Positions 1 to 64,000 of a DNA stretch of 64,000 nucleotides are shown piece by piece. The DNA is taken from NCBI GenBank assembly GCA_015501595.1, contig JADNRX010000011.1, positions 310,001 through 374,000 on the forward strand. The letters run 5' to 3'. Made by a program: the position numbers and the translations under genes. Position 1 is the stretch's first letter, and every line of letters begins with the position of its first letter. The notes under the pieces were generated by a model that saw only the letters and a program-made list of their open reading frames with translations, was not told where the DNA came from and made no database searches. This DNA is from Hymenopellis radicata (Eukaryota; Basidiomycota; Agaricomycetes; Agaricales; Physalacriaceae).

Positions 1-1081
1 CGATATATCTCAACTTCGAACACTACCAGACCTTGCCTCATAGGCAGTGCATCTTCATGAGCACCTTGCTCTTTGCAAGGTCTGCCAATCTGGATCTTTC
101 CATCACTCTTGCCAGTGACGAGCGGAGTATTGTGGGCCACCCCTTGACAGGCTGTTTGGCTGAGAGCACAACGCGATGGAGGACTTTTCATTGCCGAATT
201 TCCACGGCGTCGCTGGAGTCCTTTTCCGGGCTTGCATTCCCCTTATTACAGGAGCTGGGTATTGGGGTCTTAGAAGATGGAGGTGACTATGCCGTTGACA
301 CCTTCAGGCTTGCCTCGAATGTCAGGACTGTCACGTTCTACGATTCTTCGGAAGGAAGAGAGTCAACTGATGTGCTTGGCCTATTCCCCTGGAACAACGT
401 CGTGAAAATATATTGTCACGTATTCTGGCTGGAAGCCCCTTTCCGTTTTATCCTCGAACAAGCCACAACACTGGAAGAACTGGTCGTAGAATTCGGAGAA
501 GTGGCTTGTAGCACGGATGCGCTCATCCTGCCAAGGCTGAAATGTCTTGACATCACTAAAGGCCAACTCGATGACGAGGACGAAACGACCGGAATTGAGA
601 TGATTGGCTCCATTCCATGAGGTTTCCATCCATTGAGCGGCTCGCACTTGCATTCCCTGATGGAAATCCCCTAACGCTTCTCGACCACGCGGCTCATCCT
701 GACTATGATCGCGTTAAACATCTGCGCATCGTTCAGAACCACCCCTGCGGCGGAAGCGATGTACTCAAATTTCTGTACCAAACGCCAGGTGTAGAGGAGC
801 TTCAATTAGCGGGACGCATGATGTCTCTGCCATTTTTGCGCGCTTTTGGGACGGGAAACGGCCAGATCTTCTTGCCATCTCTTCGTGTCCTCGATCTTCA
901 TGAATGCCACCTCGAGCGCCTCACGTCGAAAGAAATCCCTAACTTCCAAGCAGGCCGTCACGACGTCAACTACGCTGCCGCGCGAGCAGTAGTTTCTTCT
1001 CTGCTGTTGCATTTGATCGAGTCACGGTGCGCTATCAATATAGACCCCCAGGTAGAGTCGCGGCTTGCTTCTCTTCATTGA
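1..1081 (+). pseudogene. F-box/LRR-like protein, 5'-truncated by window edge and frameshifted
   Basis: Reading from base 3 gives a leucine-rich sequence in two frames, 3-617 and about 617-1081. The shift falls near 605-617. It aligns block by block with the second copy at 36752-38331: both share LLF.RSA.LDL, ES(T)TRWR, FPLLQELG, VDTFR, FPW, RIPS/RFPS and LDLHEC. This is the LRR-like C-terminal half of the large Agaricomycete F-box family, whose members act as SCF ubiquitin-ligase substrate adaptors. The F-box lies outside the window. No GT-AG pair can bridge the break, so it is a real frameshift or a sequencing indel. Family is fairly sure; substrate unknown. Confidence 0.6.
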
Positions 1082-1658
1082 TCTCTCCTCATTACCAACA
1101 GAGTCGGCGTTGCGCACCTCTGCATAAAATAATCTTCCCGGAGACTTGGGGCCATATAGCTGCTGACTACCCGGAGCGTTGGACCGCTGTTCGCGGTATT
1201 GTAGAAGTGGTATTTGGTATGCGAAAACTTTGACATCAGTCGGGCAGGTTGAATGCAGTGAGAAACCCGCATGTCCGGGCACATGCGTAGGAGCCCTATA
1301 TCCAAAAAATGGCGCCTTGGTTGTCGTTATGTATGCCGACCTCCGCGCCACACAATGTATGCTTCCTTACCATATACGTGTCACTCGGAGCTAGAGTATC
1401 TTTCTACTCGACTGGTCAGACAGTCTGTAGACGAGTCCGATACGTTGAAGGGCCTAGTAAGTGAAGTCGTTCCAGCAGATTATTGTTGCTTTGCTGCACA
1501 CACGCGCCCCCCTTAAAAAGAGTCACTCTTCTGAAATGTTAGACTTTGCACAGCCTCGGAACAACCTTCAACGCAGGAGGAGCCCTGCGAATCCCGCCGT
1601 ATTCCGCTTTTCGAAGCCCTCAGCTGACACACGTTGACTCATTCAGACTTCGTTACGG
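1082..1658. other. Intergenic, no gene recognised
   Basis: Only short overlapping reading frames with no family resemblance. Probably the 3' flank of the F-box relic and the 5' flank of the Fe2OG relic. Confidence 0.5.
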
Positions 1659-2999
1659 ATGTCGGGAGCTCTGCAGTCGAATCTCGCCTATAAGAACGGG
1701 GGAAATAGACTAGGACCTACACGCACCTTCGCTATGGCTTTGGCTTTCCATCCCGCTGTTGGTCGTATTCGGTCCGCTCTCGCAGAAAACTCTTTCGGGA
1801 GCGGGACTTGCAAAATTCCTGGGGAGCAATGTGATTTGTACTATAAGGGCACGACGGCCTCCGCGTACTGTATGTTTTCGTGCTGTCAAATCATTCAGTC
1901 ACTCAAGTAATCCAGCGCCACATACTTGAATTTTGCCAATGCGACGGACGCTGAGATGGCGCAACTCGTTGCGGCTTGTGATGCTGCGCCATTCGGCCGC
2001 GGCAATGAGACAGTTAGTTGTAGACGAAACCTATCGAAAAGCCCGCAAGCTTGATCTCTCTTGCTTTGTGTTGCCTTTGGACCTTGCGGGCACCGGTATT
2101 CTCAACAAGATCTATCAAGTCAGGCACCGTCCTTCACCGTTTGGAGCCCTACAAGCCCAACATATATGGTAAGCTTTGGTTTCATCTCTTCTTACTAGCC
2201 TGAAGTCGAAAGCTAACGTTGAACGATGACCATCAGGACACGCCTTGCGCAGACAACATGTTCGGTTCACTCGTCATCGTCTTTCCAACTGCTCCCGAAG
2301 GCGGTACTTTGATCCTTCGAGAGAAAAGGCTCGGAGTGGTTTTTCGACTCTGCTCAGAATCAGATGCTCACGAAGAGCACGTCCACAGAACCGGAGATCG
2401 TGTACGTCGCGTTCTACAGCGACACCGAGCACGAGATCTTGCCAGTCACGTTTGGAACGCGCGGCACCTTGATGTACTATAACCTCTGTTTTGAGGATAC
2501 CGCGAACCTTTTGGCCAATCTAACTGCGCCTAGCATTAAGCACCTCGCGCTCAGAGAAGCTATTACTAATTGCTGATGTGGACCTCCTCTCTCAGGCGTG
2601 AAGCTGTGTTTTGGCCTCGCGCACCAGTACCCCGTTCGGAAACCCGCCCCACAGAATCCTGGCTATTCTGTCTCCGAGCTCAAACAATATCTTAAAGGTG
2701 ACGCGTTGATATACTACGTGTGCCAGGAGCTTGATCTTCAAGTCAATGTCAAGTTCTATGCTTCACAGGAAAGCGGTAGCGTCGCCTGCACATGGTTGCG
2801 ACTGGGAGGTGCAGGATGAAGCCGACCTCTTCGAAGGCATGGGGGTCATTCAAACTCCTTGGAATGAGGATGGTAAATCTCCTCTCTTTTGGGTTACTCC
2901 TCGATCGAAAGCCTCCCAAGTCGAAACTGGTTACTGCATATGTTGCGTACCTGTGTACTTCTCATAGCCCGGTGGGAGCAACGAGCCATGGTTAATATC
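1659..2999 (+). pseudogene. Relic of a Fe(II)/2OG dioxygenase-like gene
   Basis: Fragments in order match a fungal Fe2OG (prolyl-4-hydroxylase-like) family: a leader with IRSALAEN and CDLYYKG, then YLNFANATDAEMAQL, VDETYRKARKLDLS, LEPYKPNIYG, DTP.ADNMFGSLVIVFPT, GSEWFFDSA, VYVAFYSDTEHEILPV and a tail beginning VKLCFGLAHQYPV. DTP probably supplies the D of the HxD iron site and YSDTEHE the distal His. Two intron sites still join in frame (1865-1915 and 2169-2236). The coding frame is nevertheless broken near 2025, 2100, 2325 and 2760, so no full protein can be made. Several breaks in one gene make true decay more likely than one sequencing error. No start codon could be fixed. Confidence 0.6.
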
Positions 3000-3302
3000 T
3001 TGATCGCATTCGTTGTTGGGCCCTCGGCGCCCAAAACCATTGCCACCCGTAGAACGTACTTACGACAATGCTACTTTACAACAGTAACCAAACGTAGGTC
3101 CCGAACGGCGGCGAATGTCCTCCTCAACTGGCCACTCAATGAGATTGTTCCATTCACGGTCATTTATGTGGCGCCTTTCAGGCTCCCTTTCAAACACCGG
3201 TAAACACCGCTGCTTAAGGCGCGTCAGGTCTTAGGGGTTATTTCGTCCTTGCCTTGAACCACAACTCCCATTCTACAGCCTATTTTCTTTCTCATCTTGA
3301 CG

Positions 3303-4609
3303 ATGCCTCATTTTTCGGATATGTCGGGATACATTATTGATTATGGAGCGCCCACTGGTGGTCGCCTTGAGCTTTTGGACTCTCTAGGTTCTGGAGCATA
3401 CGGCGAGGTGTTCAGAGCTGTGGACAAAGATGCAGCAACGCCATCGTTCTACGCCGTGAAATGCCTAACTCGCCACGCCGTTGGATCTAGGCAAGAGACC
3501 AAGCAAAAGCGGGAACGTCGTCTACACGGGCGCGTCTCCGGCCATCCGAACGTTGTCACCTTCCATAAAGCCATTTACGACGACTTCTACGTTTTCTTCG
3601 TTCTCGACCTTTGCTCGGGCGGGACCCTCTTTGAAGCGATTTCCGAACACAAACTATTCTATCGCAACGACATTCTTTTGAAGCAGGCCTTCGTCCAAAT
3701 AATCGACGCTGTACAATATTGCCACGACCACCTCGTGTTTCACCGGTATGTTGTAGCACGCTTCCTTCAAAGGCGTCTTTTGTTCATGGTCTGCAGCGAT
3801 CTCAAGCCCGAAAACATTCTGTGTTCGAGAGATGGAAGCACGATCTATGTGTCTGATTTCGGTCTTGCGACGCGCCTTGAAAACTCTGAAAGCTTCGGAT
3901 GCGGCACGCGTTACTACAAAAGTCCTGGTGGGCCGAGTCTGTCTATTCATTTCCATTGCACATGTTCAATGTCTAAATAGAATGCACCGGCGAAAACCTC
4001 AAGCTGATTTCGTACTCCACTCGTCAGAGCGACGTCTGGGCTCTTGGCGTCGTCCTTGTCAATATGACGACCGGTCGTTCTCCTTGGAGGTTGGCCAGCC
4101 TAGAAGATATCGGCTTTCGTTCATTCCTTCGCCATCGATCGTATCTCGAGGAAAACCTTCCGTTGTCCAAGCCCGTCGCCCATGTTCTCCGCCGCATATT
4201 TGACCTCAATCCTTGTCGGCGCATTACTCTGAAAGAACTGCGTAAGGAGATCCTTGAGATCGATACCTTCTTCCTGTCCGACGACGAACTGCTGCGTTCC
4301 TCTGAGCAAGCGCGCCAGGTAGCCAAGCTCTTCGCGCCAGCCCCGTCCAAGAATTCTCCGACGAAGCAAGACCCGCCTGGAGCTACAGACAACGTACAAG
4401 AAGTGAAACCCACTCTCCAAGAAGCCGGTGTGGTAAATCCGAAGCCAGGTGAACGTCCTCCTACGGTAGATTCATTGGTCGTTGTCAAGCCGCGCAAGCG
4501 TCGTCGTTCTTCAGTCGTCGAAACATTCAGTCGACTCTTCAAATCGGTACTCGAGCACTCTCCTTCCCGCCCTGCTCGTTCCCCTGAAGCCCACCTTCCT
4601 TCCCAGTGA
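3303..4609 (+). CDS. Ser/Thr protein kinase, Ran1/Vhs1/Sks1-like
   Basis: Three exons, 3303-3745, 3797-3927 and 3981-4609, join in frame to about 400 residues; both introns (51 and 53 nt) are GT-AG. Kinase landmarks appear in order: Gly-rich loop GSGAYGEVF, AVKCL lysine, HRDLKPEN catalytic loop formed across intron 1, DFG in VSDFGLAT, activation-segment CGTRYYKSPEC formed across intron 2, and DVWALGVVLVNM. This C-rich YKSPEC segment is typical of the Ran1/Pat1 group, which controls meiotic entry and nutrient responses in yeasts. The tail of about 110 residues is rich in Ser, Pro and Arg and probably unstructured. The ATG at 3303 is chosen; an in-frame ATG at 3321 is an alternative. No key residue is missing. 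Substrate unknown. Confidence 0.85.
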
Positions 4610-4773
4610 TGTAGACATCTTCGTATATTCTGATAATTGTGCTTTGTTCATGTACACACGCAACTGCCACATCATTATCAGCGACGAATAAATACGAGAA
4701 ATCCAAATGAACAGTAGATATACAGTAACTCTAGATACAATGCCAGTAATGTACAATGGAATGAGTTGTAACA

Positions 4774-6466
4774 TCAAGCCGACTGATTGCGACGTGACCA
4801 AGAGAAGCCCAAAGCACCAATAACCCCGACCACAACAAGCGCTGTCCCGGCACCTATGATACCAGGAAGATAGAGGTACCAAGTACCGTCAATGTCGTCG
4901 ACCTTTGACTGGTCATCAAACAACGCCTTCCCCTCCTTCCGTCGCCTGCGCCTCAGTGCGTCCATGTTTGGCACTAAAGCTTCGATCTGCAACTCAATAG
5001 AAGGCATCTCAAGCTCTTCGGCATCATCACTGACGGGGGGAGGGAGAATAGGAATGTCAAGATCTGGTGCAAGCTCGCGCGCACGGTCAAAATATCGGCC
5101 AGCAGCTTCCCGGTCCCGCTTCCAGAGCGAGTTTGCCCCCTCCAACATATGTCCGCTGGCAGGGATTCGAATAGATGAAAGACTCGAGTGCGATGACGAG
5201 AGAAGGGTTGATGCCGCACCCTCCAGATGGAGCAGCCCAGCTTCTAGGTAAAGCTGAGCGACGCCCCGTTTACCGCCCAAACACTGTACGTAATATGAAG
5301 TCGTTCCTCGATGCGCTTGCTTCTTGCCATGGAAATCTTTGGACTCGACTTTCGTATTAAGAGGGAGATAGTGAGAAACGAGTTTCATCGTGGAAGCCGG
5401 AGCATGAGAGAGATGCCATGCACGCCTAACGAAGAATATTAATACCTTTTGGCAAGTGGCAGTAAGACGTAAACTCACAAGAAGAATTCGAAAGCCTCCT
5501 CTTTATCGTTATGGATATCAAACTGCTCCATCGCGATAAGAATTAGACTCGTGGGGTCCATGTTGTACTGATGCTCAAGCTCGTGGCTCGCATCGAATAT
5601 AACAGAATTGCGAACGTAAGGCGCTAAAGTATCGGGCACTGGGCCGACTATCAGAGAGGGCCAGATGATGGACTGATCCTTCTCAAGATGAAGAGTCAAC
5701 AGGCGGCCTGAAGGAGCAGAGTGTAGGGACTCGAGCGATGAGTAGGAGGACGTGATGCTTTGGATCATATGTCCGGGGGAGACAGCGCGGGAAGCGGTAG
5801 TTGAATTCCTCTTGCTTCGGAAGGGAAACCCTCTTTCATCTGCCGCCGAGGACAGAGCTGGTGATGATAGCGCTGGTGATGAGGCTGTAAACTCTTCCGC
5901 GTCGGATGCTTCCAGTGATGCGGCAAAGCTGCTGGATATTTCCGGGTCGGAGACGAACGCGTAGGAGGAGTGAGTGGATGCAGTAGAAGCCGTTGAAGTG
6001 GTGCGCTCCCTGGCGGACAGTCGGGACGACTGGGGCTCAAGTTGCCAAACAGAGTTTGTGACATCCACATTGCCATACAGGCGCCCCTACACAAGTTCAA
6101 CAGTGGATGACAAGAGAGCAACGGTGAGCGCACCTTAATTATCGGTGATTGTCCCCGCACGCCTGCAATAAGGTAGTTGCGCTCAATTATGACCTACGAA
6201 GCAAGAGTATTGTAAGCGCTTAATGTGATTATAGTTGTATCCAGACTCACCGACATGTCCTCTTCGAGAGTACCGTGCGGAATCATCAGAAGTACAGTGG
6301 CCTGTCCTATTTATGAGGACGCTGAACGGATGGGCTAGTTGAATTCAAGTACCTGGTCGTGAGACTGGCCAAAGCTCATCAGTCATGTTGAAATCCTAAA
6401 GCGCGAAGCAAAGCTCACCTGATGCCATGAGTAGGAGTAGTATCTTTTGTCGTCAGGATTGTCCAT
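4774..6466 (-). CDS. CS-domain (p23/Hsp20-like) protein with C-terminal membrane anchor
   Basis: Six exons on the minus strand (6466-6419, 6364-6353, 6301-6251, 6193-6134, 6086-5479, 5425-4774) join to 476 residues. The N-terminus reads YYSYSWHQ, then ATVLLMIPHGTLEEDMSV and a GRLYGNVD...WQLE segment, the strand order of a CS/p23 fold used by Hsp90 co-chaperones. A Ser-rich linker follows at about residues 95-190. The second half is helical and TPR-like (YLEAGLLHLEGA, GRYFDRARELAPD). A membrane segment near the C-terminus (about 450-470, GIIGAGTALVVVGVIGALGF) is followed by a short basic tail, so it is probably tail-anchored. Exon 2 is only 12 nt and is inferred from frame alone. Convergent with the kinase gene, with under 170 bp between the coding ends. 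Exact role unknown. Confidence 0.75.
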
Positions 6467-6789
6467 GAGAGTCGTGAAAGAGAGAATGTTGTGGGGAAGT
6501 TGATGGAAGGAAGCAGCTCTCTGAAAGTGGCGCAACCGCAACCGCCGATGACCACGTGATTGTGACACGTTCTGAGTCGTAACCCACGCTAAAACTGCGT
6601 GGTCGTCTAATGATTTGGTCTTATAGCAGTGCTGCTGCATAAAATACATACGCCATCATTCTAGCCGAGTCATATTCCTTCGATGAGGACCGTCCTTTTT
6701 CGGCTCATTTGCCTCCGTTCGCTCTGTGCGGCGATCATCGATGGGATGGCCGCCCAATTGAGCAAGCTTGCACCACGACCCCGACTGTC

Positions 6790-8021
6790 ATGTACTCCTG
6801 GGATATCGACTTCTTAAATCAAGTGCCCTCGTCGCGCGGTGTGAAGCGGGCACTCATTATTCTCAATCAGCCATTCTCCTGGACACTACTCAACCGTCTC
6901 TGGAACAACTGCGAATTCCGACTCTGTGCAGACGGTGGTGCCAACAGACTCCACGATACAGCAAGAATAAAGGAACAGTCAGTCTTTTGGACTCATTGCT
7001 GGTTCAAATTCTGAGCTGCATAGGTTTCTTCCGCATGCAGTTATCGGCGATCTGGACTCCATTCGAAAAGACGTTCGAGATTTCTATTCGCGTCAGGTAT
7101 GCCTGTCCATACTCTGCTTTGTATGGCATATCTCATATGAAGACAGGGTGTAGTTGTACACCAGGACCATGATCAGGATTCGACGGACTTGATGAAGTGC
7201 ATGCAATCGGTAACTGAACAACAAGGCGACGAGGTGTGCATCATGCTGTTAGTCTGGACTAGATATCTGAAATACTCCTCTGAAGCTATGGGAAGTAATC
7301 CTTCTTGGTGGTCTCGCTGGTCGCTTAGACCAGACCATACACTCACTCTCTTATCTTCATAAACTTCGCAAGGACAAGACGAAGCGAGTATTTGCTGTTA
7401 CCGACGATAATCTGGGCTGGGTGCTAGACAGTGTAAGTGAATGCGTGCCGTGGCGAGCTTCGTGATCCTAAGTCGTTTAGGGAGAGCATTCGATAAAGGT
7501 TGACCATAGCAGTTGGGGTAAGACCTGTGGTCTACTTCCCGTTGGAGTAGACCAGACGATTCTTTCAACAAAGGGTCTTGAGTGGAATCTTAGTGCGTCC
7601 GACTGCTATAGGTCTTTTCGTTTTGTTGATATCTATTATTATAGCCGAACAAGAATCATCCTTCGACACTCTTGTCTCCACATCAAATCATCTTGTCCGT
7701 GATGAGAGTATAGTGTGGATAGAAACATCAAAGCCGATATGGTGGACAGTTGAGCTTCATGTCGAGGTACATGTTTTGTATTTCGCAGGCGCCTTGACAG
7801 CAACTGGGGTCTCGGAGGAGCTTGTACCGATTCCCATAAGCGGGTTCTTGTTGGACAAGCTGGGGGATCTCCTCATTTCCCGTCATCCTAATTCCGGGTT
7901 GGATAAAGTGCTCGAGAACTCACAGTGGAGTGTCAATGAAGAGATGATTGACAATCCAGCCACTTTTGAACTCACTGAGGGTGCAGAGATTGCAGTGATA
8001 TGTCCCGTATCTGGGGGATAA
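6790..8021 (+). CDS. Thiamine pyrophosphokinase fused to MoaD/MOCS2A-like sulfur carrier
   Basis: Six exons (6790-6977, 7024-7096, 7147-7233, 7286-7432, 7481-7593, 7646-8021) join in frame to 327 residues. Residues about 1-235 are thiamine pyrophosphokinase, which makes TPP from thiamine and ATP: LCADGGANRL, VIGDLDSI, QDSTDLMKCM, LLGGLAGRLDQTIHSL and the C-terminal B1 domain (STSNHLV, WWTVEL). The frame runs on without a stop into about 90 residues resembling the small subunit of molybdopterin synthase: VHVLYFAGA, GVSEEL, SQWSVNEEM, and a terminal CPVSGG. The exposed Gly-Gly end is what MoCo sulfur carriers need for thiocarboxylation. No in-frame ATG precedes the second module, so it cannot easily be made alone. 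Introns 1 (GTCAGT) and 5 (GTGCGT) have weak donors. Confidence 0.75.
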
Positions 8022-8142
8022 ATACTTTTGTTAAGCTACATTTTATGACATAGTATTACATAGATGTTGCAAGTAAAGTCCTGATGTAATGACACAAGTC
8101 TAGAGAAGATGAACTGAAGAGGAACAAACTCGTGCAACTACG

Positions 8143-9385
8143 CTAGGACTTCCCGAAAATATCACTGCTAAGAGACGCAAGAAATTCGTCTGCTTCAGTC
8201 CTGACCGGTTTATGCTTCCCGCCAGCTTGACGCTCCAAGTCAGCGAATGGATCGACATCAGCCGTCGACGCTGCGACGTCAACGGTAGCGGCAGCTTTGT
8301 TGGGGGTAAGCAACGGCGCCGCTGGTTCCGCCGGATTCTGTTTCCGCCTCTTTGCCTCAATCTGCCTCCGCCGTGCCTCGGTTTCCGCCTTCCTCTTCGC
8401 AAGCGCAGTTGTCTTTCCGTCCGATGGCGCTACCATCCCTTCTACCGTCTTGCTCTCCGCGCCCGTCTCCTGGCGGTGACGCACCGTCTCTGCACGAATG
8501 TCGTCGAGCTCTTGGCGCAGATTCAATCGTGCTTGTTCGTCTAACCCGGCGAAGTTGAGAAATCCAGCACCCATTTGACGATTGTCCTTGGACGCATCGA
8601 AGTGAACTTCCGGAGATTGGGTCTCAGCAGCCAGAGCTTCTTCGATCTTCTTGACACGGTCGGCAGACGGTTCGTAGACAGGGAAGTGGTTGATGGGATT
8701 GTATATTACATCTCTATTCAGAGGAGTTAGGATGAGCAGAAGAAAAATGGGATCGACATACGCATCGTCATCAGGCTCTTCATTTAGATACTGGCGGGGT
8801 ACCTCCGACTGCCGAACCGAACGTGTGCGACCATGTTCGTCCATGTATTCGACCATGGGATCCTCTACATCCTAAATCAAGTCAAGAACGGAACAAACAG
8901 TACCGTTGGGTAACGCACATTGGTTGCTGTCGGCACTGTCAAGGATTCGTCCTCGTCCTCAGAATCCGGTTCCCATTTACCGAGGGGTTGAGAGTCGAAA
9001 TCGACCTGTAAAGCGGCAATCTGCGCCTCGCTCAGGCCTCCAGTTTTGCCCCTCCTCAGCTTGTCGTAGATCTTTGACTTTCGAGCCAGTGCAGCAGATG
9101 CTTTCTCAAGTGTGGGCTGACTTATAGCCTCTAGCTGAGCGTCTCTGCCGGCCCGCTCGTGGACACCTTTGTTGCTCCGTGCCCATATAGTTGGCTTCTA
9201 CGCGTAGGATGAGTCTCCGTTCGGAATGGATGAATGCTATCAGAGCTGACTTTCTCTCGTCGTGGCCGTTTGATACCCTCCGCTTTCGCTCTCTTCAGGT
9301 CTTCCTTCTGTGCGGCGAGTTCTGCCTGAAGACTCAGAAATGAGCTAGCACTGACGCCATTTGCTTTCGACTTCGATGAGTGCAT
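8143..9385 (-). CDS. CCDC174-like nuclear coiled-coil protein
   Basis: Four exons (9385-9251, 9197-8919, 8871-8762, 8713-8143) join to 364 residues. Hallmarks of the CCDC174 (DUF4078) family are in order: SSFLSLQAELAAQKE near the start, KPTIWARSNKGV.ERA, KSKIYDKLRRGKTGGLS, VDFDSQP, then DEHGRTRSVRQSEVPR and MGAGFLNFAGLD. The C-terminal third is highly charged (KRKAETEARRRQIEAKRRKQ) with a predicted coiled coil and nuclear-localisation-like clusters. The family is linked to the spliceosome/exon-junction machinery in animals. The donor of intron 1 is GTCAGC, an unusual but usable GT site. It is convergent with the TPK gene: only 121 bp separate the two stop codons. Confidence 0.8.
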
Positions 9386-9924
9386 AAAGACAAGGTAATT
9401 GACACAGCCACAATTCAATCTGTGGTTCGGCACGCGTTGCCGAAGCCTGCGTCCTACATCGACGAAGTTGAATCGAGTATTGTTCGTTCCGTTCAGAACT
9501 CAACGGGTCAGCTGTATTATTCCTTCAGACTTTCTGTGGCGGGAAGGAAATTTCAGACACCGTTTCAGCACACTTTCCTTCATCCATGGAAGACTCCTTC
9601 ACGAGCTAGCTCGTTGCTGCTTTTCTCTTCGATTCCCTGTATGGGCACCCGGCTCCAACCGTGTTCATCTCGTCACCTTCTTCACAAAACGGTGAATATC
9701 TGTAGCTTATGAGCTGGACAATTTCTACTTCTGTGTGAGTTCAGTGAGTCACCCGGTACGTTGTCTGATATTCTTTTCAGAGGTGAGTAGAACCAATCAG
9801 AACTTCCCCAAGTCTAGTCGGGAGCTCTCACCTGGTCATCTGCCCGTGAATCTGTCAACTTATAGTTGACATATAAACGTGGGGTGTAATCTTTCCCACT
9901 TCCCCCCATTCTCACAGTCTCATA
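9386..9924. promoter_or_regulatory. Divergent promoter region, CCDC174-like / SDR
   Basis: About 540 bp lie between the two divergent start codons and no coding frame was recognised. A TATA-like ATATAAA sits at 9871-9877, 48 bp before the SDR start codon, and is followed by a pyrimidine-rich stretch typical of fungal transcription starts. No TATA was seen on the CCDC174 side. Confidence 0.45.
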
Positions 9925-11147
9925 ATGCGTGTAGCCCTAATCACAGGTGCCGCTCAAGGCATAGGACAGGCGATTGCGCAACGTCTTGAGAAGGACGGAT
10001 TCTCTATTGCTGTCAATGACCTGCCGTCGAAGGAAGAGGAACTCCAATCCCAGTTCCCGTCAGCATTGGTCGTCGCAGGCGATGTCTCTAGTGAAGATGA
10101 TGTCCAAGGGATGATTGCCAAGGTTGTTGACGCGCTTGGAGGTCTCGACGTCGTAAGTTCACGTTCCTCAACAAGCAGTGTGTCTTAACAACGCATTCTT
10201 GTTCAGCTTGTGGCTAATGCTGGTGTTGGGCTTGCAAAGTCAATTTTATCCAGTACGTACGACGGACAGCTTTATCATTCCGAGACACTGAATACTATAG
10301 CCACAACGGACGACTGGGACCGCATGGCGCGCATTAATGGACGTGGGACTTTCTTGTGCTACAAGTACGCCGCCGAACAGATGATCAAACAAGGTCGTGG
10401 CGGCCGTATTATCGGAGCCTCGTCGATCGCAGGTAAACAAGGTAAGCGAGAGACAAGTAGAGCAACCTCAGTTGATTGATTCTCTCCGAACGTGAGGCAT
10501 GCCATTTATTGCGGCGTACGGTTCTTCGAAATGGATGATTCGGGGACTTACTCAGGTTGCTGGTATGATTGCTCTTGGATCTAAGCTGTTTGCCAGCTGA
10601 AGCTCTGATACTATTAGCAAAGGAGTTCGGTTCTCATGGTATCACTGTCAATGCATACGCACCCGGTCCGTGATACTTTTCATTGGTATTGGCAAATATC
10701 TGAATGTTCTTCTAGGTGCCACCGAATCGGACCTAAGTATGTATAGAGGTTGGCGTTCACTACTAGTCGCAGCTCCACTAATATTTCTTCCAGTGGCGGA
10801 CATGGCGAAGGATCTTGGACATGATGATTTACAATCATATGCAACGGAGGTGAGATAAATCGGCTGTGCCTTGAAAGTGCACCAAGACCTGTAACGATTG
10901 CGCACTAGAAGAATCCTCAGAACCCACTGGGACGTATCGGTCAACCGCAAGACGTTGCAAACCTAGTCTCCTACCTTGCATCCGATCAAGCTTCTTACAT
11001 CACGGGTATGTAGCTTTGCTCTTGTATTTTGGTTATCTGCCAGCTCACTGCTCGCAGGTCAATCGGTAAGTCTCCAACTATCGGAACTTTTTCTGTAACT
11101 TGTGATTCCCAAAGATATCCGTGAACGGAGGTTTGTATTGTGACTAG
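9925..11147 (+). CDS. Short-chain dehydrogenase, acetoin/diacetyl reductase-like
   Basis: Ten exons (9925-10152, 10207-10252, 10301-10441, 10497-10562, 10618-10665, 10716-10736, 10794-10849, 10909-11005, 11058-11065, 11115-11147) join in frame to 247 residues, normal for a classical SDR. Motifs: TGAAQGIG cofactor loop, NDLP, ANAG, catalytic Ser in ASSIAG, YGSSK (YxxxK), NAYAPG and a terminal ISVNGG. The arrangement resembles meso-butanediol dehydrogenase/(S)-acetoin-forming diacetyl reductase, which uses NAD(H); substrate is inferred from overall resemblance only. The exon at 11058 is just 8 nt. Exon 8 could instead begin at 10921 (243 residues). With nine introns in about 1.2 kb, nearly 40% of the gene is intron. 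A TATA-like box precedes it. Confidence 0.85.
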
Positions 11148-12724
11148 AATGGGACAACGACCATTCACAGAATGAAGTTACATGTTCGAGAACATGATGT
11201 TGTATTTACGGAGACTACTACTAGGGCACTTGCGCATCTACTCTTCCGAACGATCCATCGTCTCCGAATCATCGTCATCCGTTATCAAATAGGGCAACTA
11301 TACTGGCATCGACCGTCAAACCTTCGCCAATGCGTTCGAGCAATGCCTGTGTATATATATTCGACTATGTCAACAACAATCTAAACACAGGAGTCTCCTC
11401 AACCAGAGACATTTCGTGCGGTGAACTTGGCCAGACGCGAGTGTTCCGATTAGGTCCGAAGCAGCCGTGCTTTCTTAGCTCCTTCGACTCTACCCCTCGC
11501 AGTGCTTTCCCAAACTCATTCAGCTTCCCCTTTTTATCCCCTCAGACATGTGGATGTGTACATTGGAAGGCTAATCTACCTTCCTTCGATGGAAGCACCC
11601 TTTGTGATTGAAGCTACTAGCTTGTTGATCACTACACACCATGACCACCGAACCGAATTCCTTGAGCCGCTCAGCGCTCAGCGGCGACGTCGGCGTACAC
11701 CTTCCAATACTGTGTCACGTTGCATATGTGGAGTGCCTTTAACTTCTGGACGGAACTCATATTGCTGCTAATGACTTCAACGTTGCAATTGCGGAGGCTG
11801 AAGGTGCTACTATCTGGACCCCTTCGGTAGGCGCATCATCCATACTCGGTCAGAGTCATACTTGTGGCTAGAATCACGCGCGTTTATTGCCAGGTTTTCG
11901 AGACTCGTGGCCTTGCGACCCCTCTTAGTACGTACAGGTACTGTTCACGCATTATCAAAAGAAAGGCATTTTCCGACCCTTTTTGAATTTCCGCGACGCA
12001 AACTATTGTTGGAAGGTCGTAGCTATGAGACGCGCGTCCAGAGAGGTCCAGAGCGGTAAGTGGGCTTGATGAGTGCTCCTCATCGATTAACGGAGATGGC
12101 AACTCAGGCGACTCCTGACTAGTTCCGGACACGACGCTTTCAACAAGCGAAGTTGCTTCTGCTCGTGGTGATTCGTATACCTCAACCGGGTACCACCTCG
12201 AGCGGAAGCAACTGTAGCGCATGTCCGCCACGCATAACACGGTGGGAGCTCATGAGAAGACGCGGAGAGTCAAATTCCAGCTACCGACGTGACTTGGTTG
12301 CGTTTCTAGTGTCGGCTTTCTCGCTTCTTGTACTTGATTGAATGAAATGGAAGTTCCATTGACAACTGCGACAGCATTATACTTGTGTCGTGATGAGTAT
12401 CTGCCAGCATGAGGCCCGCGACCTGATCGATTGTGACCGCGCTCTTTGTCCATCGATTGCGCAAGAGGACTTTTTGTGGTGGACCAGCGACTGAATTAGC
12501 ACCGCAACGGATACATGTCTCAGTTTGAAACACGGGTATGACGCATGTCGATGCGGAGGGTCTCGCTTGACGACCTCAACTGGACAAGAAAAAAATCCAA
12601 AGAAAAAAGACTGATTCTGTTATGTGTATAAGGTTCACAGTGACTACGAGACTATAGAGGACTTAAAGTAGAATTACAAGAGACAAAAGAAAAATGAGCT
12701 AGAACCCTTAATCAACGCGAACAA
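11148..12724. other. Intergenic, no supported gene
   Basis: Short frames occur on both strands. Two minus-strand frames (12533-12306 and 12240-11884) have fairly ordinary composition and could be decayed exons, but no motif, start codon or splice pair supports a gene. Confidence 0.35.
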
Positions 12725-14541
12725 CTACTCTCGTCTACGCTCGTACGATGCCAAAGGACTGGGATGATAGAATCTCTCTCCTTCCGAAGGGTATGCCCTA
12801 GATTCTGCGGCATAAGGCGGCCTATCGTAAGGCGGGGCCTTGAAGCGGTCATCCGGACGTGGCGGCTGGGAGGGGGGGTCCGTGAATCTGGCTGGCTCTT
12901 CCTCTCTGCCCCTATAATAATCATAGGTGGTGGAGGCAGGGCCTTGATACGCGGTGCTGTCAAAGACACCCTCGCTTGGGCCGCCGTCTGTTTTCCCGCC
13001 AGTGCTGCTCGTGGCGCTACCCTCCCGACGCATGGCAGCGACGCTGGTGCTGCTCCGAACCTTGCCCCCATTGGCGCCGCCCCTCCCCGACTTTGCCCCA
13101 CCACCTTCCTTCTTCGCGCGGGACCGAGCATATCGGAGGCCGCATGCATTACACAGCTCCTTCCGTCCTGACGGACCCTTGCGCCATTCCGGCGAGGTCG
13201 TGGCTTTACAGGACGTGCACTTTAGTATGCCAGCAGGGCGATTGCCTCTGCCCCCGGAACCTTGAGCGCTCTGACTAGTCGGGCTAGGGGTCTGCTGCTG
13301 AGTCGGCGATGCCCGCCTCCTCGGTGGCGGAACCTCATCCTCTGGCGGCGGTAGATTATATTGAGTTTCGTAGCCGCTGTATGGGCCAGGAGCAGGAGGA
13401 GGTGGATGGTCGTAATACGATCCGTTGTTGGCACGGTTCCATGGGGGCTGGTACGAGTATGAATGCGGATTCGGTGGAATGTAGTAGTCGTAGGATGAGG
13501 GAGACATGAGGTTAGGGGGTTCCACTTTGTGGCAGGCGAATATTATGGAGCCTGCACAGGGGGTATTAGTCAGAAAGTAATATACACTGAATAGGAGGGC
13601 AGGATACCATGAGGGATAAAGACGCTTTCGACGTGGCCGACCTCTGGAATCATGTTGCCGGCTTTGAAGCGGCGGGTGCAGGAGGTCTTGGCATCGGTAT
13701 TGACAGTATCGACATTAATGTCGTGAGCGAGACGAGCGAGATGGCGATGGTCCACAGGCGGCCACGAAATGAGATGCGTTTTGCTCTCGTCGTTGGCTAG
13801 AATCTGGAACACCCGCGCTCCGCTCCCCGCGCCTTCTCCACCGCATACTAGTAGCCGACTATACATCATCTGCACCTGTGCTTGTCCTAATTCCGGCGTA
13901 CCACACCAATTGCTCCATGGACCACGTTTGTTTGGATCATTTTCGGACTCTGCGTCGATGTCTACGATCGCGTGCATGAAGCATAATACCAGACCGTCCG
14001 CTGCCCAATTGATGACCACGTCGACCGCCATGTAGTCACCGTCCACGCCGACCTTGTCAGCTCCCGCCCAAGTGTCTGGCGATGGCGGGAAGCCCAGTTC
14101 AGCGCGGATTTTGTTGAGCCTGGCAAAGCGCACGCGCGTAACACTTCCATGCAGGGTTTTGGAGTCAAGCACGTTGCCCAGGTCGGTCTTTGCAGATCCC
14201 TGCTCGTCGGGATGGACAAAGTCAAGGAGGGATTTGCCTACGAGCACATCAGCGGCGGCCTTTGCACTGGTGCTGGGAGAAGCGTCGGGGTTGGCAAGGT
14301 GGCTTTGAAAGACAGGATCGAGGTAGAGGAACTGGAGAGACGGTGAAAGTAACGCCCAATAGCAGCGAGTATAACCAGCGGGCGGGAGCATCAGGGCGTA
14401 TTTTGGACGTTTGAGGCGCCTCTCTCCTTGAAAGTGATGATGGAAAATCGATCGCTCTCTGGTGGCCGGCAAATTGCAGTGTTGGGACTTGTTATATTCT
14501 GAGGGCCCTACGACATAATACGCGCCCAACACAGCCACCAT
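12725..14541 (-). CDS. PAS-GATA transcription factor, white-collar-2-like
   Basis: Two exons (14541-13608 and 13551-12725) join in frame to 586 residues across a 56-nt intron; the join recreates [15 protein letters not shown]. The first half has a PAS-like domain ([57 protein letters not shown]). The second half holds one GATA finger, [16 protein letters not shown] to [12 protein letters not shown], with C-X2-C-X18-C-X2-C spacing, followed by a basic stretch. Tyr/Pro-rich disordered regions flank the finger. One PAS plus one GATA finger and no flavin-binding NCRFLQ motif is the plan of WC-2, partner of the blue-light receptor WC-1. A later ATG at 14391 would give 536 residues. Other basidiomycete PAS-GATA proteins cannot be excluded. 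Confidence 0.75.
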
Positions 14542-16416
14542 CCTTTATTGGCCTTTGCGTCTCTTCCCATCCGCTGGTTTACAGGGAAAAACGCGGTTGC
14601 TTTGGTACTTAGAGTCTCCCGCACCCGAGACGAGAGCATGTGTGATCGCGATCGAAGGGATCAAAGCACTATACATCCATCAATCTCTTACAAATGGGCG
14701 CCTACAATTTTACATATACGCCTATAGGTTTTGTGTAGCAAGTCGATCCACTAAGGGCGTAGCCCAATCAGCCATTCCTAACTCGTATATTGCTTATAAT
14801 GAGAAGCCAGAAGCGTGTACCGCTGCCTTTGCAACCTCTGAAAGGGAGCACGTGCTTTGTTAACTACAGGTGCACCCAGCGCCACAGGTATTGTAATACT
14901 CCTCAGATAAATTGTGCCATTCGGCGCAATTGTCTCAAGTCTAGTAAACTTCCAGTTCCCTCATACGAGTGAGAAAAACTTCTGCAAGCAGTGTCCGGGG
15001 GTTCGGTGGCTTGGGTCCCACCGGCCAACTACCTGAAGTGGCGAGTAAGCATTCCAGCAAGGCTTACCAGTCGTGTCTCTTCCAAGTCTTTCTTAGCAAG
15101 TCAGATAGACAAAATGTGTTGGCAAGACGCGTCAATACTCTTAAGACGCGAGAATCACACGTTCTTGCACTGATATGGGCTTCATCATTACCGTTACGCG
15201 CATCTCCGTCGCACATTTCTCTCCCCCCTATGCGCAATCGATCTCTTCCCTGACTCTCCAGTTAATCTCCGAGCTGATATCAGGCTGATCCTCGATCGTG
15301 TAGCGCATATGTATTTCGACGATCACCTTCTCTGCGATCGCGTTTACCACGAATAGTTCTCTCATCCCACGGAGAGGCTAGTGTGCATCTCCACCCAATC
15401 CACATAGTGATCCAGTAGGAGGGACTTTGACTGTGTGGCGTTGGTGACATTTCGACTTCCCACAGTCTGGCCTCGTCACCAATGCCTCACCTTCAAGCAA
15501 TTTTTTTCAGCGACTGGAACTACGGTTACTAAGACATACCTGTTAGAACCCCCGTGTTGATTGAGGAGCCCATGGTACTTCACCCATACACTATACTGAT
15601 AGCAATCTAAAAACTCGTGGATTGATCAGGTTTCACAGTGCCGTTGTTCGAGGAAGAGCTTCCAAATGGTTGAGGTCGTCCCACATTCGCACCTTCAGGT
15701 CTTTGACAAAGGGTTGATCCATCATCCTTACAGTCCCAGGCGATAATGGGCTGATTGAAAGAGATTGAAGAGTTCAACGTTTACTTGACAGTGGCATTGT
15801 CTGGCCAAGAATTGGGCTAAGAGGCAGCGAGAAGCAGCAGGTCGTAAGTAGACGACGGCGTCTAACGCTTGTCGATGCACGGAATGAGTGCGAACCTGGG
15901 ATGAAGCTGGTTGAAGTTAAAAAGAGTTCGAAGCAGTCCGGTCCGGTCAATTTCCTTCCAAGCCGGCCCCGGGCGGCCACAATCCGCTTTCGTTCTTTCA
16001 ACCATGTCAAAATCAGAATCCATTCCTACAGCTGCTACACAGAGGTCCTTTCAAATATGGCTGTCGTCCTTTCGTAAAATTTAACATGATGCTTGTAGCG
16101 CTCAAGACGTTCTAAGCAATGTGGTGCGTTGTCTGCTCGTCGTATCTCATGTTAAGTACCGGCACTCATACTCGTACTCAAGTCGTCTTCTGATACGACG
16201 CATATTCTTCTCTCGCCGATGCACCTTAAGCACCGCAAAATACGCGCACCTTCTGTCCAGCAAGTCGCTAAGAGGAATCTTCCCGCAGAGTCCATTAAAC
16301 ACAACGCGTCTACAACGAAAATAGGTCCTCGTTCCTCTCGCATAGCCCGCGCTGATCAACAAATATACGACACTCTTGTCACGTAAGAGTATTCCTCAGT
16401 CGATCTGCTCGATTTT
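14542..16416. other. Long intergenic region, nothing recognised
   Basis: Nearly 1.9 kb without a supported gene. It must hold the promoters of the minus-strand PAS-GATA gene and of the downstream coiled-coil gene. No tRNA, repeat or conserved coding motif was recognised. Confidence 0.45.
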
Positions 16417-16975
16417 ATGCGTATCATCATCAGGCTCACCGACGAGAACATTCCTCCCAAAAGAACATCACACGTTGATTCCGGATTTCGTTCGCAGTAC
16501 GTCCGTCATACATCGCCTATATGCTGATGCTTACACATGGAATCGTAGGGATTCCAATGTGGAAGACGTTCCCTTAGAGAATCGTCCGGATATTGCGGCG
16601 CAGAGACAACTTGAGAAGCACCTCCTCAATACCCTTCTAGACGCTGAACACGAAGCAAGCACCTTGAAGGATCTGCTCTCCCAGTCGCGCGCCAACGAAG
16701 CATGTCTGTTTTCTCTGCTCGCTCAATCTCAACAAAACACAGCGTATCTCGAGGCTCAGCTCGGCGCAGCTCATACTGCTCTCTCAGCATACGAACACAT
16801 ATCAGTTACTTCCGCTTCTCCAGACTATTTCTATGCGTCTTTCTACCCTCCAGCCTCCTCTCCAGAAGATGCTGAACATGAAGCCGATATTCTCTCCCCT
16901 GCTGACACTGCCTACACCATCCCTCGCACTCATTCCTTCGGTGATCTGAAGATGTACACTTCCAATGACTGGTAG
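16417..16975 (+). CDS. Small coiled-coil protein, function unknown
   Basis: Two exons, 16417-16496 and 16549-16975, join in frame to 168 residues through a 52-nt GT-AG intron. The ATG at 16417 opens MRIIIRLTDENIPPKR. Residues about 45-110 form a likely coiled coil rich in Ala, Leu, Gln and Glu (RQLEKHLLNTLLDAEHEA, LLAQSQQNTAYLEAQL). The C-terminal 50 residues are Ser/Pro/Asp-rich and probably disordered. There is no signal peptide or membrane segment. I do not recognise a family. The clean intron, heptad-like pattern and ordinary codon use support a real gene. Confidence 0.55.
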
Positions 16976-17201
16976 ATGAATTACGCTTGTGATTGTACTT
17001 CGAAGCTTTTCGAAACCGATAACTTTAGACTGTTCTGTTTCGTTGCTCCAGTGCCACTTTAAATCGTCCAAGCCTTGGTGGTTGTCTGAGGTCCGACCGA
17101 TATAGGATGAAGTGCTTCGCGAGATCAATCACCACGCTTCATTCTGTCAACCTCAAAATTGCACTCTTTGACTGCGCGGAGGTCGCTACGATTTCTCTGT
17201 C

Positions 17202-17759
17202 ATGTTGACATCTATTAACACGATATCTGTAGTCTTCCGGCCAGTGCGCGCCAGTATACGGTGCATCTTCCCACCTACATCTATCTTATCCTGCTCAAGG
17301 TGCCTGCAAATTGCCCATGACTCAAAGTGTGTCTCCGTCTCACCTGGATCATATGTCGACAACCTGAACCTTTGCAACAAGGTTCGCGCTCATCTCGAGA
17401 AGGAAATCGCTGACAAGGGTCGTCCTGCACTGTAAGCCGAGCTCAACGCGTTCATGGCCAAGCTTATTCCTCAGCCCTCTCGTACAAAAGGTATATCGGA
17501 GAAGAAACTCAAACTTCGTACCACTCAGAAGGACCCTCGGACGAAAGCGGACGTATGTCACAATTGTCGCGTAACCCGAAGTCGAAGAGAAGGATTTGAA
17601 GTAAGTTTGAAAACTGCGGTGAGAGCTCACAGATATCGTAGGGCTGCTTACCTCGAACCTATCGCACAAGTAACTGCGAAGAAAGGTTACGCAGTAGATG
17701 AAGGGTTGGCTGAAGACTTTTGGAACTTGTGCGAACAGCTGGTTGCCGCGAATTCATGA
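17202..17759 (+). pseudogene. 186-codon reading frame interrupted by one TAA
   Basis: One frame runs from the ATG at 17202 to the stop at 17757-17759, broken only by TAA at 17433-17435, where one base change from CAA (Gln) would explain it. The part after the stop is basic and contains a CHNCR motif, KGISEKKLKLRTTQKD and a helical Ala/Leu/Glu-rich end. The part before it ends HLEKEIADKGRPAL. Composition looks coding on both sides. An intron removing the stop was not found. Family unknown. It may be a decaying gene, a sequencing error, or two chance frames. Confidence 0.35.
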
Positions 17760-17822
17760 GTGTAGCGCTAGCATACAGTATAATCAACGTGTGGCGCATT
17801 AATGTTTCAAACAAAAAAGAAG

Positions 17823-17925
17823 GGCTCAATCGGGGATTGAACCCGAGACCTCGCACATTCTATTTCCTTGTCTTAGGAAGGTGAACTAACCCGAAGCACG
17901 AATCATACCACTAGACCATTGAGCC
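17823..17925 (-). tRNA. tRNA-Pro (CGG) with intron
   Basis: The minus strand folds as a tRNA. The 7-bp acceptor stem pairs GGCTCAA with TTGAGCC. The D-arm/A box reads TGGTCTAGTGGTATG and the T-arm/B box GGTTCAATCCC. The anticodon loop TTCGGG places CGG as anticodon (Pro). About 31 nt after position 37 do not fit a mature tRNA and are a canonical-position intron. CCA is not encoded, as expected in eukaryotes. Confidence 0.88.
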
Positions 17926-18118
17926 TTAACACGCCACACATTGACCCCTATACTGTCACGTGCGCCTGGGCAGAGGAATGATCGAACTCGTCACGACGTC
18001 CATCATTCCTTGCAGCATCGACGTGGAGTGGACAACGCCTGCATTGTCCACAAGTGGGTTGCACCTAGCCCCGCCAAGATTCAAAACGCGCGCCGTCACC
18101 GTCGGATTGGTCGGACGA

Positions 18119-18128
18119 CATATATAAG
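18119..18128 (+). promoter_or_regulatory. TATA-like box upstream of thioesterase copy A
   Basis: CATATATAAG lies about 160 bp before the first thioesterase ATG. The promoter seems intact although the gene is broken. Confidence 0.4.
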
Positions 18129-18282
18129 CAGGACCGGTCCCCGACGTTCCTTGTGATTTTTTACCTGGTTTCCTCCCCTCCTGTTTTTAGTTCAGTCAGC
18201 AGAATCGGACTCGGGCTGGCCGCTGGAGAGATGACTGAGTCCAGTCTGTTATAAGGCGGGCGTTACTTTGATTTTCGCCGAG

Positions 18283-19469
18283 ATGGCCCCACTGTACCAG
18301 CGATTCGCGTCGAGAAGGTTGAAGACGGGGAATACGCTGTGTATCGTGGTGCGATAGATTCTGACTGGACTGTTGCCGCGTAAGTAGTATGCTCTATTTG
18401 TGGATGTGAGTTTGCGTTTCTGATTGCCGTCTCATGGGGTTATAGAGTTCCCAATGGTGGTATGTGTATTATTCATTCGGTTCAAGTTTACCTCGTTTTC
18501 AACGCTATCCCCCCCGTTTGCAGGCTACGTTCTCGCACAGATTCTCGAAGCGTGTATACACTACCAAGCGACCACATCCCATCTGGACCCGATTCATGTT
18601 ACCGCCCATTTCCTGAACAGCGCTGCGGTTGCGCCATTTTAAGTCCGCGTCAAGCCGATTAAGATTGGTAAAGGCTTTACGAACCTCTTTGCTGAGCTCC
18701 TTCAGGACGTAAGTAGTATACGCGATCGCTCTACCTGTCGCGTCTCATCCAAATACAGGATCAAGTCCGCATCTCATCGCACCTCATCTTTGGCCGCCTC
18801 GCGCCTCTCCCAGGCGATCCCACTCCGCGCATGACGCTCTCCCCACCTTCCGCATACGCGCGTCGCGTCCCTCTCCATCGTCACCCCGCCACGGCACCTA
18901 TCATATCACCTGGTGTTCGTCCAGTGTTCAATTTCAACAAGCATTATCGCGTAACACAAGAACCAGAGCTCGCTGCAGGCAATGGAACGCGCGGGACAGC
19001 GGGCGGAGGCGGGGGAGCGTGGCTCGAGCCGCTTACAGACGAGGCGGAGCGTATAACGCCTTCGTCCCTTGCTGCTGGCTGATGTCTTTTTGAACATCCC
19101 GACACTGCTTCCCGCAGAGGAATGTCCTGGTGGGGCGCAAAGGTCAGCAGAGACGTTTTTCTTTTCTCTTCTAGTATTAACGCGGTGTCTAGCTGGTACT
19201 CAACAATGGTCATGACCCTCGAATTCAAGTTCCCCATTCCCCGTTCCTCGGGGCGTACAGTAGGGATATTCACGTCTGGCACGTTTATCAACGATCCCCG
19301 GGGGCGACACGACACCTATGTGGAGGTATGGAGTGCGCCGTCGGACATTGGGGTTGGGGAGACCGCGGTGCGGGAGGGGTGGCGTGATAAGCAGGTGTGT
19401 CTGGCGGTGGCGAGTCAGATGGCGTTGACTGTGTCTGCGGAGGTCAATATGAGGAGGGCTAAGATGTGA
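18283..19469 (+). pseudogene. Acyl-CoA thioesterase copy A, broken
   Basis: This is a diverged duplicate of the intact gene at 19635-20764 in the same direction. It starts MAPLYQ but is one base short after that and continues AIRVEK in another frame. A TAA at 18640-18642 replaces a codon inside the hot-dog core (copy B reads DKFDIHVR here). Another shift occurs at about 19078, after SSLAA. The end again matches copy B: TMVMTLEFKFPIP, EVWSAP, VREGW, QVCL.VASQMA. The shared intron positions remain visible. At least three lesions mean no full-length product. It may still be transcribed. Confidence 0.75.
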
Positions 19470-19634
19470 TGTGTGGCGCTCGGGCTTTGACGGTACGACC
19501 GGAGTACACGGACGCCGCTTGATTGTCAACGTCTCTAACTCGGGTACCGGCGTAGGGTGATGGGAATGCTGATTTTGTAGTCGGTTATAATGAGTCGGTG
19601 TTGGTACGGATTGTAAGAGGTTCTGTCATCTATT

Positions 19635-20764
19635 ATGGCCCCGCTTTACCAGGCTCTACGTGTTGAGAAGACTAGCGCTGCAGCTGGATGGGATGCATCG
19701 TATAATGGCGGCCTTGATCCCGAGTGGACTATCATGGCGTAGGTCCCTTCGACTTGATATGTACTGCTCGTGTTCACGTTGGCTCTAGTGTTCCCCATGG
19801 CGGCTACGTTATATCCCACATCATCGACGCCTGCATACACTTTCAGAGTGGCACGCTGACGCCTGATCCTGTGCATGTTACGATTCACTTCTTACAGAGC
19901 GCATGCGTTGACAAGTTTGATATACACGTCCGGGCTCTGAAGAAGGGCAAGATGTACACGAACCTCTTGGCTGAGTTTGTTCAGAAGGTGCGCAGTATCC
20001 GCTTCTTCTTCTCCTCCCACTACTAATTCAACTCTCAAAAATAGGGCAAAGTGCGAATAACAGCGCATCTGATGTTCGGCAAGCTCGAGCCGCCAAAGGG
20101 CAGCCCGTCATCGTATACGCGCAGACTTCCTCTGTATCAGCATCCCGCGGCCGCGTCGGTCAAGCCGCATGAATACCCGGCGCTGACGTACGGGAAGCAC
20201 TTGGACCGCACGCTGGACCCGGAGATTGCTGCGCGTAACGCGCCCGATGCGCCGAACCGCACGAATGAAGCCACGCACGGCGGGGGCGGGATGGAGTGGG
20301 GGACGTGGTTCACGCTCAAGGACAAGCACGAGCGGGTGACGCTGTCTTCGCTTGCGGTGTTTGCTGATACGCTGCTCAACCCGCCCGGGCACAAGCTTGC
20401 TGATTTCACCAAGTGAGCTTCTTCAAGCTAACCTGTTATGAGGCTGCTGACACTGGTTGGTTGAAGCTGGTTCCCGACGATGGTCATGACGCTCGAGTTC
20501 AAGTTTCCCATCCCGGCGGCGGCGGCGGGCCGCACGGTGGGCGCGTACTCTGTTAGCTCGGCGCTGCTCGCGCATCCGCAGAACCGGCATAACACGAATG
20601 TGGAGATATGGTCGGCGCCGGCGGATGTGGGCGAGGAGGGGGGAGAGGTGCGGGAGGGGTGGAGGGGGGAGCAGGTGTGTTTGCTTGTGGCGAGTCAGAT
20701 GGCGATGATTATGCCGATGGAGGTGAATAGGCAGAGGCGGGTGAAGGACGAGGCGAAGTTGTAG
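19635..20764 (+). CDS. Acyl-CoA thioesterase-like protein (TesB/4HBT_3 type), copy B
   Basis: Four exons (19635-19738, 19789-19987, 20045-20412, 20467-20764) join in frame to 322 residues; introns are 50, 57 and 54 nt. The sequence fits the double hot-dog thioesterase-like family that hydrolyses acyl-CoA: PHGGYVISHIIDACIHFQ, PDPVHVTIHFLQSA in the first half, and WFPTMVMTLEFKFPIP and VCLLVASQMAMI in the second. A Gly-rich loop (THGGGGMEWGTW) separates the halves. No signal peptide or clear peroxisomal C-terminal signal (it ends DEAKL). It follows the broken copy A after about 165 bp, so a tandem duplication left this as the working gene. Substrate chain length cannot be told. Confidence 0.8.
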
Positions 20765-20800
20765 CCGAATATGGTGCAAAATTTTCATCATGGCCGACTC

Positions 20801-21025
20801 TATGGAGCACTAGAACCGCTAAGCGAGATGTGCCCCGTGATAACAGTTTATGTTGATCCTTTCGGTGAAGATACAGTAATCCCGTTGGACGCACTCAAAA
20901 ATAAGAAGGAGAGCTTGTGTATGGAGCACTAGAACCACTAAGCCAGATGTGCCCGCTAGTATGGACAGTTATGTTGATCCTTTCGATGAACCTAGTAATC
21001 CCTTGGACGCACTCAAAAATAAGCC
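20801..21025 (-). repeat. Two tandem ~113-bp units with tRNA D-arm-like motif
   Basis: The segments 20801-20908 and 20918-21025 are near-copies in direct repeat. Read on the minus strand, each ends with a block like GCACATCTCGCTTAGCGG followed by TTCTAGTGCTCC. The same block occurs on the plus strand in the repeat family at 32.6-34.9 kb, linking the two loci. Confidence 0.7.
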
Positions 21026-24000
21026 AGACGCGCTACTACCAGTGTACGACGTATGCTTCGGCAGTACTCAGTCTACCGACCTTTACACAATCCGAGTCTG
21101 AAATCAAAAGGTGAGATTGAGATGCCATGGTGTCGAAGCATACGGATCCAACAGGTCTGTTAACGTTGCTTTCCAGCCACAGTCGTCCAAAAAAATCAGT
21201 AACGGATAACACTACTAGCACAGCCGCCACTCAGCGATGTGTGCTCTTGATTCTATCACCGCTGCTGTCCAACTCAAGAAATGGTATCGTGTGCTCCATT
21301 CATAAGGAGGGGAAAGGTTCCTTGCGAGTTGGACGTAATGATATCCACTCTGGGGTAGAATAAACCAAAGAAGCTTCGTCGTCAATCGCGATCTTCATCC
21401 CGTTGCAGAGTCCCACCGAGGAGCAGAAGTCTCCTTCAACTACCTTCGGCCGTCAATATATACGGTGCAACAGCAAGAACCTAGTCACCGTCGACTACGT
21501 ACTTGCACCCTGGATAGGATTGATGCGTGGTTCTAGATGGTGAAGAAGAGGTTTGGGGTACGAAGGGGGAGGGATTAGCAGCCTGGGCCCCGGGTGTCTC
21601 TCTACGGGACAACTGGGAAGGAGAAAATGGATTAGAGCGCAAGAGTAGCGTGCACGAGTTTGGTCAAACGTGATGATTGAGGATCTTGTGACCTAGGGTC
21701 ATCAGGAAAAAGGTTACTGGTCTCAAGGTACTACAGGTCAACTCTGAGACCCTCAGTTGCCCTGAGGGAGCTGAGTCACCAAGGCGGCCAAGTTAACTTT
21801 GGAGAAGGTTCGGCGGGAACAATCTTCCAAAGTTACCCCGTAGTTCATCTGAGTCATCTCATCCCACGATAAAGTTAGCTCACCCAAGCCCGAGGGGTAC
21901 TCTACACAGCGACAAGTTTGCTTTATAATCCTTTCAACAAAGCACAATTCACCAAAGATACACACTCCCTATGTATGAAATATGGCAATTAAACAGTATA
22001 TTGAACTACTAACACAAGAAACAGTATACTACATACCACAATACAACAGCCACAGTAGTGGCATGGCTAATAGCTACGACAGTCTTGCGATCATCCTCCA
22101 CATACCAATCACCCTTGCTTGTTGCTGTCACCCTCGTGACTCGTCTGCCGCAGCACGACGATCCTCATCCTCGTCCGCCGCGATCGACCTCATCCGTCGC
22201 ATTCCTGCTCGTTTGGCGCATCATCGTTGTTTGGTGTAGTGGGCGGTCATCCTCATCCTATTGGCAGGTGTTCTCATCCGGAGGGGCAGCACGTAAGCAA
22301 AGGTTGCATCATCCGGTGGGTGGTGCGCAGCCGCGCGTCGTCATCTGTCTAGATTGGCATCATCGACGGCGTCGCCTAGGTCCTCGTCCTGGTTCGCGCG
22401 GGCAGGCGGTGTCGTCCTTCTTCGTGGGCATCATCTAAATTTGCGAGTGAGTGGTATGGGCAACGTCCTTGTACGCGGGTGTCGTCGTTACCGATGGCGT
22501 TGCTCCTGCTAATGCGGGCTGTCGTGAGTCGGGCCGTCCTCGTCCAACTGCACACGTAATGGTAGCTCGTATATGCTTGGCTGCTGCCACGCTGTAGTCA
22601 ATAGTCAGTCCTGAGAAGAAGAATATTGTATTGTGAAGAAAGGGTATGGAGAGAAAAGCACGGTGTGTAGTAATCGAAAGAAAACGGAACATCAACACGC
22701 ACGTGAAGTCGATGTGGCCGATCCGCTGCGCTGTAGACTTTGCAGAATTTGGCCAACGTAAATCGCCGTAGTTTGTGGGCTGACCGCGAAACGAATTAAA
22801 AAAACAACCAGTCAGAATTTGGAAGATGCTGAAGAACGAAGACGCACCCGCGACACTACCCGCCTGCAGACGGCGCACGTTCGTGGGTGGGTCGTGGTCG
22901 TTCGTGGGTCGTGGTCGTCTGTGGGCTGTGGGGTCGTAATCATTTTCAGTGTACAGACTGGAGGAGACGGTGGTGACAGACCTGTCATCGTCGGCAGAAG
23001 TCGTCGCTGTGCCATGGCCGAAGTCCTCATGTCATAAGAGGAAGTTGTCCGTGTCGTTGAAGTCGTTGTTGTAGCAGTGCAGTAGTCCTCGTCGTCTATG
23101 TGTCATCCTTGATGTAGTAGGAACTGGTGGGGAAAAGACATCCGATCGAATAAAACTCAACACGCACGTGATGTATACGTGGCAACAGGTTGTCGGCGCC
23201 ATAGGTCGGGCGGAATTAAGGAAAAATGGCATACCTTGTGAGGGCAGGGAAAACATGACGGGCAAGCCGTATCTGCGACCACACACTGACACCACCTGTC
23301 AAGCGTGGGCCCACAAGAGGTCGGCCTGGCTTTACGTGGGTCGATGCTTGGGCGTCGTGTCGTGGTCGTGGCAGCACCGAATCTCATAGAACTGACGTTG
23401 TCATTTAGTACCAGGACAATGAGCAAAAATGAGAACGTACTGTGCAATGCTGTCCCGTCTGCAGACGGAACAGCATTCACCCTCCTAGGCCTTGCTCTCG
23501 TAGAGTCAATCCACATTGTAGCAGCTTGTAGCATTGTGTGACGCCGACTGCCTCGACGACGACAGTAAAGGTTGTGCTGCCTGTCTTGACAGGGCTTACG
23601 CGGCTGACTGCTGAGCCAGCAGACAAGAGACGGAGATATGAGGCAGGACGGCGGCGATGAGACAAGGGATGGTCGTGGTAAAAGGGTAAGGAACAAGTAA
23701 GAATGACTCCGAACAGTGCTTGATCACTGTCCGGAGTCGTCGGGCCGGGTATTCGGTACATCGTCCAACGCGCCGTAGACGTTGAACGATAGGATATGGT
23801 AGGCCAAAAATGCAAGAGATAGGATTGAGTAAGCTTATTGAACGTCTGACAGAAATGTTTCGGCTACTGACTTCCCGCAGTGTACTAAACTCCATGAACG
23901 GTTGACAAGTAAGTGTATTATCTTCTTGTTAGCCCAAAAAAACAGCCGAAAAATAAAATACTCTAAACTACGTTGGGAACCCGTTCCGCCATATGCGAAG

Positions 24001-26429
24001 TCTTGATTCGCCTCCGTTGCGGTGCTGGAGGCTGGAGACTGTGATGGGATACTATCTATGTAAGCTTAATCCCGTGTTTGAGTGCAGTATTATTTATAAA
24101 AGATTATTGCAGCACATAATATAGCTATACTGCATGATATTCCGATGCTCAAATCACCACTCCGAGCCCGTCGTCGCCGTCCCGAGCGTCGTCGAGCTTG
24201 TTCTGTTTGTGATCGGATGACCGATCCGAACCATCCGGACAGCGATCGTGGTCGTCAACTCTCCTTCCTACCACCTCCATGTTCCTCATCTCGACGCCTC
24301 ATACCCTGAAATGCCTCCTGTACCACATGCGCACTTTCCTCTTCGCGAAAACAAGCCAAAAATCGCCCGCCGTGTAAGCCCAAGACGACTGGCAGCAGCA
24401 GATTGTTCGAAACGGCGACTTGAAATGACGAGGAGGCTTTTGCAACTGACTTTGAGTCGTTGCGACTTTTGTGTTGTCTCCCTTTGACCCGACGCTGACA
24501 GATTATCGGGCCCCGTAGGACGCGTAAGCCCTCCAATGAGGCCGCAAATCTTCGACGACGATGATGGAGACCCTTTACGGGGTAGAGGATGCAACAGCTT
24601 GATTCTGGAACTCGACGCCGCGCTGTCTACTGACAGGCGGCGTCGTCTAGGTGCACATCTTGTTTCACCGTATTCTAATACCGATTTTTTCATTCGCAGA
24701 ACTACGAAGACAACAACACCCACGACGACGACTCTCTCCCAAGACGACAACGACAACGTCTCCATGACGATGACAACGCCTACGCTGCTGCCGCCGCCAG
24801 CACAACAACAAACCCGTCCCAACAACAACAACAACACCACATGATACCGCGATGACAAATGGGGCCACAAATCAGCGAGACGACGGCGGCAATGGCCACC
24901 GGAGAGAGATCAACGGCGCGCAAGACGAGAAGGCAGAAGCAAGGAAAACCAGCAGAACGAGTTGCTGCTCCTTCTGCAGGTGCGTTTCCCAGTTTATTCT
25001 CATTCAGTCGACTTATTAACATTATTCAGCTCTTTTTATTAATGTTCCAGACGTGCAAGTCCTGTTCACGCTACCCTCGTAAGTGCCTTTATTTTATTCG
25101 CCGCTGTCAACCTAATGTTATGCCAGTTGGAATCGCCTCTCCGCCTCCAAGAACTGCCGAACAATTCCCTCTGACAGCATGTACACCATCCCCTCGACAC
25201 CGCCGAAGCGCAAAGTTTTACGTGCCCGATGCATACTCCTACGACATGTAGTCCTCAAGGTCACCCAAATTCGCTTACCCGTCATCTCTGCGACGACTTC
25301 CGGTGGCACGCCAGTCGCTATGAAAGAGACTGGTCCTTGTCCTGCCGCAGGGTATTTTGGATAGGCACGGCCTGGAATGAAGTTGGTGCGTGCTGGCCCC
25401 ACCCTGATCTCGGAGCAATCGGTGTTGGGCAGCGCATTGACGAGGGTGCGCTGGACCGTGTCGCGGATCTCCTTGTCCTTCGATAGGGTATCGCCGCCTC
25501 GGAACATCATGCAGACCAGGGAGTCTCTCCTGTCTGCAATCATCTTCGCCTACGCTATGTCCATTTCTTGCAGGACGACGTCGGTCAACCTCGCCAGGAC
25601 CGTCAGTGCCTTGCTCGTCAGGTTCATCGGGATGAGCGATTGGGCTGACACGGACGCCGACATGCTGATATCTCGTCCATATCTTCGTTCCTGCTTCCGA
25701 ACAGGTTCTGACCGCTGGGAGGGGCCGTGCCGTGGGGGGGGACTGTGGGTGTGGCAGCGGGCGGCGGAGCAGGGGATTGAATGCAGACTTGCATCATTCC
25801 ATGTCTGTAGGTAGCACCACTGGTTGTTCTTTTGATTGGGGTATGGTCAGTGCACTATTGTGTGCTGTACCGCCTCATGAAAATACTGCACCATTGCCGA
25901 GTCTTTCATAATACAATGTCTCTGCATCGTACTTGCTATCTTATTGCTCACTGTTCTCTTGCTCCTGCAGGCTCTGAGTCATCACACCTTCTCAAGTCAG
26001 GCCAAGTGGTTGGCACTTGGCATGCATAGTCTTGAGTCAGTGTGAGATGTCGATAAGTCAACCTAGGTTACCACTAGTACTTTTGTAGATCTCAACTCAC
26101 CTTGAGCTAACTTGAACCTTCCTGAGGGTAGGAACTGTGATACAGCACACCTAAGACGACTGGAAACGCCTTTGGTTGACCTAGACACCTTAAGCTTGCT
26201 GCATGTGGAACCTCTGACTCAAGTTAGCTTAAGGCCAGAGGCCGTTTCCTGATGGTGGTGATACACAGTTGTATTTTTTTTGGCCGTGTCACGTGTTGGA
26301 GGCATCCGAAATAGGCAGTTTAGTAACGTGATCCCCGCTTTTGTGTCGGTGATCCCGCCGTGATCCCGCTAGTACACATTAAATAGATTACACAGCTCAC
26401 AAAAATACAAATATATATATATCCCCACC
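21026..26429. other. Gene-poor block with (GTC/GAC)-rich low-complexity DNA
   Basis: About 5.4 kb without a supported gene. From 22.1 to 24.9 kb it is rich in GTC/CATC and AAC/GAC triplets, which create long but compositionally biased frames on both strands; these are judged not to be genes. Short segments recur around 22.7 and 23.15 kb (CAACACGCACGTGA) and around 22.86 and 23.46 kb (CTGCAGACGG), suggesting old internal duplications. An 11-bp near-match in inverted orientation at 21699-21709 and 26245-26255 could mark the ends of an insertion. A minus-strand frame at 25543-25118 may be a retroelement remnant, but this is weak. Confidence 0.4.
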
Positions 26430-26478
26430 CCCACCCTAACCGGCCTAACCCTCTAACCCCTAACCTCTAACATCTAAT
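26430..26478 (+). repeat. Degenerate interstitial telomere-like repeats
   Basis: A C-rich tract passes into variants of CCCTAA (CTAACC, CCTCTAACCCC, CCTAACCTCTAAC). The basidiomycete telomere repeat is TTAGGG, so this may be an old telomeric insertion or end-repair scar. It abuts the MITE. Confidence 0.55.
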
Positions 26479-26479
26479 C

Positions 26480-26897
26480 AAATGTTAGGGCAAGCTACTG
26501 TCGTATTTCGACCGTAGGTTCACGTCACAGGTCACAAGCCCGAAAAATGAACCTATTATATAAGCAGGTCACTAGTTTTTTTTGACTGTGAACCTGCCCC
26601 AAATTGGTCACAAATCGGACTTTTGCTCTCAAATTGAGCTTGGTGGCAGTTTTTATAGGATTTTTCTCCTTTTTGGTGTATTTTAGGTCTAGAATAGCAC
26701 ATTTTTCTCTAATTATACTGAGATTCAGCCTAAAACCTATGAAATAACTCTGTCATTGAAGAATTTAGTGAACTTATTTTTAGTAGGTCACAGTGATGTG
26801 TCCGCTGTGAACATCCCACCAAACAAGTTCACGAGGTCACAGGTCACATCCTGTGAACCTACGGTCGAAATACTACAGTATGCTTGCCCTAACATTT
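26480..26897. mobile_element. MITE-like element with ~45-bp terminal inverted repeats
   Basis: The left end begins AAATGTTAGGGCAAGC and goes on through GTATTTCGACCGTAGGTTCA. The right end is its reverse complement, closing GCTTGCCCTAACATTT. The inverted match covers roughly 45 bp with few differences. The inside is about 330 bp, AT-rich and without a gene, so the element is non-autonomous. Target-site duplication is not obvious. The outer TTAGGG resembles the telomere repeat. Confidence 0.75.
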
Positions 26898-26933
26898 CTT
26901 GCCTAACCACTAACCACTACAGTAACCTAAAAT

Positions 26934-26962
26934 CCTTAGAGCAAGCATAGCTTGCTCTAAGG
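26934..26962. repeat. 29-bp perfect palindrome, MITE-end-like
   Basis: Arms CCTTAGAGCAAGC pair over 13 bp around a 3-nt loop. The arm matches the end of the neighbouring MITE except for one base. Confidence 0.75.
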
Positions 26963-26986
26963 TTCTTCCCTAACCTCTAACCCGAG

Positions 26987-27015
26987 CCTTAGGGCAAGCA
27001 AAGCTTGCCCTAAGG
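26987..27015. repeat. Second 29-bp palindrome, MITE-end-like
   Basis: Arms CCTTAGGGCAAGC pair over 13 bp around AAA. The arm contains the exact TTAGGGCAAGC of the MITE terminus. Confidence 0.75.
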
Positions 27016-27048
27016 GGAAATATGCGCCGCTACGCAGGCGAAATAAAA

Positions 27049-27139
27049 AACCACTCGGTGGAATTGAACCAGCGCTTCGGGAGAACTCTGAACAAGACAT
27101 CATTATCAGTAGCATCACAACCATTGTGCCATTGCTGCT
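27049..27139 (-). other. tRNA-like sequence (pseudo-tRNA or SINE head)
   Basis: On the minus strand, TGGCACAATGG resembles a pol III A box and GGTTCAATTCC, about 50 bp downstream, a B box. The acceptor and T stems do not close, so it is not a functional tRNA as written. It may be a decayed tRNA or the head of a tRNA-derived SINE. Confidence 0.4.
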
Positions 27140-27296
27140 TTAAATCCTGGTATTATTAGCTGCCTTTGTTCCTTTGTTCAGTGAGCATGTGATGCCAAGA
27201 GGGCGGGATTCGTCGGCGAAACACGTCACGTGCAATAATTTCCATTTCGGGAGGCACGTGCCATGGCCAAAAAAATAAAAACTGTGATACACCTCG

Positions 27297-28379
27297 GGTT
27301 TACTGCGGTTAGTAACGGTATTAATACGGTATTGAAACCTCGGCCGAGGTATCAGTACAGTTTCGATACCGACACGTAATCATTTCACGTGACGGCGCGC
27401 TGGCGCTTAGAGAGGCTAAGATTGGTGGGACAAGGGCGGGATGGGGGCGGCAAGCCGCTGCGCCACATCACGTGTCCAAAACACGTGCCGGTATCGAAAC
27501 CGTTACTAACGGTATCGAAACTAGGGCCTCCCAGGGGTTAGGGTTGCGCAGGATACCTATAATATCGCGCCGTTCAATATTTAACCGGTTATTAACGGTT
27601 ATTAACTGGGTTAATAGTGGTTCTCAATTTGCGTTTTATTCTGGTTTTATTCGTGCGTTTTAATCAGGGAGGAAATGATGGCCATCAGGGACCCTTCCAT
27701 ACGCCCCGCGAGATCGACATCTCCCACCAGTGCGAACACATCAATTACACTCAGTTCTTCCCGTCACCCGTGTAACCAGCTGCAGTCTAAAGACACGCCA
27801 GAAAACAAAACTCATTTATTTTGGAGCTATCTAGCGCTTTCCCGCCACATCTCACGCGTCATGGCCGAACCGCCGGGACACGGTCCAGACCAATGTCATT
27901 GATGGCCATCAGCAATGACGAGAAATAAAACGCACAAATAAAACACAAATTGAGGACCACTAATAACACCGCTTCGAGAGGTAAGTTTTTGGGCAGTTAT
28001 TAACCCATCACGTGGATGCAGTCATGTGAGTAGGTGGGGCGCGTTGGGGCGGGATCGGAGGGGAGGAGGGTGATTGCAGGCAAGATGGACTGGTAATGAG
28101 CCACTAGACTGAATACATGCATTAGAAGATCAGTAAAACTTACATTAGATCATTTCGCAGCCATTCAAGAGGTTTCTGAGGGCCTGAGAAGAAAATTTTG
28201 CAAAAATACGCCACATTACATCACGTGTGCAGTTATTAACGGTTACTAACCGTTAATAACACACCCCAAAATGGGGGTATATTCCGCCGAGGTTACTAAC
28301 CGCCTCGGGGAATATACTGCGCAACCCTACAGGGGGTCGGTATTGATACCGTTACTAACACCCCGGAGGTTTACTGCGC
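27297..28379. mobile_element. Nested inverted-repeat element(s), non-autonomous
   Basis: Three sets of inverted arms lie one inside another. Outer arms share GTTAGTAACGGTAT and flank 27297-28379. Middle arms (about 27487-27557 and 28300-28370) share TTAGGGTTGCGCAG and the GTTACTAACGG type motif. Inner arms 27612-27663 and 27926-27967 share TCAATTTG and GTGCGTTTTA blocks. No transposase frame is present. This looks like MITEs inserted into one another, or one long foldback element. Confidence 0.6.
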
Positions 28380-28425
28380 CACGGTGCCACCCTAACAGCA
28401 AAAATGATGTTCAATAGGGGCATAT

Positions 28426-28500
28426 TCCCTCTAACCGACTTGAACGACTGACCTCGTCATAGCGTACTAGTGACGCGCTCTACCACTGAGCTAAGAGGGA
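28426..28500 (-). tRNA. tRNA-Thr (AGT), possibly with a 4-nt intron
   Basis: The acceptor stem pairs TCCCTCT with AGAGGGA. The D-arm reads TAGCTCAGTGGTAGAGC and the T-arm GGTTAGAGGGA is preceded by the B-box-like GTTCAAGTC. The anticodon stem CGTCA/TGACG encloses 11 nt, CTAGTACGCTA, instead of 7. AGT in normal position gives Thr. The extra 4 nt would be a very short intron after position 37, or a loop insertion in a defective gene. Confidence 0.75.
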
Positions 28501-28674
28501 GACAATAGTTATGTTCCCATGCGTTTCAGGTCAGGATCAAAGTCGCAGCCAAACATGTACAGTCCTACCCCGGTCCTCACTCAATTCTTTCTTGTTCTCT
28601 CCAACAGTGGCTCGGTCGCAAAAGGTGCGTGTGATGGGAGTGTGTTGTGTAAGAATTGACTGTGTGTATACAGT

Positions 28675-31600
28675 ATGCAAGTAGCGACAATGGTGTCGCC
28701 GGAACGCGGGCGGCGACGCGGCGGAGGACGAGCGGCGCCGCGGGGGACTTGGCAGCGTGCGCGGGGGCGAGGGCGCGGTGGTGGAAGGGGCCGAGGGCAG
28801 TATAGGAATGCTACGTGGGCTAGGCCGCAGGAGGATGAGGATGAGGAGGATATGGAGGGGTCGACTGTGGATGAGGAGCAGGGAGAGGATGATGATGAAG
28901 AGGAAGAGCAGGAGGAAGAACCAGCGCCACCGCCACCACCACCACCACCACCGTCGTCGTCATCGTCGTCCCAAACGCTAACAGAAACGCCTCCCGAAAT
29001 CGCCGCACTGCTCCCGAAAGAGTATGGATACGCGTACCTGGAGGCCTTCGATCCCGCCCCATTCCCGGTAGCGGATGTTCCCGCCGGGCGGGGGTTCCTC
29101 ACGCTGCAACACTCGAACAGCAAATACAAGTACTATATGGCGTTGCAAGAGATGCACAAGGTGGCGCGCGACGAGGCGGTGCGACTGGGACTTGTAGACG
29201 CGCCTGGGACGCGGAAGAGGCTGGAGGACGTGATCACGATCAAGGGCGTGTGCATGCAGATGTGCCCTTTGGAGAACGCGGTGGGGAGGGACGTGAGTAG
29301 CCAGCTTCTCCCTTGGGAGCGCACCCCGGATGGAAAGGTTGATTTTACGCGGGCTGTCAAGAATTATGAGCGCGCGATGGGGGACAGGGTCCATCCGATG
29401 GATATTCGACCGCCGCCGGTGCTCGTCAAGACGCTGGATTACTTGTTTGGAGTGCTCATGCAGCAACACGGGGTCAAGCCGACGTACCGGTTTATCAGCG
29501 ACCGAGGACGGAGCATACGCAACGACTTGACGATTCAACATGTTCACGACGCGACGGCGATTTCTATCCATATGCGTATCGCCCGCTTCCATATCCTCGC
29601 ATTGCATGTCTTTCAAGGACATGAACCGTACACGTACCGTGTCCCGCCGTTTGAGGTCACGGTGCTCCCGCTCGAACGACACTACGAAAGCGAGCAGCTG
29701 GCGAATACCTTGCTGTCCGTGAAAGAGTTTTTGGAGAACCAGACACATCCGCTCGAGATGGAGTTTTGGGTGTACGACCGGCTGTGGAATATTGGCGAGG
29801 CGGATGATCAGCGGGAGAATGTGCCCGAGGCGGTGAAGCGGGACAAGATTTTCATATTATGCACCAGGTTTCGGAGGGAGATTCAAGCCGCGCAGCCGTC
29901 GCGGGAGATTTTCAAGAATAAAAAGGCGCTGTGGAGCGCGGCGGGGAAGCTGTCGGTGAGTGACAGGGCGATGGCGGTGTTTGGGGAACTAGTAGTCGAG
30001 TTGAGGAGTAGGAGGGGGGTGAGGGTCATGATGTATCTGCTGGCCTGTCTCGTTGAGCATTGGTTCGGGGTCGATAAGATTGAAGAGATTGAGGCAATTC
30101 GAGGGGGCTTAACTGATTTGGAGGTTGTTGACGGGAGGGAACCCGAGGAGCAGATTGCGGAGGAGGAGGAGGAGGAGCCTCAAGTCGTCGTCGAGCGTAT
30201 TCCCACTCCGGTGAGTGCGTCTATGCTCATACAATTTGTACTAACGTGCCCAGCCATCGTTTAATCCATTCAAAGTACCCCCACAACCTCCATCTTCCCC
30301 TCAACCCCATTCACTCTCCCACCTACGCCCCAGCCATCTTCTTCCATCTTTCAGTCCGCATTTCCCTCCACCTCCTCTCGCCCAAAACTCAACCCCTCGC
30401 GATGCCGTTTACAAGCGGAGGTATATTCTCTACACCTCTCGCACCTACAAGCGGAGGTATATTCTCGACACCTCTCGCACCGCCACACGAAGAACCCCCC
30501 GCACTCGCACGTCGTGCACCTATATCACTCCCATCGACGCCTACAGTACGCGAGGCCCCATCACGAGTACCTACTCCTCCATCTACTCCCGGCCCCGCCT
30601 CACTCTTCGGCCCCGCACTCACCAACAACACAAAGGACCCGGACTGCCAACACTCGGCTCAACTCCCAGTATGGGAGACGTCTTCAGGCCTCCTCCTCCT
30701 ACACCCCAACTCGCGTCGCTGCGTACTACCGCATTAGGCGCAGGAGGGGCGAGTTGAGTCCCCTCGTCATGTCACGAGGCGATAGTCCTCTAAAAGGGTT
30801 TGAGAGTCCAATAAAGACGGCCTTTGACGGAAAAGGAAAAGCACCAGAGCGTCCGTATACTTGGCCCGTGATTGCGCCACAGCCTGTTCCTGCACCGGTC
30901 CCTGTACAATTGACGACGACACCCGACTCTTCGGATGAGGAGGAGGAGACTCCTTGGCAAGAGGCGGTGAGAAAGGGAGAGGCGTACCATGCAAAGGTGC
31001 GCCCGAGGATTAGCAGAGGGAACAAGCTCAGAGTCAGGAAGCCTCAACCAGGCTATCGTACAGACGAGGAGCTTGCCCGCCGCTTTGAACAGGTGATTTC
31101 ATTTCCTCTTTTAGACTGCATATATTGACGACGACTAGAACCACACCTCCCACGTGAAGCGCTGGGCCCGAGGAACGTTCCTAGCTCAGCTCAAGCCGCC
31201 GACGGACATGCCGTGGGATGTCTGGCTCGCACTCAACGAGGACAGGGAGGGCACTGCCATTTGGATTGAGGACAAGTTTACACCAGAGCATCAGAGGAAA
31301 CGCTTTGTTCCGTTTGAAGAGCAGAGTGGCGGCGTGGTCGTGGTGGAGACGGCCGGAGGAGCGCCTGGGCTTATCGTCTTTGAGTGTACGCCGCTTGGGG
31401 GTGTGGAGGACGAGTTGGAGAGGGGGTACGCGGCGCTGGATGACTTGACGCGGCTGAGGGCGGTGTTGGCCCTGCTCAGAGCGGGACAGTCCACGTACCG
31501 CTATGTCCCTGCGGTGGTCGTCGTTCTGTGGGAGGGCGGCGCGGTGGAGAACGAGGTGCGGAGGATGTTGGACAAGGAGGTGGCGTTGAGAAGACGACCA

Positions 31601-32488
31601 ACGACAACCCACTTATATCGTCGTATACCTTTCTTCGTCCATCGCCCGATGCGGATCCCGATGTCCAGTTTGCTGCTGCGCTGAGCGAGGTCACGCTTGA
31701 CTGGGTGGGCGCGCGCGGGCGCTTCATGGATGCCAAGACCGTGTGGCGCGTCTTTTCTCGCGACGTCGAGGCCCTCGTGACCGAGTATCTCGCGTACTGC
31801 TCTGGGGATGGCGGTGAGTTGCTTCTTCACTTTCAACATTCTATCTCTAAACAAGTTTTTTTAGTCAACTATTCCCTATACGCCACACTCGTATCCGCCG
31901 TGGTCGATCTCGTAAGAGGGATATCTGCACATACGAGTGTTCTGCTTGCCAAGGAAGAGGAGGAGCCCCCGCCGCTGTTTGCTGCGGCGCACGTCGAGGA
32001 CGACGAGGCGATGTACGATGCGGCGCTCGCGTGGCGCGCGGGCGCGGAGCTCGAGCAGTATAGGGCGCTGGGGAAAGCGTTTCCCACGCGCGCATTCCTC
32101 GACCACATCGTGCACATCCCGCTAAGGCCCCCGCCGTATCCGCGGCACTTTGTATTCCACCATGTCCTGGCGGAGCGGAAAGCGCTGTTTGAGGCGCAGG
32201 TGGACAGGGCGCGGACGAGGTTGGTGAGGGCGCGGACTGTGAGGAGGAGAAGGACGTCGAGTGTGGTTGGGAGTACGCCGCCGAAGAGGAGGCGCGTTGG
32301 GGGGAGGAGAATGGGGGTGCGAGGAGGTGTCGGTCGTGTCGTTGTCCCCACCGCTTAATGGACACGCGCTGTCGACGCGGGATGGGAGCGTGGAGACTGA
32401 GGAGGAGAGTGGGCGGGTGACGGTGGCGATGTTGAGGGCGCTGACGAGGGATGTGAGGGCGCGGTATAGTGTAGGCGCTGGGTTGTGA
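28675..32488 (+). CDS. sac3: SAC3/GANP-type nuclear mRNA export factor
   Basis: Exon 1 (28675-30210) encodes an RGG-like N-terminus (residues 8-43), an acidic stretch, a Pro10 run, then the SAC3/GANP domain: VITIKGVCMQMCPLENAVGR, RPPPVLVKTLDYLFG, FISDRGRSIRNDLTIQ, ARFHILALHVF, EMEFWVYDRLWNIG. This domain is the scaffold of TREX-2, which couples transcription to export at the nuclear pore. A Pro/Ser linker follows with two 12-residue repeats containing GGIF (30410-30481). The C-terminal part has WARGTFLAQL, DVWLALN, PGLIVFECTPLG, TVWRVFSRDVEALVTEYLAYC. Introns at 30211-30253, 31093-31138 and 31814-31864 are clear. The frame shifts without introns near 31590 and 32290, and the linker between 30254 and 30760 cannot be joined cleanly; G/C-run sequencing indels are a likely cause. 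Confidence 0.75.
30410..30481 (+). repeat. Two tandem 36-bp units inside SAC3 linker
   Basis: Two copies of a 36-bp unit encode TSGGIFSTPLAP twice. The GGIF core resembles nucleoporin-type FG/GLFG spacing, which would suit a pore-associated factor. Confidence 0.7.
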
Positions 32489-32639
32489 TGTAGATTTTTT
32501 TGCTGCTGTTATTTCTTTTATTATACCATTTTTTTGCGTGTATGTGGTGCGTGTGGCCGCCAAATGTCGTTTTACTTACCTCAGTCAAGGGCGTGAACTG
32601 TTGGTACTGTGACGCGTCGGAGGCTACTGACACTGTTGA

Positions 32640-33604
32640 GCGGGACGAAACGAAAGCCCCACCACGATGAGCTTCCCCCGTGGTAGATTCTCTACGTCCG
32701 CACCCAAACCATCAACACAACTTCCCCCCCCTCATAGAGCACGGTAGTACCACCTCCTTCGACTCTACACTTCTTAGCTTGATCTGGTACTCGTAAGCAA
32801 GACTCTCCACGCGCACACCTCGCCTAGCGGTTGTGGTATGCTTGAGCGAGAGTGGCAAAACAAATTTTTATATCGCTGTCGTAGTACCCCCCTCCGCGAA
32901 TGCATTTCTTCAATACAGGTTGGCACACATACTCATTGGAACGCGCAAGTACTACTTGGTGGCAGGTCCGGGATAGCCAAGCGGCTCCGGTACTAGTAAA
33001 CTGAATTAGCCAAAGGCAACTTTTTTTATCTCGGATAGTAGGTACTTGGACAATAAGTGTTACATATATAGCTCGGATGGATGACAACTTGAATCTACGC
33101 ACTGTTTTGAGAACCCCAAGTGCCAGTTTCGGGAAAAGGCGCGTGTCCTAAGTATTGTATACCGCGAGCAGATCTGGCCTAGCGGCCATACGGCTATAGT
33201 GCTTGATACGCCGTTAATGGTTAACATTTTGCATCATACATATTTCATTCTGGCGCCCGACTGCTAACAAAGACTTTTTGGCATCACAACCTTGAGGCTC
33301 AGAGTCGGCATCTATGTAACTCGCTGGCACCCCCCCCCACATTCTGCAGATCAGCGCCCACCTATCAAGTATACCATTTTTTTTGCATTTTGGGGATGTG
33401 ACCGAGTTTGGGACTATGTGAGCGTGGTACACGTGGCCGAGAGGCTCTAGTGCCAAATATGACTGTTTGTTTCAACTTTTACTCATTGAAAGCAAGTTGA
33501 CACTCTGAAGCTCGTCAAGGAACGACTCGACTTTCATCCAGTGGGACGAAGGGCAATATTAACGATCCCCTACTTATGGTGGATTCACTGCGCCACACGT
33601 CTAC
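32640..33604 (+). repeat. Repeat X, copy 1 (~965 bp) with tRNA D-arm-like motifs
   Basis: This block is repeated directly at 33951-34940. It contains four spaced motifs like the 5' D-arm of a tRNA: CGCCTAGCGGTTGTGGTA (near 32822), GATAGCCAAGCGGCTCCGG (near 32972), TGGCCTAGCGGCCATACGG (near 33176) and GTGGCCGAGAGGCTCTAG (near 33433). No coding frame. It could be a SINE cluster, a solo LTR, or an array of A-box-like elements. Confidence 0.65.
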
Positions 33605-33950
33605 CCTTCCAAACCATCATAAGTAATAGCTGTTCCCGCATGTCTGGCGCAATTTCTCCTTGCCGTTATACGGGTATGCAGTACAGGTTGTGTTTTCATA
33701 CCATCTTTACGTCCATTTCCGGGTTTGAGAATTGGGAACTGGACGTACTTACTCATCGTGGCCGTGTAGCCGAACGGCTCAGGTCTCGATGTCAAGGAAC
33801 AAAGTGGCGACTTTTTGACTTGCGCAATCACAGGGAGGGCGATTCAAATCTCATCTCAACTTTGCAGTATGCTCTTGAGCAAACTCAGCGGGATGAACAT
33901 TTTTCTGTAACGACGGACCTCGTGCTTCGTCAGTCACCATCCCGCTGCCA
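33605..33950 (+). repeat. Repeat Y, copy 1: tRNA-derived SINE-like
   Basis: Closely matched by 38636-38962 in the same direction. It holds GTGGCCGTGTAGCCGAACGG (about 33758), like a Leu/Ser tRNA A box, and GATTCAAATCTC (about 33841), like a B box about 65 bp later. Both pol III promoter boxes in order are expected of a tRNA-derived SINE. Confidence 0.6.
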
Positions 33951-34940
33951 AGCGGGACGGGACGGAACGAAAGTCGATTGAGGCCTCACCGCGATGAGCT
34001 CGACTCCTTCCCCCGTGGTAGATTCTCTACGCCACACCCAAACCTGCGAAGCATCAGAAGAACTTGTTCGGGCGAGTGTCCACCGCCATCGACTCTACAC
34101 TTCATGGGTTGCTCCGGTACTCGCAAGCCAAGACTCTCGACGAGCATACCTCGCCTAGCGGTTGTGGTACGCTGTGACGTGCTTTGGGCGATATCCAGTT
34201 TTTGTATCGCCGTGGTAGTAGCCCCCCTCGGCGAATGCATTTCTTCAATCCAGCCTACACATTGGAACGCGTGCAAGTAAGTACTAGTGGCAGGCCCGGG
34301 ATAGCCCAGCGGCTCCGGTACTAGTAAGTGATACAGTCATTCGCATTGACAGCTTTTTACTATCTCGGATAGTAGGCTCAGTGTGTGATAACTAGGGAAA
34401 TAAGTGTTTGAGGGTGCGTGCGTGCCATCATGGATGAGAACTTCAAGAATAGGCGGTTTATTTTGAGAACCCACTGAGTGCCCGGGAAAAGGCGCATGTC
34501 CATTGGGAAAGAATCAAAATTACTTATTGTACGCGAGCACATCTCGCCTAACGGCTCCAGTGCTCCGTACGTCGTTAACAGTTAGATTTTACATCATACA
34601 TATTCATTCCGGCACCTGACTGCTAACAAAGACGTTTTGGCATCACAAGTTCACCTTGAACTCCGCCCCTCCCCATCCCCCACATCGACACTCGATTCTG
34701 CAGAAGCATACCGTTTTTTCCGCATTTTGGGGATGTGAGAGAGTTTGGGTCTATGTGAGCGTGGTACATGTGGCCGAGAGGCTTTAGTGCCAAATACAGT
34801 CTACAGTGCATTGTGCGTTTGTTTTACTCAAAGCAAGTTGACACTATGAAGCCCGTCAAGGAAGGACTCGACTTTCATCCAGTGGGACGAAGGATAATAT
34901 TAACGATCCCCTATGGCGGATTCACTGCGCCACACGCCTA
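33951..34940 (+). repeat. Repeat X, copy 2 (~990 bp)
   Basis: A direct copy of 32640-33604 with scattered substitutions and small indels. It keeps the same four D-arm-like motifs in the same order (near 34152, 34300, 34543, 34770) and the same closing GGATTCACTGCGCCACACG. Divergence suggests an old duplication. Confidence 0.65.
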
Positions 34941-35083
34941 CTAGTTCTATGTTTGATGGTCCCCACTGGCAGGACCACTGTAACTCCGTAAAAAATCGTA
35001 AGCGTGATGTAAACATAAGCCCAGGAAGAACGTCCGCTTCCGTGAACCAAAGATTGTGAGTGTTACTCATTAGACCACCTTCT

Positions 35084-35959
35084 CTATCTCCATGCGCCGG
35101 CGAGTCTGTTCGTCGCTGTATATGGTGGACTAAGCTTCATCGTTTTTAGTAAAAGGCTCGCGGGAACGCACGGTTTGTTAATGCCACTCTGTTCTCCCTT
35201 GAGCAGAATGGTGTCATAGAGCAGGGTGGCTATTTGAGCTCCGAGGATGCTCGCCATGATAGGGCACCAGATCCAGTAATGGCTGGAGGACATCAGCGAT
35301 GATGACAGTTCGAGGCGGAACATCCCTACTTTCGGAATGTGTAGACGTCGGTACCGTAACCCACCAAGGAAGTAAGAATTCTCGGACCCAAGTCGCGAGC
35401 TGGATTCAGTGCGAATCCTGGAAGTGGACAAGAATGAATACCATAAAATAACCCCCAAACCATAGCGACATGGAGGCAGCGCTCAAGACTCACCCGTCTG
35501 CATTCCTAGGCTCGCGGCGATACCAAGAAATAGAATGAATAAGACGAGCGGAAGAAGGTCACTCTGCACAGGAGAGTTCCGAGCATCTGTCACGGCAAGG
35601 ATCACTAGAACCAGGATCGCAGTGCCCAAAAATTCCGTGAAAAAGCAGGAGACGTTGGTCATGTAGTCCAACTGACGATAATGTTCTCAGACACGAAGAA
35701 CGATACTAAGAAGGATGAAACTTACGGAGAAGGTACCAAAGTTGCCAGCGGTCGCAAGAGTTCGGATGTTGCGGCCGCCCTCGACGATATCAATCGCGTG
35801 GACGTAGTTGGCGTAGATTATTCCAGCACCGACGATGCCACCTAGGAGTTGCGCGAGGATATAGCCTGACGAAATGTCAGAGCGAAGACCGAAGATAAGC
35901 GCAGAAAGCGCCATACCAGGTACCTTTCTCCACGGAAAGCCTCTCCATATTGTGAACAC
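35084..35959 (-). pseudogene. Aquaglyceroporin (MIP family), N-terminal half missing
   Basis: Exons 35959-35917, 35864-35726, 35671-35494, 35417-35330 and 35282-35084 join in frame. They give the second part of a MIP channel: [39 protein letters not shown], a loop E NPA motif in FALNPARDLGPRI, and a final helix HYWIWCPIMASILGAQIA. The DARN and NPARD context suits a glycerol-permeable type. The first NPA box and helices 1-2 are absent. Upstream of WRGFPW an in-frame TAA precedes unrelated sequence, and no ATG opens the frame. The gene has therefore lost its 5' half by insertion or rearrangement. It could still be a fragment that uses an undetected distant exon. Confidence 0.65.
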
Positions 35960-36751
35960 AAATTACCTACTACTGCCCCGGAAGGCTGATACTGGTCTCG
36001 TCACTTCCGTATCGTGATGTGAGGGACTTCTACGAGTGGGTCAACACATTGTGGAGGTAGTGGGGACTCGAGACCACGAACCATGTTCCACGCCTTCGCC
36101 AGTTTATAGGGGTCGCCTTGGATAGAGACGTCACCCGGTTCGTTCCCATCTACAGTCCATAGAAAGGCCCCAGCTGCTCGGCGCGTGAGAGGTTCAACGG
36201 CCAGCATACTTGAATAATTGGTGCAAGCCTGTATATACTATAGTCTTTAGGTACTTCAAGCTTCCTTTTGGAAGCTCAAACGAGATTTGTCCACGCGAGG
36301 TCGTCCCCCTCCTTTAGCATATAACCGCCACGAATATAATATAATTCTCCACCCATTCGGAGAATTTAGGTTGAGAGGGTCCGGGAGAGAGACAAGGAAC
36401 AGATAAAAACGCGCTTGAAGTTGATGAAGTAAAGAGAAAAGAAACTTGAAACGTGAGAGTTTCTGCCCTGGGTCACATGTCAATTTGAACGCGTCACTCA
36501 CGTGAAATTCTTGCATTATACTTTCATCTTCGCCGTATCCCGCTGACTTCTTCAGAGAACAGGCTCTTGTGGTCCGTTTCTTCGGCTCTCACAGCTGACA
36601 ACAAGTAACGTTTTCAAAAAAGGCCGGGACTACCATTGGCTGGTAAGCGGCCCTATTCACATCAAGCACAATCTAATTTTCTCGTGCGACGCAGTCCCTT
36701 GACCGTGTCGCTGGTCCGCCGTAGCTTCACTGAGCTCCTGCTCTCTCATCA
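35960..36751. other. Intergenic between MIP fragment and F-box relic
   Basis: About 790 bp. A 68-codon ATG frame on the minus strand (36207-36001) has plausible composition but no recognised family. Nothing else seen. Confidence 0.35.
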
Positions 36752-38331
36752 ATGTCCCAGCCCCTTTGTCCTGCCTGTAGGCAGCTCACTGAGCAATCTC
36801 TCCCATCTGAAATACCACCGTCGCCCGCTTCTCGGAGCTTCTCTCCGTGAACACTCCCCCACTCGATGCCGAAGCCGCCATTCTTCTTCAAATTGTGCAG
36901 AAATCGTCTGCAGACATAGAATCCCTACAGTTGCAGATAATAAAGGTCCAAGAGACACTTTCTGCACTGATGGGCCTGCAGGAGACGGCGTCGCGTAGGA
37001 TCGCCGACGCGAAGAGAATTCTTCATCCATGCGATCCCTCCTCAGGACATCCTCATCGAAATATTCCTTTGCTGTACCCCGATCGTGAACCATCACGAGG
37101 TTGACTGGTCTTGGGGTGGCACGAATTATGACAGCCTCTGCCCTCTAAACCATCCCTGGAATATATCCCACATCTCCCATCGGTGGCGAGAAATTGCCCT
37201 TTCTCTTCCCCGTTTGTGGTCGGAGATATACCTCGATTTCACACGATATACCAGTTTCTCCCTCGACAATGCTCTTTTGTGGGCTCGTTGCTCTTCGAAA
37301 GGTCCGCCAAGCTTGACCTCTGTGTCAATATTGTTAGCGGGGAAATGGACATTGGCTATCGCCCTTTAATTCCTCTCTTGAAGGAAAGCACGACGCGCTG
37401 GCGGATACTAAACGCTGACATGTCATCGCCATCATTGCAGTCCTTGTCCGGATGCGAATTTCCATTGTTGCAGGAGTTGGGTGTACGCGACGAGAATCCG
37501 GGTGATGGAACAGATGTCCCTGTGGACACTTTCAGGAATGTCCAGAACGTCACAATCATGCATTTATACTCCTCGGACACTGGTGTCGAGGCGTACAAAA
37601 CCCTTGGCGAATTTCCTTGGAGCAAGCTATTGAAACTGTCATGCTATTCGTCTATGTTGACCTCCGATTTTCTTCCTGGTCTCCAGCAATTAACCAGTGT
37701 AGAAGAGTTAACGATGACGGCTGAATATATCACTGAGTCTCTTCTTGATGCTCTCTCAGGACATTTGATCATTCTTCCGGCCCTAAAGCGTCTCGAGGTT
37801 ATGAACAGTGACATCGAGGGGGATGACATCGAGAAGTTCGACCATATTTTGCGCATTCCATCCATTTCCTGCCTTACTCTTAGCTTCGGAACTCATCGTC
37901 CCCTGCATTTTACGGCGCCTGTTCTACATCCTGACTTCCATAGAATTTCAAGTCTCCGCATTACCTGCTCAATGACAGAGACTTCGGGCGAGTTGGATTA
38001 CATTGGTGGCACCAAAATGTTGCTCAACTTCCTACGCCCTTTGTCCGGTGTTGAAGAATTTGAGCTGAAGGACGAAAATGTCACGGCAGAGTTTCTGGAC
38101 GGTCTTTCTGTGGAGGAGGCAGAGAAAGGCGCGGTACTCTTGCCATCTCTTACCACTCTCGATCTTCACGAGTGCGGATTTCCCAACATCGACGAAGCTC
38201 GCGCTTCGCTTCGGCGTATTGCTGAGTCACGCTCTGCGGTTCGTGTAGCTTTAGGCCAACACATCAGTGTGAGTACAGTTCTCCCAGTCCGAGCCTACCA
38301 GCCGTTAAATTCCGAACAGATACTTCATTAA
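36752..38331 (+). pseudogene. F-box/LRR-like gene with three frame breaks
   Basis: It begins MSQPLCPACRQL with a CxxC typical of this family. It continues ELLSVNTPPLDAEAA, a heptad-rich segment, then IPPQDILIEIFLCC, the F-box, followed by ISHRWREIALSLPRLWSEIYLDF and leucine-rich repeats to the stop at 38331. Frames change near 36825, 37023 and 37245 with no possible intron, so three single-base events separate four conserved blocks. The long 3' frame (37183-38331, about 380 codons) is intact and aligns with the relic at 1-1081. In an SCF complex the F-box would bind Skp1. Either an ageing family member or an indel-prone sequence stretch. Confidence 0.7.
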
Positions 38332-38635
38332 GAGTGATTCACAACTTGAGAGGAGGTCGTTACGTTATTAGCACTCATTAGCTTTGGCTATCAATGTCGA
38401 GTCCGGATGAATCAAACTGGCAATGCCCTGCTCTACGACGCGGGCAACGGCACCATGGGTAGCCCACCAAAACAATACGATGATCCTCGAGATATCACTG
38501 GTCAGCCTCGTAGTCTTCAATGGATCGTCTTGCAACTTAGCGGCAGTACTGAAGTTCAGAGAAGGAGATCCGAGAATATATGAGGGAAAAAAGTCCTCGT
38601 TCTGCCTTGCACCGTGGACTTGAACACTTTAGTAC

Positions 38636-38962
38636 ATCCCAAAACCATCATAAGTAATAACTGTTCCCGCATGTGCGGCTCAATTTCTCCTTGCCGTTCT
38701 ACGGGTACAGTTTGTGTTTTTATGCCATCTTTACTTACATTTCCGGGTTTGTGAATTGTGAGGTGGACGTACTCATCGGTGAGCCATTCGTGGCCGTGTA
38801 GCCGAACGGCTCAGCTGTCATCTTAGTTGCCATGAGATGGGGTGATCTTTTTATAAGGTGTAACTTGATAGCTGATTTAAATCCCATCTCATACTTATCA
38901 TACTTACTGCGTCCACGTCGTGACAGTGCAATATGCTCTTGAGCTCAGACATTCATCCCGCT
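38636..38962 (+). repeat. Repeat Y, copy 2: SINE-like
   Basis: Matches 33605-33950 from CATCATAAGTAAT through GTGGCCGTGTAGCCGAACGG to TTTAAATCCCATCTCA and ATGCTCTTGAGC. A-box- and B-box-like blocks are about 80 bp apart. It stands alone here without repeat X. Confidence 0.6.
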
Positions 38963-39241
38963 GAGCGGACCGCGTAACCCATCAGTCTTGACATTCATCG
39001 ATTAAACGCTCAAATTAACAAACAATGCCACAATTACACTATCCCTCCCCTCCCCTTCCTCGTCACCCCAAACCTCTTTTTCACCACCCTCAGGACCACA
39101 TACGCCAATAACCTATACACCACGGCCGTCACCACAATCGCCCCCAAGTTCAGCCCCGCATCAATCCTGTCTAGGTTATAAATCTCCAACACCTCCTCCC
39201 CACTACTAATCACACACTGGCCCCCAGGAAGCCGCTCGCCC

Positions 39242-42200
39242 TCAGGTACAGCTAAACGTCTGCCCGCGGAACGCGTACGGCATGAGGTTGTTCACTGCGT
39301 ACCCGAGCGGCGAGAGCTTGTTAAGCCCTTTGAAGAAGTCCGGCTGGTCCACGGACATCAGACCTAAAATAATTTATCAATAGGTGGTCGGCATCACGCG
39401 CGCGGAAGACTCACCAGCCATAAATGTCGACACGCTCAGCAGCACATTCGTAACATTCAGCGCAAGCCCCGTGTTGTCGTTCAAGAGCGTGTTGAATATG
39501 ATCCCCAGCGACTCGCCTGCATTGACGATGGCCAGCGAGTTGAGCGCGACGATGAAGAAAAACTCGATGCTTCGTGTGAGGTTGGTCGCGATCGCAGTGA
39601 GAGAAGAAAACATCAGACACGCCAACATCTCGCAGGGCAACTCCAACAGGACGTAGGAGAGGAAAAAGGCCGATATTGAGTATGCGCCGTCGTCGTATTC
39701 CTGTCATCCAATTAGTAAAACAATGTTAGAACAGAGAACACACTAACCCGATAAAAGATATCCCTCTCTACAGGATACACGGCAATATTCTGGAGCATGC
39801 CGACAAAGTAGACTGCATCTCCATCAGTAAACAATCACAGCATGTACAAACCACCTACGAGGAAGAATTTCCTGCAAACAACCCACTCGATTCTGCACGC
39901 TCACATAGTCGTTTCCAAGAGGCGAAAAGAATATCCCAGAGACAATCTACCGAAAAGTCAGCCAACCATAAACCCATGAAAAGATTGAGACACACCCCAA
40001 GCCCCATAACATTCCCAAACCTCGCCTCCGACACCGCCTGTTGACGCTTAAACGCCAGCCATCCCCTTCTCAACAAAATCGGCAACGATATCCTCATCGG
40101 CGACATCCTCTTCTCATACCTCCTCAATTCACTCGGCGGCATCCTGCTCTCCTTCCCCTTCTCCTGCAGGCCACGCTCCCGCTCCTTGAACGCACTAACC
40201 AACCTCTCCACCTTGCGCCTGCTAACCTCCTCCTGCTCCTGCTCCCGCAGATCCACGGAAACGACATCAAGCGCAAAGTCCGCTGGGTTCATCGTGGACG
40301 GGCATTTAAAGCCCACACCCGCCATGTACGTTAGCATGTCGTCCCCCGGTCCCGAATATGCCACGCGGCCGCCCTTGGTCAAGAGCAGGATGTTCCCAAA
40401 GTGGTTGAAAAGCTGAGAAGAGGATTGGTGCAAGGTCGTGATTATTGTACGTCCTTCAGATGCCAGTTGATTCAAGACATCCATAATTGACGATGCCGTA
40501 AACGCGTCTAAGCCAGAGGTGGGTTCGTCGAGCCTATAGTCATAGTACATGAGGAAAATGGAAAAAAGAGGAGAGAGAGAGAACAGCATACATTAGAACC
40601 TGCGGCTCCGTCAACACTTGCACCGCAATACTCACTCTCCTCTTCTCCCCTCCAGAAATTCCCTTCTGCAACTCACTCCCGATCAAGGTCTCCGCACACT
40701 CCCTCAGCCCCATCTTATCCAGTACTTCATCCGCCTTCCTCACCTTCTCCGCCCGGCTCATCGACGCCGGCAGCCTCAGCCCCGCAGAGAATCGCAGCGT
40801 CTCGCGTACAGTAAGGTACGGGAGCAGTGCGACATCGTCCTGGGTCACATACGAGCAAAGCGCTTGCAGGTCAGAACCTTGGTAGCCGTTCAGAGTAAGC
40901 ACCCCGTCCGCCTCGTATGTCGTACGCCACGTCGACCGCAGGCGCTGTGCCATCAAGTTAAGCAGCGAGGATTTACCACTCCCTGAAGGCCCTAGGATAA
41001 CGTTGACCTTGCCAGTTTCGAAAGTCGTCGTAATCCCATCCAATATCGTCTTGGACTTTGATGTCTCTCCTCCTTCGTCATCCTTCTTCCCAAGACCCCA
41101 ACCTTTCGTCCGCACTTTCAAGGTATATCCCGTCAACCCTACATCGACGCCCTGCACCGCTCCCTCGGCCTTGGTCCTCGTCCTAATCACCGGCTGCTTA
41201 TCCTTCCGGTCTCCCTCTTCCTTCTTCCGTCGCCCCAACATGGTTATATCTACCTTCTTCACATATAACAGCATTATGCTGCCCAAAAAGTACACAACGG
41301 CAAATCCGAGCATAGCGAGGATAGGCACAATCCTCCAAGAATTATTAACAAGGGGTATAGCGAGAGAGGATATAATGAAGTCTCCGCGGTATGCGACACA
41401 GGCAGGGTCGATACGCGGATCGCCCGAAGGACAGTCGTAAAATCGATCGTGGAACTCGTTGTACGCCACAGCAGTGAAGCCATAGAACTGTATGGGATCT
41501 CAATATCAGTGTATAGTATTTGGAAAGGTACTTACCACCTGCGAAGTCCACTTGAGCCACCTCAGCCAGATGGGTATCGTATCGGCCTGAATAAAGAACC
41601 CACACGCAAACGTATGCACCGTGTAGCTCAAATTAGCCAACAACGTCGCCGTCGCAAAATCTCTAGCCACCGATACGGCAAGCGCGGCAAACGTCACACT
41701 TGTTAGATGGCTCATCAACACCACCGCGAAGTAGATGAAAAAGCGTTCAGCGATCTGCGCTAGACCCATGAGCCAGTAGGATATCACCGAGAAGATGAGC
41801 GGCACAATGATATCCTCCAAGAAAAAGTGCGAAAAGCGATAGGACAGGAGAAACGGGAGGACACCGACAACACCTTCGGAGTGTTCGCGGTCGAATACTG
41901 GCATTTCGATGACGGAGAGTCGGTATACCTCGAACATGACCATTAGGTATCCTTGTAGACCTACGGCAGTGTAGCATGCTGCCTGCCTCGAGCGTATACC
42001 CGCCAATGATTCGGGGAGCTGGAGGAAAACAAGCCCAACGACAAGCCCCATAAGTGCAGCCTCTATCCAAGATGTAGAAAGACCCATAGGATCGCGAAAT
42101 GAAGTCTTGAACGTGCGCATCACAAGGGTATAGACCGTACGCTGGATGGGAGCCTTGCCTTCATGTGGTATATCGAGTTCTGCAATGGCGTTGTCGGTAG

Positions 42201-43361
42201 AGGCCTTGGACTTGATTGACGGGAATCGAGTATTTGCAGCATCCTTCCATGCAGTGCTCAACGTCTGGACTCTAGCGCGCGACTCTCGCTCCGCCTCGCC
42301 CGTCCGTGAATCAATGGCCGCCGCCCCGATCAAAAAATCAGCCGGATTGACATGGTCCTCCATCTTCCCGACCGCATCCATCCCTTCAAACCATCCAACG
42401 GCTTCGTCCACTTTGCCTGTGTACAACATCTTGCCCTGGGCAAGCAGCGCCACCCTGTCAAGCATGAAGAACACCTCCGAACGCGGCTGATGCAGCGTCA
42501 TGATGATCGTTCTTCCTTTCCGCGCAATGCTTTGTAGGGTTTTGACGAGCTGAAAGGCGCTGGTCGCGTCCAAACCAGTAGTGGGTTCATCAAGAAATAG
42601 CACCGATGGGTTCCCGAGCATTTGGACGCCCAGACTGACGCGTCGGCGTTCACCACCGGAACATCCGCGTCGTTTGAATCCGTCTCCGACTGTTGTATCG
42701 GCGCACTCTTTCAGGCCTAGCTCCAAAATTATCTCTTCTACGAGTGTGGCGCGTTGAACTTTCGAAACCGATGAAGGCAGGCGCAGATCGGCAGCACACA
42801 TAAGAGTCTCGCGAACCGTTAATGTGGGGAGCAGGACGTCTGTCTGTGTCACATAGGCATGTGTAACAGTTGACAGAGACTCCGAATCGTTGTACAAAAG
42901 TTGACCCGTAATGTCCAGGTTGCTGCTTCGCATACGATGCGAGAGGACATTCAGTAGTGTCGTCTATGTCCAAGTCAATACAAATGAAATGGGAGAGATT
43001 CACCAAGTTAACATACCTTCCCACTCCCACTACTGCCCACAATTCCCGTCAACGTCGCCCTCGGAAAGTCCGCGTCCACGTCCGCTAGGATTTTTTTCGT
43101 CCTGGCTTGCTCTACATCCTCAGGCGGCTTCTTCTCCTTCCTTTTCAGCCACGATAACGAGCGCCCACTCTCGACACGGACATTAAGCTGTCGAATCTGC
43201 ACGTCCACAGGCGCTACGGCTGAGAACGAGAGCTTCTCCTGATGGGTGTCGGCGAGGTACCAGTGATCCGCCGAATGGTGTTCGTCCAGGTTTTCTTCCG
43301 CAGCTCTGTCGACTTCCGGCTTGGGTTCCGACATTATGTCTGAGTCGTCCGCTGGCGCCAT
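39242..43361 (-). CDS. Full-size ABCG (WHITE/PDR-like) ABC transporter
   Basis: Eight exons (43361-43017, 42963-41536, 41487-40592, 40533-39996, 39946-39859, 39812-39748, 39700-39415, 39363-39242) join in frame to 1255 residues, ordered NBD1-TMD1-NBD2-TMD2. NBD1: GSSGSGKTTLL made across intron 1, CSGGERRRVSLG, VLFLDEPTTGLD, H-loop TLHQPR. NBD2: GPSGSGKSSLL, ISGGEKRRVSI, LDEPTSGLD, TLHQSS. Signature one starts C rather than L/I. TMDs contain the usual six-helix blocks (RTFKTSFRDPMG; VERDIFYREYDDGAYS). The frame stops at TGA 39244-39242 after TFSCT. One base later the sequence would continue about 69 residues to TAA 39036-39034 with a plausible last membrane helix, so the C-terminus is probably cut by a single-base deletion or error. 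Likely plasma-membrane export of lipids, pigments or xenobiotics. Confidence 0.85.
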
Positions 43362-43869
43362 TATTCATTCACCTCGAGCGCGGAAGTTGGGGAAAAGCGA
43401 ATGAGGTCCGTTATCAGGACCGTCAATGTACGGGGAAGTATCGGCGATCATCTGGTCCCCGGTCATCTCGGATGCAGGCTTACACTCTAACTTTTGGGCT
43501 TGCGGGATTGAAAGAGCTTGTAAGTATGTAGGAAGGCGGGAAAATGTCAAGCAGACTGACTTACTATTTACAGTAAAGCCAAAGACGTACACTCGCTTCG
43601 CAATACAGAAGCGGATGTCTCAGTCCTGTCTCAGTCTCGGTGGCGGTCGTCTCATCGAGAGGATGGAGGCAAGAGGCAGGATGGCTCTCAAGGCAACTTC
43701 CGAAAGCTTCCTCAAGGCGGGAATTAAAGAAGTTTGGCTAACGTACTGACAGTTTGCCTGAAACCAGTTACTCATGTATTGAGTCAGATCGATGGAATGA
43801 ACCTCTTCCATTAACGATCATCATCCCTAACGTCTGCCCATGGACAAGGTGGTGCCAAAGTGAGTTTGA
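43362..43869. promoter_or_regulatory. Divergent intergenic region, ABCG / APH-like kinase
   Basis: About 500 bp separate the two divergent start codons. Short frames here match no family. The region must hold both promoters. No clear TATA was picked out. Confidence 0.35.
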
Positions 43870-44936
43870 ATGACTTTTTCTTGCAACAGCTCTCATCAAC
43901 ATCTGCAGCACCTGGGGGAGTTACCTGCAATGGAGATTTTGGGACACTCTTGCCACAATCATGGATACGTTCTCATATTCAATGCCAGTGACGCATCGCG
44001 TGAGTATCACCTTTTACGCGTACCTTACGATAAATCATTCATTTGGCGACTTAGCTTTCTGATATAGACGGGCTCTCTTTGGCGGACATCAAACGATTGC
44101 GTGAGACCACCCATCTCCCCATGGATCGTAGAGGATCTTCGAGCATCCATCGTATCAGTGAAAACGCCGTGGTCAAGTTCAGCCACGACCTTTCTCCCTC
44201 TCCAAAAGTTTGCTCAGAAGTCCTTGGATATCAACTCGTAGCATCCCAGACCTCCATCCCCGTTCCTCAAATATTCCACGTTCACTCTCCATGCTGCTTC
44301 TCAATGGAATACGTATCCGGCCAATCCCTCGAAGACCTCTGGCCGACCTACTCTTTCTTCCAGCGTGTCAATGTCGTCATCAGAATCCGCTCATACGTCC
44401 TCCAGCTTCGTAAAATACGGTCCCCGCGCTCAACAATTCCCGGGAGCCTCGGAACGTCTGCTGAAGGGCCTAAAGGCGCTCTCTCGCCCATGTTCTGCCC
44501 TAGGAAACATTTTGGGGCTTCCTTCGCGTCTTATAGCGCACTGGCAGCATGGTTCAACGATAGAAATCAACGCGCGCTCTCCAGTCCAGATCCTACCTCC
44601 TCTGCTCACTGCGTCCATGTCCCTATCCCTTTGGACGCCCCCTTTGACGACTCAGAGCCGCTTGTGTTCTGTCACCAAGATCTGCAGCCGCGGAATTTCA
44701 TTGTAGGTGATGATGGCAACCTGTGGCTGGTCGATTTCAAGAAGTGCGGTTTTTATCCTCCTTGGTTCGAGTTCGTGGCGATGCGCATGCAGGCCAAGTT
44801 TCATGGAGCCGTGGACGACCGAATTCAAAAGGCGAGAAATAGATGGAGAGCGAATATTCCTTTTATGTGCGGGTGGTATTTGGAACAGGATTGGTGGTAT
44901 CAAAGGATGCGTACGGTGCTATCGTTCGAAGAATAA
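43870..44936 (+). CDS. APH-like phosphotransferase (kinase-like fold)
   Basis: Two exons, 43870-43999 and 44068-44936, join in frame to 332 residues over a 68-nt intron. The fold is that of the aminoglycoside/choline phosphotransferase superfamily. AVVKFSH gives the ATP-binding lysine, SMEYVSGQSLEDLW the hinge, VFCHQDLQPRNFIVGDDGNLWLVD the catalytic loop (HxDxxxxN) and metal site, then CGFYPPWFEFVAM. Many Agaricomycetes carry large families of such proteins of unknown substrate, so antibiotic resistance should not be inferred. A later ATG at 43930 would give 312 residues. Cytosolic; no signal peptide. Divergent from the ABCG gene. Confidence 0.75.
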
Positions 44937-45175
44937 CCTAGGCTCCGCACCACTGGCTTGTGTACATTATGATTTAGTGAGTAGGTTTTGATAACAAGCA
45001 ACACAGCAAGGACAAGAGTCGGATAAGTCATTCGCGTCTTATACTAAAACGCAAACTGTACATACCTACGTACCCTTCAGTTTTATTTCCCAGGTACTTA
45101 CGGCTAAGCGATAGGAACATATAAATACAAAGCAACACAGCAATGAAGATACAGCATATTCCGCGTACTCTAGTT
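44937..45175. other. Short 3' intergenic between APH-like kinase and OPT gene
   Basis: Convergent 3' ends; nothing recognised. Confidence 0.5.
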
Positions 45176-48100
45176 CTACCACGTAGTCGGACTGAAGGAA
45201 GGGAACCAATCAGTTTCTCCAGAAACTTCGAGAGAAGGAATGCTCACCCGAACGTCTCTCCCTCGGCAAGCCTGATCATTGGAGTCCCCGCGTAATCCGC
45301 GCCGGCGAATGGCACTGTATTCCCCCACCATTGCTCCATTTTCTGCCCGATTGTGCCATTCTTAGGGTATTGCAGACTAATGCCACTACATCAAGATCTC
45401 CACGATGAGACGACAAAGTGCTGCGAACCAGAAAAATATGAAGATGCAGCTGATCGCCGTGCCAGCGTCAAGAGCTGCTGAGAGAACGTCTAAACGCCGT
45501 CGAATATTAGTATGTGACGGAAAGATGGCGAGAGAGCTCACAATTATACTTTGTCCACCAGGAGAAGTACCGTCGCCGAATGAAGAACTGGAAGAGCAGA
45601 CCAACCGCACTACATCCGTACCCCAATGTCAGAGTTACAAGTAAAAACAGGTGATACGAGAGCACATACGCCCAAGGAACATAGTTGATCGTCGTTGCGG
45701 GAGGCATATATTGCGTGCCGTTGAATATCACTGGACTGATCAACTCATTCAGAAAAAGGTCGAACAGCAATCCGAATCAACCGACGCACAGGCTATAAGC
45801 GTCTGAGTAAAGGAGAGAACATCAAGGAGACGAAACGTACTTGGCATATCGTAGAATACTATTAGGGTACTTCTTGTTCAACAGCCAATGGATGACGGGC
45901 GCGATTGCTCCGATGAGGAAGAAGTATACAAGGGCTGGGCATGGTTGTCATTTTGGGTTGTGACGCGAGGACGTGTTAGTTACGCACGACTGGTAAACGG
46001 CGTAAGCACGGGGGCTCCACCACGAAGGCGACGAAACAAACTCACTAGTAAGTCTGTCCTTTCGAGAACTGTAGGCCCGGACCGATCACGCCTGGAGCTA
46101 TTGAGCAGAAGCAGTGGGTGAGCAAGTGCCGATGACATACCCCACTACAATCACTCAAGTCAATCTCCAAGTCGTGATGGGAGAAATGTTATGGACTCAC
46201 AATAACACTGGCAGTTGCGAACACGTCCGTCTCGGGACATGTGAATCCGTCCGGCTGATCTGGCGAACACATGTCTCTGGCATTCCTTCAGTACTCATAC
46301 GCGCTCGAACACTCGACGCTCACGGAATATGGTCAAACATCCACGCTTGCACCGCCAACTGGACTGTGCCTGCCAGCATCGTCGCCACCACTTGCGCACA
46401 AAACATAGGTCGTGGAGGTACCTTCATGTAGTGTCCCAACTTGAAGTCTGACGTGAATGTCAAGGCCTGTGCCATTGTGATGTACCCATATGTTTTTGAA
46501 CATCATCATCGCGATAGGACGGCCGGGGAGAGCGTATCCGACAATCAGCTCGGTGACCACACTGTGGATGTGATAAGATCAACAGTTCATAGACGATGGA
46601 GGAAGGCGTACTTCAACCCAACTTGCTGGTTCGTGATGGCTTGTATCATGCCCACAGGGATGACATAGAGAAACGCTGCGAAGAGAACATATGAGTCCTT
46701 GACCTAGAAACAACATAGAACTCCTACCGATAGCTAACGCTACTACAAATGCCCACACCGGCATCTCTCTGGGCCGTATCGTTAGCATGCGGAATTAAAA
46801 CGATAGAGAGATAAACACACGTTGGCCAGACTTCGATTCCCACTACGCCTACAGCGAACATTGATAGGAAGATGGTTAGATACCACCATTCGGGCACTAC
46901 AGAAGACATGACGCGTGAGTCAAAATTAAAACAAGATGGCAAGACCTTGGGGGTATTTAGACATTAATCGTGCATGTATGTCCGGTTGCTCGAGCAGGGA
47001 CCGTCGGAACTGGATAGCGATTTGCTTCCGGAAGAAGAGGAGCGCATGCACGATTGTTGCTGTGATAGCAGCGAACGAGAGTCTTCCAGTTTAGGTATCA
47101 GTCTTCGTGTCAGACACTCACTATACTTGTACATACCCATATGAAATGGCAAATGTTGTTCTGGGAGGCTGAGTAAGAGCATACTCGAGAGAGAGAACAA
47201 AGCGTACGAGATGTAAAGAGGACTGTACTCTCGATAGGCCTCCCTGTCTATCGAGTTGTCCTGTTTGAGAATCCGCGTCACGTTGTATGGTTTCATTTGA
47301 TTGTCATAGGAATCGTGCGAGAGAATGCTACAGGCGTCCATCAGACCGTGAGGGGTAGACTTGTGAAGGATACACGTACGGCATGTACTTCGCGTGAAAA
47401 GTGTTCGTAAACTTGTGACAAGATAGCATGAATATGGCGTTCAAGACAAATTGAAGTACTTACATAGAGAATAGGTGCCAATATCCCTGGAGAGCCGATG
47501 CTTAATCACGACATCGAGCAGATGGCTCACAGCTCGAACTCACAGTAGAAAATAACGAATCCTCCAATGATGTTAACTTGTGCCCACCCTGTTTAAGTTC
47601 GCCTTAGTACGGCCCAATGGATGCTCAAGGAAGACTGACATGGCGTTGCCAAAGGCGAGCCAATGTAGCTACGTTGACCCAATAAGTTTTATTTCGGTTA
47701 TAGGAACCTGAAGTTACGCACGCAATCTGATTCCAGTCCAACGTTATTACAGTCAGTCCCTATAAACGGATCAGATCCATTCAAGAGACGTGGAGACGGA
47801 CGTACTAAGCCGTGAACGTAACCAAAAAGCTGTGCAACAACTAGAGAACAGGTCAACTAAATCATTCGAGTCGAAAACGAAGCTGGCGATGTACGTGGAT
47901 CCTCTGGCCATATCCAAGTCACCCAAGAGAAGTAGGAAAGCGCCTGGACTGTAATCACTGAGAGTTTAGCTTACTTCGAAGAGGTCGATGCTTACAAAGA
48001 TAGGTAGGGAAGAAATCTGAGGGGATATCAGAGGAAGGGGCGTGCCAAGGCGGAAGCAAACTCACTCCACGCAAATGCAGCTAAGAAGAAGATAACAAAG

Positions 48101-49208
48101 AACCGCTCTCGACTCATTCCCCCAAGCGTCCCAATGCCGGCGTACTGCTGCGAATGTAACGTGTTGAACACTGCGCAGTTGACAAGGTTAGCGGGCCATA
48201 TCATCGAAGGCGGTGCAACCAAAAAGCGCCTCGCGACTCCGCCAATGGAGAACCCGATGAGCTGCGTAGACATCACTATGAACCATTGATCTGTACTACC
48301 GTCAGTCGAATTTGAATGTACAGATCCAGGTGGAAAGGTACCAACAGCTGAAGTTGTGGCGTTGATTATAATAGACTCTCTGTACAGCAATGATATCAGT
48401 GGCATAGGCCGATTCTGCACCAACGGAGGCCTTCAGGGAGTTGTGTCAGAGACCGCAATGATATGAAGAGAGGTGCTGACCATGATCTAGAGGGATTTTA
48501 GCCAACATCATAAACCGGCTGTTGAAACAACTCACCGTAATCAAAACATGCTCCTTGACCGTGAATGGGGCTGGAGAAGGGAAGAATGTGAGATGTTCGG
48601 TTGTTTCCGACTTGATAGACGAAACGCACATGGATTCAGTGAAATGCCAAATATCTTCCAGCGTGGGGTAAATCGCGCAACTGCTCGACCGATTGGAAAC
48701 GTCATCAACTGTGCCACAATGCCGCCCACGAACACCGATGGATACCGAAAGAGGAAGAATTGGTTGATTCCTGGGAGTATAATAGCCCAAATTAGCCCAA
48801 TTACCCAAACGCGCAACGTAGACGCAGGCATATCGGGATCATCTGTGTTGGCAACAGCAGAGCGGACCTCGGGGTACGGACTCTCATCGTCGAAGTCAAA
48901 ATCGCGAGAGCGGTCAATGTTGGGGTCATCGAAGTATGATTCGATAATGCTCTGGTCACATTTAGTGAGCGGTGGAGAACGGGTTCGGGATCGGCGACCT
49001 TACGGAAGTGGTGTCCGCTGTGAATGAGCTTGTTAATTTAGTGCAGTGATAAAAGTAGTAGAATGGTACATTTCAGTGATTCTGGTCTGGCACGCTCTTC
49101 GTCCTCCTTTTCGAGCGGTTGCGGGTCGTGAATGTAACCTGAATAGCGCACTGACTGACGGCGAGGATCATCCAGTGCTACGGTCCACGCTTCCAAACGT
49201 TCGTCCAT
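45176..49208 (-). CDS. OPT-family transporter (oligopeptide / metal-siderophore type)
   Basis: A many-intron gene. First exons 49208-49070, 49017-49004 (14 nt), 48951-48630 and 48570 onward; the last ends at TAG 45178-45176 after FGPTTW. OPT landmarks in order: SPYPEVRSAV, LPGINQFFLFRYPSVFVGG, PFTVKEHVLIT, SAYATDIIAVQRVYYNQ, MSTQLIGFSIGG, PPSMIWPANLVN, LSYFSWVTW, QLFGY and LDWNQI, PEWWYLTIFLSM, ITNQQVGLN, ELIVGYALPGRPIAMMMFK, DFKLGHYMKVPPRPMF, FFLIGAIAPVIHWLLNKKYP, NYVPWAYVLSYHLFL. The family imports peptides or metal chelates by proton symport. At 48480-48500 the exon start ATCATGG lacks a clean donor; one missing G would restore it. Exons between 48.0 and 46.9 kb are short and only partly resolved. 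Not certain whether peptide or iron-siderophore transport. Confidence 0.8.
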
Positions 49209-49962
49209 TCCGGAGGAGAGCAGAGGGACTTGCGCAAGTTCAGAGCCGTATCATGAGAACGGAGGGACACCTTATATCCAGATCGTCTGAGAATGTTGAC
49301 CGGTCACTGTACGATAAGGGAAGAGCACATTCAAATTGCACATGTCGCCACCACTTCTCATCGGAAGGGGATTATCCTAAATAAGAGCCTGGTGATGTCC
49401 ATTGTCCCCGTTCCGGAGGAACTAGCGTCAAAGATGCTGTTTGGAGAAAACGTGTTGCGCGATCCATGAGGTACATGACAAAAGTGGGCCGTGGATAGAC
49501 GGACATCATCTGGAATCATATGCTTTGAATGGCCCAAGAGCCTTTACTGTAACGATATATCTGAAAACCGACTATGAGGATGAAGATGGTGAGAAAGGAG
49601 CGCTCCACAGGCGGGATATTTCCCTCAAAACCATGTACGCGCCGAGGAGGCTTTTGATCGCAGCATTGACTCGAACTACGATGTTTTCATGATTCTTTGG
49701 CATAAATGCAGGCTTCATCACAGTCTTACTGAAAGCTAGTCCCGGGCCTATTCAGCTATTCAGACTTTGCTATAGGTAGGGCTTGCCTCACCCTAGGGCC
49801 CAGGTCAAAGCGTAATCTGCCGTTTGCGGCGCGGCCCGATGCTGGCCCGATGCCCCCGATGATGTTTATTCCACCCTCTGACTAACGTATGGGGTGATTC
49901 ACCAGTCGTCCTTTACTATGACCTTCTAGACGAAATTCTGAGGGTAACATACTGCGATCATT
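49209..49962. promoter_or_regulatory. Divergent region between OPT and ferroportin genes
   Basis: The two transport genes diverge from about 750 bp. No coding frame was accepted. No clear TATA or consensus GATA iron-regulator site was identified by eye. Confidence 0.4.
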
Positions 49963-51781
49963 ATGAGCGGCCTACCTGTTCAATGTCCCGAGGACGCCCG
50001 GGATCCCCCGATTGAACTTGCGCAGAAGGATCGACTGGAGGAAGGACCGCTCTCGGAAACGTCACGCCATGTCTCTGCTCGCATCTCGGGAGAACATGTA
50101 TTGGAGCCGGTTGTGGGCACTGATACGGAGGGCATCGAAGACCCCCACCATCCACCCAGCGAACTTGATTTCCACGAAACAGTCTCGAAATCTCTCGAAA
50201 TCCGATTATACACCTCTCACTTTCTCTCAACGTGGAACTCGCGCCTCTTCGAGTTCGCCGCCGTCCTCTTTCTAGCTTCAATCTTCCCGTCAACCCTCCT
50301 TCCTATGTCGGTATATGCTCTCGTCCGCAGTGGGGCCGCAATCTTGTTCGCCCAATTGATTGGAGGATTCATTGACAGTGGCGACCGTCTTTGGGTGGTC
50401 CGGACGTCCATTATCGGGCAGCGGCTCTCAGTAGTGGCCAGCTGTGGGCTTTTTTGGGTGCTGGAGCAGCATGGTCAGTGGATGGATAAACGCCTCAGAA
50501 ACGGACTGTTTGCAGCTACAGTTCTCTTCGCATGCGTCGAAAAGCTCTCCTCAATTACGAATCTGGTGTCTGTCGAAAGAGACTGGGTAAGAAGTTAGCT
50601 GGTCCTCCAGTAACAGGACGAAGATTCTTACTCCTGCAATTTAGGTTGTTATTATCACCGAGGGAAACGAATCTGCCCGTCGATGTTCGTACATGTTCCT
50701 GACTTACAGAGTGGGATGGCAGGCTAATTGCAACAGTGCTGAATGCTCGGATACGACGTATCGACCTTTTCTGCAAGCTAATGGGACCGTTGGCTATCTC
50801 CTCTATAGCAATAACGTCGACTCTCGTCGCTATTTGGGCTACACTTGCCATGAGTCTCTCATCTGTTCTCATCGAATACATCTGTATTGAACAGGTAAGC
50901 TGTCTTATTCGATCCAAGTTCCACAAATTGACCTGCTCATTGTGAGTGAAGGTATACAGAAAAGTACCTTCTTTGCGTTCATCACGAGAGGTGACGACTC
51001 AGACCTCACATGGGCGCTCCTCGCCTCCTCAAAGACCTACCCTAAGCACTAAGCTTCGGACAACAGCCCACCGCATCCTCCCCATCTCCTCTCTCCCTTT
51101 CTATATCCACCACTCCGCCTTCCTCCCCTCCTTTTCCCTCGCTCTCCTCTACCTCACAGTTCTCTCATTCTCGGGCCAAATGATCACATACCTCATCTCC
51201 GTTGGCTACAACCCACTGCACGTCGGCATCGCTCGCACAGTCAGCACGATCTTCGAGCTCAGCGCAACGTGGATCGCTCCGAAGCTAATGCGACGCATTG
51301 GGGTTATTCGAGGAGGTATTTGGAGTCTTTGTTGGCAGATGATTTGGCTGGCAGGGGGGATCAGTTGGTTCTTTGCTGACTTTCACGGAAAGGGGACGAA
51401 TAGTGCTATTTCTGCCACTGGACTTGCGGTTGGCGTTGCTCTCAGCCGTGTTGGGCTCTGGGGATATGATCTGTGTGCACAGAACATTGTCCAAGATGTA
51501 AGCCGGCATTTATTATCATAGCTCGTCCCCTTTGCTGACATTTCGCACAAAAGGAAGTCGAATCAAACCTCCGCGGAACGTTCTCGACTATCGAGGCATC
51601 GTTCCAAAACCTATTTGAGCTGCTTTCTTATGTGTCGACTATAATTTTCTCTCGGCCAGATCAGTTCCAGTGGCCTGTCGTTATCAGTGTCATAGCTGTA
51701 TATTCTGCAGGCGGTCTGTACGCTTCTTTCGTGAGGAAGAGGCGTGGGCATCTCTTCCATCGCTTGCCCTTCACCTACTAG
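49963..51781 (+). CDS. Ferroportin-like iron exporter (SLC40 family)
   Basis: Five exons (49963-50586, 50645-50684, 50737-50894, 50952-51497, 51554-51781) join exactly in frame to 531 residues. After about 75 polar residues come membrane helices with FPN1 features: LYTSHFLSTWNSRLFEFA, SVYALVRSGAAILFAQLIGG, SITNLVSVERDWVV, LNARIRRIDL.CKLMGPL, a long cytosolic loop (about 280-330), then LYLTVLSFSGQMITYL, ISRTVS-like GIARTVSTIFELSATW, and VESNLRGTFSTIEASFQNLFE near the end. The WNSRLFEF and RIRRIDL.CK blocks are typical of SLC40. Ferroportins move Fe(II) out of the cytosol; fungal members may act at the plasma membrane or an organelle. Ordinary length, no frame break. Confidence 0.85.
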
Positions 51782-51906
51782 GAGTCTTGCATCCCAACGG
51801 TATTTGTTGACTAGTAGAGGCCGTTCTGTTGTGCAAAGTTCTTTGCTATTGCTGATATCGCTATGTTTTCATACTAGTAGAGCATCATCTTCGTACAAAT
51901 GACAAA

Positions 51907-52968
51907 CTAGAAAAATTGCAACTTCCAAACATCGCCAAGCCTCGAGTTATCTTCTGCAAGTCCTCCATGAACGATGACAGCATACTTATCCTTGGTCACA
52001 TCCGCACCAAACCAGCCTCTGGGTGCAGGTCCGTCGCCCTCTGGTTCTATCTTAGCCCACTTCCTGTGTCCTACATCAAATGCCCACACGTCACCGAGCA
52101 TCTTTCCTGCACCAGCATGCCCCAATGCACTTGGGTCTCTCTCGCCGAACATGGTCAGGAGATGCCATTGCTCCTGAACCTTGACCGCGACCAGAGCCGA
52201 AACGCTGCGTGGCTCAGGTCCTTGGACGCCATTTGGTTCGTATGATACGGAAGACCACACAGCTTCGCCAAGGTCAAATATATCTAGAGATCCTCCCTGC
52301 TCGGCTTTCCCATCGAAGCCGTTCATTCTGTAGAGCTTCCCATCGCAGACGGTGATGGAGGCTCCTCCGCGTGCGGGTGAAGGCGCTTCTGGCAGCTCCG
52401 TCCATGTTCTAGATCTGACATTAAAAGCCCATAGGTCCGCGAGGCGGCCTGTCTCCGGACATCCTGCATGAACAAAAATAGTATCTTTGTCATCCGATGC
52501 GACGCAGTGGTAACTGCGCCCAACAGGAAAGGACGCGAAGGGGTCTCTGGGCTCAATGAGATCCCAGAGGCCTTGACTAGTATGATAACGCCAGATGGCG
52601 CCTTTCTCTTCGAGGGGAGCCATTTCGAGGCCTCCCCGCCCTGAGAAGAGAGAAAAAGCATCGCCAATGACGGCACTCGAGGTTCCGACGCGAGGCGACG
52701 GTGAAGATGTCGGGGCAGGGATCGTCTTGATGGCTGCTGCGGCATCACCACGGGAAGATGGGTGAATCGATGCGCATATATTCAGTATATACAGACATCG
52801 ACCTCGATATGGTCGATCTGATTGTCGATCAGATTGTCGAGGACTTCTGGGTACAAGCTCTCCGCCAAAGATATACGCCCGATTGTCGATCACAGAGATA
52901 GATTGGGACGAGCGCTGAAGGCGCGCACCCAAAGCCAGGCGAGTCCAAGTGCCTGATACGCCTGGCAT
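51907..52968 (-). CDS. Kelch-repeat beta-propeller protein
   Basis: A single open exon from ATG 52968 gives 353 residues. Kelch blades are visible: AYIFGGEL, GDAFSLFSGRGG, DTIFVHAGC..TGRLADLWAFNVRSRTWTEL, GKLYRMNGFDG, LLTMFGERDPS, MLGDVWAFDVGHRKW and YAVIVHGGLAEDNSRLGDVWKL. Six or so blades would form one propeller. The Gly-Gly/Tyr/Trp spacing is normal. A stretch near residue 40-60 contains the duplicated SDRQSDRP and may be a small expansion. The frame is open upstream to 53037 with no ATG. No signal peptide. Galactose-oxidase-like fungal Kelch proteins are common; a partner cannot be assigned. Confidence 0.75.
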   Translation of the reverse strand: MPGVSGTWTRLALGARLQRSSQSISVIDNRAYIFGGELVPRSPRQSDRQSDRPYRGRCLYILNICASIHPSSRGDAAAAIKTIPAPTSSPSPRVGTSSAVIGDAFSLFSGRGGLEMAPLEEKGAIWRYHTSQGLWDLIEPRDPFASFPVGRSYHCVASDDKDTIFVHAGCPETGRLADLWAFNVRSRTWTELPEAPSPARGGASITVCDGKLYRMNGFDGKAEQGGSLDIFDLGEAVWSSVSYEPNGVQGPEPRSVSALVAVKVQEQWHLLTMFGERDPSALGHAGAGKMLGDVWAFDVGHRKWAKIEPEGDGPAPRGWFGADVTKDKYAVIVHGGLAEDNSRLGDVWKLQFF

Positions 52969-53533
52969 TGAATATTGATGTTCAGGTAATTCTGGTGCTA
53001 CTGTTTGGCCGTGGTGAAAGGAGGGAAGAAGTCGCAAGCATCTTCACGGAACTGATTTCGGCCGCTTTTATTTGGCTTTTATACTCTGAAGCTCTCGACC
53101 ATTCTTGGCATGACTGCGAGGGTTCCACAACTTGAATATTGATTCCAGTCGTGCCTGAAGGCTTCAAATCCAAGTGTCGGAGCATGCAAGCTCATAGTTC
53201 CATTCTCAGGCTCTCCTCGAATCCACGGTAAGGCCAGACGTTGTTGATGGGTAAAGGTAAGGAGTAAGAGGTGGGCGTTCTAATTCTATTCAGGCTTGCA
53301 GAGCTGAGAAATACATCCTGTCTTCAAAAGCGATCTACAGATGACGGGAAAGGTAATTATCAAAAGTAAACAGACGTGCTAACATAGAAAGAAACGAGGA
53401 AAGCATTGAGTGTAGTGAAGAAATCAAAAAAATTGCGTGGTAAGTAGTCGGTACCTGAATTGAAACAGTGAAATCGTAAAAATCATTAAATCGGCCAGTC
53501 CGTGCCACTTGAGGCCTGCCTTCTCCTTGCGCC
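52969..53533. other. Intergenic, nothing recognised
   Basis: About 560 bp between the Kelch start and the 3' end of the large repeat-protein gene; AT-rich, no supported frame. Confidence 0.45.
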
Positions 53534-56500
53534 TTACATGACTACGCACCACCTACCCTTTTTGGCCTTGGCTTCGTCTTCATCCTCTTCGTCAGAATCG
53601 TCGCCGCTTGTTTCGCTATCAGCGGTGATAGGTGCAGGCTCATCGGGAGACGTTTGCTGCGTCTCGGTCTGAGGTTTGGACGGGGTGAATTCTCCCAGAG
53701 CGTTATCTGTTGATGTTCTTCCTTCGGGTTGTGGTTTGGCGAACCAGCCACCTGGGAAGAACCGAGAGGACGTGGTCGATTCGAGACGTGCCCTTGCTGT
53801 TGGCGTGTCATTTATCGTATCAAGGGAGGTCACAACGGACTGCGCGTCGTCATCGACCGCGGCAGGGAATGGTGTTGAATCACTGGTTGACGCAAGTGGT
53901 TCAAGTTTGTAATCACTTTCGATCTCCAAGGTATGTGGTTTCGGAGAAGGAGTCCCCTGGTTTGTGACGGAGTAGGAAGGCGTCCAAAGAGAAGGTGAAC
54001 TTTCTGCGACGAGCGACTGTATATGGGCGGCGTTACTTATGTGTAGGGCAAAATGTAAGAGAACGTACGTGTTCTCGCGAAGAGGATGTCACATCTGCAG
54101 GGTCCGCCACAGTGATAGGTTCCAGCAAGTCGGCTTGCTCAACGAGAGGCGTACCAGGACCTTGCTGCAAGACAGAGTAAGAGGGAGTCCACGGTCGTTC
54201 AATTTCTTTGGTCGTCTCTTGACTGGCATTCAAGAACTAAGGAAGAGTAAACTGAACGTACCATAGTAGAGGTACAAACAACGTACCTGAGATTCGTTGA
54301 TACCAGCGGTGGACGCGCGAATGGCTTTGGGAGCAAACGGCTCTATGATCTCGCTTTCCATTTCTTCGCTCGCTGTGGGATCCGCGAGAATCGACTTTTC
54401 GACACTGTCGTTCTCGACCGCCGATTCCGAACTTGGTTCTGGCGTGCCAGGACCTTGCTGAGTAACAGAGTAGGAGGGTGTCCATGGCCGCTCGACTTGT
54501 GGCGCATCCAAAAACTATCCAAAATTTAATGATAAGCACTACCCAAGTCATAGCTGCGCACCTCAGGTTTATCGAGAGACGCCAGTGCTTCGATGTTGAT
54601 TTCCTTAGCGACGTCTTCATCGGTAGATATTTCTGTCGCCCCGATAGCATTGAGTTCCTCCTCGATGACGCCTACAGATGGTATTTCTGAGGTAGCGGTT
54701 GATTCTTCAGGCGCAACAACGTCAGACGTATCAAGTTCGACCGACTCAGTGCTCTGGACATAGCAAATCAATGACATGGCGACGAGACGAATGGAAGCCT
54801 TCAACTACCTTGATGTCTCCTTCAGCTCCAACAACATACGCCGGTTCGTCTGCGTTCTGCGTCGCTGAGGGTGGATTCACAATATCACTGTCCTCGATAT
54901 GCTCTGGTTGTACCGTGTCATTGAATGTTTCCGGTACGACGTCCTAGTTGTAGACATGAGATGAGGCAGGCAATATGCGATGATGCGAAAGTACCTCGAT
55001 TTCTATGTCAGTGTCGGATTTGGATACGTCCACCGATTCGTTTGCTTGCAAGGAATCAAGGGGCTGAGTGTCCTCGGCGGACTCTGGTTGCGCTGTGTCA
55101 TTGAAAGCCTCAAACGTCTCCGTACTCGAAGACGTTACAGCCTGAACACGGAATTAGTAAGGTTAAGAGTCATTCGAGGAGTCATACCGCGACCACTACA
55201 TCTGCAGAAGTGATACCCTCTTGAGTGACCGAAACATCAGCGGGTGCTTCGCTGTCAACAACGGTGACATCATCCACATTCTCCTCAGGAATTTCAGAGC
55301 TTTCCAGTTCCGCTGCGGGCTGCATAGGACTGCCTTGAACAGACACCGAGTACGACGGGGTCCATGGTGACTTCGGTCTTTCGCCTTCAGAAACAAGTGC
55401 CTGCTTTGAACGTGAGTATTACGAACTGAAGACGATCAGGTTGTTCGTGTAACCAACTCACGTCTGATATGGTGTCGCCAGACTCTTCACCGGGTGTAAC
55501 AGACACAACTGGAACCTCTTGGACATCTGTCGCGTCTGAAATCTCGTTGTCTGAAATGTCCTCTTCTGCCGTCAAACCTGGTCCTTGACTCGTCACGCTA
55601 TACGACGGCGTCCAAGGCGATTTAGGACGTTCGATTTGTGATGCAGGTGTGAGTAAAGGTTGCTCAGCCTCAGCCTGTAATGTATGGGCAACGGTAGGAA
55701 GAGGGCATTGAACACACTTACGGATGTGAAGGAATTTTCTGACGCTTGGAAGCTTTCGTCCTGGTTGAGAAAGAAGTCAGCGATGCAAGGCAAGTAAACT
55801 CCAAACGCACTGGAATAACAATATCGGCAATACTCGGCTTCGTGTGGAGATCATCTTCAAGAGTTTCGGCAACGCGCGCTTCAGAAGGTGATTCAGCTAG
55901 ACAAAACAATGTTCACGTTTCCGTTACCAATTTTGCAAAGTTGAACAAACTTACCCGCCGGTATTGAGGTGACATCCTCAGCATATACAGCTACGTCAGA
56001 GACCTCGTCAGTAGACTCTGCGGCATTTTCTACAGGGACCGGAGGTGCAGCTTCGTCGACATCAGCAGAGTTCTCGATGGGTGGCAAGGTGTCATCGGCG
56101 GTGGCTGGGTGGAGGACAGCGTCTGCTAAGTTTGCGGGAGACTGATCTTCTACATGTATAATCAGACCAACAGAAAACTCGTGTAGTCCTATGGGTTACA
56201 TACCGAAACTTGTGGACGCTTGTTCAGCATTTTCTTCAAGGGCTTGAATCTCACTGCTTTCGGAGAGAAGTTCCACTGAAAGCAAAAGTCGTTAATTGTG
56301 AATCATTGATAGGCTTGAAAGTTGGTACCTGGACCCGTCGACTCAACTAAACACGAAAGAAGTTAGGCCACGGATCCACTGTTAGGAAAATGAAAGATAC
56401 CTGAAGGAGCAGAGTGTTCTGCAATGGTCGAAGATTCAGCTAACCATTATGTCAATTTTCACTCATGTTCGAAAACGTGAACAAGCGTACACTCTTGGTG

Positions 56501-59500
56501 CCCAGGAGCTGCAAGGGGGGGTTCCTCAGCGGCTACGAGTACTGTCATCAACACCGTTAGGAGTTAAAACCTTCATTACATCGTTAGAGGTGACATACTG
56601 TCATTGGAGTCACTCGTTATTTCCTCAGCCGAGGTTTCCGCTGCTACCAACCTTTAGCACTACCACACCTATGATGAATACTTAAGGACATACCTAGAAT
56701 CGTATCACCAGCCTGCTCTGTGTTAGTTGCTTGTATAGCAAGCTCAGAAGCATCATCGATGGTGGGCACTTCGCCTGCTGGCTCCAGGCTCGAAGTGGGA
56801 ATGTGATCCGCTACCTCCGCCTCCTCTGCAGGTACCGAAGCAGGGTCCTCCTGAGTGCTTGATTCCTGAACGCCACTAGTGGCCTCAAGGGAAATTATGT
56901 CGGTAACTGAAGTATCGACGCCGAACTCGTTGACTAAGGGAGTTACTTCCTCAACGACATCAGGAGTAGCATCCTCGACTGGAACAGTATCATCTTCAAC
57001 AACTGCTGATTCGAGCGTAGGCTCAGGACCTTCTACAATAGAGTTAACACCCGAGAATCGATATTCAATGTGACGTACCGGTTACTTCCTCAACGACGTC
57101 AGGAGTAACATCCTCGACTGGAACAGTATCATCTTCAACAACTGCTGATTCGAGCGTAGGCTCAGGACCTTCTACAACAGAGTTAACACGCGAGAATCGA
57201 TATCGATTCAATGTGACGTACCGGTTACTTCCTCAACGACATCAGGAGTAACATCCTCGACTGGAACAGTGTCATCTTCAGCAACTGCTGATTCGAGCGT
57301 AGGCTCAGGACCTTCTACAACAGAGTTAACATCCGAGAATCGATATTCAATGTGACGTACCAGTTACTTCCTCCACGACATCAGGAGTAGCATCCTCGAC
57401 TGGAACAGTGTCATCTTCAGCAACTGCTGATTCGAGCGTAGGCTCAGGACCTTCTACAACAGAGTTAACATCCGAGAATCGATATTCAATGTGACGTACC
57501 GGTTACTTCCTCAACGACATCAGGAGTAACATCCTCGACTGGAACAGTATCATCTTCAACAACTGCTAATTCGAGCGTAGGCTCAGGACCTTCTACAACA
57601 GAGTTAACACGCGAGAATCGATATCGAATCAATGTGACGTACCGAAGACAGTCGATGACTGCGCAATTTCCTCGACAACTTCTTCACTGCTCGGTTCGGG
57701 GAGAAGCTCATCTGAATAAGATTGGTGAATCCTGAATTGATATTTTGACAGGCAAGCGCATACCTGGAACTTGTTCAATGACCAAGGTTTCAACTAAGCA
57801 ATAGAATTGTCGGAATTGAACCCTATATAAATCAAACAAGAACACGCACCTGGTGGAAACGCGTTCTCTGCAGTGACCAGGGATTCCGAGGCTGAAAATC
57901 AAGTCAGCTTCAATCGTGGCATGAAGAAAGAGGTAAAAGCCATACCTTCAGTTACCGCTGAAGCTGGAACCTGATTTTCTTCAGCGCTCACGAGCTCAAC
58001 TACAAACCTTGTCACAACGACAACCAATCGCACATAATCGCAACCATACCATCCGTGTCCTCAGATGTCTCCGCAGTGATCGTCTCCACTATACCAAGTT
58101 ATGAGCATTCGCCACGGGTGTTTTGAACGACGTACCCGAACTCTCTTCCACAGTGGTTTGCAAAGGAGTCTCTTCTATAAGGGGTTCAGATGCGTTCTCA
58201 ACGACGGAGACCTCGTCCGTTAACTCTGTTTTCTCAATGACAAGGGGAACTTCCGCAACGTCTGTAGAAGTTTCCTCGAGAACTTCAGTTTGTTCAATGC
58301 CAGCCTCTGTGTCGTCTTCCAGCACCGAGGCGACTTCCTGATCCGGCGCTGAGATCGATTCGGCCAGATTGTCCACTACAACGGGGGTGTCCGCTTTACA
58401 CAATTAGTAACAGCCCCAACATAAGTGAATAAAGACATACCCATACTCTCTTCAATAAATGGCTTAACGTCATCTTCAACAGATTCAGGAGCGTTCCCGG
58501 CGACGGCTGGCTCTTCGTCCTCAATGACAAGCGGAGCTTCTACTGCAACACCTACAGAGTCATTCTCGACGGGGTCGGCCTGCGGCTCCACTTGAGTTAC
58601 CAAAACGACTTCTTGAACTGCTGGTGTTGTCGACTCAGCTGGAGTTTCTGCTATATACGCTAATGAGCATTGAAAACCATCATCTATCGAGAACATACCT
58701 AAACCCTCTTCCGAAGCTGCTCCGGGAAGGACCACTTCTACGACAGTTTCAGAAGCGCCATCGGCGGTAGACGGGTCATCCTGTGGCTCTGCTTCCTCCT
58801 TGACAAGCGGACATACTTCGACGACTTCGGCTTGCGTAGTGTCGACCTCCGGCTCCTGTGTAGTGACCGGCTCAACCGGAATTTCCGCTACACACAGCTG
58901 TGAGCACTCATAATGGACCTGAACAGGAACATACCCAAACTCTCTTGCGTAACCGCTACAGGAACATCCTCTTCTGTAACGGAGTCAGGAGCATTTTCGA
59001 CGGAGGGCAGGTCGTCCACTGGCTCTGCTTCCTGAATGACAAGAGGAGCTTCTGGGGCGACATCTTCAGAGTCATTGCCGACGACTTGGGAAACCTCACT
59101 GCCAGCCGTTGCCTCAATTCCAGTCTCCAAAGGAGACTCTTCATCCGCGACTGAGTTCTGAAGATCATGGGAAACCGTGAAGTCATCTTCTTGGGTAATC
59201 GAAACCTCAACGACAGGTTCGTTGACTGCAGTATCCACTTCCTCTGGGTCTTGTAACGTGACTCCCTCATCCGGAGAGCCCTGCGTACCGGCAACGGCGG
59301 GCGAGATAATGTCCTGAGAGCCAGCGAAACGCTCCTCCGATTCAGCAGGAGAATCGTTCGTAACGTTTTCCACAACTTCAGCTGATTCGACCGCTGCCTG
59401 GGCGACGGGAATTATCTCCTGAAGTTGGTTCTCGAGGAGTGGATCTGCTGCGGCTTCCAGCGATTCTTCGACCGTAACGGGAACTGCAGCCTCTTCGACT

Positions 59501-60672
59501 GGGGAGTCGTGTATAGAGAGCAAAATGGCTTCCTCAGGAACCGGGGTGATTGTCTCGGTAGTGGGGGTATCCTGTTGCAAAATAGCCTGTTCTGCGTCGG
59601 TATCAGGTTCCTTTGGCAGGACATGCACTTCCTCGAGGGAAACGGGTTGTTCAACGGCGATCAATGAAGGGGTCTCGGCCTCAACCACAGGTGTAGAGGC
59701 AGAATTTTCATCGACGTGCACTGGGACAGGAATGTCTTCGACAAGAGCGTCAATCTGCTCCATGATCGCTTCCTCGGGGATAACAGAGGACACGGCAGGA
59801 GCGAGCACTGGCGACAGCGTTTGGTCAATGGGTGAAGATGCCTGCACGTCGACACTGGCACTTGGTGGGTCGACTGGGACAGGAGACTCGAATTCAGGAT
59901 CCCAGACGAGGGAGACGGTGTAAGTATATCTGTTTGGGGAGGCGGAAGAGGCGCGACCACTGCCGGAGAAGCGACAGCTTCAGACTCTTTTGAGGACACG
60001 TCAATCAAAACCTACAGACCAAAAATCAGTAGGGCGAGAGGAAAAAGCATCGTTAACGCACGTCTTGGGTTCCATGTGTCGATACTTCTGCGCTAGACTG
60101 CATGTATGGTCAGGTTGGTCGGTGGTACAGAGACGAATAACGCGCCTCATCGTCTAATGGGACATCCTTCGCTACGACCTCTTTGTCGGTCTATCATACA
60201 CGTCAGCAAATCGCCAGGAGAGGCTGGTAACCTCGCTTACCTCGACCACATCAGGTCTCCCGACTTGGTCCTGTGGCGCTTCCTCCTCTACGACCTGTGA
60301 CTAAATGAATTGAGACTTTATTAGACCTCCAATATAGGGTAACTGACAGGTTCTGGGTTTGCGTCGTCGCTGTCGGCAGAGAGCGGAGGCGAGGCATTGG
60401 ACACGAACTGAAAGGAACACAGAAAAATTCCGTTAAAACACGGCACAATGAAAGGCAGACGGTATCGAAAGAAGGGCAAAAGGGATACCACAAGTTGGTC
60501 AACGCACCTTTTCTCCCGTAGGTGACGCGACTCTGTCGTTATCCGTCGTCTCCAATTCTAATGCCTTGCCAACGATATCGAGCACGCTGGCGTCCACGAT
60601 AGAGTCCTGTCCACCGAAGTTTAGGACCTCTGAAAGCCCGTCCGGTTGGGGGGCTACGAGAGTGGTAGCCAT
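53534..60672 (-). CDS. Giant acidic multi-exon repeat protein with CaaX-like C-terminus
   Basis: The ATG at 60672 opens MATTLVAPQPDGLSEVLNFG. A first exon of 165 nt (60672-60508) is followed by many short exons and two long ones (about 59930-58935 and 53990-53534). The product is overwhelmingly Glu/Asp/Val/Pro/Ser/Thr. Two repeat types appear. One is EAPLVIEDEEPAV-like, at least three times between 58 and 59.1 kb. The other, C-terminal, is PWTPSYSVxxQGPGTP, five times. Five near-identical exons lie at 56.9-57.65 kb. The frame ends AKKGRWCVVM then stop, a CaaX box preceded by basic residues, so prenylation and membrane attachment are likely. One frame shift near 59945 (after PPPQTD) is unexplained. 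No enzymatic domain or known family was recognised; size is over 1,200 residues. Introns between repeat exons are mainly phase 1. Confidence 0.6.
53966..55614 (-). repeat. Five copies of the WTPSYSV motif in the giant protein
   Basis: The seven codons WTPSYSV occur at 55594-55614, 55344-55364, 54464-54484, 54171-54191 and 53966-53986, each followed by two or three variable residues and QG. Four are preceded by Pro, one by Leu. The motif is invariant although the DNA differs at synonymous positions. Confidence 0.85.
56942..57645 (-). repeat. Five tandem exon-intron units (~139-143 bp)
   Basis: Units begin near 56942, 57081, 57224, 57363 and 57502. Each holds a 94-nt exon coding EGPEPTLESAVVEDD and VPVEDVTPDVVEEVT plus a 45-49-nt intron. 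Each intron splits a codon after its first base, so units can be added or lost without changing frame. Confidence 0.85.
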
Positions 60673-61093
60673 GGAGTGTGCTGGAGCTAACACTGCAAAA
60701 TAGATAGGTAAATAGCAAGGAGGTTTCCTTGTATGATAATGATAGAGAATTTATCCCAATGGACAGAGTTATGCCCAAGGGATGCTGGTGGGAGTGAAGA
60801 AGCAAGCGGGTGACAGGCGGCTGAACTCGTCAGGCTCGAACCGGTCTGGAAAAAGAGAAGTGGGCCTCGTGGCCTGAGCTTGCCACGTGGAGATATAGGA
60901 CTGAAATGGTAAGACCGTCACGTGCTCGTGTCATCAAAGCGACGCGAATCGCAATTGTCACGCCACAAGTTTAAGAGTAGAGAACAGGGCTACTGCTAAT
61001 GAATCTTTCCATCAAACACTCTAAGAAAACACAAAAGTTCAAGTCCGTAATGTCCGTGCACTGTGAGTGCATCGTGCTACCAAAATTCCTTCA
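60673..61093. other. Intergenic, 5' of giant protein gene and 3' of GPI protein gene
   Basis: About 420 bp. CACGTG and TCACGTGCTC occur near 60893 and 60918, E-box-like sites bound by bHLH factors. No gene seen. Confidence 0.4.
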
Positions 61094-61955
61094 TCAGAAG
61101 AGAGCCGCAACAACAATGCCAGCAACGCCCGCGAAGCCGGCGTACGGAAGGGCGGTCACAGGGAGAGCAGCATTGTCGGAGCTTGAGCTCGACAAGGCAG
61201 AGGAGGTCGAGCTAGACCCTGTGGAAGTTGAATCGCTGCTGCTGTCCGAGTCACTAGAAGAATTTGTTCGTCAGTTATTCGGAAATGGTCATTGAACATA
61301 CGCAGTAGCCGTAGATGACGAGTCGGTAGTACCGTAGGAGGCGCTGACACCAGTGGAGCTGCTCACACAGCTACGAACGCTTCGTCAGTCAAGAAACAAG
61401 GAGTTACCAGCGTAACTAACCTAGAGTCGGAACCCGATTGTATAGTTACGGCATCAGAGTACGCGATGGTACCTGTGCTGTCCTTTGCACGCAGAGTGCT
61501 TAGAGAAAATGAAGTCACTACAGAGAATATGATAAATGTGTGGAGCCTTACATCGAAGTACCAGAAATAATGTCGACAGTCCAAGTCAAAGACGTCGCAG
61601 AGGTAGTGTCAAAGGATTTAAGCTAGCAATATGTGAGGAAACGTGAGGCAAGGAGAGAAGACAGGTAACGACTAACAGGATCTTCGTCAGTCGTACTGCC
61701 AGGCAGTATAGCAATGTAGTAGGGAGCGGTTCCGTTCGACCACTCGAGAAGCTGAGGTTCTGTGTAAGATGTCAGATAGTCTTTAGAGGCTGGAGGTCGA
61801 TGTACTACGGACCACACTCGGTAACACCAGATCTAGAGAATGGTTTATTAATGTCCACAGTTTTTCTCCGAAGCGACGACGTACGGCGTGTTGATGGTAA
61901 GTGCGTGAAGTCCGGGGAGCAGACAAAGAGCGGTACTGATGGCGAAGAACTTCAT
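61094..61955 (-). CDS. Secreted Ser/Thr-rich GPI-anchored wall protein
   Basis: Seven exons (61955-61885, 61832-61813, 61759-61677, 61622-61552, 61498-61421, 61370-61302, 61253-61094) join in frame to 183 residues; the introns are 48-54 nt. The N-terminus MKFFAISTALCLLPGLHA is a signal peptide. ITINTPSGVTECEPQLLEW and APYYIAILPG mark the Kre9/Knh1-like Ser-Thr-rich GPI-anchored family of basidiomycetes. The second half is Ser/Thr-rich (SSSTGVSAS, STSTGSSSTSSALSSSSS) and likely O-glycosylated. It ends in a hydrophobic stretch, AGFAGVAGIVVAALF, typical of a GPI signal with an upstream SDNAA cleavage region. Probably at the cell wall or plasma membrane. Exact role unknown. Confidence 0.8.
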
Positions 61956-62743
61956 GGCAAGGAACGAAGAAGTTGAACAAAGTAGGAAGTTGATAGGTGA
62001 CGAGGAAAGAGAGAGTTTATGTTATAGAAGAAATAGAGGCAGTTGCTGCGTGAGGCCCTTTAAATACGGTCGATGGGAACTTGCGCGCAGCAATATTCCA
62101 GATAACCCTCCGACGAAGCGCATACTCCCGCAGTCAGTCGATCCCACTGGATTTGAATGGGGACGTAAAATCATGATGCGACGCAAAGAAATGCATTGTT
62201 TTCAAGTGTCCAACATGTAGCCGCGGTCGCTACTGTTCTAGTCGTGGAAGGTTGTCGGATGAGAAACTAGTTCGACCGTGAGCAGACGCCACATTCGCAC
62301 TGTAGTCCGGCGGCCGTCGTAAGAATTGTCCATGACAACGATAATATACGGTCCGTGCGTCCTCAGACAATTCAAAAGTCAAGGCCGGTTGCGACGCCGT
62401 TTCTCTGTTGTATCTGATCAATGCTCGTTAAGCTGCGAGTCACGCAGTATCGCGTTTGGGTTTCGCGCAGCTCATTAGGTAGCACTCTGAGTGTTGCCAT
62501 TCTTCAGGGTGCAGGCTGGTACACAGTCGATACACGAATTGCCGAAACGTGAGGGAGTGAAGGAAGAAATGATGTGACGTGAGCATGGCCATTCTTCCAA
62601 GTTCCAATCATCCGCACTGAGACTCTGGCCAACTTCTCGAGAGCCATATCATAGGATTCTTATAAAAGCGGCGTAAAATAAAGATTGGCCTTGGGTATGT
62701 CACTTTTTATTGACTACGCTCTTCCTCACTCTGCACCAGAATA
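61956..62743. other. Divergent intergenic region, GPI protein / PRMT5
   Basis: About 790 bp between divergent start codons. Short frames only; no repeat, tRNA or motif recognised. Confidence 0.4.
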
Positions 62744-64000
62744 ATGTCCATTTCCCTTCTACCCGCATCGCATACTTCTCTTCCCGCGGAATCCGCGTAC
62801 GACTCTCTGTGTCTGCAGCTTACCACCGAAAAATGGCAGACTCGATGGAGGGCGATGTGCATTGGCTCGGGATCACCGAAGATAGGCGGGTCGGACACGG
62901 AGGCAGCTGCAGAACGATGGCGAGCGTCGCCGGTATACGATGCTGATGAAGTGAATGACATGGATAATGTCCCCGACAACACCACCTTGCTCGTTTCGCC
63001 GTGGATGGAACTCGACGCCTCCGATCCCTGGGTCCGACATGACATGGGCATCGCGCTCCGTCAAGAACTCGCGTTTGCCGCCTACCTTTCACTTCACATC
63101 GCCGTATTGCCAGCACCGCAACCATCTAATCGCGCACATGCTCCAGCTTTTGCGCGCTCATTGCACGCTGCACTTTCTGCATCCGCTACTTTGCAACTGG
63201 CTGTCCGAATACCGATTTACCATCCCGGGAATGACTTTCACCAACCATGGCAGACATGGGACCTCTTGCGAACCATGTGTGAATACCACCCCCGCCTTTC
63301 CGTCGCGCTCGACCTCGCACCTCTATTACCTCCAACTCTCCCCTCATGCATCGAAGCCTGGCAGGCCGAGCCCATTTCACACGTGTTCTTACCTGCGTCC
63401 TCATTCATCTCGAATGCCAAAGGTTATCCGGTGTTACCAAAGTCCACTCAAGGACTGGTGCGTAACTTGATAGCCCACCAGCCATCCCTTAATTTCATTC
63501 TGTCCGGCACTGAAGCTTCACTCCATCCCAAAGGTGGTCCAGACGCGTATCCACAGTACATTCACCATCTGCAGCGCACCACGGGAGCGAAAGAAGGCAG
63601 CATGGAATATTGGGCTAGGGATATGGCGATTTTCTGCAAGCGCCTCTACAACCTCTCATGGATAATCTACAGAACGCGACATATGAAACGTTCGAACAGG
63701 ACCCGGTGAAGTACGCGCACTACGAAGAAGCTATATATCGTGCTCTTGTGGATCGGCAGGACCAAGAACGTATTGTCATATGCGTCGCTGGCGCGGGAAG
63801 AGGTCCTTTGGTAAAACGCGCCCTCGCAGCCCTCGGCCGCTCGAAGACTTTGAATGCAAAAGTATACGCTGTCGAGAAGAACGCGAATGCTTGGATAGGG
63901 CTCCAGCGGACGTTTGCGCGCGAGGACCGAGTCGAGTTGTTGTTTGGTGATATGCGCACCGTCCAGATCCCAGAGCTAGTCGACATGGTCGTCAGCGAGC
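62744..64000 (+). CDS. Protein arginine methyltransferase 5 (PRMT5/Skb1), 5' part
   Basis: Runs off the window end. From the ATG at 62744 the TIM-barrel domain is read (LLVSPWMELDASDPWVRHD, AHAPAFARSLHAAL, VRIPIYHP, WDLLRTMCEYHPRLSVALDL, HVFLPASSFISNAKGYPVL). Then comes the start of the Rossmann domain with DPVKYAHYEEAIYRAL, VICVAGAGRGPLVKRAL (the SAM-binding GxGRG) and VYAVEKN. PRMT5 makes symmetric dimethylarginine on histones and spliceosomal Sm proteins. The frame slips by one base at about 63617-63622, between EYWARG and YGDFLQAPLQPLMDNL: the text has GGG where GGGG would keep the frame. In such a conserved gene a sequencing deletion is likelier than a pseudogene. Confidence 0.85.

Follow-up and report, generated by a model that had tools for sequence, protein, structure and literature searches.

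Hymenopellis radicata carries a gene in which a thiamine pyrophosphokinase (TPK) and a sulfur carrier of the MOCS2A/MoaD type are read as one continuous chain. In our best explanation, which we hold with good confidence, the gene would make a single bifunctional, uncleaved TPK-MOCS2A protein, and the fusion would have arisen once from neighbouring genes; within this explanation we infer both activities, the absence of cleavage and the origin from neighbours, as well as the stoichiometry and any regulatory coupling. The gene lies in the window, by which we mean the whole stretch of DNA analysed (64,000 nucleotides, C113:310001-374000), and its parts are the following:

6790..8021, + strand: whole gene, TPK-MOCS2A fusion, six exons, 327 aa, identical to deposited P0001
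6790..6977, + strand: exon 1, start codon at 6790
7024..7096, + strand: exon 2, GDLDS motif
7147..7233, + strand: exon 3, DQDSTD motif
7286..7432, + strand: exon 4, GGLAGRLDQ motif
7481..7592, + strand: exon 5, where the thiamine-binding domain begins
7645..8021, + strand: exon 6, with the TPK end, the junction, the complete MOCS2A module and the stop (8019-8021)
6892..7384, + strand: TPK catalytic domain PF04263, residues 35-149, introns within
7484..7742, + strand: TPK vitamin B1 binding domain PF04265, residues 167-235, split by intron 5
7740..7775, + strand: junction WWTVEL-HVE-VHV, with the last TPK strand (234-240), one residue and the first carrier strand (242-248)
7767..8018, + strand: MOCS2A/MoaD sulfur-carrier module, residues 244-327, ending CPVSGG

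As originally predicted, the six exons from 6790 to 8021 (+) join to a coding frame of 984 nucleotides, or 327 codons and a stop, across five introns of 46-52 nt that all begin with GT and end with AG. If intron 1 or 4 is retained, a stop enters the sequence, and if intron 2, 3 or 5 is retained, the frame shifts; another acceptor for intron 3 (intron end 7295) was rejected, as the frame breaks. The protein that results has 100% identity across 327 aa to P0001, deposited for this species. Its domains extend approximately over residues 1-240 (TPK) and 242-327 (carrier) with no linker or stop between them, and the stretch that spans the junction reads WWTVELHVEVHVLYF. WWTVEL (residues 235-240, 7740-7757) shares the uninterrupted exon 6 with the carrier from residue 242, and the join is therefore independent of any splice prediction. 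The joined frame has in-frame ATGs only at residues 1, 103, 106 and 303, and in the genomic open frame around exon 6 (7551-8021) the single ATG is at 7944, within the carrier. The claim that WWTVEL passes into the carrier with neither stop nor in-frame ATG is thus borne out inside exon 6; a stop, an intron of canonical size and an in-frame ATG were looked for at the junction and none is present. Between 5500 and 9500 no TPP riboswitch or other Rfam element reaches the gathering threshold. A convergent neighbour (8143-8871, -) has its stop about 120 bases past that of the fusion, and its frame matches DUF4078 (E 1.6e-9) and, below the cut-off, a CCDC174 domain. Two opposite-strand frames upstream (4774-5502 and 5475-6086, -) have no Pfam match at E 0.01.

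Judged by its sequence, the N-terminal half is a thiamine pyrophosphokinase. It scores well above the cut-offs of Pfam TPK_catalytic (E 2.7e-34, 117.9 bits against 30.7), Pfam TPK_B1_binding (E 1.8e-19, 69.6 bits against 22) and TIGR01378 (E 1.1e-43, 149 bits against 76.4), and in alignment it shares with human TPK1 the motifs CADGGANRL, GDxDSIR, DQDxTD, GGLAGRxDQ and LVSTSN, which we take, with their roles, to be those by which a TPK is recognised. Eukaryotic TPK1/Thi80 proteins, built of PF04263 and PF04265, end in a short tail, whereas in the fusion an additional sulfur-carrier module, some 86 residues long, takes the place of that tail.

By sequence and predicted fold, the C-terminal half is a MOCS2A/MoaD sulfur carrier. 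It lies just above the cut-off of ThiS PF02597 (E 1.2e-4, 23.0 bits against 22.5), as do P0002, P0004 and P0007 among four joined relatives, the fourth, P0003, falling just under it at 22.1. The moaD profile TIGR01682 is covered over all of its 80 positions (E 1.6e-8) at 35.2 bits, below the curated cut-off of 66.15; the fungal carrier P0126, which stands alone, likewise misses it with 36.9 bits, so that a threshold designed for prokaryotes shuts out this protein too. The chain ends in CPVSGG, followed directly by the stop, so that, as had been proposed, placing the carrier last leaves its Gly-Gly end free; P0002, P0003, P0004 and P0007 have an equal end, and SGG closes 16 of 17 aligned stand-alone carriers. 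In structure comparison the best rows for the module are 6jbz (14.9), 6jc0 (14.4) and 5mpo (12.7), against at most 10.7 for URM1 and 8.4 for ThiS, in ranges that overlap (E. coli MoaD 11.9, H. pylori 9.9, archaeal SAMP1 11.7). The predicted fold is that of a MoaD-type beta-grasp, closer to molybdopterin synthase than to URM1 or ThiS, and the fused protein has no match to PF09138 (URM1) at E up to 1. The module shares with human MOCS2A (5mpo) and bacterial MoaD, its best-scoring structural family, the whole beta-grasp and the C-terminal SGG, but it is not free-standing, lacks an ATG of its own and is joined by its N-terminus to TPK. In Aspergillus the small subunit of molybdopterin synthase is the product of cnxG. 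Domain profiles, structure matches and relatives with the same junction thus all support the predicted union of TPK with a MOCS2A-like carrier.

The original prediction had known of no such fusion, but at least two other species of Physalacriaceae carry it and their sequences are in public databases. Among the best 120 of 1640 matches, five extend over at least 99% of the fused protein, namely P0001, P0002 from Guyanagaster necrorhizus, P0003 from Cylindrobasidium torrendii, P0004 from Tephrocybe rancida, and P0007. The remaining 115 of these 120 cover 64-76%, which is the TPK part, and the 62 aligned agaricomycete TPKs among them run on for 1-14 residues (median 4) beyond the L of WWTVEL. Stand-alone MOCS2A accounts for 18 matches in other agaricomycetes, such as Pleurotus, Crassisporium, Auricularia and Hydnum, in a word-based protein search that is incomplete, its carrier-region query having missed the module-bearing P0004 and P0007. 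Armillaria and Flammulina are well-sequenced Physalacriaceae; no TPK of either, fused or unfused, is among the best 120 of 1640 matches, perhaps because their gene models lie outside the length limits of the search. Hymenopellis, Guyanagaster and Cylindrobasidium, all Physalacriaceae, have in common a gap-free junction, EL-H-[AV]-[ER]-[IV]-x-VLYFAG, with neither a separate TPK tail nor a MOCS2A start, and the three fusions form a clade on the TPK tree (100/94) and on the MOCS2A tree (99/94). A conserved junction together with a supported clade in three genera therefore speaks for an inherited gene fusion and not for an error, and a single event in the ancestor of these genera, with retention afterwards, is what best explains the sequences.

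The other two joined proteins are less straightforward. The junction of P0007 (321 aa; longest contig 1157 nt) is a distinct one, ELRPFTSVRVLYFA, and its 963-nt frame is unbroken, which suggests RNA or an intron-free gene as the source of this protein. On the TPK tree its neighbour is Schizophyllum (98/80), its branch is very long and its composition is odd; trees constrained to unite it with the Physalacriaceae fusions are not rejected (p-AU 0.194 for TPK, 0.222 for MOCS2A), and we dropped the claim that it is an independent fusion, since a shared clade passes on both trees. P0004, from the family Lyophyllaceae, is surrounded on the TPK tree by unfused TPKs, including those of Lyophyllum, Hypsizygus and Tricholomella, and its grouping with the three fusions is rejected there (p-AU 0.0066). 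The MOCS2A tree has poor resolution, 3 of its 19 inner branches being well supported, and there a single clade of P0001-P0004 and P0007 is not rejected (p-AU 0.336). The P0004 join carries ...LKRANLILTIMPEITVLYFA..., which resembles a spacer with the start codon of a MOCS2A after it (...TIMPEIT...), and from this sequence P0004 may be a merged gene model. Crassisporium funariophilum, the only species with both separate halves among the names listed, has its TPK (P0008) and its MOCS2A (P0126) on contigs of equal size (1337804). This pair and the P0004 sequence hint at an old neighbouring gene pair. Polycistronic transcripts occur in Agaricomycetes (PMC4503453, whose main text nowhere mentions thiamin- or molybd-), and such transcription in mushrooms offers a plausible route to fusion.

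The genome of H. radicata itself (75 Mb, 1405 contigs) was searched exon by exon, with only the best candidates scored, and within this limited sensitivity one TPK locus and one MOCS2A locus were found. The separate MOCS2A gene that would have spoken against the original prediction did not appear in this search. The TPK family search matched the known gene at just E 0.003-0.005 per exon, a level at which a diverged second copy could escape. The ThiS family search is not a sensitive test, because the fused module itself went unreported; its sole match is URM1 (C30:1388-1630, PF09138 E 4.2e-37, 126.9 bits), which like the fused module is a beta-grasp sulfur carrier but has a separate gene, belongs to PF09138 and ends in HGG. 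Matches over the cut-off to MoaE/MOCS2B, to Oxidored_molyb and to MOCS1-type Mob_synth_C and MoeA_N indicate that the molybdenum-cofactor pathway and its client enzymes are present, and H. radicata therefore probably has no MOCS2A besides the fused module. Genes for MoaE and for MoeA_N each occur on two contigs of similar layout (C1269/C463 and C927/C707), possibly two haplotypes; TPK-MOCS2A, unlike these, was matched on one contig only.

AlphaFold2, given an alignment of 84 rows, predicts a two-domain model (pLDDT 94.4, pTM 0.88) with a single residue between the TPK and carrier strands, and mean confidence is lowest, at 76, in the block 321-327, to which the SGG tail belongs. In unfused relatives the MOCS2A leader varies from 0 to about 35 residues ahead of the VLYFA-type strand motif; TPK tails vary as well, so both ends seem free to join. 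A C-terminal Gly-Gly is required to activate MoaD-type carriers, according to the part of PMC4326299 that deals with them. With the Gly-Gly free and the ends joinable, the simplest model is therefore one uncleaved chain that does both jobs. Its N-terminal part would convert thiamine and ATP to thiamine diphosphate. Its C-terminal module would serve as the MOCS2A of the cell: the free Gly-Gly would be adenylated and thiocarboxylated by an enzyme of the MOCS3/Uba4 type and inserted into MOCS2B, supplying sulfur for molybdopterin, while TPK would stay attached at the N-terminal side, without any need for cleavage. The fusion would have arisen once, in the common ancestor of the three Physalacriaceae genera, when, between two neighbouring genes on the same strand, the stop codon of TPK disappeared together with the spacer and the start codon of MOCS2A.

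Other readings of the same gene have to be weighed against this one. The chain may be a precursor that a protease cuts at the junction into separate TPK and MOCS2A, as happens with the mycobacterial MoaX, which is cut after its Gly-Gly and depends on the cut for activity (PMC4326299, in its account of MoaX); the unfused TPKs (115 of the best 120 of 1640 matches) and the 18 stand-alone MOCS2A matches suggest that the halves work apart elsewhere. We nevertheless regard cleavage as unlikely: the Gly-Gly of MoaX is internal and cutting is chemically needed, whereas that of the fusion is already C-terminal, a contrast that supports uncleaved working, and the linker-free junction, with one residue between strands in a confident model, would leave a protease little room. 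A still smaller chance attaches to two products from one gene, with the carrier made from a non-AUG internal start (7713 GTG to 7737 ATA) or TPK alone made by removal of 22 nt (7767-7788). Both can be read in the sequence. In-frame near-cognate codons occur over residues 226-262 at 7713 (GTG), 7719 (ATA), 7731 (AAG), 7737 (ATA), 7776 (TTG) and 7794 (TTG), of which the last two lie within the carrier; initiation at any of the first four, which stand ahead of the final TPK strand or at its beginning, would give a complete carrier preceded by a short leader. The 22-nt stretch starts with GT and finishes with AG, and its removal gives a TPK ending followed by HVEAP, like unfused TPKs with their tails of 1-14 residues. 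Against this, ribosomes must bypass the start at 6790 and other ATGs, which makes separate carrier from such starts unlikely; 22 nt is less than half the length of the gene's other introns and under the size that fungal splicing is known to handle, and the stretch encodes the conserved VHVLYFA strand, which accounts for its bases.

It is scarcely credible that an error of gene model or assembly merged two neighbouring genes here. Merges of this kind probably do occur: P0004 retains an apparent MOCS2A start at its join, and P0121 (Mycena venus, 360 aa), with a MOCS2A-like N-terminus, a metallo-beta-lactamase domain and no SGG end, looks like a merged model. In the window, however, the join falls within one open exon, and two other genera have a join of equal length, which independent errors would hardly yield. 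Just as remote is the idea that TPK works while the carrier has lost its role in the molybdenum cofactor and persists as a passenger, for the carrier is conserved among the three genera at least as well as the TPK half (66.7-73.8% against 62.6-66.5%) and keeps its SGG, and no other MOCS2A was found although MOCS2B and molybdenum enzymes are present. A bolder extension, which we put forward as doubtful, would make TPK and MOCS2A functional partners in agarics whose linked or co-transcribed genes were joined more than once: a TPK dimer would hold two carriers and dock on MOCS2B dimers as a ring or chain, and sulfur transfer to molybdopterin would follow the amount or state of TPK, that is, vitamin B1 status.

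The uncleaved bifunctional protein can be set beside two known systems. In humans, the bicistronic MOCS2 locus makes MOCS2A from a transcript shared with MOCS2B, but as two separate proteins, whereas here there is one chain and the partner is TPK. MoaX of Mycobacterium tuberculosis, a MoaD-MoaE fusion, likewise holds a MoaD-type carrier within a longer chain, but its partner is MoaE and its carrier comes first and is cut free after Gly-Gly, whereas here the partner is TPK and the carrier comes last with its end free (PMC4326299, as far as its text on MoaX goes). No description of a TPK-MOCS2A fusion was found in the open-access literature; as far as searched, the architecture is new as a described thing, though it consists of two familiar parts whose sequences were already public.

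To our knowledge, fungi make no use of a ThiS carrier for thiamine, and we know of nothing that connects the activation of thiamine with the synthesis of the molybdenum cofactor. A linker-free fusion retained in three genera would impose a 1:1 supply of proteins from two separate pathways. As the original prediction suggested, it may couple these pathways or do no more than share a promoter, and it offers a natural example in which to ask whether genes fuse because of their function or only because they are neighbours. The age given for the Physalacriaceae, about 86 million years in the passage of PMC8480192 on this family, is that of the family and not of the fusion. The database names, thiamine pyrophosphokinase for P0001 and molybdopterin synthase sulfur carrier subunit for P0002 (in one source), each cover half of the protein.
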